From IMG/VR virus record IMGVR_UViG_3300038678_000114, positions 1 through 36,495 of that record: DNA of 36,495 nucleotides; one strand, written 5' to 3'. The notes under the pieces are model-generated. The model searched no databases. It saw only the letters and a list, made by a program, of their open reading frames with translations, and had not been told where the DNA came from. Positions 1-36,495 of the stretch are shown here, piece after piece. Within the stretch, counting starts at the first letter, position 1, and each line of letters opens with the position of its first letter. The stretch comes from a virus. A program made the translations under genes and the position numbers.

Positions 1-127
1 AAAACCCCTCTATTTCGGAAACAAAGAAGTATGAACCTATATCTGAAACATAAACGACTGGTCTTTTTGTCATTTCCTTAAAATCAGTTGTAGTAAATAC
101 ACCCTTTAAAGATAACAATCTTTCACG
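1..127. repeat. Terminal direct repeat, left copy (circular contig overlap)
   Basis: Bases 1-127 are identical to 36369-36495. The repeat sits inside one continuous reading frame on the minus strand that runs 1732 to 1, then 36368 to 35782. The most economical reading is a circular or circularly permuted genome of 36,368 bp cut at an arbitrary point. A length of exactly 127 matches a common assembler k-mer, so I do not read it as a biological terminal repeat. Confidence 0.95.
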
Positions 128-1732
128 CCTGATCTTATCTAGGAACAAAACATAATTTTCATCAAGAAGAGTTTGCCAATTAATTCCAGTAAATTCAGCT
201 CTCCAGTTTATACCTGTTCCAACCTGAAATAAACATATTCTAATATCAATATCGTTTCTTGTAAATTCGGCAATGTTATAAATAGGTAAATCGATAACTG
301 AATTGGTTCCGACCAAAACTTCATTTGAAGCACTCATTTCAACTGACAGAAACTCTTTGGCCTCCTTTGCATTCTCATTATCAACCCTATAAAATGCACT
401 GCCTAAAGAAGATGGAATGTCGTCATCGTTTTTATAGGTAAATATATTTAACTGTGCAAATGTTTTTCCGGACTTTATTGGTGGAAATTCCTGTATTTTT
501 CCCGAAATATCATAAGCGTTATTAGTGGAAATAATATCTTGAAAGGATGAAAGGGCTATTTCTTTTGCTAAATCGTCAATATCCAGTTTAATAAACAACT
601 GCTTCAATGGTATTTTGACTAATTCACTTTGTATTAAATCGGGTAGATTGTAATCACTCAGAACTAAAAAACCATCTAATATGCTAACGTTCGGAGATGA
701 CTCAAATGAACCACTTACATCAAATATCTTCCCCTCATCAATACTAGGGTAAATTCTAACATCTCTGAATAATAAGGGATCTTGTAAATCAAATGTGACC
801 TTTGATCCGATCTCAATATCATCAGTATTCAGGTTTATAAAGTTTTCACCAACGTATATATTTATGAATTGCGATTTAAACCCTCCTGAACTGTCTTCAA
901 TAATTACCTCAATCTTTGTGTCAAAAGCTGAAGAGACAGTCCCTTTAACAATCCACGACTGAGAATATAATTGATTCACTAATTCCCCAGCAATATCAGC
1001 GGTGTTCCCTGCTTTTGAGAACTCAATTGTTCCCGTTGATAGGTCTAATATTCCATCTGGTACGGAAATATCTATAAACTTATTTCTATAATCGCAAACT
1101 TTGAAACCGTTGTGGTTAGCGGTAAACCCTAAATTGTCCAATTTTCCGTCCAACAGGCTACCATAGTCGATAGTATAGCCTGTAGACGACACAATGTTAT
1201 CAATGAGAGTTTTAATTCTGTATTGAGGACGAGAGAACACTAGATTATTAAGTGCCGTTTCTCCTGTATCGCTGGCCTCTGAATCTAGCGCCCACAACCA
1301 AGGGCTGTCTGTTTTAGCTTTAAGGATTGCGAAACTGGCCGCGCCAAATACAAAGTCTTCGTCATATAGTATCAAGTCATTCAGTTTGTCACGCCCTGCA
1401 ATTGTCCAGAAATCGTCACCCTCTGCTAGTTGGATTTTGGTTCCCTTTTTAGGATCGTGCTCAACTACGATAACGGTTCCTGTTGATACAATATTCTGAT
1501 TAAGAGTTAAGGTATATTTTTGGCGTTCCTCGAAAGCCTTATTGTTTGAATTAATGTGTCCTGGAAATAGTATTGATTTCTGTGATAAGCTTGACAAGGG
1601 CAAATTAACCTGATTAGATATCGTAATTCCGCGTTTTGAAAAATCATTCAGCAACAAATTAACCAAGAATAGTTTAAAACTTTCTTTAGAATTCAGTTCT
1701 ACATTTTCACCGTTAATTTGAAGATTAAACAT
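1..1732 (-). CDS. Large tail/baseplate protein, N-terminal part (gene spans the contig junction)
   Basis: Translation from the ATG at 1732 gives a product beginning MFNLQINGENVELNSKES and stays open to base 1. It continues in frame at 36368 and stops at 35782, for 772 residues in total (2319 nt, divisible by three). The start lies one base after the stop of the upstream gene. No catalytic motif is visible. The sequence is rich in beta-forming and acidic segments, with a central stretch around SSTGYTIDYGSLL. Its position directly before the tape measure and its size suggest a structural tail protein, possibly tail-associated (Tal/baseplate-like). I do not recognise a specific family, so the function is inferred from context. 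Confidence 0.8.
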   Translation of the reverse strand, partial: MFNLQINGENVELNSKESFKLFLVNLLLNDFSKRGITISNQVNLPLSSLSQKSILFPGHINSNNKAFEERQKYTLTLNQNIVSTGTVIVVEHDPKKGTKIQLAEGDDFWTIAGRDKLNDLILYDEDFVFGAASFAILKAKTDSPWLWALDSEASDTGETALNNLVFSRPQYRIKTLIDNIVSSTGYTIDYGSLLDGKLDNLGFTANHNGFKVCDYRNKFIDISVPDGILDLSTGTIEFSKAGNTADIAGELVNQLYSQSWIVKGTVSSAFDTKIEVIIEDSSGGFKSQFINIYVGENFINLNTDDIEIGSKVTFDLQDPLLFRDVRIYPSIDEGKIFDVSGSFESSPNVSILDGFLVLSDYNLPDLIQSELVKIPLKQLFIKLDIDDLAKEIALSSFQDIISTNNAYDISGKIQEFPPIKSGKTFAQLNIFTYKNDDDIPSSLGSAFYRVDNENAKEAKEFLSVEMSASNEVLVGTNSVIDLPIYNIAEFTRNDIDIRICLFQVGTGINWRAEFTGINWQTLLDENYVLFLDKIRRERLLSLKGVFTTTDFKEMTKRPVVYVSDIGSYFFVSEIEGF

Positions 1733-1733
1733 A

Positions 1734-2150
1734 TCATACAGTCATTAAGTCGGGTTCTTTGAGTCTACCTGTGAATGATATTGAATAATCTTTATCAATT
1801 CGAGGCGTTTTAATATTTGCGTCTAACAATCCTACTGGAGTCAGAACGCTATCTTTTGCAACAATGAAAATTCTAGGGCTCTTTAATATGCTTCTGACAT
1901 AAAAATACTCTTCTCTGGATAATGATCCCGATAGAAACGGTCGGTCGTTTTCTTCTTCTGTTGGTATAGTTCTAAAGTCATCTGACACGCTAACCTGAGT
2001 ATATGTAAAAGAATCCTCGTCATCTTCCAAATTAGAACTAAATAACCATTGCTTCACGCCTCCATTATGAACCCACATTAATACATACTCTTCAATGAGC
2101 TTTTCTGAATCGCTCTCTGAACTTGGTTTTATTTTTCGGTAAACTGTCAT
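1734..2150 (-). CDS. Hypothetical tail-cluster protein, 138 aa
   Basis: Starts MTVYRKIKPSSESDSEKLI and is acidic and polar, with no signal peptide or membrane segment. The start overlaps the stop of the upstream lipoprotein gene by four bases (ATGA), and its stop lies one base before the 772-residue tail gene, so it belongs to the same late transcription unit. No family recognised. A minor virion or tail-assembly protein is likely from context only. Confidence 0.75.
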   Translation of the reverse strand: MTVYRKIKPSSESDSEKLIEEYVLMWVHNGGVKQWLFSSNLEDDEDSFTYTQVSVSDDFRTIPTEEENDRPFLSGSLSREEYFYVRSILKSPRIFIVAKDSVLTPVGLLDANIKTPRIDKDYSISFTGRLKEPDLMTV

Positions 2151-2599
2151 TTATTATAAAATAGCTCATTCCAGTAGTGTTCTTTCAATTCATCTGAAGA
2201 ACCGTTAAAATCTATTTTGGTTCTTTCAGACATTAGACTAATTGGTACATTCTTTCCATCATAATAAAATGTATTGTTTTCGTGCGATCTTTTTAAATAA
2301 AAATGAGCTAGTTCGTGATATATTAATTTTTGCCTGAGAAAACTATTCCAATTATATTTAGTAGTATCTATTCTGATTAAATTTTTTGAATGATATGTTC
2401 TTGCCGCTGGTCCTCCTTCTATGCTTTTCACCAATTCAATTTTTAGTGATGAATTTTTAATTTTAATTCCTCTCGTTTTTGATTGATATATAAATTCCTC
2501 AAATTCAATTCGAATAGGTGTACAATCGCATTTATTAATATCATAATCAAATGTCATACACGATGCCAATAATATAAATATGATACCAAGCCCCTTCAT
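2147..2599 (-). CDS. Putative secreted lipoprotein metallopeptidase with HExxH motif
   Basis: 150 residues. The N-terminus is a hydrophobic signal followed by a lipobox-like LLASC with the lipidated cysteine at about residue 14. A zinc-binding HELAH motif lies at 95-99, followed by a third histidine at 106 (HELAHFYLKRSH) and a later PISLM at 119-123 that resembles a metzincin Met-turn. The spacing HExxH-x6-H differs by one residue from the classical HExxHxxGxxH. The product should be exported and anchored in an envelope membrane. It sits between tail genes and overlaps the next gene by four bases. Possible roles are virion-associated peptidase or surface modification against superinfection; neither is shown by the sequence. 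Confidence 0.72.
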   Translation of the reverse strand: MKGLGIIFILLASCMTFDYDINKCDCTPIRIEFEEFIYQSKTRGIKIKNSSLKIELVKSIEGGPAARTYHSKNLIRIDTTKYNWNSFLRQKLIYHELAHFYLKRSHENNTFYYDGKNVPISLMSERTKIDFNGSSDELKEHYWNELFYNK

Positions 2600-2604
2600 A
2601 GTTT

Positions 2605-3417
2605 CTATTGCCTCGTTTTTATGGTTATAAAGAAATTCAGGTCGGCAATACTACCGGCCACTTCTGTTCCTATTGATACTCTAGTTCCCGAGTCTTCATA
2701 TATAAACGCTCTAGAAATATCACTAGCAACTGGTACGTTTCCGGGTGCAACAGATGATGTTCTTAATGAGTTTACAGATATTGCATAGTTGCTTGATTCC
2801 ATCAATGCGACTGTTAAATGAACAGCGTTTTTAAATATTCCATATCCTCCAGTTCCAAGTTTTGATATTGTCCAAATGTCTTCATTCACAGTAAATCCTT
2901 TAAATGCAGCGGTAGCACCATCTATATATGCAGAAAGTCTTATTGATTCATTTGTCACCTTCATGGGTTCTAACAAATTAACCCTAATTGTTCCGTTAAT
3001 ATTCCAAGCTTCAAATGATAAATCTGTTAATCCAACTTGAATGATGGATCCGTCTTCTAAAGTATTAGGCCACCATTCAGAACCTGGCACCGTAAAAGTA
3101 TCACCCGTTTTCTTGGTTATTTCAACCCTTACTCTTTGACCCGTTTCAAGGTTGTTAATATTTATTGTTCTAGCTGCCGTTCCTGCTGCGCCTGTATCAA
3201 TAATGAACAAGTCTGACGCTGATGCATCAAGATTCATTGTTGCTGCCGTTACAACCGCTGCAGAATCATCTTTTTTCAATATCTGTGAATCTAAGTGATC
3301 TTGGATTACTTGATTGTGCTCAGTTTTTTGTATTAATGGGTTTCCATCAAAAGGAGCTAACCTACTAATAAAGTTAAGGAACTGCGTTTTTAGTGTTGGT
3401 CTGTTTTTAATGCTCAT
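2605..3417 (-). CDS. Hypothetical virion/tail fibre-like protein, 270 aa
   Basis: The N-terminal 60 residues are helical and polar (FLNFISRLAPFDGNPLIQKTEHNQV). They are followed by an alanine/threonine-rich beta-type region (AAVVTAATMNLDASASDLF) and a C-terminal beta-rich domain ending in ADLNFFITIKTRQ. This composition is usual for phage decoration, fibre or baseplate proteins. The start comes one base after the stop of the preceding gene. No specific family recognised. Confidence 0.72.
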   Translation of the reverse strand: MSIKNRPTLKTQFLNFISRLAPFDGNPLIQKTEHNQVIQDHLDSQILKKDDSAAVVTAATMNLDASASDLFIIDTGAAGTAARTININNLETGQRVRVEITKKTGDTFTVPGSEWWPNTLEDGSIIQVGLTDLSFEAWNINGTIRVNLLEPMKVTNESIRLSAYIDGATAAFKGFTVNEDIWTISKLGTGGYGIFKNAVHLTVALMESSNYAISVNSLRTSSVAPGNVPVASDISRAFIYEDSGTRVSIGTEVAGSIADLNFFITIKTRQ

Positions 3418-3418
3418 C

Positions 3419-3958
3419 TTATTCTAATTCAAAGTCTAGTATATAATCAAATCCCTCATCAACAAATGAACAAGTCAATATTTTGCCTACTGTGGTTATT
3501 GATAAATCATTTATATCGTAAATGTAATGACTAGAATTTGATTCTAAAGTTATCCTAGACATTGTGTCGTTATCCTCCCCAACAGATTCACTCCTAAAAT
3601 TACCAAAACTGACTTGAAATTTCCCATCTGTAGTTTCAATAATCCAGCTCCATTGTTTACCAACAATTTTATTTAATGCATCTTGGTCAAAAAGAGGAAC
3701 GTTAAAATCAAGCGTGTTGAATTTTCTAAGTTTACCGTAATATGTAGATGGTAAAAAGTCGCCTCCTCCTGTTTCGCTCTCAATTTCAAGACCTGATTTA
3801 AAATGATGATCAATTTTGAAATCAGCAAAATCCAATGTTAGGGTATCGATAACCCTATCTGAATTCATACTAATATCTAACCCATTTATAATATCGAATA
3901 TGAACGGGCCTGAAACCTTTGTTTTAAAGAGCCATATATTTAGAACGCCTATTTTCAT
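3419..3958 (-). CDS. Hypothetical tail/connector-region protein, 179 aa
   Basis: Starts MKIGVLNIWLFKTKVSGPF and overlaps the adaptor gene upstream by four bases (ATGA). The protein is beta-rich and acidic (DRVIDTLTLDFADFKIDHHF and similar alternating segments), with no transmembrane segment. Its place after the portal and adaptor genes fits a neck, tail-completion or baseplate component. The assignment is contextual. Confidence 0.72.
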   Translation of the reverse strand: MKIGVLNIWLFKTKVSGPFIFDIINGLDISMNSDRVIDTLTLDFADFKIDHHFKSGLEIESETGGGDFLPSTYYGKLRKFNTLDFNVPLFDQDALNKIVGKQWSWIIETTDGKFQVSFGNFRSESVGEDNDTMSRITLESNSSHYIYDINDLSITTVGKILTCSFVDEGFDYILDFELE

Positions 3959-4518
3959 ATCCTACCATCTAATGGGTGATCTACTGGATATGATCTTCCA
4001 ACTACTTTAAAAATTGTATTGCTCTGTGAGGCTGGTTGCTCCTGTAGGCTCTCGCCAAACTCTAAATAATCACTTTGATTGTCATTAAGAAATTTCAATA
4101 TGGTGTCTTCAAGACCGTCCGCTGATCTTAAAAAGTGGTCTCTTTCTTGAATCCCCGACTTTCTGTTATATCCGTTCTCAGCATCCTCATCCTTGAACAA
4201 TCTTACTCCAATTGGAGTAATCTGAGAGGTAGAACCATTGTAATACAGGTACAACCAAATGTAATCTAAATACAATTTAACTCCTCTGAAGTTAATGTCA
4301 TCTCCTGAATTGTAAGTCTTACCATCCAACAGATCGACAAATCTTACCTCTGAGGGATCAGCTATCAAAGCATTATATAATTTGGCTCCAAGTATTTTTT
4401 CGAGGTAATTTATTTGCGCTTCTTTTGCGAACAAATCAAAGTCTTTAATGTTGACAGATACTTTTCTGACTGTTCTAACGTCCTCAATTGTGAATAATAT
4501 AGTGTCTGTAATAGCCAT
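3955..4518 (-). CDS. Head-tail adaptor-like protein (DUF6712-like)
   Basis: 187 residues. Its ATG shares one base with the portal stop codon, so translation is probably coupled. The N-terminal half is helical and carries FDLFAKEAQINYLEKILG, then KLYLDYIWLYLYYNG, with a flexible polar C-terminus. This resembles the small helical adaptor (DUF6712-type) encoded next to structural genes in Bacteroidota phages, which would join the portal to the tail. The family call is from memory and moderate; position supports it. Confidence 0.65.
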   Translation of the reverse strand: MAITDTILFTIEDVRTVRKVSVNIKDFDLFAKEAQINYLEKILGAKLYNALIADPSEVRFVDLLDGKTYNSGDDINFRGVKLYLDYIWLYLYYNGSTSQITPIGVRLFKDEDAENGYNRKSGIQERDHFLRSADGLEDTILKFLNDNQSDYLEFGESLQEQPASQSNTIFKVVGRSYPVDHPLDGRI

Positions 4519-5654
4519 TATTGTATATTTGAATTGTTAGTATCCTTCATTTCAAGCGGTACTATCTCAAGATCACTGAGTCCAAATATTGTATTCTCTA
4601 TAAAACTGTTGAAAACCCTTTGAACCTTGGTTCTGTCTGCTTCAGTATCAGCATTTTTATAGTTAAATGCGTCATTGAATGAGGCTTGATTAAACATACC
4701 ACTACTAGAAACGCCTAATAATATTGGAGGCATTCTGTATTCTTTAAAAATAGACGACTCAGCGTGTTCATTTTGATTGGTGAAAAGCTGATCAACATTT
4801 GTAGGTGAAAGAGATTCAACCATGGTAAACGGCTTCATTTCTCCTGTCACGCTTACTGGAACATTTACTACAACTGATGATCCTGCCTTATCTGCTCCGT
4901 GTAGCTTACCTATTTCATCGCTTAAATTTTTGTTGTTTTTTACGCCTTCTTCACCTTGTAATAAAGATGGGTTTTTGATAATGGTAGTTCCTGAAAAACC
5001 ATTCTTGATATTTGCGTTGGAGAATACCTGAGAATCACTTTCAAAATTGGCCGATACTTTAGATGCCTGTAAAAATGACTCTGGATATATACCTCCATCG
5101 TGTGCGAAGTATAGAATAGTACCTAAAAAATTGTCAAATCCTCCCGATTTTTCTATCTGTATTTTTAATCTATCAGGATTATAAAGAAATATATCTATAT
5201 CCTCGTCAAAAAATCTTTGCCCGTGTACCCAATTGCCGAACCTAACTTTCCAGAAAGTGTTTAATTTCCTAATGAATTCGAAATCTGCATTGAATATCTC
5301 AATTATTTCACCTAGTAGATTGTAATTGAAATGTAATGCAAAACCCCCAAATTCGGAATAGTCACCAACGGCTTTGTTAAGGATGTCATTTAGAGTTTCG
5401 TTGTCACGATTTACAACAATGTCCGCTTGATCCCCAAAACCTAGACCGAAGACAAAATCACGCAATCTTCTAACACAGCCTTTAGCCGTTGGGCTATTCC
5501 TTATAGCTGCTAATGTTCTATTTGGGTATAGGTTGTCAATACCGTAAGGAATGATTTCCTGACCGTCCTGACTAAAAACTAAGGAAGGCAATACATCAAT
5601 TTTTAACTGATTGATGACTGCCTTCGCTGATAATTGCTCGTTATGTTCAGCCAT
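4518..5654 (-). CDS. Phage portal protein
   Basis: 378 residues. Recognisable features are an N-terminal segment around YGIDNLYPNRTLAAIRNSP, a clip/stem region, and the C-terminal signature FKEYRMPPILLGV...FNQASFNDAFNY followed by a helical KVQRVFNSFIENTIFG. The phrase 'R-MPP-LLG' before an asparagine/alanine-rich helix is typical of portals of the HK97/lambda type. The dodecameric portal sits at the capsid vertex and is the DNA channel for the terminase. The gene lies downstream of the capsid and tail-tube genes rather than directly after the terminase, which is unusual. Confidence 0.85.
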   Translation of the reverse strand: MAEHNEQLSAKAVINQLKIDVLPSLVFSQDGQEIIPYGIDNLYPNRTLAAIRNSPTAKGCVRRLRDFVFGLGFGDQADIVVNRDNETLNDILNKAVGDYSEFGGFALHFNYNLLGEIIEIFNADFEFIRKLNTFWKVRFGNWVHGQRFFDEDIDIFLYNPDRLKIQIEKSGGFDNFLGTILYFAHDGGIYPESFLQASKVSANFESDSQVFSNANIKNGFSGTTIIKNPSLLQGEEGVKNNKNLSDEIGKLHGADKAGSSVVVNVPVSVTGEMKPFTMVESLSPTNVDQLFTNQNEHAESSIFKEYRMPPILLGVSSSGMFNQASFNDAFNYKNADTEADRTKVQRVFNSFIENTIFGLSDLEIVPLEMKDTNNSNIQ

Positions 5655-5666
5655 TTAGACTACATT

Positions 5667-6041
5667 TTATTTGTCCTCTGGTTTGTCCTCTCCAAGTCCT
5701 ACAGCATTTTTAACCGTGTCGATTATACTTCCTGCGGCCTTTGGAATAGCTGCTCCTTTTCTATCAGTCAACCAATGTTTTTTGGCCTTAGTGTCGAATC
5801 TACTAAGCTGATCAATAGTCAAGCATACATCCTTGTGGAGCTGCATTTTAACGCCTCCGATGTTTAGGTTTCGCCAAGTTGCCTGATCAAATTCTTTTTG
5901 CTCCTTACCTTTCAAGTAAGTTTTAGTCTTATTGAAATGAGCGTTTTTCACAAAATAGCTAGTCTTTTGATCTTCTGCTATTTCTGGTACTACAGGCGTG
6001 AACTGTTCACGTGCTGATTTAGATTTACTTTCTACTGACAT
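5667..6041 (-). CDS. Hypothetical structural-cluster protein, 124 aa
   Basis: Basic and hydrophilic N-terminus (MSVESKSKSAREQFTPVVPE). The middle contains TWRNLNIGGVKMQLHKDVCLT and the tail is flexible and acidic (GLGEDKPEDK). No membrane or catalytic motif. It lies between a 49-residue gene and the portal, separated by 12 bases, within the head/tail operon. Function unknown; a minor head or connector protein is possible. Confidence 0.7.
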   Translation of the reverse strand: MSVESKSKSAREQFTPVVPEIAEDQKTSYFVKNAHFNKTKTYLKGKEQKEFDQATWRNLNIGGVKMQLHKDVCLTIDQLSRFDTKAKKHWLTDRKGAAIPKAAGSIIDTVKNAVGLGEDKPEDK

Positions 6042-6042
6042 T

Positions 6043-6192
6043 TTAATCTGTTTTGGATTTATCTACTTTGATAGTCTTATTTTTTAAGGCTCTATCAATA
6101 ACCTTCTTTGGTAAATTCCCAATCTTAGTTGCAGGAATCTCAATGCCGCCCGTTGTCAGGCGGCTAGTTGAGATATATTTATATTGCGTCAT
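6043..6192 (-). CDS. Small conserved-looking structural-cluster protein, 49 aa
   Basis: Start at 6192 gives MTQYKYISTSRLTTGGIEIP and ends KTIKVDKSKTD. It fills the gap between the tail-tube candidate (eight bases upstream) and the 124-residue gene (stop directly before its ATG). The pattern 'IEIP...IGNLPKKVIDRALKNKTI' is like small proteins that follow capsid genes in other phages, with a short helix after a leading LP motif. It is below usual gene-calling size, but position and composition make it credible. Confidence 0.65.
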   Translation of the reverse strand: MTQYKYISTSRLTTGGIEIPATKIGNLPKKVIDRALKNKTIKVDKSKTD

Positions 6193-6200
6193 GTCACTCA

Positions 6201-6785
6201 TTACACTACTGGTATGAGTAACAATTCTAATTTTGCAATTGTCGTTGCCCTTGCACCATCGGTAAAGTTGACGGGTGGTAACGTTTCAAGAGTTGTATCG
6301 GTTGGCGTTCCTAGCGTTGGTTGGATTCCTCCTCCTTTTGCTGGATCTCCTGGAGTCTCGTCAAATGCCGTAAGCTCTAAACCAGACTCATCACCGTACA
6401 CTTCTGATACAGCCACATTAGAGTCCATTACAAGAATGGCTATAACGCGGTTGAAGTTTGCGAGTTTTGCAAATTCTGCTTTTATCGCCTGAAGCCTCGA
6501 AGGAATAAACGACACAACAGCATGAGCAAAACCAGATTTACCACCATTATTCTTAGTAAACGGGGTTGCCGGAACGGAACCTCCTCTGGTTAACTCATAT
6601 TTGAATGCAGCAGCTCCTACTGTAGTTAATACAACGTCTGTGATTGTTCCGTCAACATCGCGTGTTATCGTTGCTGTTTTCCAATCGTCATAGTTGATTA
6701 AGTACATATTTCCTGTTACACCACCGACTCCTAAATCGAAGCAATCGGCTGGTGCAAATCCTATGTCTATTTTACAATCTGGCAT
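6201..6785 (-). CDS. Probable major tail (tube) protein
   Basis: 194 residues, directly downstream of the major capsid gene with a three-base gap. The N-terminal part has CKIDIGFAPADCFDLGVGG then VTGNMYLINYDDW, a layout I associate with tail proteins of Bacteroidota phages (DC...GG...YL-NYDD). A beta-rich domain follows with FKYELTRGG and a C-terminal domain ending in KLELLLIPVV. Only one copy of such a protein is encoded and no sheath gene is visible, consistent with a non-contractile tail. The tail-tube role is inferred from family resemblance and position. Confidence 0.6.
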   Translation of the reverse strand: MPDCKIDIGFAPADCFDLGVGGVTGNMYLINYDDWKTATITRDVDGTITDVVLTTVGAAAFKYELTRGGSVPATPFTKNNGGKSGFAHAVVSFIPSRLQAIKAEFAKLANFNRVIAILVMDSNVAVSEVYGDESGLELTAFDETPGDPAKGGGIQPTLGTPTDTTLETLPPVNFTDGARATTIAKLELLLIPVV

Positions 6786-6788
6786 AAC

Positions 6789-7760
6789 TTATACGTTATC
6801 TTTAAAGAAAATATCTAAACCAGTTACGTGCTGAACTCCTAAGAACATTCTCATTAAGATAGCCCAATTTTGGTCGATCTCAACTTCTCTGTACAATTTT
6901 AGTGTATCAATATCACGTGGAACCCAAACACCTTGAACCAAGTTGCTTCGAGCTGATCTTCCAGCGATAGTAACAAACATAAAATCTTTAGGAATTCCCT
7001 CTTGAGGAACAATTGGAATACCTCCGTTTTGTCCTGACTGAGTAATACTTCTAACACCTTGAACCTGAGTTATAGTAATACTATTCTGAGTATCACGATT
7101 TGCCTCATCCAATAGATCAAGGTCTTCGTAAGACACAAAAATAGTTAGTCCTGGAACTGATCTTAATCGAGGATCAACTGCGTTTCTCAATTCGAAAATT
7201 TCATCCAAAACATTGGCAGCTGTAATCACTACAGGCGTACCTACTTGGGTCGCATCAGCATCAGCGAGGATTAATTTCTTCATTCCATCATAAAAACGTA
7301 ATGGATCTGGAGAGATTAAAGCGTCATCGCCTTGAACGTGAAGTAAATTCACTTGAGTTTTAGTTGCCTCCATAATTCTATTGAAAATAACACTCAATAT
7401 TTTAGGATTCAATTTCAAGTCAATTGCTAATCCTGAAGGTTGATAATCTGGAAAAGTATCAAGCCAATCAGTTACGGTAAACTCATCTGGCACCATTAAA
7501 GCTACAACAGATAAGTTTCTACCATCGATTAGAACGGTAGTTCCTGCTGGAAAATCAGTTCCTAATCTTGGATTAGCAACATTTTCCTCAATAGGATTTC
7601 CTGCATGAGATGCACGTGTTAATTGACGAGGTAAAGCATCAACGTTAACTTCGGTTCTCATGAATGGTCCCCATGTAAAACCTGTTCCAACAGCGATTTC
7701 GTAAATGGCTGCTTTAGTTACGGACCCACCATAGAGGGTACTTCCTTGTTCTGCTCCCAT
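6789..7760 (-). CDS. Major capsid protein, HK97-fold candidate
   Basis: 323 residues, immediately following the prohead protease; its ATG overlaps the protease stop (TAATG). Features are an N-arm-like region (TKAAIYEIAVGTGFTWGPF), a spine-helix-like segment (PKILSVIFNRIMEATKTQV), a mid-domain with ANVLDEIFELRNAVDPRLR, and a C-terminal region ending DQNWAILMRMFLGVQHVTG. Size, order and composition fit an HK97-fold capsid protein of a mid-size siphophage. Confidence 0.8.
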   Translation of the reverse strand: MGAEQGSTLYGGSVTKAAIYEIAVGTGFTWGPFMRTEVNVDALPRQLTRASHAGNPIEENVANPRLGTDFPAGTTVLIDGRNLSVVALMVPDEFTVTDWLDTFPDYQPSGLAIDLKLNPKILSVIFNRIMEATKTQVNLLHVQGDDALISPDPLRFYDGMKKLILADADATQVGTPVVITAANVLDEIFELRNAVDPRLRSVPGLTIFVSYEDLDLLDEANRDTQNSITITQVQGVRSITQSGQNGGIPIVPQEGIPKDFMFVTIAGRSARSNLVQGVWVPRDIDTLKLYREVEIDQNWAILMRMFLGVQHVTGLDIFFKDNV

Positions 7761-8875
7761 TATTTCTTATCGTTTAGGTCCGTCTCAACTGCTTTAATAA
7801 CTCCTCTCATCTCAGAAGCTAAAGACGCATCCGATTGATCCGTGTTAATGTCTAATTCGTTTTTAGAGTCCACTTTAGGAATTCTAAATCCTGAGCCATT
7901 ACCAGCGGCTTTCATAGCAGCCGTGTAGCCGTTAAAAGCATCTGTCAATTTTTTTACCTCTTCTGAAGTTGGCAAATCCTCCCGAGCTTCGATTATTGCT
8001 AATCTTGCTTCGACAGAATTATCCTCTTCTCCGATTTCGGTAACCACTTGTTTAGCATCAATAACAATCTCACGACCATCTACTAATTTATGTGTACCTT
8101 CTAAGCTCTCTTCTGAGCCAATTCTAGCAACTGAATCACCAACTGCTAGGGAACTTTCTTTGGAGTTAAATACAAATGGTACTCCTCCTTCAATTTCGCC
8201 TGACTGAACCGTCCCTGACGTATTCTCTGGCTTTTTCGATTTACTGAATAAACTCATATTGTTTATATATTGATTATACTTATTTTGTGAATTTTCAAGG
8301 TAAGCTGCTATTTTTATCGTGGGAGAGTCGTTTTTTCTGACAACCTTAGTAATCTCGTCAACAATTCCAGCGTCTTTTGCCTCCTGTGCGGTGAACCAGA
8401 AATCCTTAGCCTCTCCTTTAAAGATTTGATTAACGAGTTTTTGACTCATCCCTCTTTTCTTCATTAGCTTTGCGGCTGTCTTATTGAAATCATTAAGTGC
8501 TTTTTGATCTGTCTCTGAAACTTCCTCCCCAGATTCACCATTAATATGCGCTTGGTGAAGCATTATGGTTGAGTGCTCATCAATAGTTACTTTGTCAAAA
8601 AATGCCAAAAGAACTCCTGCCATACTTGCAGCAATACCACGAACATGGGCGATTGTTTTAGATGGATGCTCTGCGATAGCCCTTGCCATTCTAAAACCCC
8701 CAAAAATATTCCCACCTGGTGAATCAATTATAGCGTTTAAATCTCCTTGATCTTTGCGCCATTCTGTTATCATTTGAATCCAATCGACAAAACCATGTTC
8801 ATTATCTATTGGAGATGTTAAGAATATTTGGTTATCCATACGATCAAATGTACCGTATTGGGATGGCGTTTCCAA
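7760..8875 (-). CDS. ClpP-like (S14) prohead protease with C-terminal scaffold-like region
   Basis: 371 residues. The N-terminal 180 residues match the ClpP/S14 phage protease family: IDSPGGNIFGG at 50-60, the catalytic serine in GIAASMAGVLLAF (Ser84), histidine in IMLHQAH (about 107), and the typical FWFTAQEAKDAGIVDEI near 175. The C-terminal half is polar, contains a coiled-coil-like stretch (VEARLAIIEAREDLPTSEEV) and resembles the scaffold portion fused to proteases in many phages. It would act inside the procapsid, trimming the capsid or scaffold. The stop codon overlaps the capsid start. METPSQYG at 8875 is the first ATG; an alternative is Met13 at 8839. Confidence 0.85.
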   Translation of the reverse strand: METPSQYGTFDRMDNQIFLTSPIDNEHGFVDWIQMITEWRKDQGDLNAIIDSPGGNIFGGFRMARAIAEHPSKTIAHVRGIAASMAGVLLAFFDKVTIDEHSTIMLHQAHINGESGEEVSETDQKALNDFNKTAAKLMKKRGMSQKLVNQIFKGEAKDFWFTAQEAKDAGIVDEITKVVRKNDSPTIKIAAYLENSQNKYNQYINNMSLFSKSKKPENTSGTVQSGEIEGGVPFVFNSKESSLAVGDSVARIGSEESLEGTHKLVDGREIVIDAKQVVTEIGEEDNSVEARLAIIEAREDLPTSEEVKKLTDAFNGYTAAMKAAGNGSGFRIPKVDSKNELDINTDQSDASLASEMRGVIKAVETDLNDKK

Positions 8876-8929
8876 ATATGGGATGATTTATTTCATTTTA
8901 CCTGTTTGGGAAACGCAACCGTATTGGGA

Positions 8930-9892
8930 TTATGCGTATTGTGCAGAATCATATTGGCCTGTATCGTATTGGCCTGTAGATAAGGCAACCGAAACCTCAA
9001 TCTTTATGAACACAGTTGGATTTATGATAATTGCAGGGTCGACAAATACACCTATTACTCCTGATACATTGATAAATGTGGCTATAACATCGGACTGTAT
9101 AAGGGTTTTATCGATAGCGTATTGATGCAATGTGAATAATAATTGCACAGATGGATCAACGTCATTGATATCTGATCTAATATAGGTGATAAACGAAGGG
9201 TATGCATCTGCAAAAAATAATCCTACAAAATCCTTATCAGTAAAATCATTGAATGGAACGGTGTCCGCTGAGATGGCAACCATTATGTTATCATCTTGAC
9301 TAGGTGAATTCCAAGCTAGGTTTCTTTGACCTTGGTAGCTTTCCCTAAATTGCATCTTAAATTCTTTGAAGAAATTATCAATTAGTCCAGAGGAAAGGTC
9401 AAAGCTGGTTGTAATTAAGTCTCCAACTACAGACATATCTAGTAAAACGTCACCCTCTAATGTGTTTGGAACCCTTGAATGTTCATCTAAAACTAGTACA
9501 ACGTTGGTTTGTTCATCGGTTGGAGTGTCCTTTTCAACAAACCGAGCCTCTAAAAAATAGTTTTTTCGATAGTTAATGAATGAGTTTCCGTTGTCAGAGT
9601 TTGTAAACACTTCATCTATTAGTATAGTAGTAACATTTATGATCTCTTCTACCCTTGACGAACGCAAAGAATAGCCGTCACTCTCCCAAACTATAAAGTT
9701 TCCAGCAACTAAATCAACGTCAAACGCGTTATCAAACTCCATTTCTAAAAGTCCCCCTGTTCCTGAAGACAAAGAAGCTATTGTATCATCTACACGTTTA
9801 AAGTTAACAGGGAGCGTTTTGAAACTTGGAAATACATTTTCTAGGTTAGGTGCTACACCTGTAACGGGCCAAGATAATTGTGTAATGCTCAT
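8930..9892 (-). CDS. Hypothetical tail/virion protein with C-terminal QY repeats, 320 aa
   Basis: Starts MSITQLSWPVTGVAPNLENV, is beta-rich with many aspartates, and ends in a short repeat GQYDTGQYDSAQYA. The DNA of this end (8930-8975) consists of related CAATAYG units and shares the 13-mer ACCGTATTGGGAT with the first codons of the protease gene downstream (see findings). It overlaps the upstream gp10-like gene by four bases. Composition suggests a virion component such as a fibre or baseplate part. No domain recognised. Confidence 0.72.
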   Translation of the reverse strand: MSITQLSWPVTGVAPNLENVFPSFKTLPVNFKRVDDTIASLSSGTGGLLEMEFDNAFDVDLVAGNFIVWESDGYSLRSSRVEEIINVTTILIDEVFTNSDNGNSFINYRKNYFLEARFVEKDTPTDEQTNVVLVLDEHSRVPNTLEGDVLLDMSVVGDLITTSFDLSSGLIDNFFKEFKMQFRESYQGQRNLAWNSPSQDDNIMVAISADTVPFNDFTDKDFVGLFFADAYPSFITYIRSDINDVDPSVQLLFTLHQYAIDKTLIQSDVIATFINVSGVIGVFVDPAIIINPTVFIKIEVSVALSTGQYDTGQYDSAQYA

Positions 9893-10341
9893 TGATTCAT
9901 AAAGTTAGAGATTTCTGTGCCAATTGCAACATTCATTTGACTAGAAAATTCATTGTGCATTTGTGTTATTAGCTTGTCTACTAATAAATCTAGTTCTAAT
10001 CCTTTGGCTTTATCGGTTAAAATGTCCGTCCCAGATTGGGATATTTTCCTAGCAATCATAAAAGCAACTGAATTCACTTCTGATGCATCAACGTTTAATT
10101 TTCCTCGAACCCATTCTCTAATTGGTTCAACGGGTGGAAATGTTCCCGGCTTTCTACCAGCGTTTAGAACAATGATTCTCATCAGCCCGTCAATCTGCAA
10201 CCTCTTTTCTGTTGCGTTGAAGGATAAACTATTCCTAGCCTCCTGAGTAAAGTTTAATCCTTTGGAGTCGAATTCGTCTTGAATATCCCTGACTAGTTTT
10301 GCTCCTGTTGATGTTAATATTTTCTTGGTGTCAATGATCAC
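9889..10341 (-). CDS. Tail-completion/neck protein, HK97 gp10-like
   Basis: 150 residues. It has an N-terminal helical segment, then a central GLMRIIVLNAGRKPGTFPPV followed by PIREWVRGKLNV, and C-terminal helices ending EISNFMNQ. The layout 'long helix - G-kpGtfpPv-piReWv' is typical of the minor tail/neck proteins that attach the tail to the head (HK97 gp10 group). Its neighbour upstream is the terminator-like 144-residue gene plus the inserted DUF5662 gene. Moderate confidence. Confidence 0.6.
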   Translation of the reverse strand: MIIDTKKILTSTGAKLVRDIQDEFDSKGLNFTQEARNSLSFNATEKRLQIDGLMRIIVLNAGRKPGTFPPVEPIREWVRGKLNVDASEVNSVAFMIARKISQSGTDILTDKAKGLELDLLVDKLITQMHNEFSSQMNVAIGTEISNFMNQ

Positions 10342-10342
10342 G

Positions 10343-10792
10343 TTACAAATACCTTTTCACCGTGTTCCTGAAAATTATACAAATTTGTTCGCTAATGTCA
10401 AAACGTTTTTTATTAATTTCAATAGATTTTATTATGTCTCCATCTGCGTGCCTTTCCGTTGCAGCTTTCCAATCAAAAAACATTTCTATTAAGTCAAATA
10501 AATCGAATCCATCAATTCCATTTTTGTAATGTTCTGGATGATGGCTGTTATTTTTATAATGATGATCAAGGGCAACTTTCAATTCCTTCAAAAACCCTTT
10601 GTATTCATCACTTCCGTAAGTACAGTTTTTTAATTTAGGCGTGTATTCGTCAAACAGCTCCTTTTCAGGGCTAACAAGTTTTGAAATGTCATGAACTTTT
10701 GCACGTCTTATTAATTCTCTTGCCGCTATTCTCATTAATTGGTTTACCCTTTTAATATGCAGTAGAGTATCTGCTTTGCTGTCATATTTCAT
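10343..10792 (-). CDS. DUF5662 family protein (HD-type, possible metal-dependent hydrolase)
   Basis: 149 residues that match the DUF5662 pattern nearly end to end: an N-terminal YDSKADTLLHIKRV, HDISKLVSPEKELFDEYTP, YGSDEYKG, DHHYKNNSHHPEHY, and DLIEMFFDWKAATERHADGD. The conserved HD in HDISKL and the histidine cluster HHYKNNSHHPEH are the pattern expected of an HD-like metal site, so hydrolysis of a phosphorylated small molecule or nucleotide is possible but unproven. The gene is flanked one base away by structural genes, so it looks like an inserted accessory gene expressed late. Confidence 0.85.
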   Translation of the reverse strand: MKYDSKADTLLHIKRVNQLMRIAARELIRRAKVHDISKLVSPEKELFDEYTPKLKNCTYGSDEYKGFLKELKVALDHHYKNNSHHPEHYKNGIDGFDLFDLIEMFFDWKAATERHADGDIIKSIEINKKRFDISEQICIIFRNTVKRYL

Positions 10793-10794
10793 AG

Positions 10795-11229
10795 TTATAA
10801 TCTATTACAAGTGGTGTCCAATTTGGCCTCACATAATACACCGCACAATAAATTAGAGGTTACCTGACGCTCTACTTTAATAGTCCAGTCACTTAATGAA
10901 CCCTGACTCAATGATTGTGATTGGTTTAATAGTCTATAATAATCAAACGAAAGCTCTTCCATTTTATCGATTAAAGCATCCTTTGTATCTGTAATGGTGT
11001 CGTCTTTATCAAACCTAGTTAGAAACCATATTCGAATAGTCAATTTCGAATGAACAACTCCCCCGATATCAATTGATCCTAGACCTCCCATAATTGGTTC
11101 AAGTCTTATAAGTGGCTGATTGAAGTTATAATCTTGAGCAAACTTTTCAAGCTCTGAAATATCTAAGGTCTGGAAGTTTCCTAATCCCTGTGCTGCAGAT
11201 GATAAAGCTTTTTTGATTTTTAGTAGCAT
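10795..11229 (-). CDS. Putative tail terminator-like protein
   Basis: 144 residues with an N-terminal helix (KIKKALSSAAQGLGNF), then alternating beta strands (VHSKLTIRIWFLTRFDKDD), a helix (TKDALIDKMEELSFDYYRLL) and final strands. The order helix, strands, helix, strands and the length fit the tail-terminator fold of siphophages. No sequence signature is strong enough to be certain. It sits between a tiny ORF upstream and the DUF5662 gene downstream in the late operon. Confidence 0.5.
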   Translation of the reverse strand: MLLKIKKALSSAAQGLGNFQTLDISELEKFAQDYNFNQPLIRLEPIMGGLGSIDIGGVVHSKLTIRIWFLTRFDKDDTITDTKDALIDKMEELSFDYYRLLNQSQSLSQGSLSDWTIKVERQVTSNLLCGVLCEAKLDTTCNRL

Positions 11230-11238
11230 AGGGTAAAG

Positions 11239-11322
11239 TTAGGTAATTATGATAACATTCACTATATCCCATTCTCGTACCTCGAACGGTCGCTCAAGCT
11301 CATATAGTTCAGTGTTAGGCAC
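11239..11322 (-). CDS. Possible 27-aa peptide from a GTG start, or -1 frame extension of the upstream gene
   Basis: In the minus strand a GTG overlaps the stop of the 83-residue gene by one base (TAGTG) and opens a frame reading VPNTELYELERPFEVREW and ending VNVIIIT. The residue pattern is protein-like, the frame is closed by TAA ten bases before the next ATG, and no other gene occupies this stretch. The frame extends a few codons upstream in the -1 register, so it could also be reached by frameshifting at CAAAAAC near the end of the upstream gene. Confidence 0.4.
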   Translation of the reverse strand: MPNTELYELERPFEVREWDIVNVIIIT

Positions 11323-11573
11323 TATTGCCTGTTTTTGAATTTATCCAACAACTTGGGTTTATTAAGAAATACCATTTCTGTACATTCAATCATCTCCATA
11401 AAATCAGTCAACAGTTCGCTTTGCTGCCTAACATCACCGAAAGCAACATTATTTTTAACTAGCTGCTCAAGTCGTTTAATTTCTTCTAGCATCTTAAAAG
11501 CATCGCTTAGTTTAATTACACTTTCCTTCTCGTCAAATAATCCAGCAGGAGCACTATTAATTTTAAAATTCAT
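11322..11573 (-). CDS. Hypothetical protein, 83 aa
   Basis: Starts MNFKINSAPAGLFDEKESVI. It is mostly helical, with a lysine/glutamate-rich central segment (MLEEIKRLEQLVKNNVAFG) and a basic end (KLLDKFKNRQ). No known domain. Its stop shares a base with a short GTG-started frame. It belongs to the small-gene group between the terminase and the connector genes. Confidence 0.65.
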   Translation of the reverse strand: MNFKINSAPAGLFDEKESVIKLSDAFKMLEEIKRLEQLVKNNVAFGDVRQQSELLTDFMEMIECTEMVFLNKPKLLDKFKNRQ

Positions 11574-11626
11574 TATCTTATTCTTTTAAGTCCGTTAAAA
11601 ATCATGTTGTTTAGCCTGCCTCGTTA

Positions 11627-11896
11627 TCAAGATTTAATTTGGCTCACTTGAATCTTATAGGCTGTCTTAGCGTGATGGGCTAGTAGATGTCTTCTGCAAA
11701 CCATTAGATTTTTACCCATCAATTCATCAAATGAAACTCCCATTATTTCCACAAGTGTTTGAGCTGTTAGTTCTTTCTGGTAATACTTAATGTACTTATT
11801 CTGAACTGCATTTTCAGCTTTTGAACTTTTAACCCCCACATAAATATTATCCACATTAGAGTTGAATTCTTTTTCCCTTTCCAGCTCCGTTTGGTT
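11627..11896 (-). CDS. -1 frame extension (89 codons) of the gene starting at 12384
   Basis: If the ribosome slips back one base at 11896-11902, translation continues NQTELEREKEFNSNVDNIYV and ends HAKTAYKIQVSQIKS, giving a 252-residue fusion product. The extension reads as normal protein, whereas the zero frame beyond the slip (TKRSWKGKKNSTLMW...) looks like out-of-frame translation. A GTG at 11854 could also start a free-standing 75-residue product. A one-base miscount of the A9 run in the assembly would give one plain gene. Confidence 0.65.
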   Translation of the reverse strand, partial: NQTELEREKEFNSNVDNIYVGVKSSKAENAVQNKYIKYYQKELTAQTLVEIMGVSFDELMGKNLMVCRRHLLAHHAKTAYKIQVSQIKS

Positions 11897-12384
11897 AAAA
11901 AAAAAGCGCCTGGAATTACTTCAGTCCATTTTCTATCCATTAACTCAGAGAATGTTTTCTCTATTTTCTCAGTGTCGTGATCTGGACATATAGCACAGGC
12001 CATACAATAAACGCTCAACGTGTACATATCCATTTTCTTGAGCTTGAACTGGTCATAATAAAGCTCGAACATATACTTTTTACCGAATGTATCGAGGGCC
12101 ATTTCCTTGATTATATGAATATCTTCTCCATATTCTAGTGTATCCGGTGGGTTTTTAATAGCCTTTTCTATGTCGATGTTGAATATTGATGCGTGTAATC
12201 CTTTTAAAGAAAACGTTTTTACATTGGAACTCATTAGGTCATTCATTGACATATTAGCAAATAAGGCTATGTACTCCTTTAGATCTGTTACATTGGCCTT
12301 TATCATTATCTCAATAAATTGATGACCTGTGAGCTTGCTGACAGGTGTTAGGTCGGTAATTTTTCCGTTAATGATTAGATTCAT
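11767..12384 (-). CDS. Structural-region protein with frameshift site (tail assembly chaperone candidate), zero-frame product 205 aa
   Basis: Starts MNLIINGKITDLTPVSKLTG, is largely helical with KLTGHQFIEIMIKANVTDLK and a cysteine-containing VYCMACAICPDH, and reaches a U UUU UUA sequence at codons 161-163. After that the zero frame runs only 42 more odd-looking codons, while the -1 frame carries a credible 89-codon extension. A short form and a -1 long form are the hallmark of tail assembly chaperones (lambda G/GT), but those normally precede the tape measure, and this gene lies soon after the terminase. An unrelated gene with a homopolymer error is the main alternative. Confidence 0.65.
   Translation of the reverse strand: MNLIINGKITDLTPVSKLTGHQFIEIMIKANVTDLKEYIALFANMSMNDLMSSNVKTFSLKGLHASIFNIDIEKAIKNPPDTLEYGEDIHIIKEMALDTFGKKYMFELYYDQFKLKKMDMYTLSVYCMACAICPDHDTEKIEKTFSELMDRKWTEVIPGAFFLTKRSWKGKKNSTLMWIIFMWGLKVQKLKMQFRISTLSITRKN
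11896..11902 (-). promoter_or_regulatory. Slippery heptamer U UUU UUA (candidate -1 programmed frameshift)
   Basis: The minus strand reads GCT TTT TTT TTA ACC in the zero frame (nine T then A). This contains U UUU UUA in exactly the register used by the HIV-1 gag-pol site, and slipping -1 enters the open 89-codon frame. No obvious strong stem-loop follows in the next 40 bases. Confidence 0.55.
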
Positions 12385-12563
12385 TTCTTAGATGGTAGCA
12401 ACTTAAACGTTATTTTATTTTTATAGATAGTGTCAACTCTCAATCTACTACCTCGTATTTCAATAATCTCTCCTATTTTAAATACCATAGGTTTTTCCTT
12501 TTGCATTTGTTCTTCAAATGTCTTTTCGTCAATATTTACTAATTGTCCTTGTCCGTTGTCCAT
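12381..12563 (-). CDS. Hypothetical protein, 60 aa
   Basis: Starts MDNGQGQLVNIDEKTFEEQM, and its C-terminal half forms short strands (VFKIGEIIEIRGSRLRVDTI) that could make a small beta-barrel. It overlaps the next gene by four bases (ATGA) and follows the cysteine-rich gene by two bases. Function unknown. Confidence 0.65.
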   Translation of the reverse strand: MDNGQGQLVNIDEKTFEEQMQKEKPMVFKIGEIIEIRGSRLRVDTIYKNKITFKLLPSKK

Positions 12564-12565
12564 AA

Positions 12566-12916
12566 TTATTTCTTTGAATTTTTCAAAAGTCCTTTATCCT
12601 TCATCCATTTGAATACGCCTTCTCGAAACATTGGCTCTTTTTCCAAAAGAAGCTTGAAATTTTCTCTATTATCTGAGTCATCCATATTTATCATAATTTT
12701 TAGCTTTTTCTTGAACCCGTCACACTCTGACACATCAGAAACGACATTCCCGTCACCGTCCTTGATCTCAGGAATCCAGCAATTAGCCTTTTTACAGAAC
12801 GCCCCTTCGAATACAAGAGCAGCCGATCGACCAAGTAGGTCTTTGGTTCCCATTCCTTGAACATCCTTTTTGTGGATGCACTTACCACATATTGATTTAG
12901 TGTAGTCTATTTCCAT
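12566..12916 (-). CDS. Hypothetical cysteine-containing protein, 116 aa
   Basis: Begins MEIDYTKSICGKCIHKKDVQ. CxxC at 10-13 and further cysteines (FCKKANCWIPEI, SECDGF) suggest a metal-binding N-terminal knuckle, followed by a helical C-terminus (FKLLLEKEPMFREGVFKWMK). The ATG overlaps the stop of the upstream gene by one base (TAATG). No family recognised. Confidence 0.68.
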   Translation of the reverse strand: MEIDYTKSICGKCIHKKDVQGMGTKDLLGRSAALVFEGAFCKKANCWIPEIKDGDGNVVSDVSECDGFKKKLKIMINMDDSDNRENFKLLLEKEPMFREGVFKWMKDKGLLKNSKK

Positions 12917-13146
12917 TATTTTGGTTTTTTATCTCCTGACATTATCTGTAATACTTCAGCATTTTCCTGAAATAGTGGAGATATTGGTATTATATTTATT
13001 TGCTCTTTTCCCAAATCACCATCACAATGTGGGCATTTGCAGTTTTCTAGTAGTTCTATTCCTACTGTTCTTTGGTCCGTTTCATAAACCACTTTGGCAA
13101 GTTTCCCTTTCCATAATAAGTGATCTCCTAATTTTGGGTTTTTCAT
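12916..13146 (-). CDS. Hypothetical protein with CxCxxC knuckle, 76 aa; first gene behind an operator/promoter
   Basis: Starts MKNPKLGDHLLWKGKLAKVV, has small-barrel-like strands and then CKCPHCDGDLG, a possible zinc knuckle. Its leader carries AAAGAGAGCAAAATG, and the TTACTAAATTTTAGTAA palindrome ends right at the terminase stop upstream. It is therefore likely the first gene of a newly initiated transcript covering the late genes. Confidence 0.68.
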   Translation of the reverse strand: MKNPKLGDHLLWKGKLAKVVYETDQRTVGIELLENCKCPHCDGDLGKEQINIIPISPLFQENAEVLQIMSGDKKPK

Positions 13147-13147
13147 T

Positions 13148-13190
13148 TTGCTCTCTTTTTGTTCAGTACAATATTACTAAATTTTAGTAA
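13148..13190 (-). promoter_or_regulatory. Candidate promoter with 17-bp palindromic operator (copy 1, exact)
   Basis: 13174-13190 is TTACTAAATTTTAGTAA, two perfect 8-bp half-sites around one T. On the minus strand its downstream edge overlaps TAATATTG, close to the Bacteroidota -7 element TAnnTTTG, with a TTG 20 bases further upstream in the -33 position. The leader AGAGAGCAA (13148-13156) directly precedes the start at 13146. The same arrangement recurs at 20544 and 25490. Confidence 0.6.
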
Positions 13191-14330
13191 CTATGACAAG
13201 TTCATCATTATAATACTTGGGTATCTCCCTGCATCAATTCCGTGGTTATTGTCATCCTTTGGGTATTCAATAATTTCTCCGTGTTTGTCAATCTGCCATT
13301 TGTGAGATTCTGCCTCCCTCCATAGGTTTTTAGAATCTTCGTGAATGTATAAACTATGACTAAGCAACCTCCTATAATCTGATACTAGACCGCTAGACTT
13401 ATCACAGGCCAAAGCTGAAACTCCTAATTTTCTTAGGTCCATAATTTCACGTGCTCCTGCATTGTCGCAAATTACTGGATTACCTACTTCGTAATTAGGA
13501 TATGAAACTAAGACTTTGACCATCTCTTCTAATTCAGCTCCAGGTGAATAGAATAATTCTTTCCAGTATAATAACTTATGTTCGGATGAATAGTTAACCT
13601 CTGTCAATGTTAATGGATCTGTTAGGCCAAAATCAACCCCGTACATTTTTTGGAACGAAACATCTTCAGGAAGCCTTGAGTATTTTTTGGCGTTCTTCAA
13701 TATAACTCCTTCAGCAAATCCTATTTCACCAAGGCCGTAAACCCTCCAATAGTTTTCATCAGGAGAAGATCCCCAAGGTGCATATCGCTCAATCTCTTCT
13801 CTTTCGGCTTCAGGTAGATACTCGTTATCCTTATAAGTCAATTTAACGAATTCACCATCTCCAGTATCAACATATTGTTTGTGCGCCCAAAACCTAAATG
13901 ATGGATTAAAATCTATTATCACCTCTTTGTGGGTTCTAGCGATTAATGGCCTAACTGTTAACCAGCTCATTCTATTACCTTCATTAATAAACAGTCGATC
14001 TCTTCGACCTCCTAGCCCTTTTTGATCACCATCGAAAGATAAAAACTCAAACATCCAGTTTCCTATTTCATAATGATAGGGATTTTTAGTCCTTTTATAA
14101 GGAACATTGTCCTCCTTTAGAATAGTCTCTAAATCTTTGATAGCTCCAGTTCTAAGAAGAGGCATTGAGTTTGTTACGATTGTGCAAAGCTGGTTAGTCT
14201 TTGATCTCTGAGCCTGAATAATCCATAATTGAAGTATAGAATAAGTCTTGGACGCTCCCTGAGAGCCTTGCACAATCTTGATGCGTTTCCGCATTTTCGA
14301 AATCTTAACAAACGCTTTGGTTAATTTCAT
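13191..14330 (-). CDS. terL: Terminase large subunit
   Basis: 379 residues. The packaging ATPase/nuclease is shown by a Walker A motif GSQGASKT (22-29), a Walker B-like segment DRLFINEGN (111-119), and a C-terminal nuclease domain starting with GVDFGLTDP (Asp233), followed by CDNAGAREI and HGIDAGRYP with further acidic residues. It resembles PBSX/T5-type large terminases (Terminase_3/6). The start overlaps the small-subunit stop by four bases. The stop is followed immediately by an operator palindrome that begins the next transcription unit. Confidence 0.95.
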   Translation of the reverse strand: MKLTKAFVKISKMRKRIKIVQGSQGASKTYSILQLWIIQAQRSKTNQLCTIVTNSMPLLRTGAIKDLETILKEDNVPYKRTKNPYHYEIGNWMFEFLSFDGDQKGLGGRRDRLFINEGNRMSWLTVRPLIARTHKEVIIDFNPSFRFWAHKQYVDTGDGEFVKLTYKDNEYLPEAEREEIERYAPWGSSPDENYWRVYGLGEIGFAEGVILKNAKKYSRLPEDVSFQKMYGVDFGLTDPLTLTEVNYSSEHKLLYWKELFYSPGAELEEMVKVLVSYPNYEVGNPVICDNAGAREIMDLRKLGVSALACDKSSGLVSDYRRLLSHSLYIHEDSKNLWREAESHKWQIDKHGEIIEYPKDDNNHGIDAGRYPSIIMMNLS

Positions 14331-14857
14331 TTATCAGGATCAGGCAAATTGTCTACCCCTTCTTGAGCATTTGACCCCTCTATAACTATTTGAGCAATTG
14401 ATTTTTGTTTGTTGTCCTTCTCATAGAACCCTGTATGTTTTGACAGTCCGTCTAATCCATCCCTTTTACTATGAAGAGTCATTTTGGTTTTATTGTGCGA
14501 TGTTCCGGCTTTAGTAGTATAGGCATCTACTGTGATTGAGCTAATTGCAGCGGAGTTTTTTATGTCGCTCATTTTCTTGATTTCTCCGTCTTCTCCTATA
14601 ACATCAGACATATCAGAAAAGGCAAGTTTTGCGTATTCTGCTGCAATTCGCTCGTGAGAAATATCCAGCTTTTCAAGGGTTTTCTTTCTCAATTTGGCTA
14701 TACGGTCTTGAATAAGAAGTTTTGATAAGTTTTGAGATCCTATTTCTTGTGCAGTCTTTTCACTATATCCTGACTGTATGGCCGCTTTCGTAGCATTTAA
14801 GTGGATTATATAGCACTTACAAAATAACTCCTGCTTGTCTGTTAGTTTAACTGGCAT
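14327..14857 (-). CDS. terS: Terminase small subunit (Terminase_2 family)
   Basis: 176 residues. The N-terminal part is the classic LTDKQELFCKCYIIHLNATK then AAIQSGYSEKTAQEIGSQNL helix-turn-helix signature of small terminases, followed by coiled-coil-type helices (IAKLRKKTLEKLDISHERIA) and a basic C-terminal tail. It recognises the packaging site and loads TerL. It overlaps TerL by four bases, and the methyltransferase ends only three bases upstream, so the three are probably co-transcribed. Confidence 0.95.
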   Translation of the reverse strand: MPVKLTDKQELFCKCYIIHLNATKAAIQSGYSEKTAQEIGSQNLSKLLIQDRIAKLRKKTLEKLDISHERIAAEYAKLAFSDMSDVIGEDGEIKKMSDIKNSAAISSITVDAYTTKAGTSHNKTKMTLHSKRDGLDGLSKHTGFYEKDNKQKSIAQIVIEGSNAQEGVDNLPDPDK

Positions 14858-14860
14858 ATA

Positions 14861-15595
14861 TCAAATATAGTGATTATCACTTTTTATAAACAAATCGCCC
14901 TGGTTAACATTTTCTTTGGTGATAATGTCCATAGCACAATTTAATATAAATAATCCTTCTTTTGGATCAACGCAATTTCTAAATATTTGGCCGGGAGAAT
15001 GGTTTCCGTTAACGTAAATGTTTTTATCTATAGGTTTAAAACCATATTTGTTGGCCAACAAACTAGCACTAACTTCTTTTATATAGCTTTTTGTTTTACC
15101 TGATAGCCTAACTTCTTTTTTAACGACATTTGATTCTTTTGGAGGATTGCCTTTTCCAGTGGTTCTTATTTTAAAATTACTCCAATATAAATGCCTGTGT
15201 CTTTGTTGGGCCGGTATTAATGGGATGTAGTATGGAATGACATTCTCAACTACATATTTACCATCAAAGAAATTGTCTAAGAATATTATTTCCTGATATA
15301 ATTTCATATCTGGATATCTTGGATCGATCTGTCCAATGCCATTCTTAGTCTTAGCAAAGTTCTTATTCATTCGTGTGTGTGTAGTACACGGGGGGCTAGA
15401 CCATATAAAATCAAACTCCTTATAATGATCTGCTAAATATTGATGTGCATCTCCTATAATTAGATTATCATTAGGAAAATAGGACTGGTAAACTTCTGCT
15501 ATAGCCGAGTCTAATTCAACTGATGTTATTTGATGCTCATCGCTCCATAACTTTCGATTGCCTCCAATTCCTGCATATAAGTTTAATATTTTCAT
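14861..15595 (-). CDS. DNA (cytosine-5) methyltransferase
   Basis: 244 residues. Motif I is LNLYAGIGG (4-12), binding S-adenosylmethionine. The catalytic Pro-Cys loop is WSSPPCTTHTRMN (Cys70). Motif VI is VVENVIPYY (about 115-123), and the C-terminal segment GQIFRNCVDPKEG resembles the motif IX/X end of phage Dcm-like enzymes. The protein is short, so the target-recognition domain between motifs VIII and IX must be small. No restriction enzyme is adjacent, so it is likely an orphan enzyme protecting phage DNA or modulating packaging or expression. It starts after an AGAGAGCAA leader with TACATTTG, a perfect TAnnTTTG, at 15616-15623. Confidence 0.9.
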   Translation of the reverse strand: MKILNLYAGIGGNRKLWSDEHQITSVELDSAIAEVYQSYFPNDNLIIGDAHQYLADHYKEFDFIWSSPPCTTHTRMNKNFAKTKNGIGQIDPRYPDMKLYQEIIFLDNFFDGKYVVENVIPYYIPLIPAQQRHRHLYWSNFKIRTTGKGNPPKESNVVKKEVRLSGKTKSYIKEVSASLLANKYGFKPIDKNIYVNGNHSPGQIFRNCVDPKEGLFILNCAMDIITKENVNQGDLFIKSDNHYI

Positions 15596-15615
15596 TTGAT
15601 TGCTCTCTTCATACT

Positions 15616-15623
15616 CAAATGTA
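15616..15623 (-). promoter_or_regulatory. Possible Bacteroidota-type -7 promoter element
   Basis: The minus strand reads TACATTTG, a full match to TAnnTTTG, 21 bases before the methyltransferase start and just before its AGAGAGCAA leader (15600-15608). No convincing TTTG occurs at the usual -33 distance. Confidence 0.35.
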
Positions 15624-15626
15624 CAA

Positions 15627-15893
15627 CTACTTAGTCATTGTTTTTGGTTGTCCGATTCCATACCAATAATAAAGTCTAGGAGTTAATGTATTTATTTTCT
15701 TTCGTAATATAATGGTGCTCAACATTTGTAGCTCATTATTCCTTTTTTCTAGTTCCATTTGTTTTGTGAGCCGTTCACTGTTTTTATTGTAGTAAAGCTC
15801 TGGACGTAATGGGTTTACTCTTTGTTGTGAAAGAATAATACTCAAAAATCGAAGTTCAACGATTCTCTTTTCTGTTGCGTTCATTGTAGTCAT
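15627..15893 (-). CDS. Hypothetical protein with an internal duplication, 88 aa
   Basis: Two halves repeat the same pattern: ELRFLSIILSQQRVNPLRPE followed by LYY, and ELQMLSTIILRKKINTLTPR followed by LYY, separated by a charged linker (KNSERLTKQMELEKRNN). The product is basic and helical. It overlaps the HigA-like gene by 38 bases; Met4 at 15884 would shorten the overlap. Unknown function. The duplication suggests a dimer-like or two-site binding protein. Confidence 0.65.
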   Translation of the reverse strand: MTTMNATEKRIVELRFLSIILSQQRVNPLRPELYYNKNSERLTKQMELEKRNNELQMLSTIILRKKINTLTPRLYYWYGIGQPKTMTK

Positions 15894-16113
15894 AGGTTTT
15901 TTGTGCGTTTAACCAAAAATCAGAAGAGTTAGCAAAAGCCACTGAAAGTCCGTGAGCTATATTGAATGTGATGTCCTTGGTCCTATTAATAATATTTTTC
16001 AAGTTCTTCTCATTAATATTTGAACACTCTGACAGCTTTTTTAAGTCGATGTCCATTGGCTCAATGAAATCCTTCTGAAGAATCTCTCCTGGATGTACGT
16101 TTTTTAGTTCCAT
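15856..16113 (-). CDS. HigA-type antitoxin / XRE-family DNA-binding protein without a toxin
   Basis: 85 residues carrying the HigA signature: HPGEILQKDFIEPMDIDLKK near the start, an HTH with INEKNLKNIINRTKDITF, and the closing NSSDFWLNAQKTYDY. In chromosomal systems a HigB RNase is encoded just upstream; here the upstream gene encodes a zinc-ribbon protein and no HigB-like ORF is present nearby. A lone antitoxin could neutralise a host HigB or serve as a phage regulator. Confidence 0.85.
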   Translation of the reverse strand: MELKNVHPGEILQKDFIEPMDIDLKKLSECSNINEKNLKNIINRTKDITFNIAHGLSVAFANSSDFWLNAQKTYDYNERNRKENR

Positions 16114-16142
16114 AATTGTACTATTTAAAGTTTGGTCTCAAA

Positions 16143-16322
16143 CTATGAGGCTTTTAGACTGATTTTATTATGATTTTTCTTATTTATAATGCAATCAATT
16201 TCAAATAGTCTCGCTTCAATCCTTAATTTCTCCTTTAACAACATTCTAAGGCATCCCCCACCTATGCCACGCTTTTTAGCATTGGTGGTTTTTAATTTGC
16301 GTTTGCATACACGGCACCTCAT
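16143..16322 (-). CDS. Small DUF6011-like zinc-ribbon protein, 59 aa
   Basis: The frame opens with ATG at 16322, overlapping the stop of the ASCH-like gene by four bases (ATGA). It reads MRCRVCKRKLKTTNAKKRGI then GGGCLRMLLKEK. The pattern CxxC-K-L...RGIG-GC matches the small DUF6011-type knuckle common in phages, with a basic helical tail. It is just below common gene-calling length, but coupling and motif make it convincing. Confidence 0.7.
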   Translation of the reverse strand: MRCRVCKRKLKTTNAKKRGIGGGCLRMLLKEKLRIEARLFEIDCIINKKNHNKISLKAS

Positions 16323-16786
16323 TGATTCTTGTGATATCTAAATTCTGTAAAGTGAATAATTGCCATTGGTTCCATATCAATAGTTATTTTCCCTTTAAAC
16401 CAATCAATAAAATCTATAATACTTAACCCATCATGGTTTGCAAAGTCCTGGTTAGAATAATTGGTATCATAATCCTCAATAAACCACCCCAATGCAGTCA
16501 TTTCTAATTTTTCACACCCAACACCATCATCAGCATGAAATCTAAATAATTCTTTCTGTTTGCTTGCATACGGTTTCCCTGTCCATTCCCTAACACTTAA
16601 ATATGCTATCCCTGATTCAATATCGTTCATTCTTTTTTTCCAGAACTCATAGTTTCCTCGAATAGTGTGAATTTTTGTATTGTTTTCAATTCTTTCTGAA
16701 AACCCCGTTTTTTCTCCTTGCCTTGGATGTGTTGCAGGGAAATTTTTAGAAATTGTAATTACGTAACACTTTAGTTTATTTTCCAT
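16319..16786 (-). CDS. ASCH-like (PUA-type) conserved phage protein, 155 aa
   Basis: Starts MENKLKCYVITISKNFPATH. It contains a central KIHTIRGNYEFWKKRMNDIE and AYLSVREWTGKPYASKQKEL, typical of an ASCH-like/PUA-type protein seen in Bacteroidota phages; the C-terminus has GLSIIDFIDWFKG. The fold may bind RNA or modified bases. It overlaps the HNH gene by 11 bases and the zinc-ribbon gene by four. The family call is moderate and the function unknown. Confidence 0.65.
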   Translation of the reverse strand: MENKLKCYVITISKNFPATHPRQGEKTGFSERIENNTKIHTIRGNYEFWKKRMNDIESGIAYLSVREWTGKPYASKQKELFRFHADDGVGCEKLEMTALGWFIEDYDTNYSNQDFANHDGLSIIDFIDWFKGKITIDMEPMAIIHFTEFRYHKNQ

Positions 16787-17084
16787 TGAATTTTAAATCT
16801 AATCCGTCTTGTTCTTGATGATGTTTTCTACACTTTACCTTCATATTGTTAACGTCCCATGCTAATTCGGCTCGTCCGCTTTCTTGACATTCTTTGACGC
16901 TAATTATATGAGCACAGTCCAAATAAACACCTGAAGAGGCTCCACAACCAACCTCAGTGCAAAAATTAAAGCCAAACTCTAACATTTGATTATCTAACAA
17001 TCTTCTTTTTGCTGCTTTAGTCCTCGAATCAATGGTCGATTTAGAAACCCTTTCCCTGGTGCTTGTTTGGTAAGTATTAGCCAT
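16776..17084 (-). CDS. HNH endonuclease-like protein
   Basis: 102 residues. A zinc pair CTEVGCG is followed by YLDCAHIISVKECQ, AWDVNNMKVKCRKHHQEQDG and a short tail. This gives the H...N...H core (DCAHI, DVNNM, CRKHH) with structural cysteines. Small HNH proteins of this kind near terminase modules cut DNA and can assist packaging, but this one is separated from TerS by five genes. A homing or anti-host nuclease is also possible. One base is shared with the upstream gene. Confidence 0.75.
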   Translation of the reverse strand: MANTYQTSTRERVSKSTIDSRTKAAKRRLLDNQMLEFGFNFCTEVGCGASSGVYLDCAHIISVKECQESGRAELAWDVNNMKVKCRKHHQEQDGLDLKFNGK

Positions 17085-17608
17085 TAATCAAACGCTACCT
17101 CTAGCTGAGCTTTTTTGCCTTGAAATAAATACTTATACATTTCATCCTCCAACCTGTCGGCAATCTTCTGAAGACCCTCTCCATATTCTTGATTTGTGAA
17201 ATAAAGAGTCTTGGTGTTGATGCTTGACCCGTTATAAGTTCCTTTTACAATGATTCCGTTCCTTGTCTTTCCTGAAAATGCAACACCATTAACCTTAATA
17301 TTGCTCAATTGCTCCTCTTGGAAATTTTCAGCAAATTTCTTTTGTGGTTTGGAAGCTGCAAAATCTTTGTTGTTCACCACTTTTTGAAATGTGGTATATC
17401 CGAAGTATTCTGCAAGCCTGATTTTGAGTTTATCAAGCTGCTCTATCAAATCAGGATGAGGAATAATTGGATAAGAATCATTTAGTGTTGCCACGTGTGT
17501 AGATTCCCCGTCTGAAATTGAAAGTTTAGCCTGGAACTCAATGCTGGCCCTGTCTTTTGACTTCATTGCTGTTAGCTCGAAGTTTTCTTTGGTGGGTACT
17601 TTTTGCAT
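17084..17608 (-). CDS. Hypothetical conserved-looking phage protein, 174 aa
   Basis: Starts MQKVPTKENFELTAMKSKDR. The N-terminal half is beta-rich with a PIIPHPDLIEQLDKLKIRLA helix, then a polar linker. The C-terminal half resembles a binding domain (VAFSGKTRNGIIVKGTYNG and ADRLEDEMYKYLFQGKKAQL). It overlaps the upstream 76-residue gene by 37 bases. I recognise no family. A role in early DNA metabolism is possible from its neighbours. Confidence 0.68.
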   Translation of the reverse strand: MQKVPTKENFELTAMKSKDRASIEFQAKLSISDGESTHVATLNDSYPIIPHPDLIEQLDKLKIRLAEYFGYTTFQKVVNNKDFAASKPQKKFAENFQEEQLSNIKVNGVAFSGKTRNGIIVKGTYNGSSINTKTLYFTNQEYGEGLQKIADRLEDEMYKYLFQGKKAQLEVAFD

Positions 17609-17802
17609 AATTTATAATATTTAATTAATCGGTTATAATACGGAATAAATCCTCTATTCCCTGAGTTCTTTTTTAGCGTAAGAAGATGAGATTCAACAAA
17701 TAATTCACTGTTAACAATGGTTTGACCAGCCTCCAATAAAATTGGCTCATTAGGATGGACAAACTTTTTGAAAAACTTCTCAACGGTTTCAATTTTAATC
17801 AT
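17572..17802 (-). CDS. Small conserved protein, DUF6965-like, 76 aa
   Basis: Starts MIKIETVEKFFKKFVHPNEP and contains LFVESHLLTLKKNSGNRGFI followed by PYYNRLIKYYKLC. The pattern 'FVESHL..L..N.GNR.F.PY..RL' is one I associate with the DUF6965 family of Bacteroidota phages. The start codon overlaps the leader motif (AGAGAGCAATG), and a degenerate operator lies 15 bases upstream. Confidence 0.6.
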   Translation of the reverse strand: MIKIETVEKFFKKFVHPNEPILLEAGQTIVNSELFVESHLLTLKKNSGNRGFIPYYNRLIKYYKLCKKYPPKKTSS

Positions 17803-17833
17803 TGCTCTCTTTTGTGTTACTAAATTAAGGTAA
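17802..17833 (-). promoter_or_regulatory. Degenerate operator palindrome plus AGAGAGCAA leader (copy 2, 14/17)
   Basis: 17817-17833 reads TTACTAAATTAAGGTAA, 14 of 17 matches to the exact palindrome, with one perfect half-site. The leader TTGCTCTCT (plus strand, 17802-17810) overlaps the start codon of the downstream gene. It may be a weaker repressor site or a decayed promoter copy. Confidence 0.45.
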
Positions 17834-17844
17834 TTATTTGTTAA

Positions 17845-18309
17845 TTAAAACCTTTTTGGATCTTCTATTTGATAATGATAATCCTGTGCAGCAATAATCC
17901 TCAAGTGCTCAATGTATTCAACCATTTCATAACTAGAGATTTCTCCTTCTGTCTCTGAACTAGAAAGATCATAAATTGTTTTTATTCTTTCTAGTACAAA
18001 ACCTCCAGTCTCTTCCATTGGAATCTCTACCACCATAATTGGACACATAGAGCGCAATCTTATATCAACATCCAGAAGGCTCATTCTCTCTCCTATATCA
18101 CTAAATATCATCTGAAAATCAGGAACAATTTTATTAAAATAATATCCCTTTAGTGCTTTTGATGGACTTTCTGGACTAACTTCAGCGGTCATAATCACCG
18201 ATTGTCCTTTCCATTTTTTGCCAAACTCCCTTAACTCATCCATATTAGCAATGAGGAGTTTTCCCTTATTATCTATTTTACCGACTAAATTAACTCTGTG
18301 AGGTTTCAT
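17845..18309 (-). CDS. Hypothetical conserved phage protein, possibly NinB-like, 154 aa
   Basis: Starts MKPHRVNLVGKIDNKGKLLI with a short strand region, then WKGQSVIMTAEVSPESPSKA and LKGYYFNKIVPDFQMIF, and a helical C-terminus. The order 'strand pair - kgk-V-mt-e..S-sk-lkGYYf-kivp' resembles NinB-like recombination-associated proteins and related phage families, but conserved residues are too few to be sure. It begins 15 bases after the 53-bp repeat. Confidence 0.55.
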   Translation of the reverse strand: MKPHRVNLVGKIDNKGKLLIANMDELREFGKKWKGQSVIMTAEVSPESPSKALKGYYFNKIVPDFQMIFSDIGERMSLLDVDIRLRSMCPIMVVEIPMEETGGFVLERIKTIYDLSSSETEGEISSYEMVEYIEHLRIIAAQDYHYQIEDPKRF

Positions 18310-18324
18310 ATCTATAGTTTATTT

Positions 18325-18377
18325 ATAACAGCTCCTAAAACGCCATACTAACGTACAGGCGTTTAGCCGCGTGTTAT
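18325..18377. repeat. 53-bp attC-like inverted-repeat element, copy E (identical to 25686-25738)
   Basis: Plus-strand layout: ATAACA, five-base spacer, TAAAACGCC, 13-base loop, GGCGTTTA, six-base spacer, TGTTAT. The outer arms are 6 bp. The inner stem is 8 bp with one extra A on one arm, and the spacers between do not pair. This is the R box, unpaired spacer, L box with extrahelical base, loop order of folded attC sites. It lies between two early genes and matches copy D over all 53 bases but not one base beyond. Confidence 0.7.
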
Positions 18378-18386
18378 CTACAACAC

Positions 18387-18578
18387 TCATTTAGTGCTTT
18401 TAATAATCTTTGCAAACCCATTTACTTCTGTTACTACAAAAGTGTACTTTTTAGGCAATACAAATTCTTTGTTCACTTCTGCAAACTCCTGTATTTTGCT
18501 CCTGATCTTATTTGTCTCATAGGAACATAATCTTCCTTCTATGTAAGGCAATCCATTTTTAACTTCTATTTTTATCAT
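18387..18578 (-). CDS. Hypothetical protein, 63 aa
   Basis: Starts MIKIEVKNGLPYIEGRLCSY; short beta strands surround a central helix (KIRSKIQEFAEVNKEFVLP). No known domain. The stop lies ten bases upstream (in transcription sense) of the 53-bp attC-like element, the expected position for a cassette gene relative to its attC. A small imperfect hairpin (18608-18642) precedes it. Confidence 0.6.
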   Translation of the reverse strand: MIKIEVKNGLPYIEGRLCSYETNKIRSKIQEFAEVNKEFVLPKKYTFVVTEVNGFAKIIKSTK

Positions 18579-18652
18579 AATTCAGTCGTTTAGTTCCGTG
18601 ATGTAGATAACATTATGTATCAATCCATAAAAAACGGATGATACAAAAGCCA

Positions 18653-18991
18653 TTATATTTTACCCTTATAATGATTAATTATCAAATCCATCGATCTCTT
18701 ATAATAGTCCTCGAAAGGAATAATCTCTTCTGTTTTGTCCCAAATTTGACATAAAACACCACGAAGTATTTTAGATGGGCTCTGGCCCTCCTCATTAATA
18801 CCTATTTTAGTATCTTTCATTGCTGCTTCAACCGACTTTTTTATCGGATCAGAACTAAACGCTAAATAACCGTCATTTTTTATGATCTGAGCTGTTATTA
18901 TTGGACTCAATTCCTCTTTTGTGGAAAATACGAGTTTTTTTCTCGTCTTCATTTCTTTGACTGCCTCTAATCTTGCTTGTACTACTATCAT
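18653..18991 (-). CDS. Conserved phage protein of unknown function, 112 aa
   Basis: Starts MIVVQARLEAVKEMKTRKKL. The layout 'QARLEAV..TR.KLvFsT.ElsP' followed by LAFSSDPIKKSVEAAM and SPSKILRGVLCQIWDKTEE, with FEDYYKRSMDLIINHYKGKI at the end, is typical of a small family frequent near recombination genes in Bacteroidota phages; its role is not known to me. The leader GGAGAGCAATATG is the closest of its kind to a Shine-Dalgarno sequence. Confidence 0.7.
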   Translation of the reverse strand: MIVVQARLEAVKEMKTRKKLVFSTKEELSPIITAQIIKNDGYLAFSSDPIKKSVEAAMKDTKIGINEEGQSPSKILRGVLCQIWDKTEEIIPFEDYYKRSMDLIINHYKGKI

Positions 18992-19030
18992 ATTGCTCTC
19001 CTTTTAGTTGAAAATGTGTTTTGATTATAG

Positions 19031-19219
19031 TTAACATCTTTCAATTATAATTTTATACGTGCTTTTAGGGTTGATCATTTCAATTTTAACACTAATTAAA
19101 TCTTTGTCTTCTTTCATCCACCCCCTTGCAATATCAAGAGCAATATTGCTGTTTCCATAGGATATTTTATCGATAATTGTCCCACTTTTTATGTTTCTTT
19201 CAAATTTATATTTAGGCAT
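19031..19219 (-). CDS. Hypothetical protein, 62 aa
   Basis: Starts MPKYKFERNIKSGTIIDKIS and ends in a beta hairpin-like MINPKSTYKIIIERC. Basic, no known motif. It follows the resolvase gene after two bases and is probably co-translated. Confidence 0.6.
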   Translation of the reverse strand: MPKYKFERNIKSGTIIDKISYGNSNIALDIARGWMKEDKDLISVKIEMINPKSTYKIIIERC

Positions 19220-19221
19220 AG

Positions 19222-19782
19222 TTAAAAAATTAGTTGTTCTTCTTGTTCATTTATTTGATCTTTTATCCAATCAGGATCAAACTTGTTTTTCATCCTTCCG
19301 AACTGAACCAAACATATTGCATCTGAGTTCCACAAAGTTGCCTTAGTGGTTGGATAATAAGATTGTGCAGCCCTTTGATATATTTTTTTTCTTTGTGATT
19401 TCTCAACTCCTTTTTTAACTAATCCTAAGTATGATTGCCACGTTCTAGGAGGAACTTCAATCATTGGTATTCCTGACATCTTAATCACCGTTAAAAGTGC
19501 CTCATAGTTTGCAAGCATCTTTTGAATGTTGAATCTTTTGCCTGGAGCGTCCGTATCAGACCCGAAAGCTTGAACCTTCTCAATGAATACTATTGGCCTA
19601 TAATCTTTTTTTTGATCTGCAAAGATTGTCGCCAATCCCTCAATATCCGTTCGATTCCGCTTATGTCCGTTTTTGTGGACCTCAACCATTGGCATTTTTG
19701 AACACCCTAATCCGCTTTTTGAGTATATAGCTATACCACCACTAGCGCCTGGATCTATCCCAATTATTTTATCATACTCCAT
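19222..19782 (-). CDS. RuvC-like Holliday junction resolvase
   Basis: 186 residues with an RNase H-like fold: first strand IIGIDPGASGGIAIYS (Asp10), a central acidic residue in VFIEKVQAF (Glu68), and a C-terminal acidic position in WNSDAICLVQFG (Asp154). This is the arrangement of phage and mitochondrial RuvC-type enzymes. It would cut four-way junctions produced by the ERF/exonuclease pathway or clear branched DNA before packaging. It overlaps the zinc-finger gene upstream by one base. Confidence 0.85.
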   Translation of the reverse strand: MEYDKIIGIDPGASGGIAIYSKSGLGCSKMPMVEVHKNGHKRNRTDIEGLATIFADQKKDYRPIVFIEKVQAFGSDTDAPGKRFNIQKMLANYEALLTVIKMSGIPMIEVPPRTWQSYLGLVKKGVEKSQRKKIYQRAAQSYYPTTKATLWNSDAICLVQFGRMKNKFDPDWIKDQINEQEEQLIF

Positions 19783-20117
19783 TAGGCTACGTATTTATAC
19801 GTTTTTTCTACCTTTATTGCGAATATTACGCTTAAAGAAACATTATAAATATCTGCTATATATTTCAATGTTTTGTCTTCTTTCCAAATCAAATTTCGAA
19901 TTTCTTTAGCCTGCTTGTCTGTTAGTTTCCTCAGCGCTTTTCTTCTTTGACATCCACATGATTTTATATCTTCGCGTTTTATTGCTGCTATATTTCCAGT
20001 GTATCTATTCCCACATTTACACTCAAATAAAGCTCGTCTGATGTATTTGGTTTTTCTTGGTGCCTCCATTAAAAATATTGAAGAACCCATTTTTTCACCT
20101 GGCGTATAGTGTATCAT
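19782..20117 (-). CDS. Zinc-finger plus helix-turn-helix DNA-binding protein, 111 aa
   Basis: An N-terminal zinc-binding region FECKCGNRYTGN...SCGCQRRK (four cysteines) is followed by a C-terminal HTH-like segment LTDKQAKEIRNLIWKEDKTL then KYIADIYNVSLSVIFAI. The combination is common in small phage proteins related to the DNA-binding ends of homing endonucleases, but no nuclease domain is present. It overlaps YopX by four bases and likely binds DNA. Confidence 0.75.
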   Translation of the reverse strand: MIHYTPGEKMGSSIFLMEAPRKTKYIRRALFECKCGNRYTGNIAAIKREDIKSCGCQRRKALRKLTDKQAKEIRNLIWKEDKTLKYIADIYNVSLSVIFAIKVEKTYKYVA

Positions 20118-20515
20118 TTTAAAAGCTCTGGATTCTCGTAAATGTTACCTTTGATTTCCCATTCCTCCTCCGGCATTTGTGGAGGATAAACAGGCATATT
20201 CCCACCTATCAAACTAGAAAATGCTGAATGTACGTCACCATGCAACCAATGTTCACCAATTAAGTATTTAACCTCTCCTAACTCATAGTCTTGCTTAGGG
20301 TGATAAAAATATTTTACAATATCACCCACAAATATTTCAACTCCATTTTTATCAAATAATCCAGATCCTTCCAGAATAATAATTTTATCCTTAAGGTATG
20401 ATACGAAACCGCCCATACCACCGTAAAATATTTTAGTGGTGTCCTTATTATCAACATATCCACGAATTTCATTCATTCGTTTTGCAGATGGGTCCCACGC
20501 TTTTAGATTTCTCAT
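20114..20515 (-). CDS. YopX family protein
   Basis: 133 residues. Clear family features are KAWDPSAKRMNEI at the start, ILEGSGLFDKNGVEIFVGDI followed by VKYFY in the middle, and WEIKGNIYENPELL at the end. YopX proteins are frequent in temperate and lytic phages of Firmicutes and Bacteroidota; their function is unknown. It is the first gene behind an exact operator palindrome and an AGAGAGCAA leader. Confidence 0.9.
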   Translation of the reverse strand: MRNLKAWDPSAKRMNEIRGYVDNKDTTKIFYGGMGGFVSYLKDKIIILEGSGLFDKNGVEIFVGDIVKYFYHPKQDYELGEVKYLIGEHWLHGDVHSAFSSLIGGNMPVYPPQMPEEEWEIKGNIYENPELLK

Positions 20516-20521
20516 AGTTTT

Positions 20522-20560
20522 TTGCTCTCTTTCTTTGTCAATATTACTAAATTTTAGTAA
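20522..20560 (-). promoter_or_regulatory. Candidate promoter with 17-bp palindromic operator (copy 3, exact)
   Basis: 20544-20560 is TTACTAAATTTTAGTAA. On the minus strand it is followed by TAATATTG (near -7) with TTG 20 bases upstream, and then by AAAGAGAGCAA (20522-20530) before the YopX start at 20515. The palindrome also encodes the last codons and the stop of the 60-residue ORF at 20547. Confidence 0.6.
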
Positions 20561-20729
20561 CTAATGCAACTGAAAATATATTGCTTTCTTTGAATGTTCT
20601 CAGTGCTAACATTTTATTCCAGGCTTCAACCGCCATCTGAAGACGTTTTTTTACTGTCCTTTCCTTTTTGTTTAGACTGCAATTTGGGTGCTCTGTTAAT
20701 ATTTTCGAAGTATAATTTTGTTTTTTCAT
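20547..20729 (-). CDS. Possible small protein, 60 aa, ending inside the operator
   Basis: Starts MKKQNYTSKILTEHPNCSLN behind AGAGAGCAATG and continues with KKRLQMAVEAWNKMLALRTF. The first 104 bases overlap the upstream replication-associated gene in another frame; the last 79 lie in otherwise empty sequence. The final residues VTKI and the stop are written by the palindrome itself. The leader motif is also explained by ESNEK codons of the overlapping gene, so the evidence is mixed. Confidence 0.45.
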   Translation of the reverse strand: MKKQNYTSKILTEHPNCSLNKKERTVKKRLQMAVEAWNKMLALRTFKESNIFSVALVTKI

Positions 20730-21240
20730 TGCTCTCTGCTTTAGTTTCTTTATGTTTTGAACTGTTAGAAATCATAGACTTAAATAATTTAATGTGATTT
20801 TCTCCCATAGAATGAAGCTCATTTTGTCGTCCTTTCTCTCGGTAATATTCCTTATCCTCAAATATCAAATGCCTCTCGTCCTTCAGATATTTATTGATCC
20901 ACGTTCCGATCGTTGCCATATCAAAATAATAGAAATTCCCATAGCTGCCTGAAACCCCATTTTTAATAATATTCGAAAGCTCCTCGAAATTTAGATTCCA
21001 AGCAAGACCATCCAAAAGTTGTTTTGAGACTGGGGCAATTTGATCCAATGGCATTCGTCTTTTTTCATTTAACAACTGATTCGCCTCAATCAAATAACGG
21101 CCCACAATACGTGCACAATCAGCAAATGACTCACTCATTCGGTAAGCCTCAATGCTTTGCCCACTCAATACTATGTGCTCATTAGAATAGCTCTTTAGCT
21201 CTACTGCTGTTTTGTTTTTGAATAGTATTATGTCGCTCAT
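20626..21240 (-). CDS. Replication-associated conserved phage protein, 204 aa
   Basis: Starts MSDIILFKNKTAVELKSYSN. A helical middle has LNFEELSNIIKNGVSGSYGN then FYYFDMATIGTWINKYL, resembling the 'G-YG-fy-l...w...yl' segment of small proteins beside replication genes in Bacteroidota phages. The last 40 residues are charged and low-complexity (KGKDSKKTSSDGG). It follows the YdaU-like gene after two bases. It may help load or recruit a host helicase; this is inference. Confidence 0.6.
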   Translation of the reverse strand: MSDIILFKNKTAVELKSYSNEHIVLSGQSIEAYRMSESFADCARIVGRYLIEANQLLNEKRRMPLDQIAPVSKQLLDGLAWNLNFEELSNIIKNGVSGSYGNFYYFDMATIGTWINKYLKDERHLIFEDKEYYREKGRQNELHSMGENHIKLFKSMISNSSKHKETKAESNEKTKLYFENINRAPKLQSKQKGKDSKKTSSDGG

Positions 21241-21242
21241 AG

Positions 21243-21950
21243 TTAATTAAATGAATCGTAGAATTCTTTTTCTGTCATATTATTACCATCTGATGAACTC
21301 ATTAATTCAATTTCACTATTCCAATGTTCTTGGTTTAAATATACTTCAGCATTCTTTCTAAATTTCTTTTCAGGAGTTGATTTTATGTAATCTATCAAAT
21401 GAATCATTATTATCTCCTTTATTTTTTGACTCAACTTATCCCATTTTTTTATCGCTGTTTTTTTATTGGATGACTTCTTATCATATAGGTTCCAAAAATC
21501 TTCAAACGTTGGGTAAATCATTATTTCAATTTGATTTACATCTTCAATTTGATTTACATCTTCAATTTCATTTACATCTTCATTTTCAGTTAGGTTATTT
21601 TTAGGTTTACCACTAGGTTCTGCACTAGGTTTACCATTAGGTTTTTCTTTTTTAGGTCTACCCCCCTTAGAACCGTTGTTTCTGCGACTTTCAGTAAAAT
21701 TGCTTCTTTTTTCAATTTCTTGATCTAATCTAGGGTTTGACCACAATCCATTCAAACCTATTGTAAATTTCGATTTTAAACTATCCGAGATCGAACCTAC
21801 CAATAACCTAATGGTTTCTTCATTTAGGTGTCCAGTTTGGTGCATCATTGACAATATGTGAATGTATTTTCCTTTGTCTTCAAAGGACATAGTCATTGTA
21901 CCTACTATAAAATCTTGACTATAAAATAAAAATGCTGGGTCTTTTTTCAT
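21243..21950 (-). CDS. YdaU/DUF1376-like replication protein
   Basis: 235 residues. The N-terminal winged-helix-type domain has AFLFYSQDFIVGTMTMSFED and KGKYIHILSMMHQTGHLNEE, and ends with NPRLDQEIEKRSNFTESRRN, as in DUF1376/YdaU phage replisome organisers. A flexible linker contains EDVNQIEDVNQIE from a near-perfect 18-bp DNA repeat. The C-terminus has FEDFWNLYDKKSSNKKTAIK, typical of phage replication proteins. It probably recruits the host replication machinery. It is preceded by a 248-bp non-coding region. Confidence 0.8.
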   Translation of the reverse strand: MKKDPAFLFYSQDFIVGTMTMSFEDKGKYIHILSMMHQTGHLNEETIRLLVGSISDSLKSKFTIGLNGLWSNPRLDQEIEKRSNFTESRRNNGSKGGRPKKEKPNGKPSAEPSGKPKNNLTENEDVNEIEDVNQIEDVNQIEIMIYPTFEDFWNLYDKKSSNKKTAIKKWDKLSQKIKEIIMIHLIDYIKSTPEKKFRKNAEVYLNQEHWNSEIELMSSSDGNNMTEKEFYDSFN

Positions 21951-22198
21951 ATCACATTGTTTTATTACACATTGTTAAAGAAATGTAGCAGGAATGTGTA
22001 AGCCTCGTTGAACAGAACCGCTAAGTATCTGACTACACACTAAACATACAACAAATTGCACCTAATTGCTAACCTTATCCGATATGATACCCCAAAAGAT
22101 GGTCGAGTGCTCGGATTATCAGATTAGCCCCTAACATCCGTTTAGGTGCGGACGGCTGGTATAAAAAGCACTCGGTTATCTTTCTTTGTTCGCCTCTA
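21951..22198 (-). other. Intergenic region with a nested stem-loop; possible regulatory RNA or origin
   Basis: The largest intergenic gap (248 bp). 22104-22111 and 22167-22174 form an 8-bp perfect arm pair. Inside are AGCC/GGCT and ATCCG/CGGAC, so three nested stems are possible over 71 nt, with an alternative CCTAA/TTAGG pairing. Two copies of CACATTGTT lie just upstream of the replication gene (21960-21990). It could be a leader RNA, an attC-like relic or a replication origin. No good ORF was seen. Confidence 0.4.
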
Positions 22199-22492
22199 CT
22201 ACATAAACAAAGTAACTATCCAACCACTTAGCAAAGCAAATCCAGCAAGCATAAAAACAAATATCACTCTTTCTGTAAAATCTTTCCAAAAATTATCAGC
22301 GCTTTTGGTTCTTTCAGCTCGTACAAAATTTATTAATAATATAATCCCTATTGATTCAATCAATCTTATAGGCTGTATTTCAAAAGCCGGTACAATAAAC
22401 CACCCCCAATATTTTGTAAATACATAACCATTTACCAAAGGGCTTATTATCATCATTGATACAATTGTCACAAATTTTCCTAAATTTTCCAT
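22199..22492 (-). CDS. Small membrane protein, 97 aa
   Basis: Three probable transmembrane helices at about 7-27, 42-57 and 75-96, separated by a charged loop (RAERTKSADNFWKDF). It starts two bases after the HTH gene stop and ends before the long non-coding region. A holin is possible by topology but unlikely in the early region; exclusion of other phages or envelope modification is equally possible. No family recognised. Confidence 0.65.
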   Translation of the reverse strand: MENLGKFVTIVSMMIISPLVNGYVFTKYWGWFIVPAFEIQPIRLIESIGIILLINFVRAERTKSADNFWKDFTERVIFVFMLAGFALLSGWIVTLFM

Positions 22493-22494
22493 AA

Positions 22495-22806
22495 TTATTT
22501 TTTGTTTTTATTTTTGATTTCTTCAGCTTTTTTCCTGTTGTAAATCTCTAAAAACTTGGTGTCTCCATACAGCCTCTTAGCCAAAATCTCCTCGTCTGGT
22601 TGTCCCCAATCCCTCAAAAGTTGAATTCGATAGAATATCTCTATTTCAGCTGGAATGAGTTTATACACTCCTTTTTTAATCTTTGGTTTAATCCCAAAAT
22701 AGTCAATCATTTTAACGATGTGTGATTTATCAACATTCATTTTAAAAGCCACTTGAGCGACTGTAAAATAAACTTTTACGGGTTGAATTTTTCTTGAATT
22801 GTTCAT
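22495..22806 (-). CDS. MerR-like helix-turn-helix protein, 103 aa
   Basis: Starts MNNSRKIQPVKVYFTVAQVA. The first HTH-like segment VAQVAFKMNVDKSHIVKMID and the following wing-like KPKIKKGVYKLIPAEIEIFY resemble the MerR/excisionase type, then a long helix with RDWGQPDEEILAKRL and a lysine-rich tail. Likely a DNA-binding regulator, and one candidate to bind the palindromic operators. Its start follows a 28-residue membrane peptide gene by one base. Confidence 0.65.
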   Translation of the reverse strand: MNNSRKIQPVKVYFTVAQVAFKMNVDKSHIVKMIDYFGIKPKIKKGVYKLIPAEIEIFYRIQLLRDWGQPDEEILAKRLYGDTKFLEIYNRKKAEEIKNKNKK

Positions 22807-22807
22807 A

Positions 22808-22894
22808 TCAGCTTAATATAAATGAGATTATTAATATTACTATTATAATAAGGAGCACGCATCCTGAATTTTGTTCTTGTTTTTCTTTGTTCAT
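22808..22894 (-). CDS. 28-aa single-pass membrane peptide
   Basis: The frame reads MNKEKQEQNSG, then CVLLIIIVILIISFILS, and stops one base before the next gene. Its ATG overlaps the upstream HTH stop by four bases (ATGA). A charged head followed by an uninterrupted hydrophobic helix is typical of phage membrane peptides that act as inhibitors or anchors. It is too short for most gene callers; the coupling supports it. Confidence 0.55.
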   Translation of the reverse strand: MNKEKQEQNSGCVLLIIIVILIISFILS

Positions 22895-23127
22895 GATCCT
22901 GATATTTTGCCTGCATCAAAAAACGGCCTCATAAAATAAATTTTATACCGTCTCCCGGACTTGCTTTTGATCCATTTGTCTTGGATTTGGTGACCTCCGC
23001 CCTCTGGACTTCTAAGCTCGTTAACCCTATTCGTTAGCCTCACAATTCCCATCATAAAGCCATCCATAGAAGTGACCTTCTTTCCACTCTTCAGAATCTT
23101 GAGTATTCGTTTACACTGGCTTTCCAT
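22891..23127 (-). CDS. Winged helix-turn-helix protein, HTH_39-like, 78 aa
   Basis: Starts MESQCKRILKILKSGKKVTS. The pattern 'qc-rIL-lKsGk-VT--d-f--GivRLtnRvneLR' matches the small winged HTH domain (HTH_39) frequent beside phage recombination genes; the C-terminal KSKSGRRYKIYFMRPFFDAG completes the wing. It overlaps the exonuclease upstream by one base. Role: DNA binding, perhaps replication or regulation. Confidence 0.75.
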   Translation of the reverse strand: MESQCKRILKILKSGKKVTSMDGFMMGIVRLTNRVNELRSPEGGGHQIQDKWIKSKSGRRYKIYFMRPFFDAGKISGS

Positions 23128-23903
23128 TATTTATCAAAGTCATAAACTTCCCTATCATAATGAGGCCATTTATCAGAGTCTTGGCATTTCTTGAGCTTTG
23201 CTAGCATCTCTCTGAACTGAATCATTCCTTTTGCTATCATAGAATCACTTACTTTGTGAATACTTACAAGGTAAGGAGCAAATTTTTCAACTACAATGAA
23301 ATAGAATTCTTTGTCTCCTGTATAAATACCATCAGCGTCACCATCAAGGTACACCGCTGCTTGTCTGTGATATTGATAATCCCAATAGGCCTTCCTTTGC
23401 CATGACTCAGGATCAGATGTCTGAGCAGTCTTTAAATCAGCCAAAAAATATTCGTTCCAAATATCGATTTTGCCTTTCATATCAAACCCGTCCTTGGTCC
23501 ATTCGATTGTTTTTTCAAATTTATTTCCTTTTGCAAACATCAAACTTTTGGCTTCACGATTTACGCTCTTAGTAATTGCCTCCGCTTTGATTAAATCCTG
23601 TTCAGTAATTAAATCCTGTTCTGAGTGTTCGAATTCCTGTTCGGCTTTCCAGGCCTTATTGATAATGCTCGTCATTCCTTTATCCTGTTGAGGTCTGTTT
23701 TCTGCTTTCATAATCCAGAAATCCCGATTAAAGTTCTCAGGTTCTAGTACAAGACAATGTACTAAACTACCCATTGTTAGGGCTGGCGTTGATTCTTGGA
23801 AATCAGGAAAGTCAATTCTATACTTATAGTAAGCCGCTGATTTATACATCCATCCTAGTGATGAATTACTAACCTTTTTTATTTTAAAATATGGATCTGC
23901 CAT
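23127..23903 (-). CDS. PD-(D/E)XK exonuclease, RecE/ExoVIII-like (PDDEXK_1)
   Basis: 258 residues. The start has SNSSLGWMYKSAAYYKYRID, then LTMGSLVHCLVLEPENFNRD, a GSLVH helix typical of the family. The catalytic core is FDMKGKIDIWNEYFLADLKT (D of KID and the D-x-K of DLKT), followed by YQYHRQAAVYLDG. This digests one DNA strand to give a single-stranded tail for the annealing protein. It is adjacent to the ERF gene with one base overlap, the usual phage exonuclease/annealase pair. Confidence 0.9.
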   Translation of the reverse strand: MADPYFKIKKVSNSSLGWMYKSAAYYKYRIDFPDFQESTPALTMGSLVHCLVLEPENFNRDFWIMKAENRPQQDKGMTSIINKAWKAEQEFEHSEQDLITEQDLIKAEAITKSVNREAKSLMFAKGNKFEKTIEWTKDGFDMKGKIDIWNEYFLADLKTAQTSDPESWQRKAYWDYQYHRQAAVYLDGDADGIYTGDKEFYFIVVEKFAPYLVSIHKVSDSMIAKGMIQFREMLAKLKKCQDSDKWPHYDREVYDFDK

Positions 23904-24649
23904 TATGATTTTTTTACGATTCCAAGTTCAATTTTTCTTTTTGATATTACAACTCCAACAATTTTCTGTTCTTCAGGAGTTAACCCATTCCACAAAATTG
24001 CCAGCTCTGATTTATTGTTGGCTTTTTGTGTCATAGCCGTTAAGACGTTCAATGTTCTTGGTGGTTCCTGGGCAGTATTTCCATCATTGTCCTCCCCTCC
24101 TGTAGCAATATTCAGCTTCAAGCAAAGCGCATACCTTTTCGCATAACTAATAGATGAACCTATTGATTGAACGCTGTTCTTTTTTCCAGACGCATCAAAA
24201 GGCAAAGAAAGACTTGATTTTTCAATGTGTCCATCTTTATGCGAAATCATACAATCAACAGTTAAGAGATTATTCTCAGCTTTAGGATTGAAAGAAACAC
24301 TAAAACCAAATTCTGATAAAATAGGCTGAACAACCTTCATAATTCCTTCGTAGGTCGTGTATTTTGATCTCACATTACCTTCATAATCCTTGATCACAGA
24401 ATTAAATTGAATCTCTGGAATTTCACCCTGCATTAAAGCCATATCTCGATTATATGCTTTGAAAGCGAGCTTGTCTTCGTGTCGCTCAACCATTTCCATA
24501 ATTTTCTCCATCTTTTGCAAATCAACATTGCTGTCAGTCATTGCCATTTGAAGCATTTGCAAAACAGGGTTTTTCTCCTGTTGGATTTCCAACTCTTGTG
24601 TTTTTTCAACAACCTTAACGGCTGTTTTTTTGCTCTCTTTTTTTTCCAT
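23903..24649 (-). CDS. erf: ERF-family single-strand annealing protein
   Basis: 248 residues. The family signature is plain: FKAYNRDMALMQGEIPEIQF, KYTTYEGIMKVVQPILSEFG, and SIGSSISYAKRYALCLKLNI, ending in ATGGEDNDGN. The N-terminal 35 residues are a charged tail and the C-terminus is helical. ERF proteins anneal complementary strands during recombination and concatemer formation. It pairs with the exonuclease downstream. An AGAGAGC string right after the start is coding (KESKK). Confidence 0.93.
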   Translation of the reverse strand: MEKKESKKTAVKVVEKTQELEIQQEKNPVLQMLQMAMTDSNVDLQKMEKIMEMVERHEDKLAFKAYNRDMALMQGEIPEIQFNSVIKDYEGNVRSKYTTYEGIMKVVQPILSEFGFSVSFNPKAENNLLTVDCMISHKDGHIEKSSLSLPFDASGKKNSVQSIGSSISYAKRYALCLKLNIATGGEDNDGNTAQEPPRTLNVLTAMTQKANNKSELAILWNGLTPEEQKIVGVVISKRKIELGIVKKS

Positions 24650-24684
24650 TTTATTAATTGTTTAGTTCTTAATATACGATTTTT

Positions 24685-24990
24685 CTATGACTTTTCACCA
24701 CACAAACGCTCATAATCCTCGTCATGAACTGACGGTTTTCGAAATAGGAAATTAGTATCAACTCCTGTTTCCCTACAGATTATATAAACCCATGTAACCC
24801 GAATTGTTTTAGTATTACCATTCACTAAATTGCTCATGGAAGTTAAAGGCCGTTGCCCTTTTTGATCGGGCCATATTAACCGGCCAAGTTTAGCTTTGTT
24901 GATACAATTGTAATTCTTTGGCCTTCCCATCATATCATTTTTATCCCTTTGGCGCGCGTTCTGTAGTTTTATAGCTGATTCTATTCTCAT
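24685..24990 (-). CDS. Putative Cro/CI-like DNA-binding protein, 101 aa
   Basis: Starts MRIESAIKLQNARQRDKNDM. The middle, KLGRLIWPDQKGQRPLTSMS followed by NLVNGNTKTIRVTWVYIICR and ETGVDTNFLF, follows the layout of short phage Cro/CI-type HTH proteins that end in 'tG-dtnfLF'. It sits at the head of the recombination operon right behind an operator site, so it is a prime candidate to be the regulator. Moderate confidence; key HTH residues are not unambiguous. Confidence 0.6.
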   Translation of the reverse strand: MRIESAIKLQNARQRDKNDMMGRPKNYNCINKAKLGRLIWPDQKGQRPLTSMSNLVNGNTKTIRVTWVYIICRETGVDTNFLFRKPSVHDEDYERLCGEKS

Positions 24991-24991
24991 A

Positions 24992-25309
24992 TTATTCTAT
25001 TTCTCCAATTTCTCCTCTGGTAGTATATACGATCATTCGACCGTTTTCAATTTCGATCTTGATTTCATCTAGGTCAATTGCTAGTCCGTTAGAATAACCC
25101 TCTTTGCTATATTCTCTGTTATTAACAACCCCCATTTCTCCAAGTTTTCCCATAACTGCTTGATGAAGTAATGATTTAAGATCAATTTCAATGACTGTTG
25201 AGGCCGCGGAATATGTATCTCCGACTAGTACTTCATTTATGTTGTCCAAGTTGTTCTCAATTTCGTTGAAAACGTGCTCAGATAAATCACCGTAATTTTT
25301 AACTCTCAT
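24992..25309 (-). CDS. Hypothetical early protein, 105 aa
   Basis: Starts MRVKNYGDLSEHVFNEIENN. A helical N-terminal half and a beta-rich C-terminal half (DLDEIKIEIENGRMIVYTTR) are visible. Acidic overall. The ATG overlaps the stop of the 52-residue gene by four bases. No family recognised. Confidence 0.68.
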   Translation of the reverse strand: MRVKNYGDLSEHVFNEIENNLDNINEVLVGDTYSAASTVIEIDLKSLLHQAVMGKLGEMGVVNNREYSKEGYSNGLAIDLDEIKIEIENGRMIVYTTRGEIGEIE

Positions 25310-25464
25310 ACCATTTTTGCTTTTACTGTGTCCTTTTTAATTTCTATTTCAAGTGTGTAATCGCCCGAAACACTTAGACAATAGTTAATCAGTTTGGCCA
25401 CAAGGATAGGTTCAACTGATACTTTTTGTCCGCGCAATAGCCGCATAAATATTTTTGTTGTCAT
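25306..25464 (-). CDS. Small early protein, 52 aa, first gene of the recombination operon
   Basis: The frame reads MTTKIFMRLLRGQKVSVEPI, LVAKLINYCLSVSGDYTLEI, then EIKKDTVKAKMV, and ends with TGA overlapping the next ATG (ATGA). The leader AAAGAGAGCAAAATG and the exact operator at 25490-25506 lie directly upstream. The length is below a 60-codon cutoff, but the promoter, leader and coupling together make it a strong call. Unknown function. Confidence 0.75.
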   Translation of the reverse strand: MTTKIFMRLLRGQKVSVEPILVAKLINYCLSVSGDYTLEIEIKKDTVKAKMV

Positions 25465-25465
25465 T

Positions 25466-25506
25466 TTGCTCTCTTTTATTTATTCAATATTACTAAATTT
25501 TAGTAA
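25466..25506 (-). promoter_or_regulatory. Candidate promoter with 17-bp palindromic operator (copy 4, exact)
   Basis: 25490-25506 is TTACTAAATTTTAGTAA. On the minus strand TAATATTG follows at its edge, then AAAGAGAGCAA (25466-25474) and the start at 25464. It lies 20 bases beyond the terminator at 25526-25558, so it starts a separate transcript for the recombination/replication genes. Confidence 0.62.
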
Positions 25507-25525
25507 CAATTACTATCTATATTCC

Positions 25526-25558
25526 AAAAAAAACGAAGGTTTTGGAGCCTCCGTTTTT
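25526..25558 (-). terminator. Rho-independent terminator of the accessory early operon
   Basis: On the minus strand AAAACGGAGG, an 8-base loop, then CCTTCGTTTT, followed by a run of eight T. The 10-bp stem contains one G-U wobble in RNA; on the plus strand the same position is an A-C mismatch, so the hairpin is built for minus-strand transcription. Confidence 0.8.
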
Positions 25559-25581
25559 CGTGCTACCAAAAAGAGAGCAAC

Positions 25582-25653
25582 TCAATTAGATAGGATCTCA
25601 AAGCTAACTCTATCCGCATCAATAAACAACTCTCTATTTATACAATCTCCCAT
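25582..25653 (-). CDS. Possible 23-aa peptide before the terminator
   Basis: ATG at 25653 opens MGDCINRELFIDADRVSFEI, followed by LSN and TGA. It fills the space between the 53-bp repeat and the terminator and is preceded by an A-rich stretch (AAAATAAT). The evidence is only position and a sensible residue pattern. Confidence 0.3.
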   Translation of the reverse strand: MGDCINRELFIDADRVSFEILSN

Positions 25654-25685
25654 ATTATTTTACATTTCGAGCATTAAAACGCTCG

Positions 25686-25738
25686 ATAACAGCTCCTAAA
25701 ACGCCATACTAACGTACAGGCGTTTAGCCGCGTGTTAT
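25686..25738. repeat. 53-bp attC-like inverted-repeat element, copy D (identical to 18325-18377)
   Basis: Same 53 bases and same fold as copy E. The stop codon (TAA) of the zinc-ribbon gene at 25735 is formed by the first bases of the element on the minus strand, so the element follows its gene exactly as an attC follows its cassette ORF. Confidence 0.7.
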
Positions 25739-25947
25739 AAGGGCATTAAGTCCCCGTGTTTGTCGAGCATTTTTGCTATTCTGAAATTTTCATTTCCAAC
25801 AATAATCCCATAATAATCTTTTACCTCTTTAGCACTCATATCTGTAATATCATCTCCGCCACATTCTGGGCAGCTATCGTTAAAATCATAAGTATAGCCA
25901 CAATCAGTAAAATTGCAATGATTATAGTGTCCTGTAAATTCATTCAT
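25735..25947 (-). CDS. Small zinc-ribbon protein, 70 aa
   Basis: Starts MNEFTGHYNHCNFTDCGYTY and continues DFNDSCPECGGDDITDMSAK. Four cysteines in two pairs indicate a zinc ribbon. A short helical C-terminus (KDYYGIIVGNENFRIAKML) follows. Its stop lies inside attC-like copy D, and element C lies just upstream of its start. Unknown function; cassette-like context. Confidence 0.68.
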   Translation of the reverse strand: MNEFTGHYNHCNFTDCGYTYDFNDSCPECGGDDITDMSAKEVKDYYGIIVGNENFRIAKMLDKHGDLMPL

Positions 25948-25955
25948 AATTTAAC

Positions 25956-26052
25956 GCCCTATAACACTAAATAAAATCAAGAGGGCTTGTAAGCTCAATC
26001 TTATCCGAGGGTTCATAGCATTGCCCTCCTGCTTTTATTCTAAACGTTAGGC
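25956..26052. repeat. attC-like inverted-repeat element C
   Basis: The 17-bp arms at 25970-25986 and 26023-26039 match at 15 of 17 positions. Just outside are GCCCTATAAC (25956-25965) and GTTAGGC (26046-26052); the latter fits the attC core GTTRRRY, and its partner on the minus strand is GCCTAAC (RYYYAAC). It separates the 26059 gene from the 25735 gene, both in the same orientation. Confidence 0.55.
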
Positions 26053-26058
26053 TTAATA

Positions 26059-26445
26059 CTAGTGTTTTCTTGCAACGGCTACACCATTATCAATTAAATT
26101 AAAAATATCATATTCGTTATCTATTAGACACTTCATATCATTAACAGTTATTCTTCCGTTCTCAATTCCTCTTTTCAAATGCTCTTCATCAATCCACCCA
26201 AGTTCTACGGCTTCTTCTTTTGTTAATTCTTCGGTGTCTCTTAAAATTAATTTTGCTCCATTTAAAGAGTATGGGTAAAACCCGTTATCCATATCTAAAT
26301 AGCTGTTTCCATAAAACAAATCAGACTCTGTAAAATCAATTTGATTAATAGTTGTTTCAAATTCGCCTTGATTTTTAGATGTTATTATTTTAACTCCTTT
26401 TGCTCCAAGTCCGTAAGCAACAATGTTTGTGTGTTCTAATTTCAT
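26059..26445 (-). CDS. Hypothetical cassette-like protein, 128 aa
   Basis: I place the start at 26445 (MKLEHTNIVAYGLGAKGVKI) because the A-rich leader AAATAAAATT lies directly before it and it does not overlap the upstream gene; an ATG at 26487 is possible. The product is acidic, with NGFYPYSLNGAKLILRDTEE and a C-terminal helical part rich in N and D. Unknown function; followed by attC-like element C. Confidence 0.65.
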   Translation of the reverse strand: MKLEHTNIVAYGLGAKGVKIITSKNQGEFETTINQIDFTESDLFYGNSYLDMDNGFYPYSLNGAKLILRDTEELTKEEAVELGWIDEEHLKRGIENGRITVNDMKCLIDNEYDIFNLIDNGVAVARKH

Positions 26446-26467
26446 AATTTTATTTGTTTGTTTAATG

Positions 26468-26767
26468 TTAAAATTCAGCACTTTCATCAGTCTGCCTTAA
26501 TAATCTTGCGAATACCTCCACAAATTTTTCCTTCTTGGATAGTTCGTGCTCTCCCATCGCATCTAAAATAATGTGTATTTTCTCGTGGTAAAATGTGTCC
26601 CTGATCACACATTCGCTTATATCATCTCCTTTATATCTTCGGCATAAAGTAATTTGCGAGTCTGTAAAGCTACAATCTCCTAATACACCTTCATTGCTTA
26701 GTCTTGTGTCGTTATAATCAACATTTATAGTTGAGGCAAAGACATTAAATTTTTTAGGTATTTTCAT
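26468..26767 (-). CDS. Small zincin-like metallopeptidase, 99 aa
   Basis: Starting at 26767 (MKIPKKFNVFASTINVDYND) avoids the attC-like element that the longer frame from 26824 would translate. The active-site helix is VIRDTFYHEKIHIILDAMGE with HExxH (His61, Glu62, His65 in this numbering), followed by LSKKEKFVEVFARLLRQ, which supplies the third ligand. This is a known small phage zincin pattern; its substrate is unknown. It could act on host or defence proteins. Confidence 0.75.
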   Translation of the reverse strand: MKIPKKFNVFASTINVDYNDTRLSNEGVLGDCSFTDSQITLCRRYKGDDISECVIRDTFYHEKIHIILDAMGEHELSKKEKFVEVFARLLRQTDESAEF

Positions 26768-26793
26768 TTCAATTAATTTTAATCCGTACATAA

Positions 26794-26851
26794 GCCTAAC
26801 ACTAAATAAAGCTGCATTAAGCAACGCAGTTTATTAATCTCGTTATGGGGC
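26794..26851. repeat. attC-like inverted-repeat element B
   Basis: Plus strand: GCCTAAC (26794-26800, a perfect RYYYAAC), then AATAAAGCTGC (26805-26815) and GCAGTTTATT (26826-26835), which pair with one extra G on one arm, then GTTATGGGGC (26842-26851). The stop codon of the 26853 gene lies one base before the element. Left-end bases GCCTAAC-ACTAAATAAA resemble those of element C and of the partial copy at 27236. Confidence 0.6.
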
Positions 26852-26852
26852 A

Positions 26853-27407
26853 TTAACCCGGCCCGTCAAAAAGGTCAACTTTCCTTGTCTGCTCTTCAAT
26901 TTTTATTAAAGTAGTTTTAATGTGCCTTAATTCAGTTACAAAATCATTTATATCATATTCACTATCAAGCTTTTTAAACTCTCTAACTTCAACTATTTCA
27001 CCTGCCCCCATAATTCCAGTACCTTCGTAATTATTTCCTCTCGGGTCAACTCCTTTAATAAAAGCTTCACCTGTTACTTTTTCTGCCCAGCTCTCAAATT
27101 CCCACTCAATTACTTTTCTGGTTTTTAACAGCCAATGTCTAACATTTTCCCATTGCTCAAATGTTTCAGGGTCTAAACTTTGCTCACACATAGCCTGTAT
27201 TTTCTCAATGGCTGAAAAATCATTATACTTAAAACGCCCCATAACACTAAATAAATCAATATTATTAAACTTATGCTCGTGCTGTTTAATAGCCACATTT
27301 GCTATTAGCTCAGGTGTCCATTCGGGTTTTAAATAACCCTCTCTATGGTCTTCGTAATGCTTAATAAATTCAATTATGGCTTCTTTTATTTTCGCTTTCA
27401 TAATCAT
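26853..27407 (-). CDS. Hypothetical cassette-like protein, 184 aa, with an attC-like end embedded in the ORF
   Basis: Starts MIMKAKIKEAIIEFIKHYED. An internal segment around residue 56 is written by a partial attC-like end (27236-27257), and Met56 at 27242 (MGRFKYNDFSAIEKIQAMCE) would be the natural start of a cassette gene. The first 55 codons may be a separate gene fused by recombination, or a real N-terminus. The C-terminal half has HWLLKTRKVIEWEFESWAEK and a charged end. No family recognised. Confidence 0.6.
   Translation of the reverse strand: MIMKAKIKEAIIEFIKHYEDHREGYLKPEWTPELIANVAIKQHEHKFNNIDLFSVMGRFKYNDFSAIEKIQAMCEQSLDPETFEQWENVRHWLLKTRKVIEWEFESWAEKVTGEAFIKGVDPRGNNYEGTGIMGAGEIVEVREFKKLDSEYDINDFVTELRHIKTTLIKIEEQTRKVDLFDGPG
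27236..27257. repeat. Partial attC-like end inside the 26853-27407 ORF
   Basis: The plus strand reads GCCCCATAAC then ACTAAATAAATC, nearly the left end of elements B and C (GCC..TAAC-ACTAAATAAA). No matching right half follows within 60 bases, so only one end is present. Confidence 0.45.
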
Positions 27408-27460
27408 TATCTGTTAAATTCGTTTAATTACATTGTTTATCTTCACCATTACCAATAATG

Positions 27461-27898
27461 CTACCTATCAGTTTTATATTCAAGTTCCTCATTCATAAAC
27501 GCAAAAAATAAATTCTGCAATTCGTGAACATATCTTAAAGGCTCTAATATTAAGTCAGAAAATTGGCTTTTAAGTGTTGCCACTATTTCACTTCCGTATA
27601 TTTCAAAATGCAATTCTGCTTTCATTTTTGGTAGTGGTAGCCAATAAGGTGTTAATCCATTATGTCTTACTCCTAAGTATTTCAATTGCTCAGGGTTTAA
27701 TTGTATTGGCTTAATATCTTTGTAATATTCTCCTGTGTGAAATCCTTTAAATTGCACCACATCAGTTTTTAGTTCACTTATTTCAAACACCTTATTTTTA
27801 TCACCCAATCCTTCTGAATGTAGAGCCGTTGGTTCAATTGTCACCAAGTTTCCTATTCTAAATTTTTTTGCTTCCATTTTTCTGTTATTAAAATTCAT
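27461..27898 (-). CDS. Conserved Bacteroidota phage protein of unknown function, 145 aa
   Basis: Carries the layout of a family widespread in Bacteroidota and their phages: KKFRIGNLVTIEP near the start, PIQLNPEQLKYLGVRHNGLT in the middle, and YVHELQNLFFAFMNEELEY at the end. The likely start is Met8 at 27877 (MEAKKFRIGN). It lies between attC-like element A and a 53-base gap. Function unknown; it is the clearest Bacteroidota marker in the accessory operon. Confidence 0.8.
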   Translation of the reverse strand: MNFNNRKMEAKKFRIGNLVTIEPTALHSEGLGDKNKVFEISELKTDVVQFKGFHTGEYYKDIKPIQLNPEQLKYLGVRHNGLTPYWLPLPKMKAELHFEIYGSEIVATLKSQFSDLILEPLRYVHELQNLFFAFMNEELEYKTDR

Positions 27899-27912
27899 TT
27901 ATAATTAACCGC

Positions 27913-27986
27913 ACATATTGGTAACAATGTATAAAATGCAGTTTTGATAAAAACAAAACCGACATCTTATACTCAACGTTAGGGCT
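27913..27986. repeat. attC-like inverted-repeat element A
   Basis: Imperfect arms at 27929-27946 (GTATAAAATGCAGTTTTG) and 27954-27972 pair over most of their length around a 7-base loop. GTAAC lies at 27921-27925 and GTTAGGGC at 27978-27985. The stop codon of the 59-residue gene falls at its edge (27986-27988). The outer boxes pair only over the TAAC/GTTA core, so this is the weakest of the set. Confidence 0.45.
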
Positions 27987-28165
27987 TAATCGCCTGCATT
28001 AACCACTGATATCGCTGCATCTGAAGCGATCTTGAAACCTCTTTTAAACACCTCTATACTAAGATCACTTATTTTTGATTCTATTAGTATGATCGTTGCC
28101 ATATTATCAGTTAATTCTAACAGTTCGTTTCTAATCTCAAGTTTAATTTGGTCTTCTGTTTTCAT
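27986..28165 (-). CDS. Small early protein, 59 aa
   Basis: ATG at 28165 overlaps the stop of the upstream gene (ATGA) and opens MKTEDQIKLEIRNELLELTD, NMATIILIESKISDLSIEVF, then KRGFKIASDAAISVVNAGD, ending in TAA at the edge of element A. The whole is a regular helical pattern. It is too short for most gene callers, but the coupling and length of open frame support it. Confidence 0.7.
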   Translation of the reverse strand: MKTEDQIKLEIRNELLELTDNMATIILIESKISDLSIEVFKRGFKIASDAAISVVNAGD

Positions 28166-28380
28166 AGCTCCTCCATTACGTCATTATCCTCCCAATGCTT
28201 CTCAATCATTTCATAGTGCTCGTCTTTGATTGGCACCAAATTACCCTCGTTTTTTTCTAGGTCGACCACCTTGATTATTTGAGTATATTTTGATTGATAT
28301 TCTAACTCCTCATCAAAATAAATAAGTGCTGTTATCATCAGCATCTTATCAAGTACCTCTATTTCTACAGTTCGTTCCAT
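28162..28380 (-). CDS. Hypothetical early protein, 72 aa
   Basis: Starts MERTVEIEVLDKMLMITALI, acidic, with beta strands in the first half and an acidic end (EKHWEDNDVMEEL). It shares one base with the stop of the gene upstream and overlaps the gene downstream by four, so all three are coupled. No family recognised. Confidence 0.68.
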   Translation of the reverse strand: MERTVEIEVLDKMLMITALIYFDEELEYQSKYTQIIKVVDLEKNEGNLVPIKDEHYEMIEKHWEDNDVMEEL

Positions 28381-28556
28381 TATAATGTTGCTTTTAATCC
28401 GTAAGATTTCATTAATTTGGCCCCACTAGACAAAGCTGCTTTGGCCCAATGTTGGCCCTCTTTATCAATACGAAAGAAGATTTGCATACCATTACTTTCT
28501 TTATGAAGCTGCTTGTATTGTCTGGAGTTTACTTTTACTGGAAGATATTTTCCCAT
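28380..28556 (-). CDS. Small early protein, 58 aa, first gene of the accessory operon
   Basis: The frame from ATG at 28556 reads MGKYLPVKVNSRQYKQLHKE, SNGMQIFFRIDKEGQHWAKA, then ALSSGAKLMKSYGLKATL, and stops with TAA sharing its last base with the next ATG. It follows the AAAGAGAGCAA leader and a degenerate operator. Basic; possibly nucleic-acid or host-protein binding. Unknown function. Confidence 0.72.
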   Translation of the reverse strand: MGKYLPVKVNSRQYKQLHKESNGMQIFFRIDKEGQHWAKAALSSGAKLMKSYGLKATL

Positions 28557-28560
28557 TTTG

Positions 28561-28622
28561 TTGCTCTCTTTTTGTGTAATTCAAAGTAACAACAATTATT
28601 TTTTATTACCTAATTTTAGTAA
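28561..28622 (-). promoter_or_regulatory. Early promoter region with degenerate operator (copy 5, 15/17) and leader
   Basis: 28606-28622 reads TTACCTAATTTTAGTAA (15 of 17). Downstream on the minus strand TTACTTTG (28582-28589) is one base off TAnnTTTG, and AGAGAGCAA lies at 28561-28569. It separates the lysis genes from the accessory early operon. Confidence 0.5.
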
Positions 28623-28635
28623 TAGTTTTTTAGAA

Positions 28636-29325
28636 CTACCTAAATTTTATCAGGGGCTTTGAGACTCCAAGGCCAACAAATGGAGAAAGCCCAGAACTGG
28701 ATATGCCATAACCAAACGTCAAAGATATTGACCATTTGTAGGGCTGTTCCCTTATTGTTAAACTAGTAATACCAGATATAACAGTTTTAGGGTTTGCGTT
28801 AACCACTCTAACCGTGTGCTCGTAATTAGAAAATATGTTTTTTCGATGGGTAGTATTAAGGACGCTCAGGCTATCGAAGATCGAATAGGTGTATTTGTAC
28901 CGTTGATCAGGATAGAAGCTTGCTGATAGCTGAAAGAATGGCTCCTGAATTAAAATTCGACCAATAGTATAAACTGTGTCGCTCTCTAAAATTGTAACCG
29001 TATCAATTACGCCTATTCCTGATCCTTCAGTTCTTTGAGCAATAAATAAAGCCGATTGTAAATCTTTGGTTTTAACGCCCATTTTTTTTAGGCTGTCTTC
29101 TAACCAATTGTACCCGTTTAGCAAACTTTTTAAGTCTCCTTTAGCTCTGGTTTTCTCAAACGCCAATTTCCCATTGTCTAATTTTACCTTTTCAATCGAG
29201 GCATTTTTCTCTTTAATGATCCAATCACGGCTTTTGACATCGTTTTTTAATCTACTCTTAGATATCTGACCATACACAAGTAAGGCAATTAAGCAGATAA
29301 TAATGATAATCAGAGTCTTATTCAT
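28636..29325 (-). CDS. Spanin-like lysis protein: membrane anchor, coiled coil and beta-barrel-like C-terminus
   Basis: 229 residues. An N-terminal membrane helix (IIIIICLIALLVYG, about 4-20) is followed by a long charged coiled coil (about 25-90), a middle region with DTVTILESDTVYTIG, and a C-terminus of beta strands (SLTFGYGISSSGLSPFVGLG, ending SKPLIKFR) of the outer-membrane protein type. Such a molecule could span inner membrane to outer membrane and fuse them after the endolysin acts. It overlaps the amidase gene by four bases and is the last gene of the lysis cluster, the usual spanin place. The barrel-like end is unusual. Confidence 0.6.
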   Translation of the reverse strand: MNKTLIIIIICLIALLVYGQISKSRLKNDVKSRDWIIKEKNASIEKVKLDNGKLAFEKTRAKGDLKSLLNGYNWLEDSLKKMGVKTKDLQSALFIAQRTEGSGIGVIDTVTILESDTVYTIGRILIQEPFFQLSASFYPDQRYKYTYSIFDSLSVLNTTHRKNIFSNYEHTVRVVNANPKTVISGITSLTIREQPYKWSISLTFGYGISSSGLSPFVGLGVSKPLIKFR

Positions 29326-29906
29326 TTTTTTGAATTCACATATTCAATAATAGAATTAGCCAAATGGTTCGCTATTTTTTCCCTTCCAGCTGTTGAGGAA
29401 ATGAAAGCCAAGTCCTTTTTATTGTCCATAAACCCAAACTCAGGGAGCACCCACGGGCACTTAGTATGTTTTAGAATGTAGAAATTTGCCTCTTTGTCTG
29501 GATCTCCGTCAATCGTATCTTTGCGCCCTCTAAAATTAGGAAGGTCACGCATTGCGTTATTATACATTAATGTAGCTATCTTGTCGCTTTCGGTTTCTCC
29601 TTTTGAGGTGTATATCTCATATCCTGTTCCTCCTCCAGCGTTTGCATGTACCGAAACACCAAAGCACTCAAACCCGTCCATCTTAGATGCTCTATTACAT
29701 CGATCAGGGAGGGAAATATCTTCTATTTCTGTAACTAGGACAAGTGTTTCAACTATACCAGATAATAATTTTTCGACCCTTCTGACTATATCTCTATTGA
29801 ATTCAAACTCTCTGAATAGAACATCGTTCCCTTTTGTTAACATACCTTTTGGGCTTCGTTTCCCAGGCGTATTAATTCCGTGTCCAGCGTCAAGTATTAC
29901 TATCAT
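29322..29906 (-). CDS. N-acetylmuramoyl-L-alanine amidase endolysin (Amidase_3)
   Basis: 194 residues. It has DAGHG (His9), the glutamate in FREFEFNRD (about Glu35), SVHANAGGG (His87) and the closing WVLPEFGFMDNKKD (Glu156), a complete Amidase_3 zinc site. No signal peptide or cell-wall-binding domain is visible, so passage through the membrane depends on a holin. It overlaps the membrane protein gene upstream and the spanin candidate downstream by four bases each. Confidence 0.93.
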   Translation of the reverse strand: MIVILDAGHGINTPGKRSPKGMLTKGNDVLFREFEFNRDIVRRVEKLLSGIVETLVLVTEIEDISLPDRCNRASKMDGFECFGVSVHANAGGGTGYEIYTSKGETESDKIATLMYNNAMRDLPNFRGRKDTIDGDPDKEANFYILKHTKCPWVLPEFGFMDNKKDLAFISSTAGREKIANHLANSIIEYVNSKK

Positions 29907-30268
29907 TTAATTTTGTCGTTTATTTTATTCATCAACCCTTTCATATCTTCCATTAATCCAGTCTGTTTTGATTCAATTTCAATGAATTTTCCATTTGATT
30001 CAATGAATGCAATTACTAGCTTTTTAATTGTGAACCCCATTGCAATGGTTAACCCGATTAAAAATACTATAAAAATTCCACTCAATCCATAATCATTTGC
30101 AAGGTGATTAGAGGCATCTGTAACGGCTCCAGTGGTTGATTCTAATACTCCCTGTTGTTGACTAGACATATATGAGAATGATTTAAACGCCACAAAATTT
30201 AGTATTAACACCATAAACAATATTAATAATCTCTTAAATTGCTTTTTTACTCTTTTTTGTTTTTGCAT
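29903..30268 (-). CDS. Putative holin, two membrane segments, 121 aa
   Basis: The N-terminus is basic (MQKQKRVKKQFKR), followed by a hydrophobic segment at about 13-30, a polar part, a second hydrophobic segment at about 62-81 (LSGIFIVFLIGLTIAMGFTI) and an amphipathic charged tail. Size, topology and position directly before the endolysin fit a holin, although phage holins are sequence-diverse and I cannot name a family. Confidence 0.6.
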   Translation of the reverse strand: MQKQKRVKKQFKRLLILFMVLILNFVAFKSFSYMSSQQQGVLESTTGAVTDASNHLANDYGLSGIFIVFLIGLTIAMGFTIKKLVIAFIESNGKFIEIESKQTGLMEDMKGLMNKINDKIK

Positions 30269-30272
30269 TATT

Positions 30273-30578
30273 CTAAATTTTTATAGCTCCTTTATGGCGT
30301 GGCATTGCCAATATGTTAATATTTGCGCTCGTTATTAACTTAATAATATCGTTCATTTCTGTTTCGTTTAAATCCTCAAACGGTATGGGATATTCTACAA
30401 AACAATCTTTTTTAACAATTCCCTGCATGTAATAATATTTAACACCAATATATGCGGTGTTATTGCATTGCCTACCTTGTGAAATTTCAAATTCGGGTGA
30501 ATCTATTATTAAATCGTTAGGCCCCATTATAGGTGCTGGTATTTTTACTATTCCGTTAATTTTATATCGTTGTGCCAT
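30273..30578 (-). CDS. Hypothetical late protein, 101 aa
   Basis: Starts MAQRYKINGIVKIPAPIMGP. Beta-rich with a cysteine, ending in MPRHKGAIKI. No motif. It lies between the receptor-binding candidate and the holin with gaps of two and four bases. Possibly a small tail-tip or chaperone protein. Confidence 0.62.
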   Translation of the reverse strand: MAQRYKINGIVKIPAPIMGPNDLIIDSPEFEISQGRQCNNTAYIGVKYYYMQGIVKKDCFVEYPIPFEDLNETEMNDIIKLITSANINILAMPRHKGAIKI

Positions 30579-30580
30579 AA

Positions 30581-31261
30581 TTAAAAGTGTTTTCTACAAA
30601 TTATATAACTTCTGTTTGTTGTTTTAGCTTCTATTGGGTTTGCTAATTGTGCATTGTTAGAATTAAATGGAGCGCGTGTTGTATTATTAGGTACTGTATT
30701 CGATAGTTTTAAATTTGCTGCAATATTAAAAGGGGCATAATTCAATAAAGAACCGCTAGCTATGCCATAGTTACAAATTGATATTATTTGATTTGTATTA
30801 AACAAAAACCATCCATCAAAACCGCCCTGTAATGATGCTAATGATTCGTCTATTGCCTCTTCCCAATTTTTTGAGTTCGCACCTTGTACTATTCGATATA
30901 TCATTAAACCCGAATCATTATCTATTACTAAGTCATCTCCATAGACTTGCAATCCATTTATATCCGTGAATACATTAGTATTACCAAATGAGTTTGCGTT
31001 CCCTAATGTGAAAAAATCTGTTTTACTATTTTGAACCTTCAAAGAATTAGCAACTCTAACAGGGGCGAAAATAGTTGCTTCTATATCAGCATCGTCACCA
31101 GTTCTAAACACCGTGGTTTGTCCCGTTGGTTTTGGATAATTATAACCCCGGCCATATTCGGCTATCTGCTCATCCCATCCAGTAGGAATTGTACTAATTA
31201 CTTTTTGAGACGTAATTACATCAACTCCTCCATTTTTCGTTATGACCGCTACACCACCCAT
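30581..31261 (-). CDS. Receptor-binding candidate with DUF1566-like C-terminal region, 226 aa
   Basis: The N-terminal part is beta-rich and phage-fibre-like (VVITSQKVISTIPTGW... with asparagine/threonine stretches). The C-terminal part has GLMIYRIVQGANSKNWEEAI then SLASLQGGFDGWFLFNTNQI and ends RSYIICRKHF. The 'W-eAi...L..GG-dGW-L-n-nqi-si' layout is that of the DUF1566/Lcl fold, related to C-type-lectin surfaces used for receptor binding. Its distal tail position supports adhesion. The ATG shares a base with the stop upstream. Confidence 0.6.
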   Translation of the reverse strand: MGGVAVITKNGGVDVITSQKVISTIPTGWDEQIAEYGRGYNYPKPTGQTTVFRTGDDADIEATIFAPVRVANSLKVQNSKTDFFTLGNANSFGNTNVFTDINGLQVYGDDLVIDNDSGLMIYRIVQGANSKNWEEAIDESLASLQGGFDGWFLFNTNQIISICNYGIASGSLLNYAPFNIAANLKLSNTVPNNTTRAPFNSNNAQLANPIEAKTTNRSYIICRKHF

Positions 31262-31641
31262 TAGATTATTGTTAGTCCATCAAATGCAATAGTAATTAAT
31301 TTACCAGCTGCATTTACCCACGATAATTCATAGTAATAAGTATCCTCTTCAAACAAACCAATATCTGTATCATAATCACTGTTCCAAGTAATAACATTAC
31401 CAGATACCTCGACTCCTGGATCTCCTTGATCAATAGTGACTAATAGTTCCGTTCTTTTTTGAACCTTTCTAGGCGCATATATTTTTAAAAACAAATCTGT
31501 TAACCCTGTGAAATCATAAGGCGTTGCCGCTGCAGGAGGAACCGCTTTATTAAAAACTGTGAATATAAATCCATCAGGACCATTGTGCATTTGTAGTTCC
31601 AAACACAACGACATTCCGATATAAACTTTATTGCAACTCAT
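31261..31641 (-). CDS. Hypothetical tail/fibre protein, 126 aa
   Basis: I use the start at 31641 (MSCNKVYIGMSLCLELQMHN), one base after the upstream stop; the longer frame from 31674 would overlap it. The product is beta-rich with proline stretches (VPPAAATPYDFTGL) and ends AFDGLTII. Typical of a fibre or baseplate accessory protein; no family recognised. Confidence 0.62.
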   Translation of the reverse strand: MSCNKVYIGMSLCLELQMHNGPDGFIFTVFNKAVPPAAATPYDFTGLTDLFLKIYAPRKVQKRTELLVTIDQGDPGVEVSGNVITWNSDYDTDIGLFEEDTYYYELSWVNAAGKLITIAFDGLTII

Positions 31642-31642
31642 A

Positions 31643-32179
31643 TTAATTAGTGTCTCGTATTGTATAATCAACAAAAATTTTCATAGGACTATCTCCTGTT
31701 ATAAAATCATTGTCTGCATCTACTGTTAATGCAGTGTTATGTGTTATACTTCCTGACGAATTTGTAAATTTTACCGTTCTGTCCACACTTGCAAAAAGAG
31801 GGTTTGAACCAAGCGTAGAAGCCTCTTTTCCTCCAACTTTTAAATTAACATCATAGCTACCTCCTCCCGATGCTACATAGTCAGATGATTCGTAATCTAA
31901 AAACAAACTAGCAGACTTTATTTCAATATACTTTCCTGCTCCGGGAGCAGCCACTATTTCAATTGGAGTAGTATTCAATGACTTTATTTGAGAAGTCGTT
32001 AATTGAATTTCTGCTGTAATAGTGCTCGCCTCACTTGCTTCTAGTGCCTCAATATCATCTGCATGTGAATTGATCACCTCTTTTACCTCTTGTCCATTAT
32101 CTCCAGACCATTTATTATTCTCTGGAGCCCCACTAGGATTCAGTGTTGATTTATCTACGTATGTGATTCGTTGTGACAT
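31643..32179 (-). CDS. Putative tail fibre protein, 178 aa
   Basis: Starts MSQRITYVDKSTLNPSGAPE. The N-terminal 55 residues contain helix-forming EVKEVINSHADDIEALEASE, a trimer-forming type of sequence, followed by a beta-rich domain (DYESSDYVASGGGSYDVNLK) and a final strand. This is a common layout of phage tail fibres and spikes. It follows the 337-residue tail gene by 12 bases. Confidence 0.6.
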   Translation of the reverse strand: MSQRITYVDKSTLNPSGAPENNKWSGDNGQEVKEVINSHADDIEALEASEASTITAEIQLTTSQIKSLNTTPIEIVAAPGAGKYIEIKSASLFLDYESSDYVASGGGSYDVNLKVGGKEASTLGSNPLFASVDRTVKFTNSSGSITHNTALTVDADNDFITGDSPMKIFVDYTIRDTN

Positions 32180-32191
32180 AATGTTGTTGTT

Positions 32192-33205
32192 TTAATTCGG
32201 GTTTACCAATGACCCTTCTGCTATTATTGTTAAATCATCGAGACCCACCAAATTATCCTGAACTAACATTTGCAAGTCTTCACCTGGTCCAATTCTTAGT
32301 GTTGTACCCATTTTATTTTGTCCTGCAAAGGTTAGTCGTGCAGCAAATCCATCTTGTCCTTGTCCTGCTGCAGTAAAAAATTCAAAATCAAATGCAATAT
32401 TGGCTATATCTCCGTTTGTCTTGACATTGAAAATGTTTTTAAATTCCCCGTCTATTCTTCTAAATACAAGTCCTTTAACAAGTGCCGCCAAATCACCAAA
32501 TTCTGCCAGTGTTCCGGCTGTGGCTGTCTTACATTGAATGATAATTCTAGTACAATCAAATTCAATCTCAATTCCTTGACCTCCTCCCCTGAGTGCAAAT
32601 ATTTGCGTTGTACTTGATCCATCGACTGACATGTCTTCTATTCCAGCATCTACAAATGATCCTGCAGGGAAAGCAAAATCTAAAGGAGTGTCCAATGAAA
32701 TAGTCGTTGATGCAATGACTAAAATTTTAGAAAAATAAAACCGCTGTGAATCTATATTGAATATTGTAAAATGCTGACCTACGACCAATCCTGTAGCACT
32801 AACAACTTCCACATCTGTATCACCAATTGATGCTGGATTTGCGAGTGATGTTAGTGCCTTTGATTGTGTAAAAAAAGCTATAACCGGTGGCGTTGTTTCA
32901 TCTTCAATTAAAATGCTTCTATTAGACCTGAAAAAATTATCATCTAACTCAAGTGCGAACTGTTCCAATGTCAACGAAGAGGGATCAATAATTTCTCCTC
33001 CTTTTCTTATTAGTTCCGTAAACTCTACCTTTCTAAATAGGTCTGCTGGCGCATCGTTTTTGTTTCCAAACGCAATAATAACTCCCCCGTCTACTGTTTT
33101 AGTGTCTAAACCGTCCACTCTTAGATTTTGGCTTAGTGATCTTACAAATACATCACTATCATCTAATATATGTATGTTGTCGTTTTCTGCTTTCTTCAGT
33201 TTCAT
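32192..33205 (-). CDS. Tail tip/baseplate-region protein, 337 aa
   Basis: Starts MKLKKAENDNIHILDDSDVF. The first third is helix-poor and acidic with EFTELIRKGGEIIDPSSLTL; the middle is beta-rich with a repeated-strand pattern (IASTTISLDTPLDFAFPAGS); the end is polar (GPGEDLQMLVQDNLVGLDDL). It lies nine bases after the tape measure and before fibre genes, so a tail-tip structural role is likely. No family recognised. Confidence 0.65.
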   Translation of the reverse strand: MKLKKAENDNIHILDDSDVFVRSLSQNLRVDGLDTKTVDGGVIIAFGNKNDAPADLFRKVEFTELIRKGGEIIDPSSLTLEQFALELDDNFFRSNRSILIEDETTPPVIAFFTQSKALTSLANPASIGDTDVEVVSATGLVVGQHFTIFNIDSQRFYFSKILVIASTTISLDTPLDFAFPAGSFVDAGIEDMSVDGSSTTQIFALRGGGQGIEIEFDCTRIIIQCKTATAGTLAEFGDLAALVKGLVFRRIDGEFKNIFNVKTNGDIANIAFDFEFFTAAGQGQDGFAARLTFAGQNKMGTTLRIGPGEDLQMLVQDNLVGLDDLTIIAEGSLVNPN

Positions 33206-33214
33206 ATTGCTAAT

Positions 33215-35779
33215 TTATTTAATTCCCACGGCTTTTGCGTCAATATCAGCATTAATTCCAGCCATTACAGACTGAACCTCCACAACAGGGGTCGGCAATC
33301 CTTTGACTATTTCAGATGCAAGCCGGCTAATGTCGCTCGCTCCAAGTCCTCCGACTGGTCCACCTTGCTGTAAAAATCGAGATGAATTACCAAACATAGA
33401 CGCGCCTCCAAATCTCTCATTCACTCCTGAAAGCAATGCTAGTGCTGGATTTGTGGCTTCTTTTTTTGTTACAAACAAACCCTCATCCCCTTGCATATTA
33501 GCAACCAACTTTCCACCTACATGGATGTTTTCACCGCCTTGCGCGTGTGATTTTCCTCGTATAACCGTACCAAATACACCACCCCCTTGTGCGAATTGAG
33601 GGGCTTGAGGCGGTTGCTGTGTTCCTACTGCAATCGCTTGTAATGCTCCTGCAGCCAATACGACTCCAGACGCAATTAAATTAGGTAAAACTTTTGCGGC
33701 TGCTACCGCTGTGCTAATCGCTATTTCTACCAATGACGCTTTTTTGTTTGCATTAAATTCAGCTAATGCGATTGCGTGTTGTTCTAATGCAAATTTCTTC
33801 TCTAATTCTATGCTTTTTTTGTCGAACTCGTCTTGTGATATAAGTCCGTTATCGAGATTTTGCCTTAATTGTGCCTGTTCATCCTGATGTTTTAATTCAA
33901 GTTGTGTCGATTCATCGTCAAACTCTCGTTCCCTTCGATCAGATGCAACATCAAAAGCTAAACTGATTGCATTACTAGCAGCGTCTAAAGCTGCTTTTAC
34001 TATTTCTTTTTTTGTTTCCTCTTTTTCCTCAAGCTTCTCAAGTTCCTCAGCCGTTTTTTTATCTCTGATTTCTTGTAACTTTTCAAGATTTGCAAACAAA
34101 CGGTCTCTTTCTTCTTCTGCGGCCTCTTCCTGTCTTTCGATTTCTAATTCTTCACGCTCTACTTTTTCAGCATTCAGGTCTTTTTCTGCTTCTGCTAAAT
34201 CAGATATTACGAGTCTTCTTTCTCTAATTACTTCAAGCAATCGACCTTCTATAATTTCAGATAATTCAAGATTTCTAATCTTATCATTGAGTGCTTTTGT
34301 ATCGGTCTCGTTTATTAAATCAATTATATCTATTTGCTGTTTGCTAAATTTTTGAAGAGTTGAAACCTGTTCATCGAACGCGTTTTCTGATTCTTTAGTC
34401 AACCTACCTAGAAGCAATATTCTTTCTTCTAATGGTTTGTCAGTGTCGGCAATCGCCTTTTCTGTAATCGTCTTAAAGTTGTCAAACCCATCAATTAAAA
34501 TATCTAAATCTTTTTCTAGCCTATCTTGTTTTAGTTCCGATCTTACTTTTTCATTGTCTCTAATAGCTAACGTTAATTCGCTTTCAAGTTCAATTTGCTT
34601 TACTGCTGCTTCTGCCTGTTGATCTAATAAATCCCTTACATCCTTACCCTGTGATTTTGCTAATAACAATCTTTCATCTGCGATTCTTTTTTCCAGATTT
34701 GCTTCTTCTAACCTTAACGCTAACGCATCTTCTAGTGCTATTCTAGCCGCTGCCGCTGCTGTCTCACGTTCTTTAAATGATTTAGTTGCGTCATCTGCTA
34801 TTGATTGCAATAATTCAGATTCACCCTGAAGCAATGCAACTGCTTTTGAGCTTTCTCTGCTGAGCGATCTTAGACTTTGTTCTAGTTGTTTTATTTCCCT
34901 TCCTTTATCAAACGCCCTTGCAATTTCCTCTCCCAATCCTTCAAACGCCCCAGTTGCTTCATCAAGTGCCCCTGCAAAATCTCCTTGGAAAAATTTAACT
35001 ATTGCCCCGCCTAGTTTTGCAAGCCTTCCTATTACAGTGTCGAGAACGGCCTGAACTCCTGCAAAGATGGGTTCTAAAAATGCTACATTATCTCCAAGAG
35101 ATGCGAACAATCCTACCAAAGAAACAACTGCTGTCACAATTAATCCAATAGGATTAGCCAACAATATTTTTCCGAAACTTATAAACTTCTTGCCAATATC
35201 TAATATGGAACCACCAAGGCCGCCCGTTGCTCCTCCTGCTTCTTCTACTTGACCAGCATAATCTCCTATTGATGATTTAAACAAGTTTGCAGATTTGTCA
35301 GCTCCTATTATTTCAGTTTGATTTTCTGCAATCTGATCGTTTAACGCTTCGAATTTTTTTGTTCCTTCTACCGTTGATTTATCAAGGCTGTCCCTTGTTT
35401 TTACTAGCTTACTAGTTTCTGCCCTTAGAGCATCTAATGAATTAGCCTGTAGTTTTGAAACCTTAACGGCCTGAGTTCTTTCCCGATTAAGGTCTTTTAT
35501 TCCATCTTTTAGATTAAGATTTGATTTTTTAAGTGTCTCAATCTGTTTGGCATTTTGATTTCTAAGCTTTTCGGCTTCCTTGCTTGTAATTATTCCCTTC
35601 TCTTGTTCTTTATTTATATCCTTTTGACTTTTTTCAAGCTCCTTGATCTGTTCATTGTTCTTTTTTAATGCAGATTGTTCAGCTAATAGAGCATTTGTCG
35701 ACCTTTCAACAGCAGCTATTGCAGCATCATTGTCAATGTCAACCTCTATTAATGTTACTTTCTTGTTAAAATCTGCCAT
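33215..35779 (-). CDS. Tail tape measure protein
   Basis: 854 residues, the largest gene. The N-terminal 170 residues are long coiled coils (AKQIETLKKSNLNLKDGIKD and similar). A hydrophobic stretch at about 203-228 (ILLANPIGLIVTAVVSLVGL) may cross the host membrane during ejection, and further coiled coils rich in K, E and R follow. The C-terminal 150 residues are glycine/alanine/glutamine-rich with FAQGGGVFGTVIRGKSHAQG. This is the usual tape-measure layout. The length sets the tail length; 854 residues imply a tail of roughly 130 nm by the usual 1.5 Angstrom per residue, consistent with a long non-contractile tail. Confidence 0.9.
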   Translation of the reverse strand: MADFNKKVTLIEVDIDNDAAIAAVERSTNALLAEQSALKKNNEQIKELEKSQKDINKEQEKGIITSKEAEKLRNQNAKQIETLKKSNLNLKDGIKDLNRERTQAVKVSKLQANSLDALRAETSKLVKTRDSLDKSTVEGTKKFEALNDQIAENQTEIIGADKSANLFKSSIGDYAGQVEEAGGATGGLGGSILDIGKKFISFGKILLANPIGLIVTAVVSLVGLFASLGDNVAFLEPIFAGVQAVLDTVIGRLAKLGGAIVKFFQGDFAGALDEATGAFEGLGEEIARAFDKGREIKQLEQSLRSLSRESSKAVALLQGESELLQSIADDATKSFKERETAAAAARIALEDALALRLEEANLEKRIADERLLLAKSQGKDVRDLLDQQAEAAVKQIELESELTLAIRDNEKVRSELKQDRLEKDLDILIDGFDNFKTITEKAIADTDKPLEERILLLGRLTKESENAFDEQVSTLQKFSKQQIDIIDLINETDTKALNDKIRNLELSEIIEGRLLEVIRERRLVISDLAEAEKDLNAEKVEREELEIERQEEAAEEERDRLFANLEKLQEIRDKKTAEELEKLEEKEETKKEIVKAALDAASNAISLAFDVASDRREREFDDESTQLELKHQDEQAQLRQNLDNGLISQDEFDKKSIELEKKFALEQHAIALAEFNANKKASLVEIAISTAVAAAKVLPNLIASGVVLAAGALQAIAVGTQQPPQAPQFAQGGGVFGTVIRGKSHAQGGENIHVGGKLVANMQGDEGLFVTKKEATNPALALLSGVNERFGGASMFGNSSRFLQQGGPVGGLGASDISRLASEIVKGLPTPVVEVQSVMAGINADIDAKAVGIK

Positions 35780-35781
35780 TG

Positions 35782-36495
35782 TTAAGGGGTGTATAACACT
35801 TTAAGTTTTATATCATCTGTATGTCGTGACGTTGGGAATAACCAAGTGCCCCCACTATCCAAAGAAATAAATTGTGTTCCGTCTGTATAAATATCTGAAA
35901 CAGTTTTGTTTACCATAAACTGAAAATTATTAGAACCATCCAACGTTACAGCAGAAACATATCTAAAAACAATAGCATACTGATCATTATTTATAAGGCT
36001 TAGTCCACTAAAATTAAACGCTTCCTGATAACTGTTTTGAACCAAACTAGAGGCTTGAATAGTATTTGATGAAGTCCCAACGATTGACGTATAGTCTGGA
36101 ACTCCTGCTATTGTCTCGCAAATTTCACATATAATAACACCGTCTGGAGATCCGCTAATTATTCTAACATACATCTGTACACACATTTCACTATGATAAG
36201 TAGGGCTTATTATAGTTTGTGCTAAAAATGTGGTTATGACAGATATAACACTGCTTGTGCTTACTATTGTGGAAAACGTTTCAAGTAGCAATAATTTTTT
36301 AGCGCTCACTTTCGCTCCTCCCCCTACTAGAAGCATTACACACTTTAGCGTAGTTAATTCGCCTGGAGAAAACCCCTCTATTTCGGAAACAAAGAAGTAT
36401 GAACCTATATCTGAAACATAAACGACTGGTCTTTTTGTCATTTCCTTAAAATCAGTTGTAGTAAATACACCCTTTAAAGATAACAATCTTTCACG
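35782..36495 (-). CDS. Large tail/baseplate protein, C-terminal part (continues at position 1732)
   Basis: This is the C-terminal 195 codons and stop of the 772-residue protein that begins at 1732 and crosses the junction (the unique part is 35782-36368). An apparent ATG at 36486 is only an internal methionine or artefact of the cut. The segment passes through VYVSDIGSYFFVSEIEGF, resembling the end of phage tail proteins that bind a partner ring, then a serine/threonine-rich region. It ends two bases before the tape-measure gene, so the two are probably translated together. Confidence 0.8.
   Translation of the reverse strand, partial: RERLLSLKGVFTTTDFKEMTKRPVVYVSDIGSYFFVSEIEGFSPGELTTLKCVMLLVGGGAKVSAKKLLLLETFSTIVSTSSVISVITTFLAQTIISPTYHSEMCVQMYVRIISGSPDGVIICEICETIAGVPDYTSIVGTSSNTIQASSLVQNSYQEAFNFSGLSLINNDQYAIVFRYVSAVTLDGSNNFQFMVNKTVSDIYTDGTQFISLDSGGTWLFPTSRHTDDIKLKVLYTP
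36369..36495. repeat. Terminal direct repeat, right copy
   Basis: Second copy of bases 1-127. It lies within the 772-residue tail gene; joining the two ends restores one uninterrupted frame, which supports circular closure. Confidence 0.95.

Follow-up and report, generated by a model that had tools for sequence, protein, structure and literature searches.

The window analysed here, the whole 36,495-bp stretch of a genome catalogued as a virus record, very probably carries a small array of integron-type cassettes in a phage without a recombinase of its own; the activity of the array was not measured. The array is a reversed, partly decayed CALIN-like passenger, and three of its units retain matching cores: gene 6, genes 5 and 4 together, and the C-terminal part of gene 3.

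Phage contig and attC-like sites

The window has a 127-bp direct terminal repeat, encodes a portal, a head protease, a terminase and a tape measure protein, and has nearly all of its genes on the minus strand. Because its terminase resembles those of Cellulophaga and Flavobacterium phages (32% identity), the phage probably infects a Bacteroidota host, a guess that rests on this resemblance. No gene for IntI or any other tyrosine recombinase is encoded in the window, in agreement with the initial annotation, which had noted the lack of an integron integrase. The motif CAATATTACTAAATTTTAGTAAC occurs in three copies (13153, 20523 and 25469), each located 5' of genes, and is a possible phage promoter or operator.

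The initial annotation had described four hairpin elements, A to D, and a partial end among small genes, with an identical copy of D at 18325, GCCTAAC in B, GTTAGGC in C, and gene stops lying at or in the elements. All of these features are present, with refined coordinates. Site C (25959-26052, plus strand) has the R' core GTTAGGC, site B (26794-26848, plus) has the R'' core GCCTAAC and near-equal scanner scores on both strands, and site A (27919-27984, plus) has the R' core GTTAGGG. Site D (25684-25740), listed on the plus strand with its strand still undecided, is weak on its own; its 53-bp core is repeated without a change (53/53) in a second copy, D2 (18323-18379, strand unassigned). Half-site E (27236-27257, plus) is the R'' half of a truncated, C-like attC-like site and lies within ORF 26853-27407. 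The attC criterion of R'' (YAAC) and R' (GTTR) cores with an imperfect hairpin and unpaired spacers is met by A, B and C, and weakly by D. An attC site should also carry one or more extrahelical bases on its L'' arm. On the plus strand, the 5' arm of B and that of D contain a single extra base; C shows an extrahelical base on the minus-strand reading only, and A has a mismatch without a bulge. The bottom strand of an attC site is expected to fold better than the top strand. Folding the elements as DNA, a check that had been proposed, gives hairpins, and the minus strand is the better folder in A, B and C.

Sites were scored with an attC scanner whose training set of 30 attC arms came from class 1 integrons plus Vibrio, Shewanella and Tetrasphaera phage records and included no window sites. 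Its three best matches in the whole window are C (plus, 42.6), A (plus, 38.9) and B (minus, 38.3), whereas shuffled windows (n = 308) gave 0.019 matches per window at scores of at least 38 and none that reached the score of C. D and its copy score about 29-30 and are, taken alone, within chance range, since shuffled windows yield 1.6 matches each at 28.5 or above. In the Polaribacter phage P12002L, used as a control, the top match (30005-30059) lies between two methyltransferase genes; its identity with the experimentally tested attC is unconfirmed. Where viral contigs encode a true IntI, the matches adjoin the integrase, almost all on one strand, and in 272 kb of other phage DNA, the negative control, scores of at least 36 occur only in a contig with a truncated IntI. 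With A, B and C inside 2.1 kb and no integrase, the region qualifies as a CALIN, defined by two or more attC sites over a few kb without an integrase, an assignment that rests on this home-made scanner. An earlier ad hoc stem scanner was too permissive and was dropped. Two home-built covariance models (R1 and R2), made from known attC arms, found no match in the window, an outcome that the initial annotation had listed as part of its refuting condition. One of them also missed Vibrio and Shewanella attC sites, and with the other the P12002L site came no higher than fifth (E-value 3.9). Because both models fail on true attC sites, these null results are no evidence either way.

Cassette units with complementary cores

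Within integron arrays, each cassette begins with sequence complementary to its own R'' end. The unit is accordingly defined here as the gene between two complementary cores and not as the hairpin alone, which corrects the initial annotation. Cassette 1 (25735-26046, plus by site polarity) comprises gene 6 (25735-25947, minus) and site C, with cores GTTATAAGGGC and GCCCTATAAC; this C-D pair reads GTTATA-GGGC, with one indel. Cassette 2 (26047-26842, plus) comprises genes 5 (26059-26487) and 4 (26468-26824), both on the minus strand, and site B, with cores GTTAGGCTTA and TAAGCCTAAC. Cassette 3 (26843-27257, plus) comprises the C-terminal part of gene 3 (minus) and the truncated E, with cores GTTATGGGGC and GCCCCATAAC. 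The probability that a random core pair in the window reaches the observed score is P = 0.00075. A possible extra cassette lies beside D2 (18374-18611, plus) and contains a 63-aa gene (18387-18578, minus): core TTATCTACA near D2 and GATGTAGATAAC at 18600 form a pair that has one mismatch, and a second hairpin was not identified.

The array is partly decayed, at E, A and D. A and D each lack a partner core; gene 1 (27986-28165, minus), whose stop codon lies at site A, has no complete core pair, and gene 2 (27461-27898, minus) belongs to phrog_10066. E stops short beyond its R'' half, and ORF 26853-27407 seems to fuse another N-terminus onto it, as a deletion would produce.

The same core layout, 10 bp exact, then G/A, then TT, occurs in contig L118, where the outer flanks of adjacent sites pair across each gene in all six of six units. 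L118 is a phage (it has terminase, portal and virion genes), and its RuvC is 41% identical to that of the window.

Gene 4 is weakly SprT-like. Its 78% identical counterpart in phage G1 (28746-29045) has a phrog_23774 homologue as its neighbour; the window has that homologue next to D2, 8 kb from gene 4.

Cassette gain and loss in cultured relatives

Comparisons by terminase, by gene 2 and by DNA pattern turned up no close relative in the viral collection, a scan of genome contigs with gene 4 returned no match, and no relative is near enough to reveal an empty site in the window's own phage. Among related cultured phages, cassette units do appear to be mobile. The Flavobacterium phages mumin6-1 and mumin6-4 are 99.9% identical over the compared 9 kb and differ there by one 506-bp unit, with junctions GATAACGTTA|TGCAAC...gp008...CACCAAACGTTA|ACCGC versus GATAACGTTA|ACCGC, joined inside AACG|TTA. 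Phage filifjonk differs from mumin by one unit at GTAG|TTATAAG, an attI-like core in that no hairpin precedes it, and by a three-gene insertion at AACG|TTA; P12002S and P12002L differ at CAAACG|TTA, by a unit with a methyltransferase. Only about 7-8 bp, centred on the core, are shared at the junctions in mumin and filifjonk. The variable mumin gene, gp008, belongs to phrog_10066, as does window gene 2, and BLAST aligns just a short stretch of the two. The cassette criterion of complementary core ends with insertion inside G|TT is met by three window units, while exact indels at CG|TTA are seen in the relatives only. The paper on the mumin phages (PMC7077304) does not mention integrons or cassettes.

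Sites directed against the genes

The window sites lie on the plus strand and the genes on the minus strand: A and C score best on plus, and B is assigned to plus because of its extrahelical G and an arm that it has in common with C and E. Cassettes were at first read as running with the genes; the mumin junctions overturned that reading, since there the canonical (A)CG|TTA in which the crossover falls is on the other strand from the genes. The criterion that the ORF follows the direction of the site is therefore not met in the window. This opposition is general in the group, with the ORF opposing the site in 81 of 82 intervals from 13 arrays, whereas in canonical arrays (n = 7, mainly AT-rich or annotated) the ORF runs along the site in 32 of 36 intervals and opposes it in four. 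An earlier direction control, mostly of GC-rich IntI loci, gave a ratio of 17:18 with spurious ORFs; it was uninformative and was replaced.

The integron-cassette reading of the initial annotation is thus upheld by the attC profile matches, the complementary cores and the exact gain and loss of units; it does not hold for direction, the sites being antisense, and the array is a decayed one.

A recombinase beside related arrays

L118 encodes a 267-aa tyrosine recombinase (5238-6041) that starts 53 bp past the last core. A scan with this protein yielded 58 loci with usable upstream DNA, in which strict core pairs number 78 in the 311 kb upstream of the recombinase versus 2 in about 998 kb of strand elsewhere. 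The last core lies repeatedly at -52/-53 from the recombinase start and is attI-like. L118 is the sole locus checked to be a phage, and some long contigs may be chromosomal. The protein scores 143 bits against TIGR02249 (cut-off 265) and is missing the IntI-specific patch, so it does not meet the test for IntI. In a phylogenetic tree, the L118-type clade (support 98/92) is placed next to phage integrases (97/95) and apart from IntI (100/99). That the L118-type recombinase acts on attC-like sites is inferred from its position alone. Leef_1 has two strict core pairs, Freya one imperfect pair and Ingeline none; the integrases of the latter two are sisters of the L118 type.

Loci L141-L220, like L118, have non-IntI tyrosine recombinases; attC-like arrays lie immediately upstream of them, and an attI-like core is some 52 bp away from the start codon. 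On a Chryseobacterium plasmid (L223, 7105-10045), core pairs lie beside a XerA-like recombinase and the ORFs run the same way as the sites, which may be a bacterial counterpart of the phage arrays. On a Flagellimonas plasmid (L222, 4020-6792), erm(F) and a dihydrofolate reductase gene adjoin a XerA-like recombinase, and core pairs were not found.

Proposed mechanism and alternatives

Each cassette would consist of a phage gene or gene pair and one attC-like site, the minus strand of which would fold into a hairpin read by a tyrosine recombinase. Strand exchange would occur inside the core AACG|TTA on the plus strand, and the cassette could then be excised in circular form and integrate at a different core of this kind. 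Genes lying backward relative to the sites would be readable together with the phage's other leftward genes. The enzyme is inferred to be supplied in trans, either by the host or by a co-infecting phage, and to belong to the non-IntI recombinase family found beside such arrays elsewhere; the window would be mobilised in this way if at all. That the window's own sites are active is likewise an inference.

On balance it is judged probable, if only modestly so, that Bacteroidota phages share a cassette economy separate from bacterial integrons, characterised jointly by a non-IntI tyrosine recombinase with an attI-like core some 52 bp away from its start, by attC-like sites, and by genes turned against the site and thereby read by phage transcription, and that the window is an enzyme-less passenger of it. 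The criterion for a complete integron, IntI and attI next to the array, is not met in the window, and strict membership of the integron family is not shown because in other phages the recombinases that adjoin arrays of this type are not IntI.

The enzyme could instead be the canonical IntI of a chromosomal integron in the host, with the phage sharing the cassettes of that host. This remains possible but is considered unlikely: the sites fit the general attC consensus, and IntI1 is able to recombine one P12002L site when assayed in E. coli (PMC9892861), but the recombinase adjoining the Bacteroidota-type arrays falls outside the IntI clade, and ORFs that oppose the site are unlike those of canonical arrays.

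Doubtful to a greater degree is the idea that the sites are relics of one capture from a bacterial integron, now inert, and that the phages differ through homologous recombination. The decay at E, A and D would fit such a history, as would the lack of a recombinase in the window and of an annotated one in mumin6-1; the 7-8 bp shared at the core-centred junctions and the cores still matching in three window cassettes do not. The notion that the sites are ordinary phage intergenic hairpins (terminators, RNA processing sites or REP/MITE-like elements) resembling attC by chance, of which the initial annotation had kept the REP-like or phage-specific form as its alternative and which could draw on their position between small co-directional genes, the chance-level scores of D and its copy and the silence of the insensitive covariance models, has very little left in its favour, because such hairpins would not yield complementary cores for each gene or core-exact insertion boundaries in relatives, Rfam gave no match, and the complementarity of cores across genes largely refutes it.

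Cargo and significance

In the related arrays (L118, 3221-3832 and 4458-5177; L137, L139 and L001), a Mom-like protein for DNA modification and several DNA methyltransferases are among the cassette cargo; in the cassettes screened with PADLOC, no defence genes were detected. The plating efficiency of some mumin-group phages has been linked to a missing methyltransferase (Nilsson et al. 2020, PMC7077304). Since methyltransferases are located in the arrays, cassette content may, by inference, affect host range.

The weight of the finding comes from the wider system to which the window points. If that system is real, some phages swap accessory genes, methyltransferases and Mom-like proteins among them, routinely by integron-style exchange and not only as rare passengers. 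Isolates one cassette apart would make the reaction and its enzyme directly testable.

Comparison with known systems

Phage CALINs have already been published with recombination data, including that of Polaribacter phage P12002L (Qi et al. 2023, PMC9892861). P12002L, a flavobacterial phage, resembles the window in that attC-like sites lie among its genes while an integrase gene is absent, and its site at 30005-30059 has the same consensus and the same opposition to the genes. That study reported divergent site directions in P12002L but stated no general rule that polarity is reversed, and it described neither cassette turnover between isolates nor a platform with a non-IntI enzyme. Within the literature covered, which did not extend to preprints and most subscription papers, the reversed polarity rule, exact isolate turnover and the non-IntI platform had no precedent.

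The L118 recombinase also matches NF040815, named 'site-specific tyrosine recombinase/integron integrase' (XerA-like), at 191 bits, below the curated cut-off of 220, and is 40-43% identical to proteins so named on flavobacterial plasmids. It differs in standing beside cassette arrays, and the window has no such gene.

Sedentary chromosomal integrons of Vibrio and Shewanella share with the window R''/R' cores, hairpins (with an extra base in one arm at some of the window sites), complementary cassette ends and arrays of similar sites. IntI is absent from the window, however, and ORFs, which run along the site polarity in those integrons, are opposed to it here.
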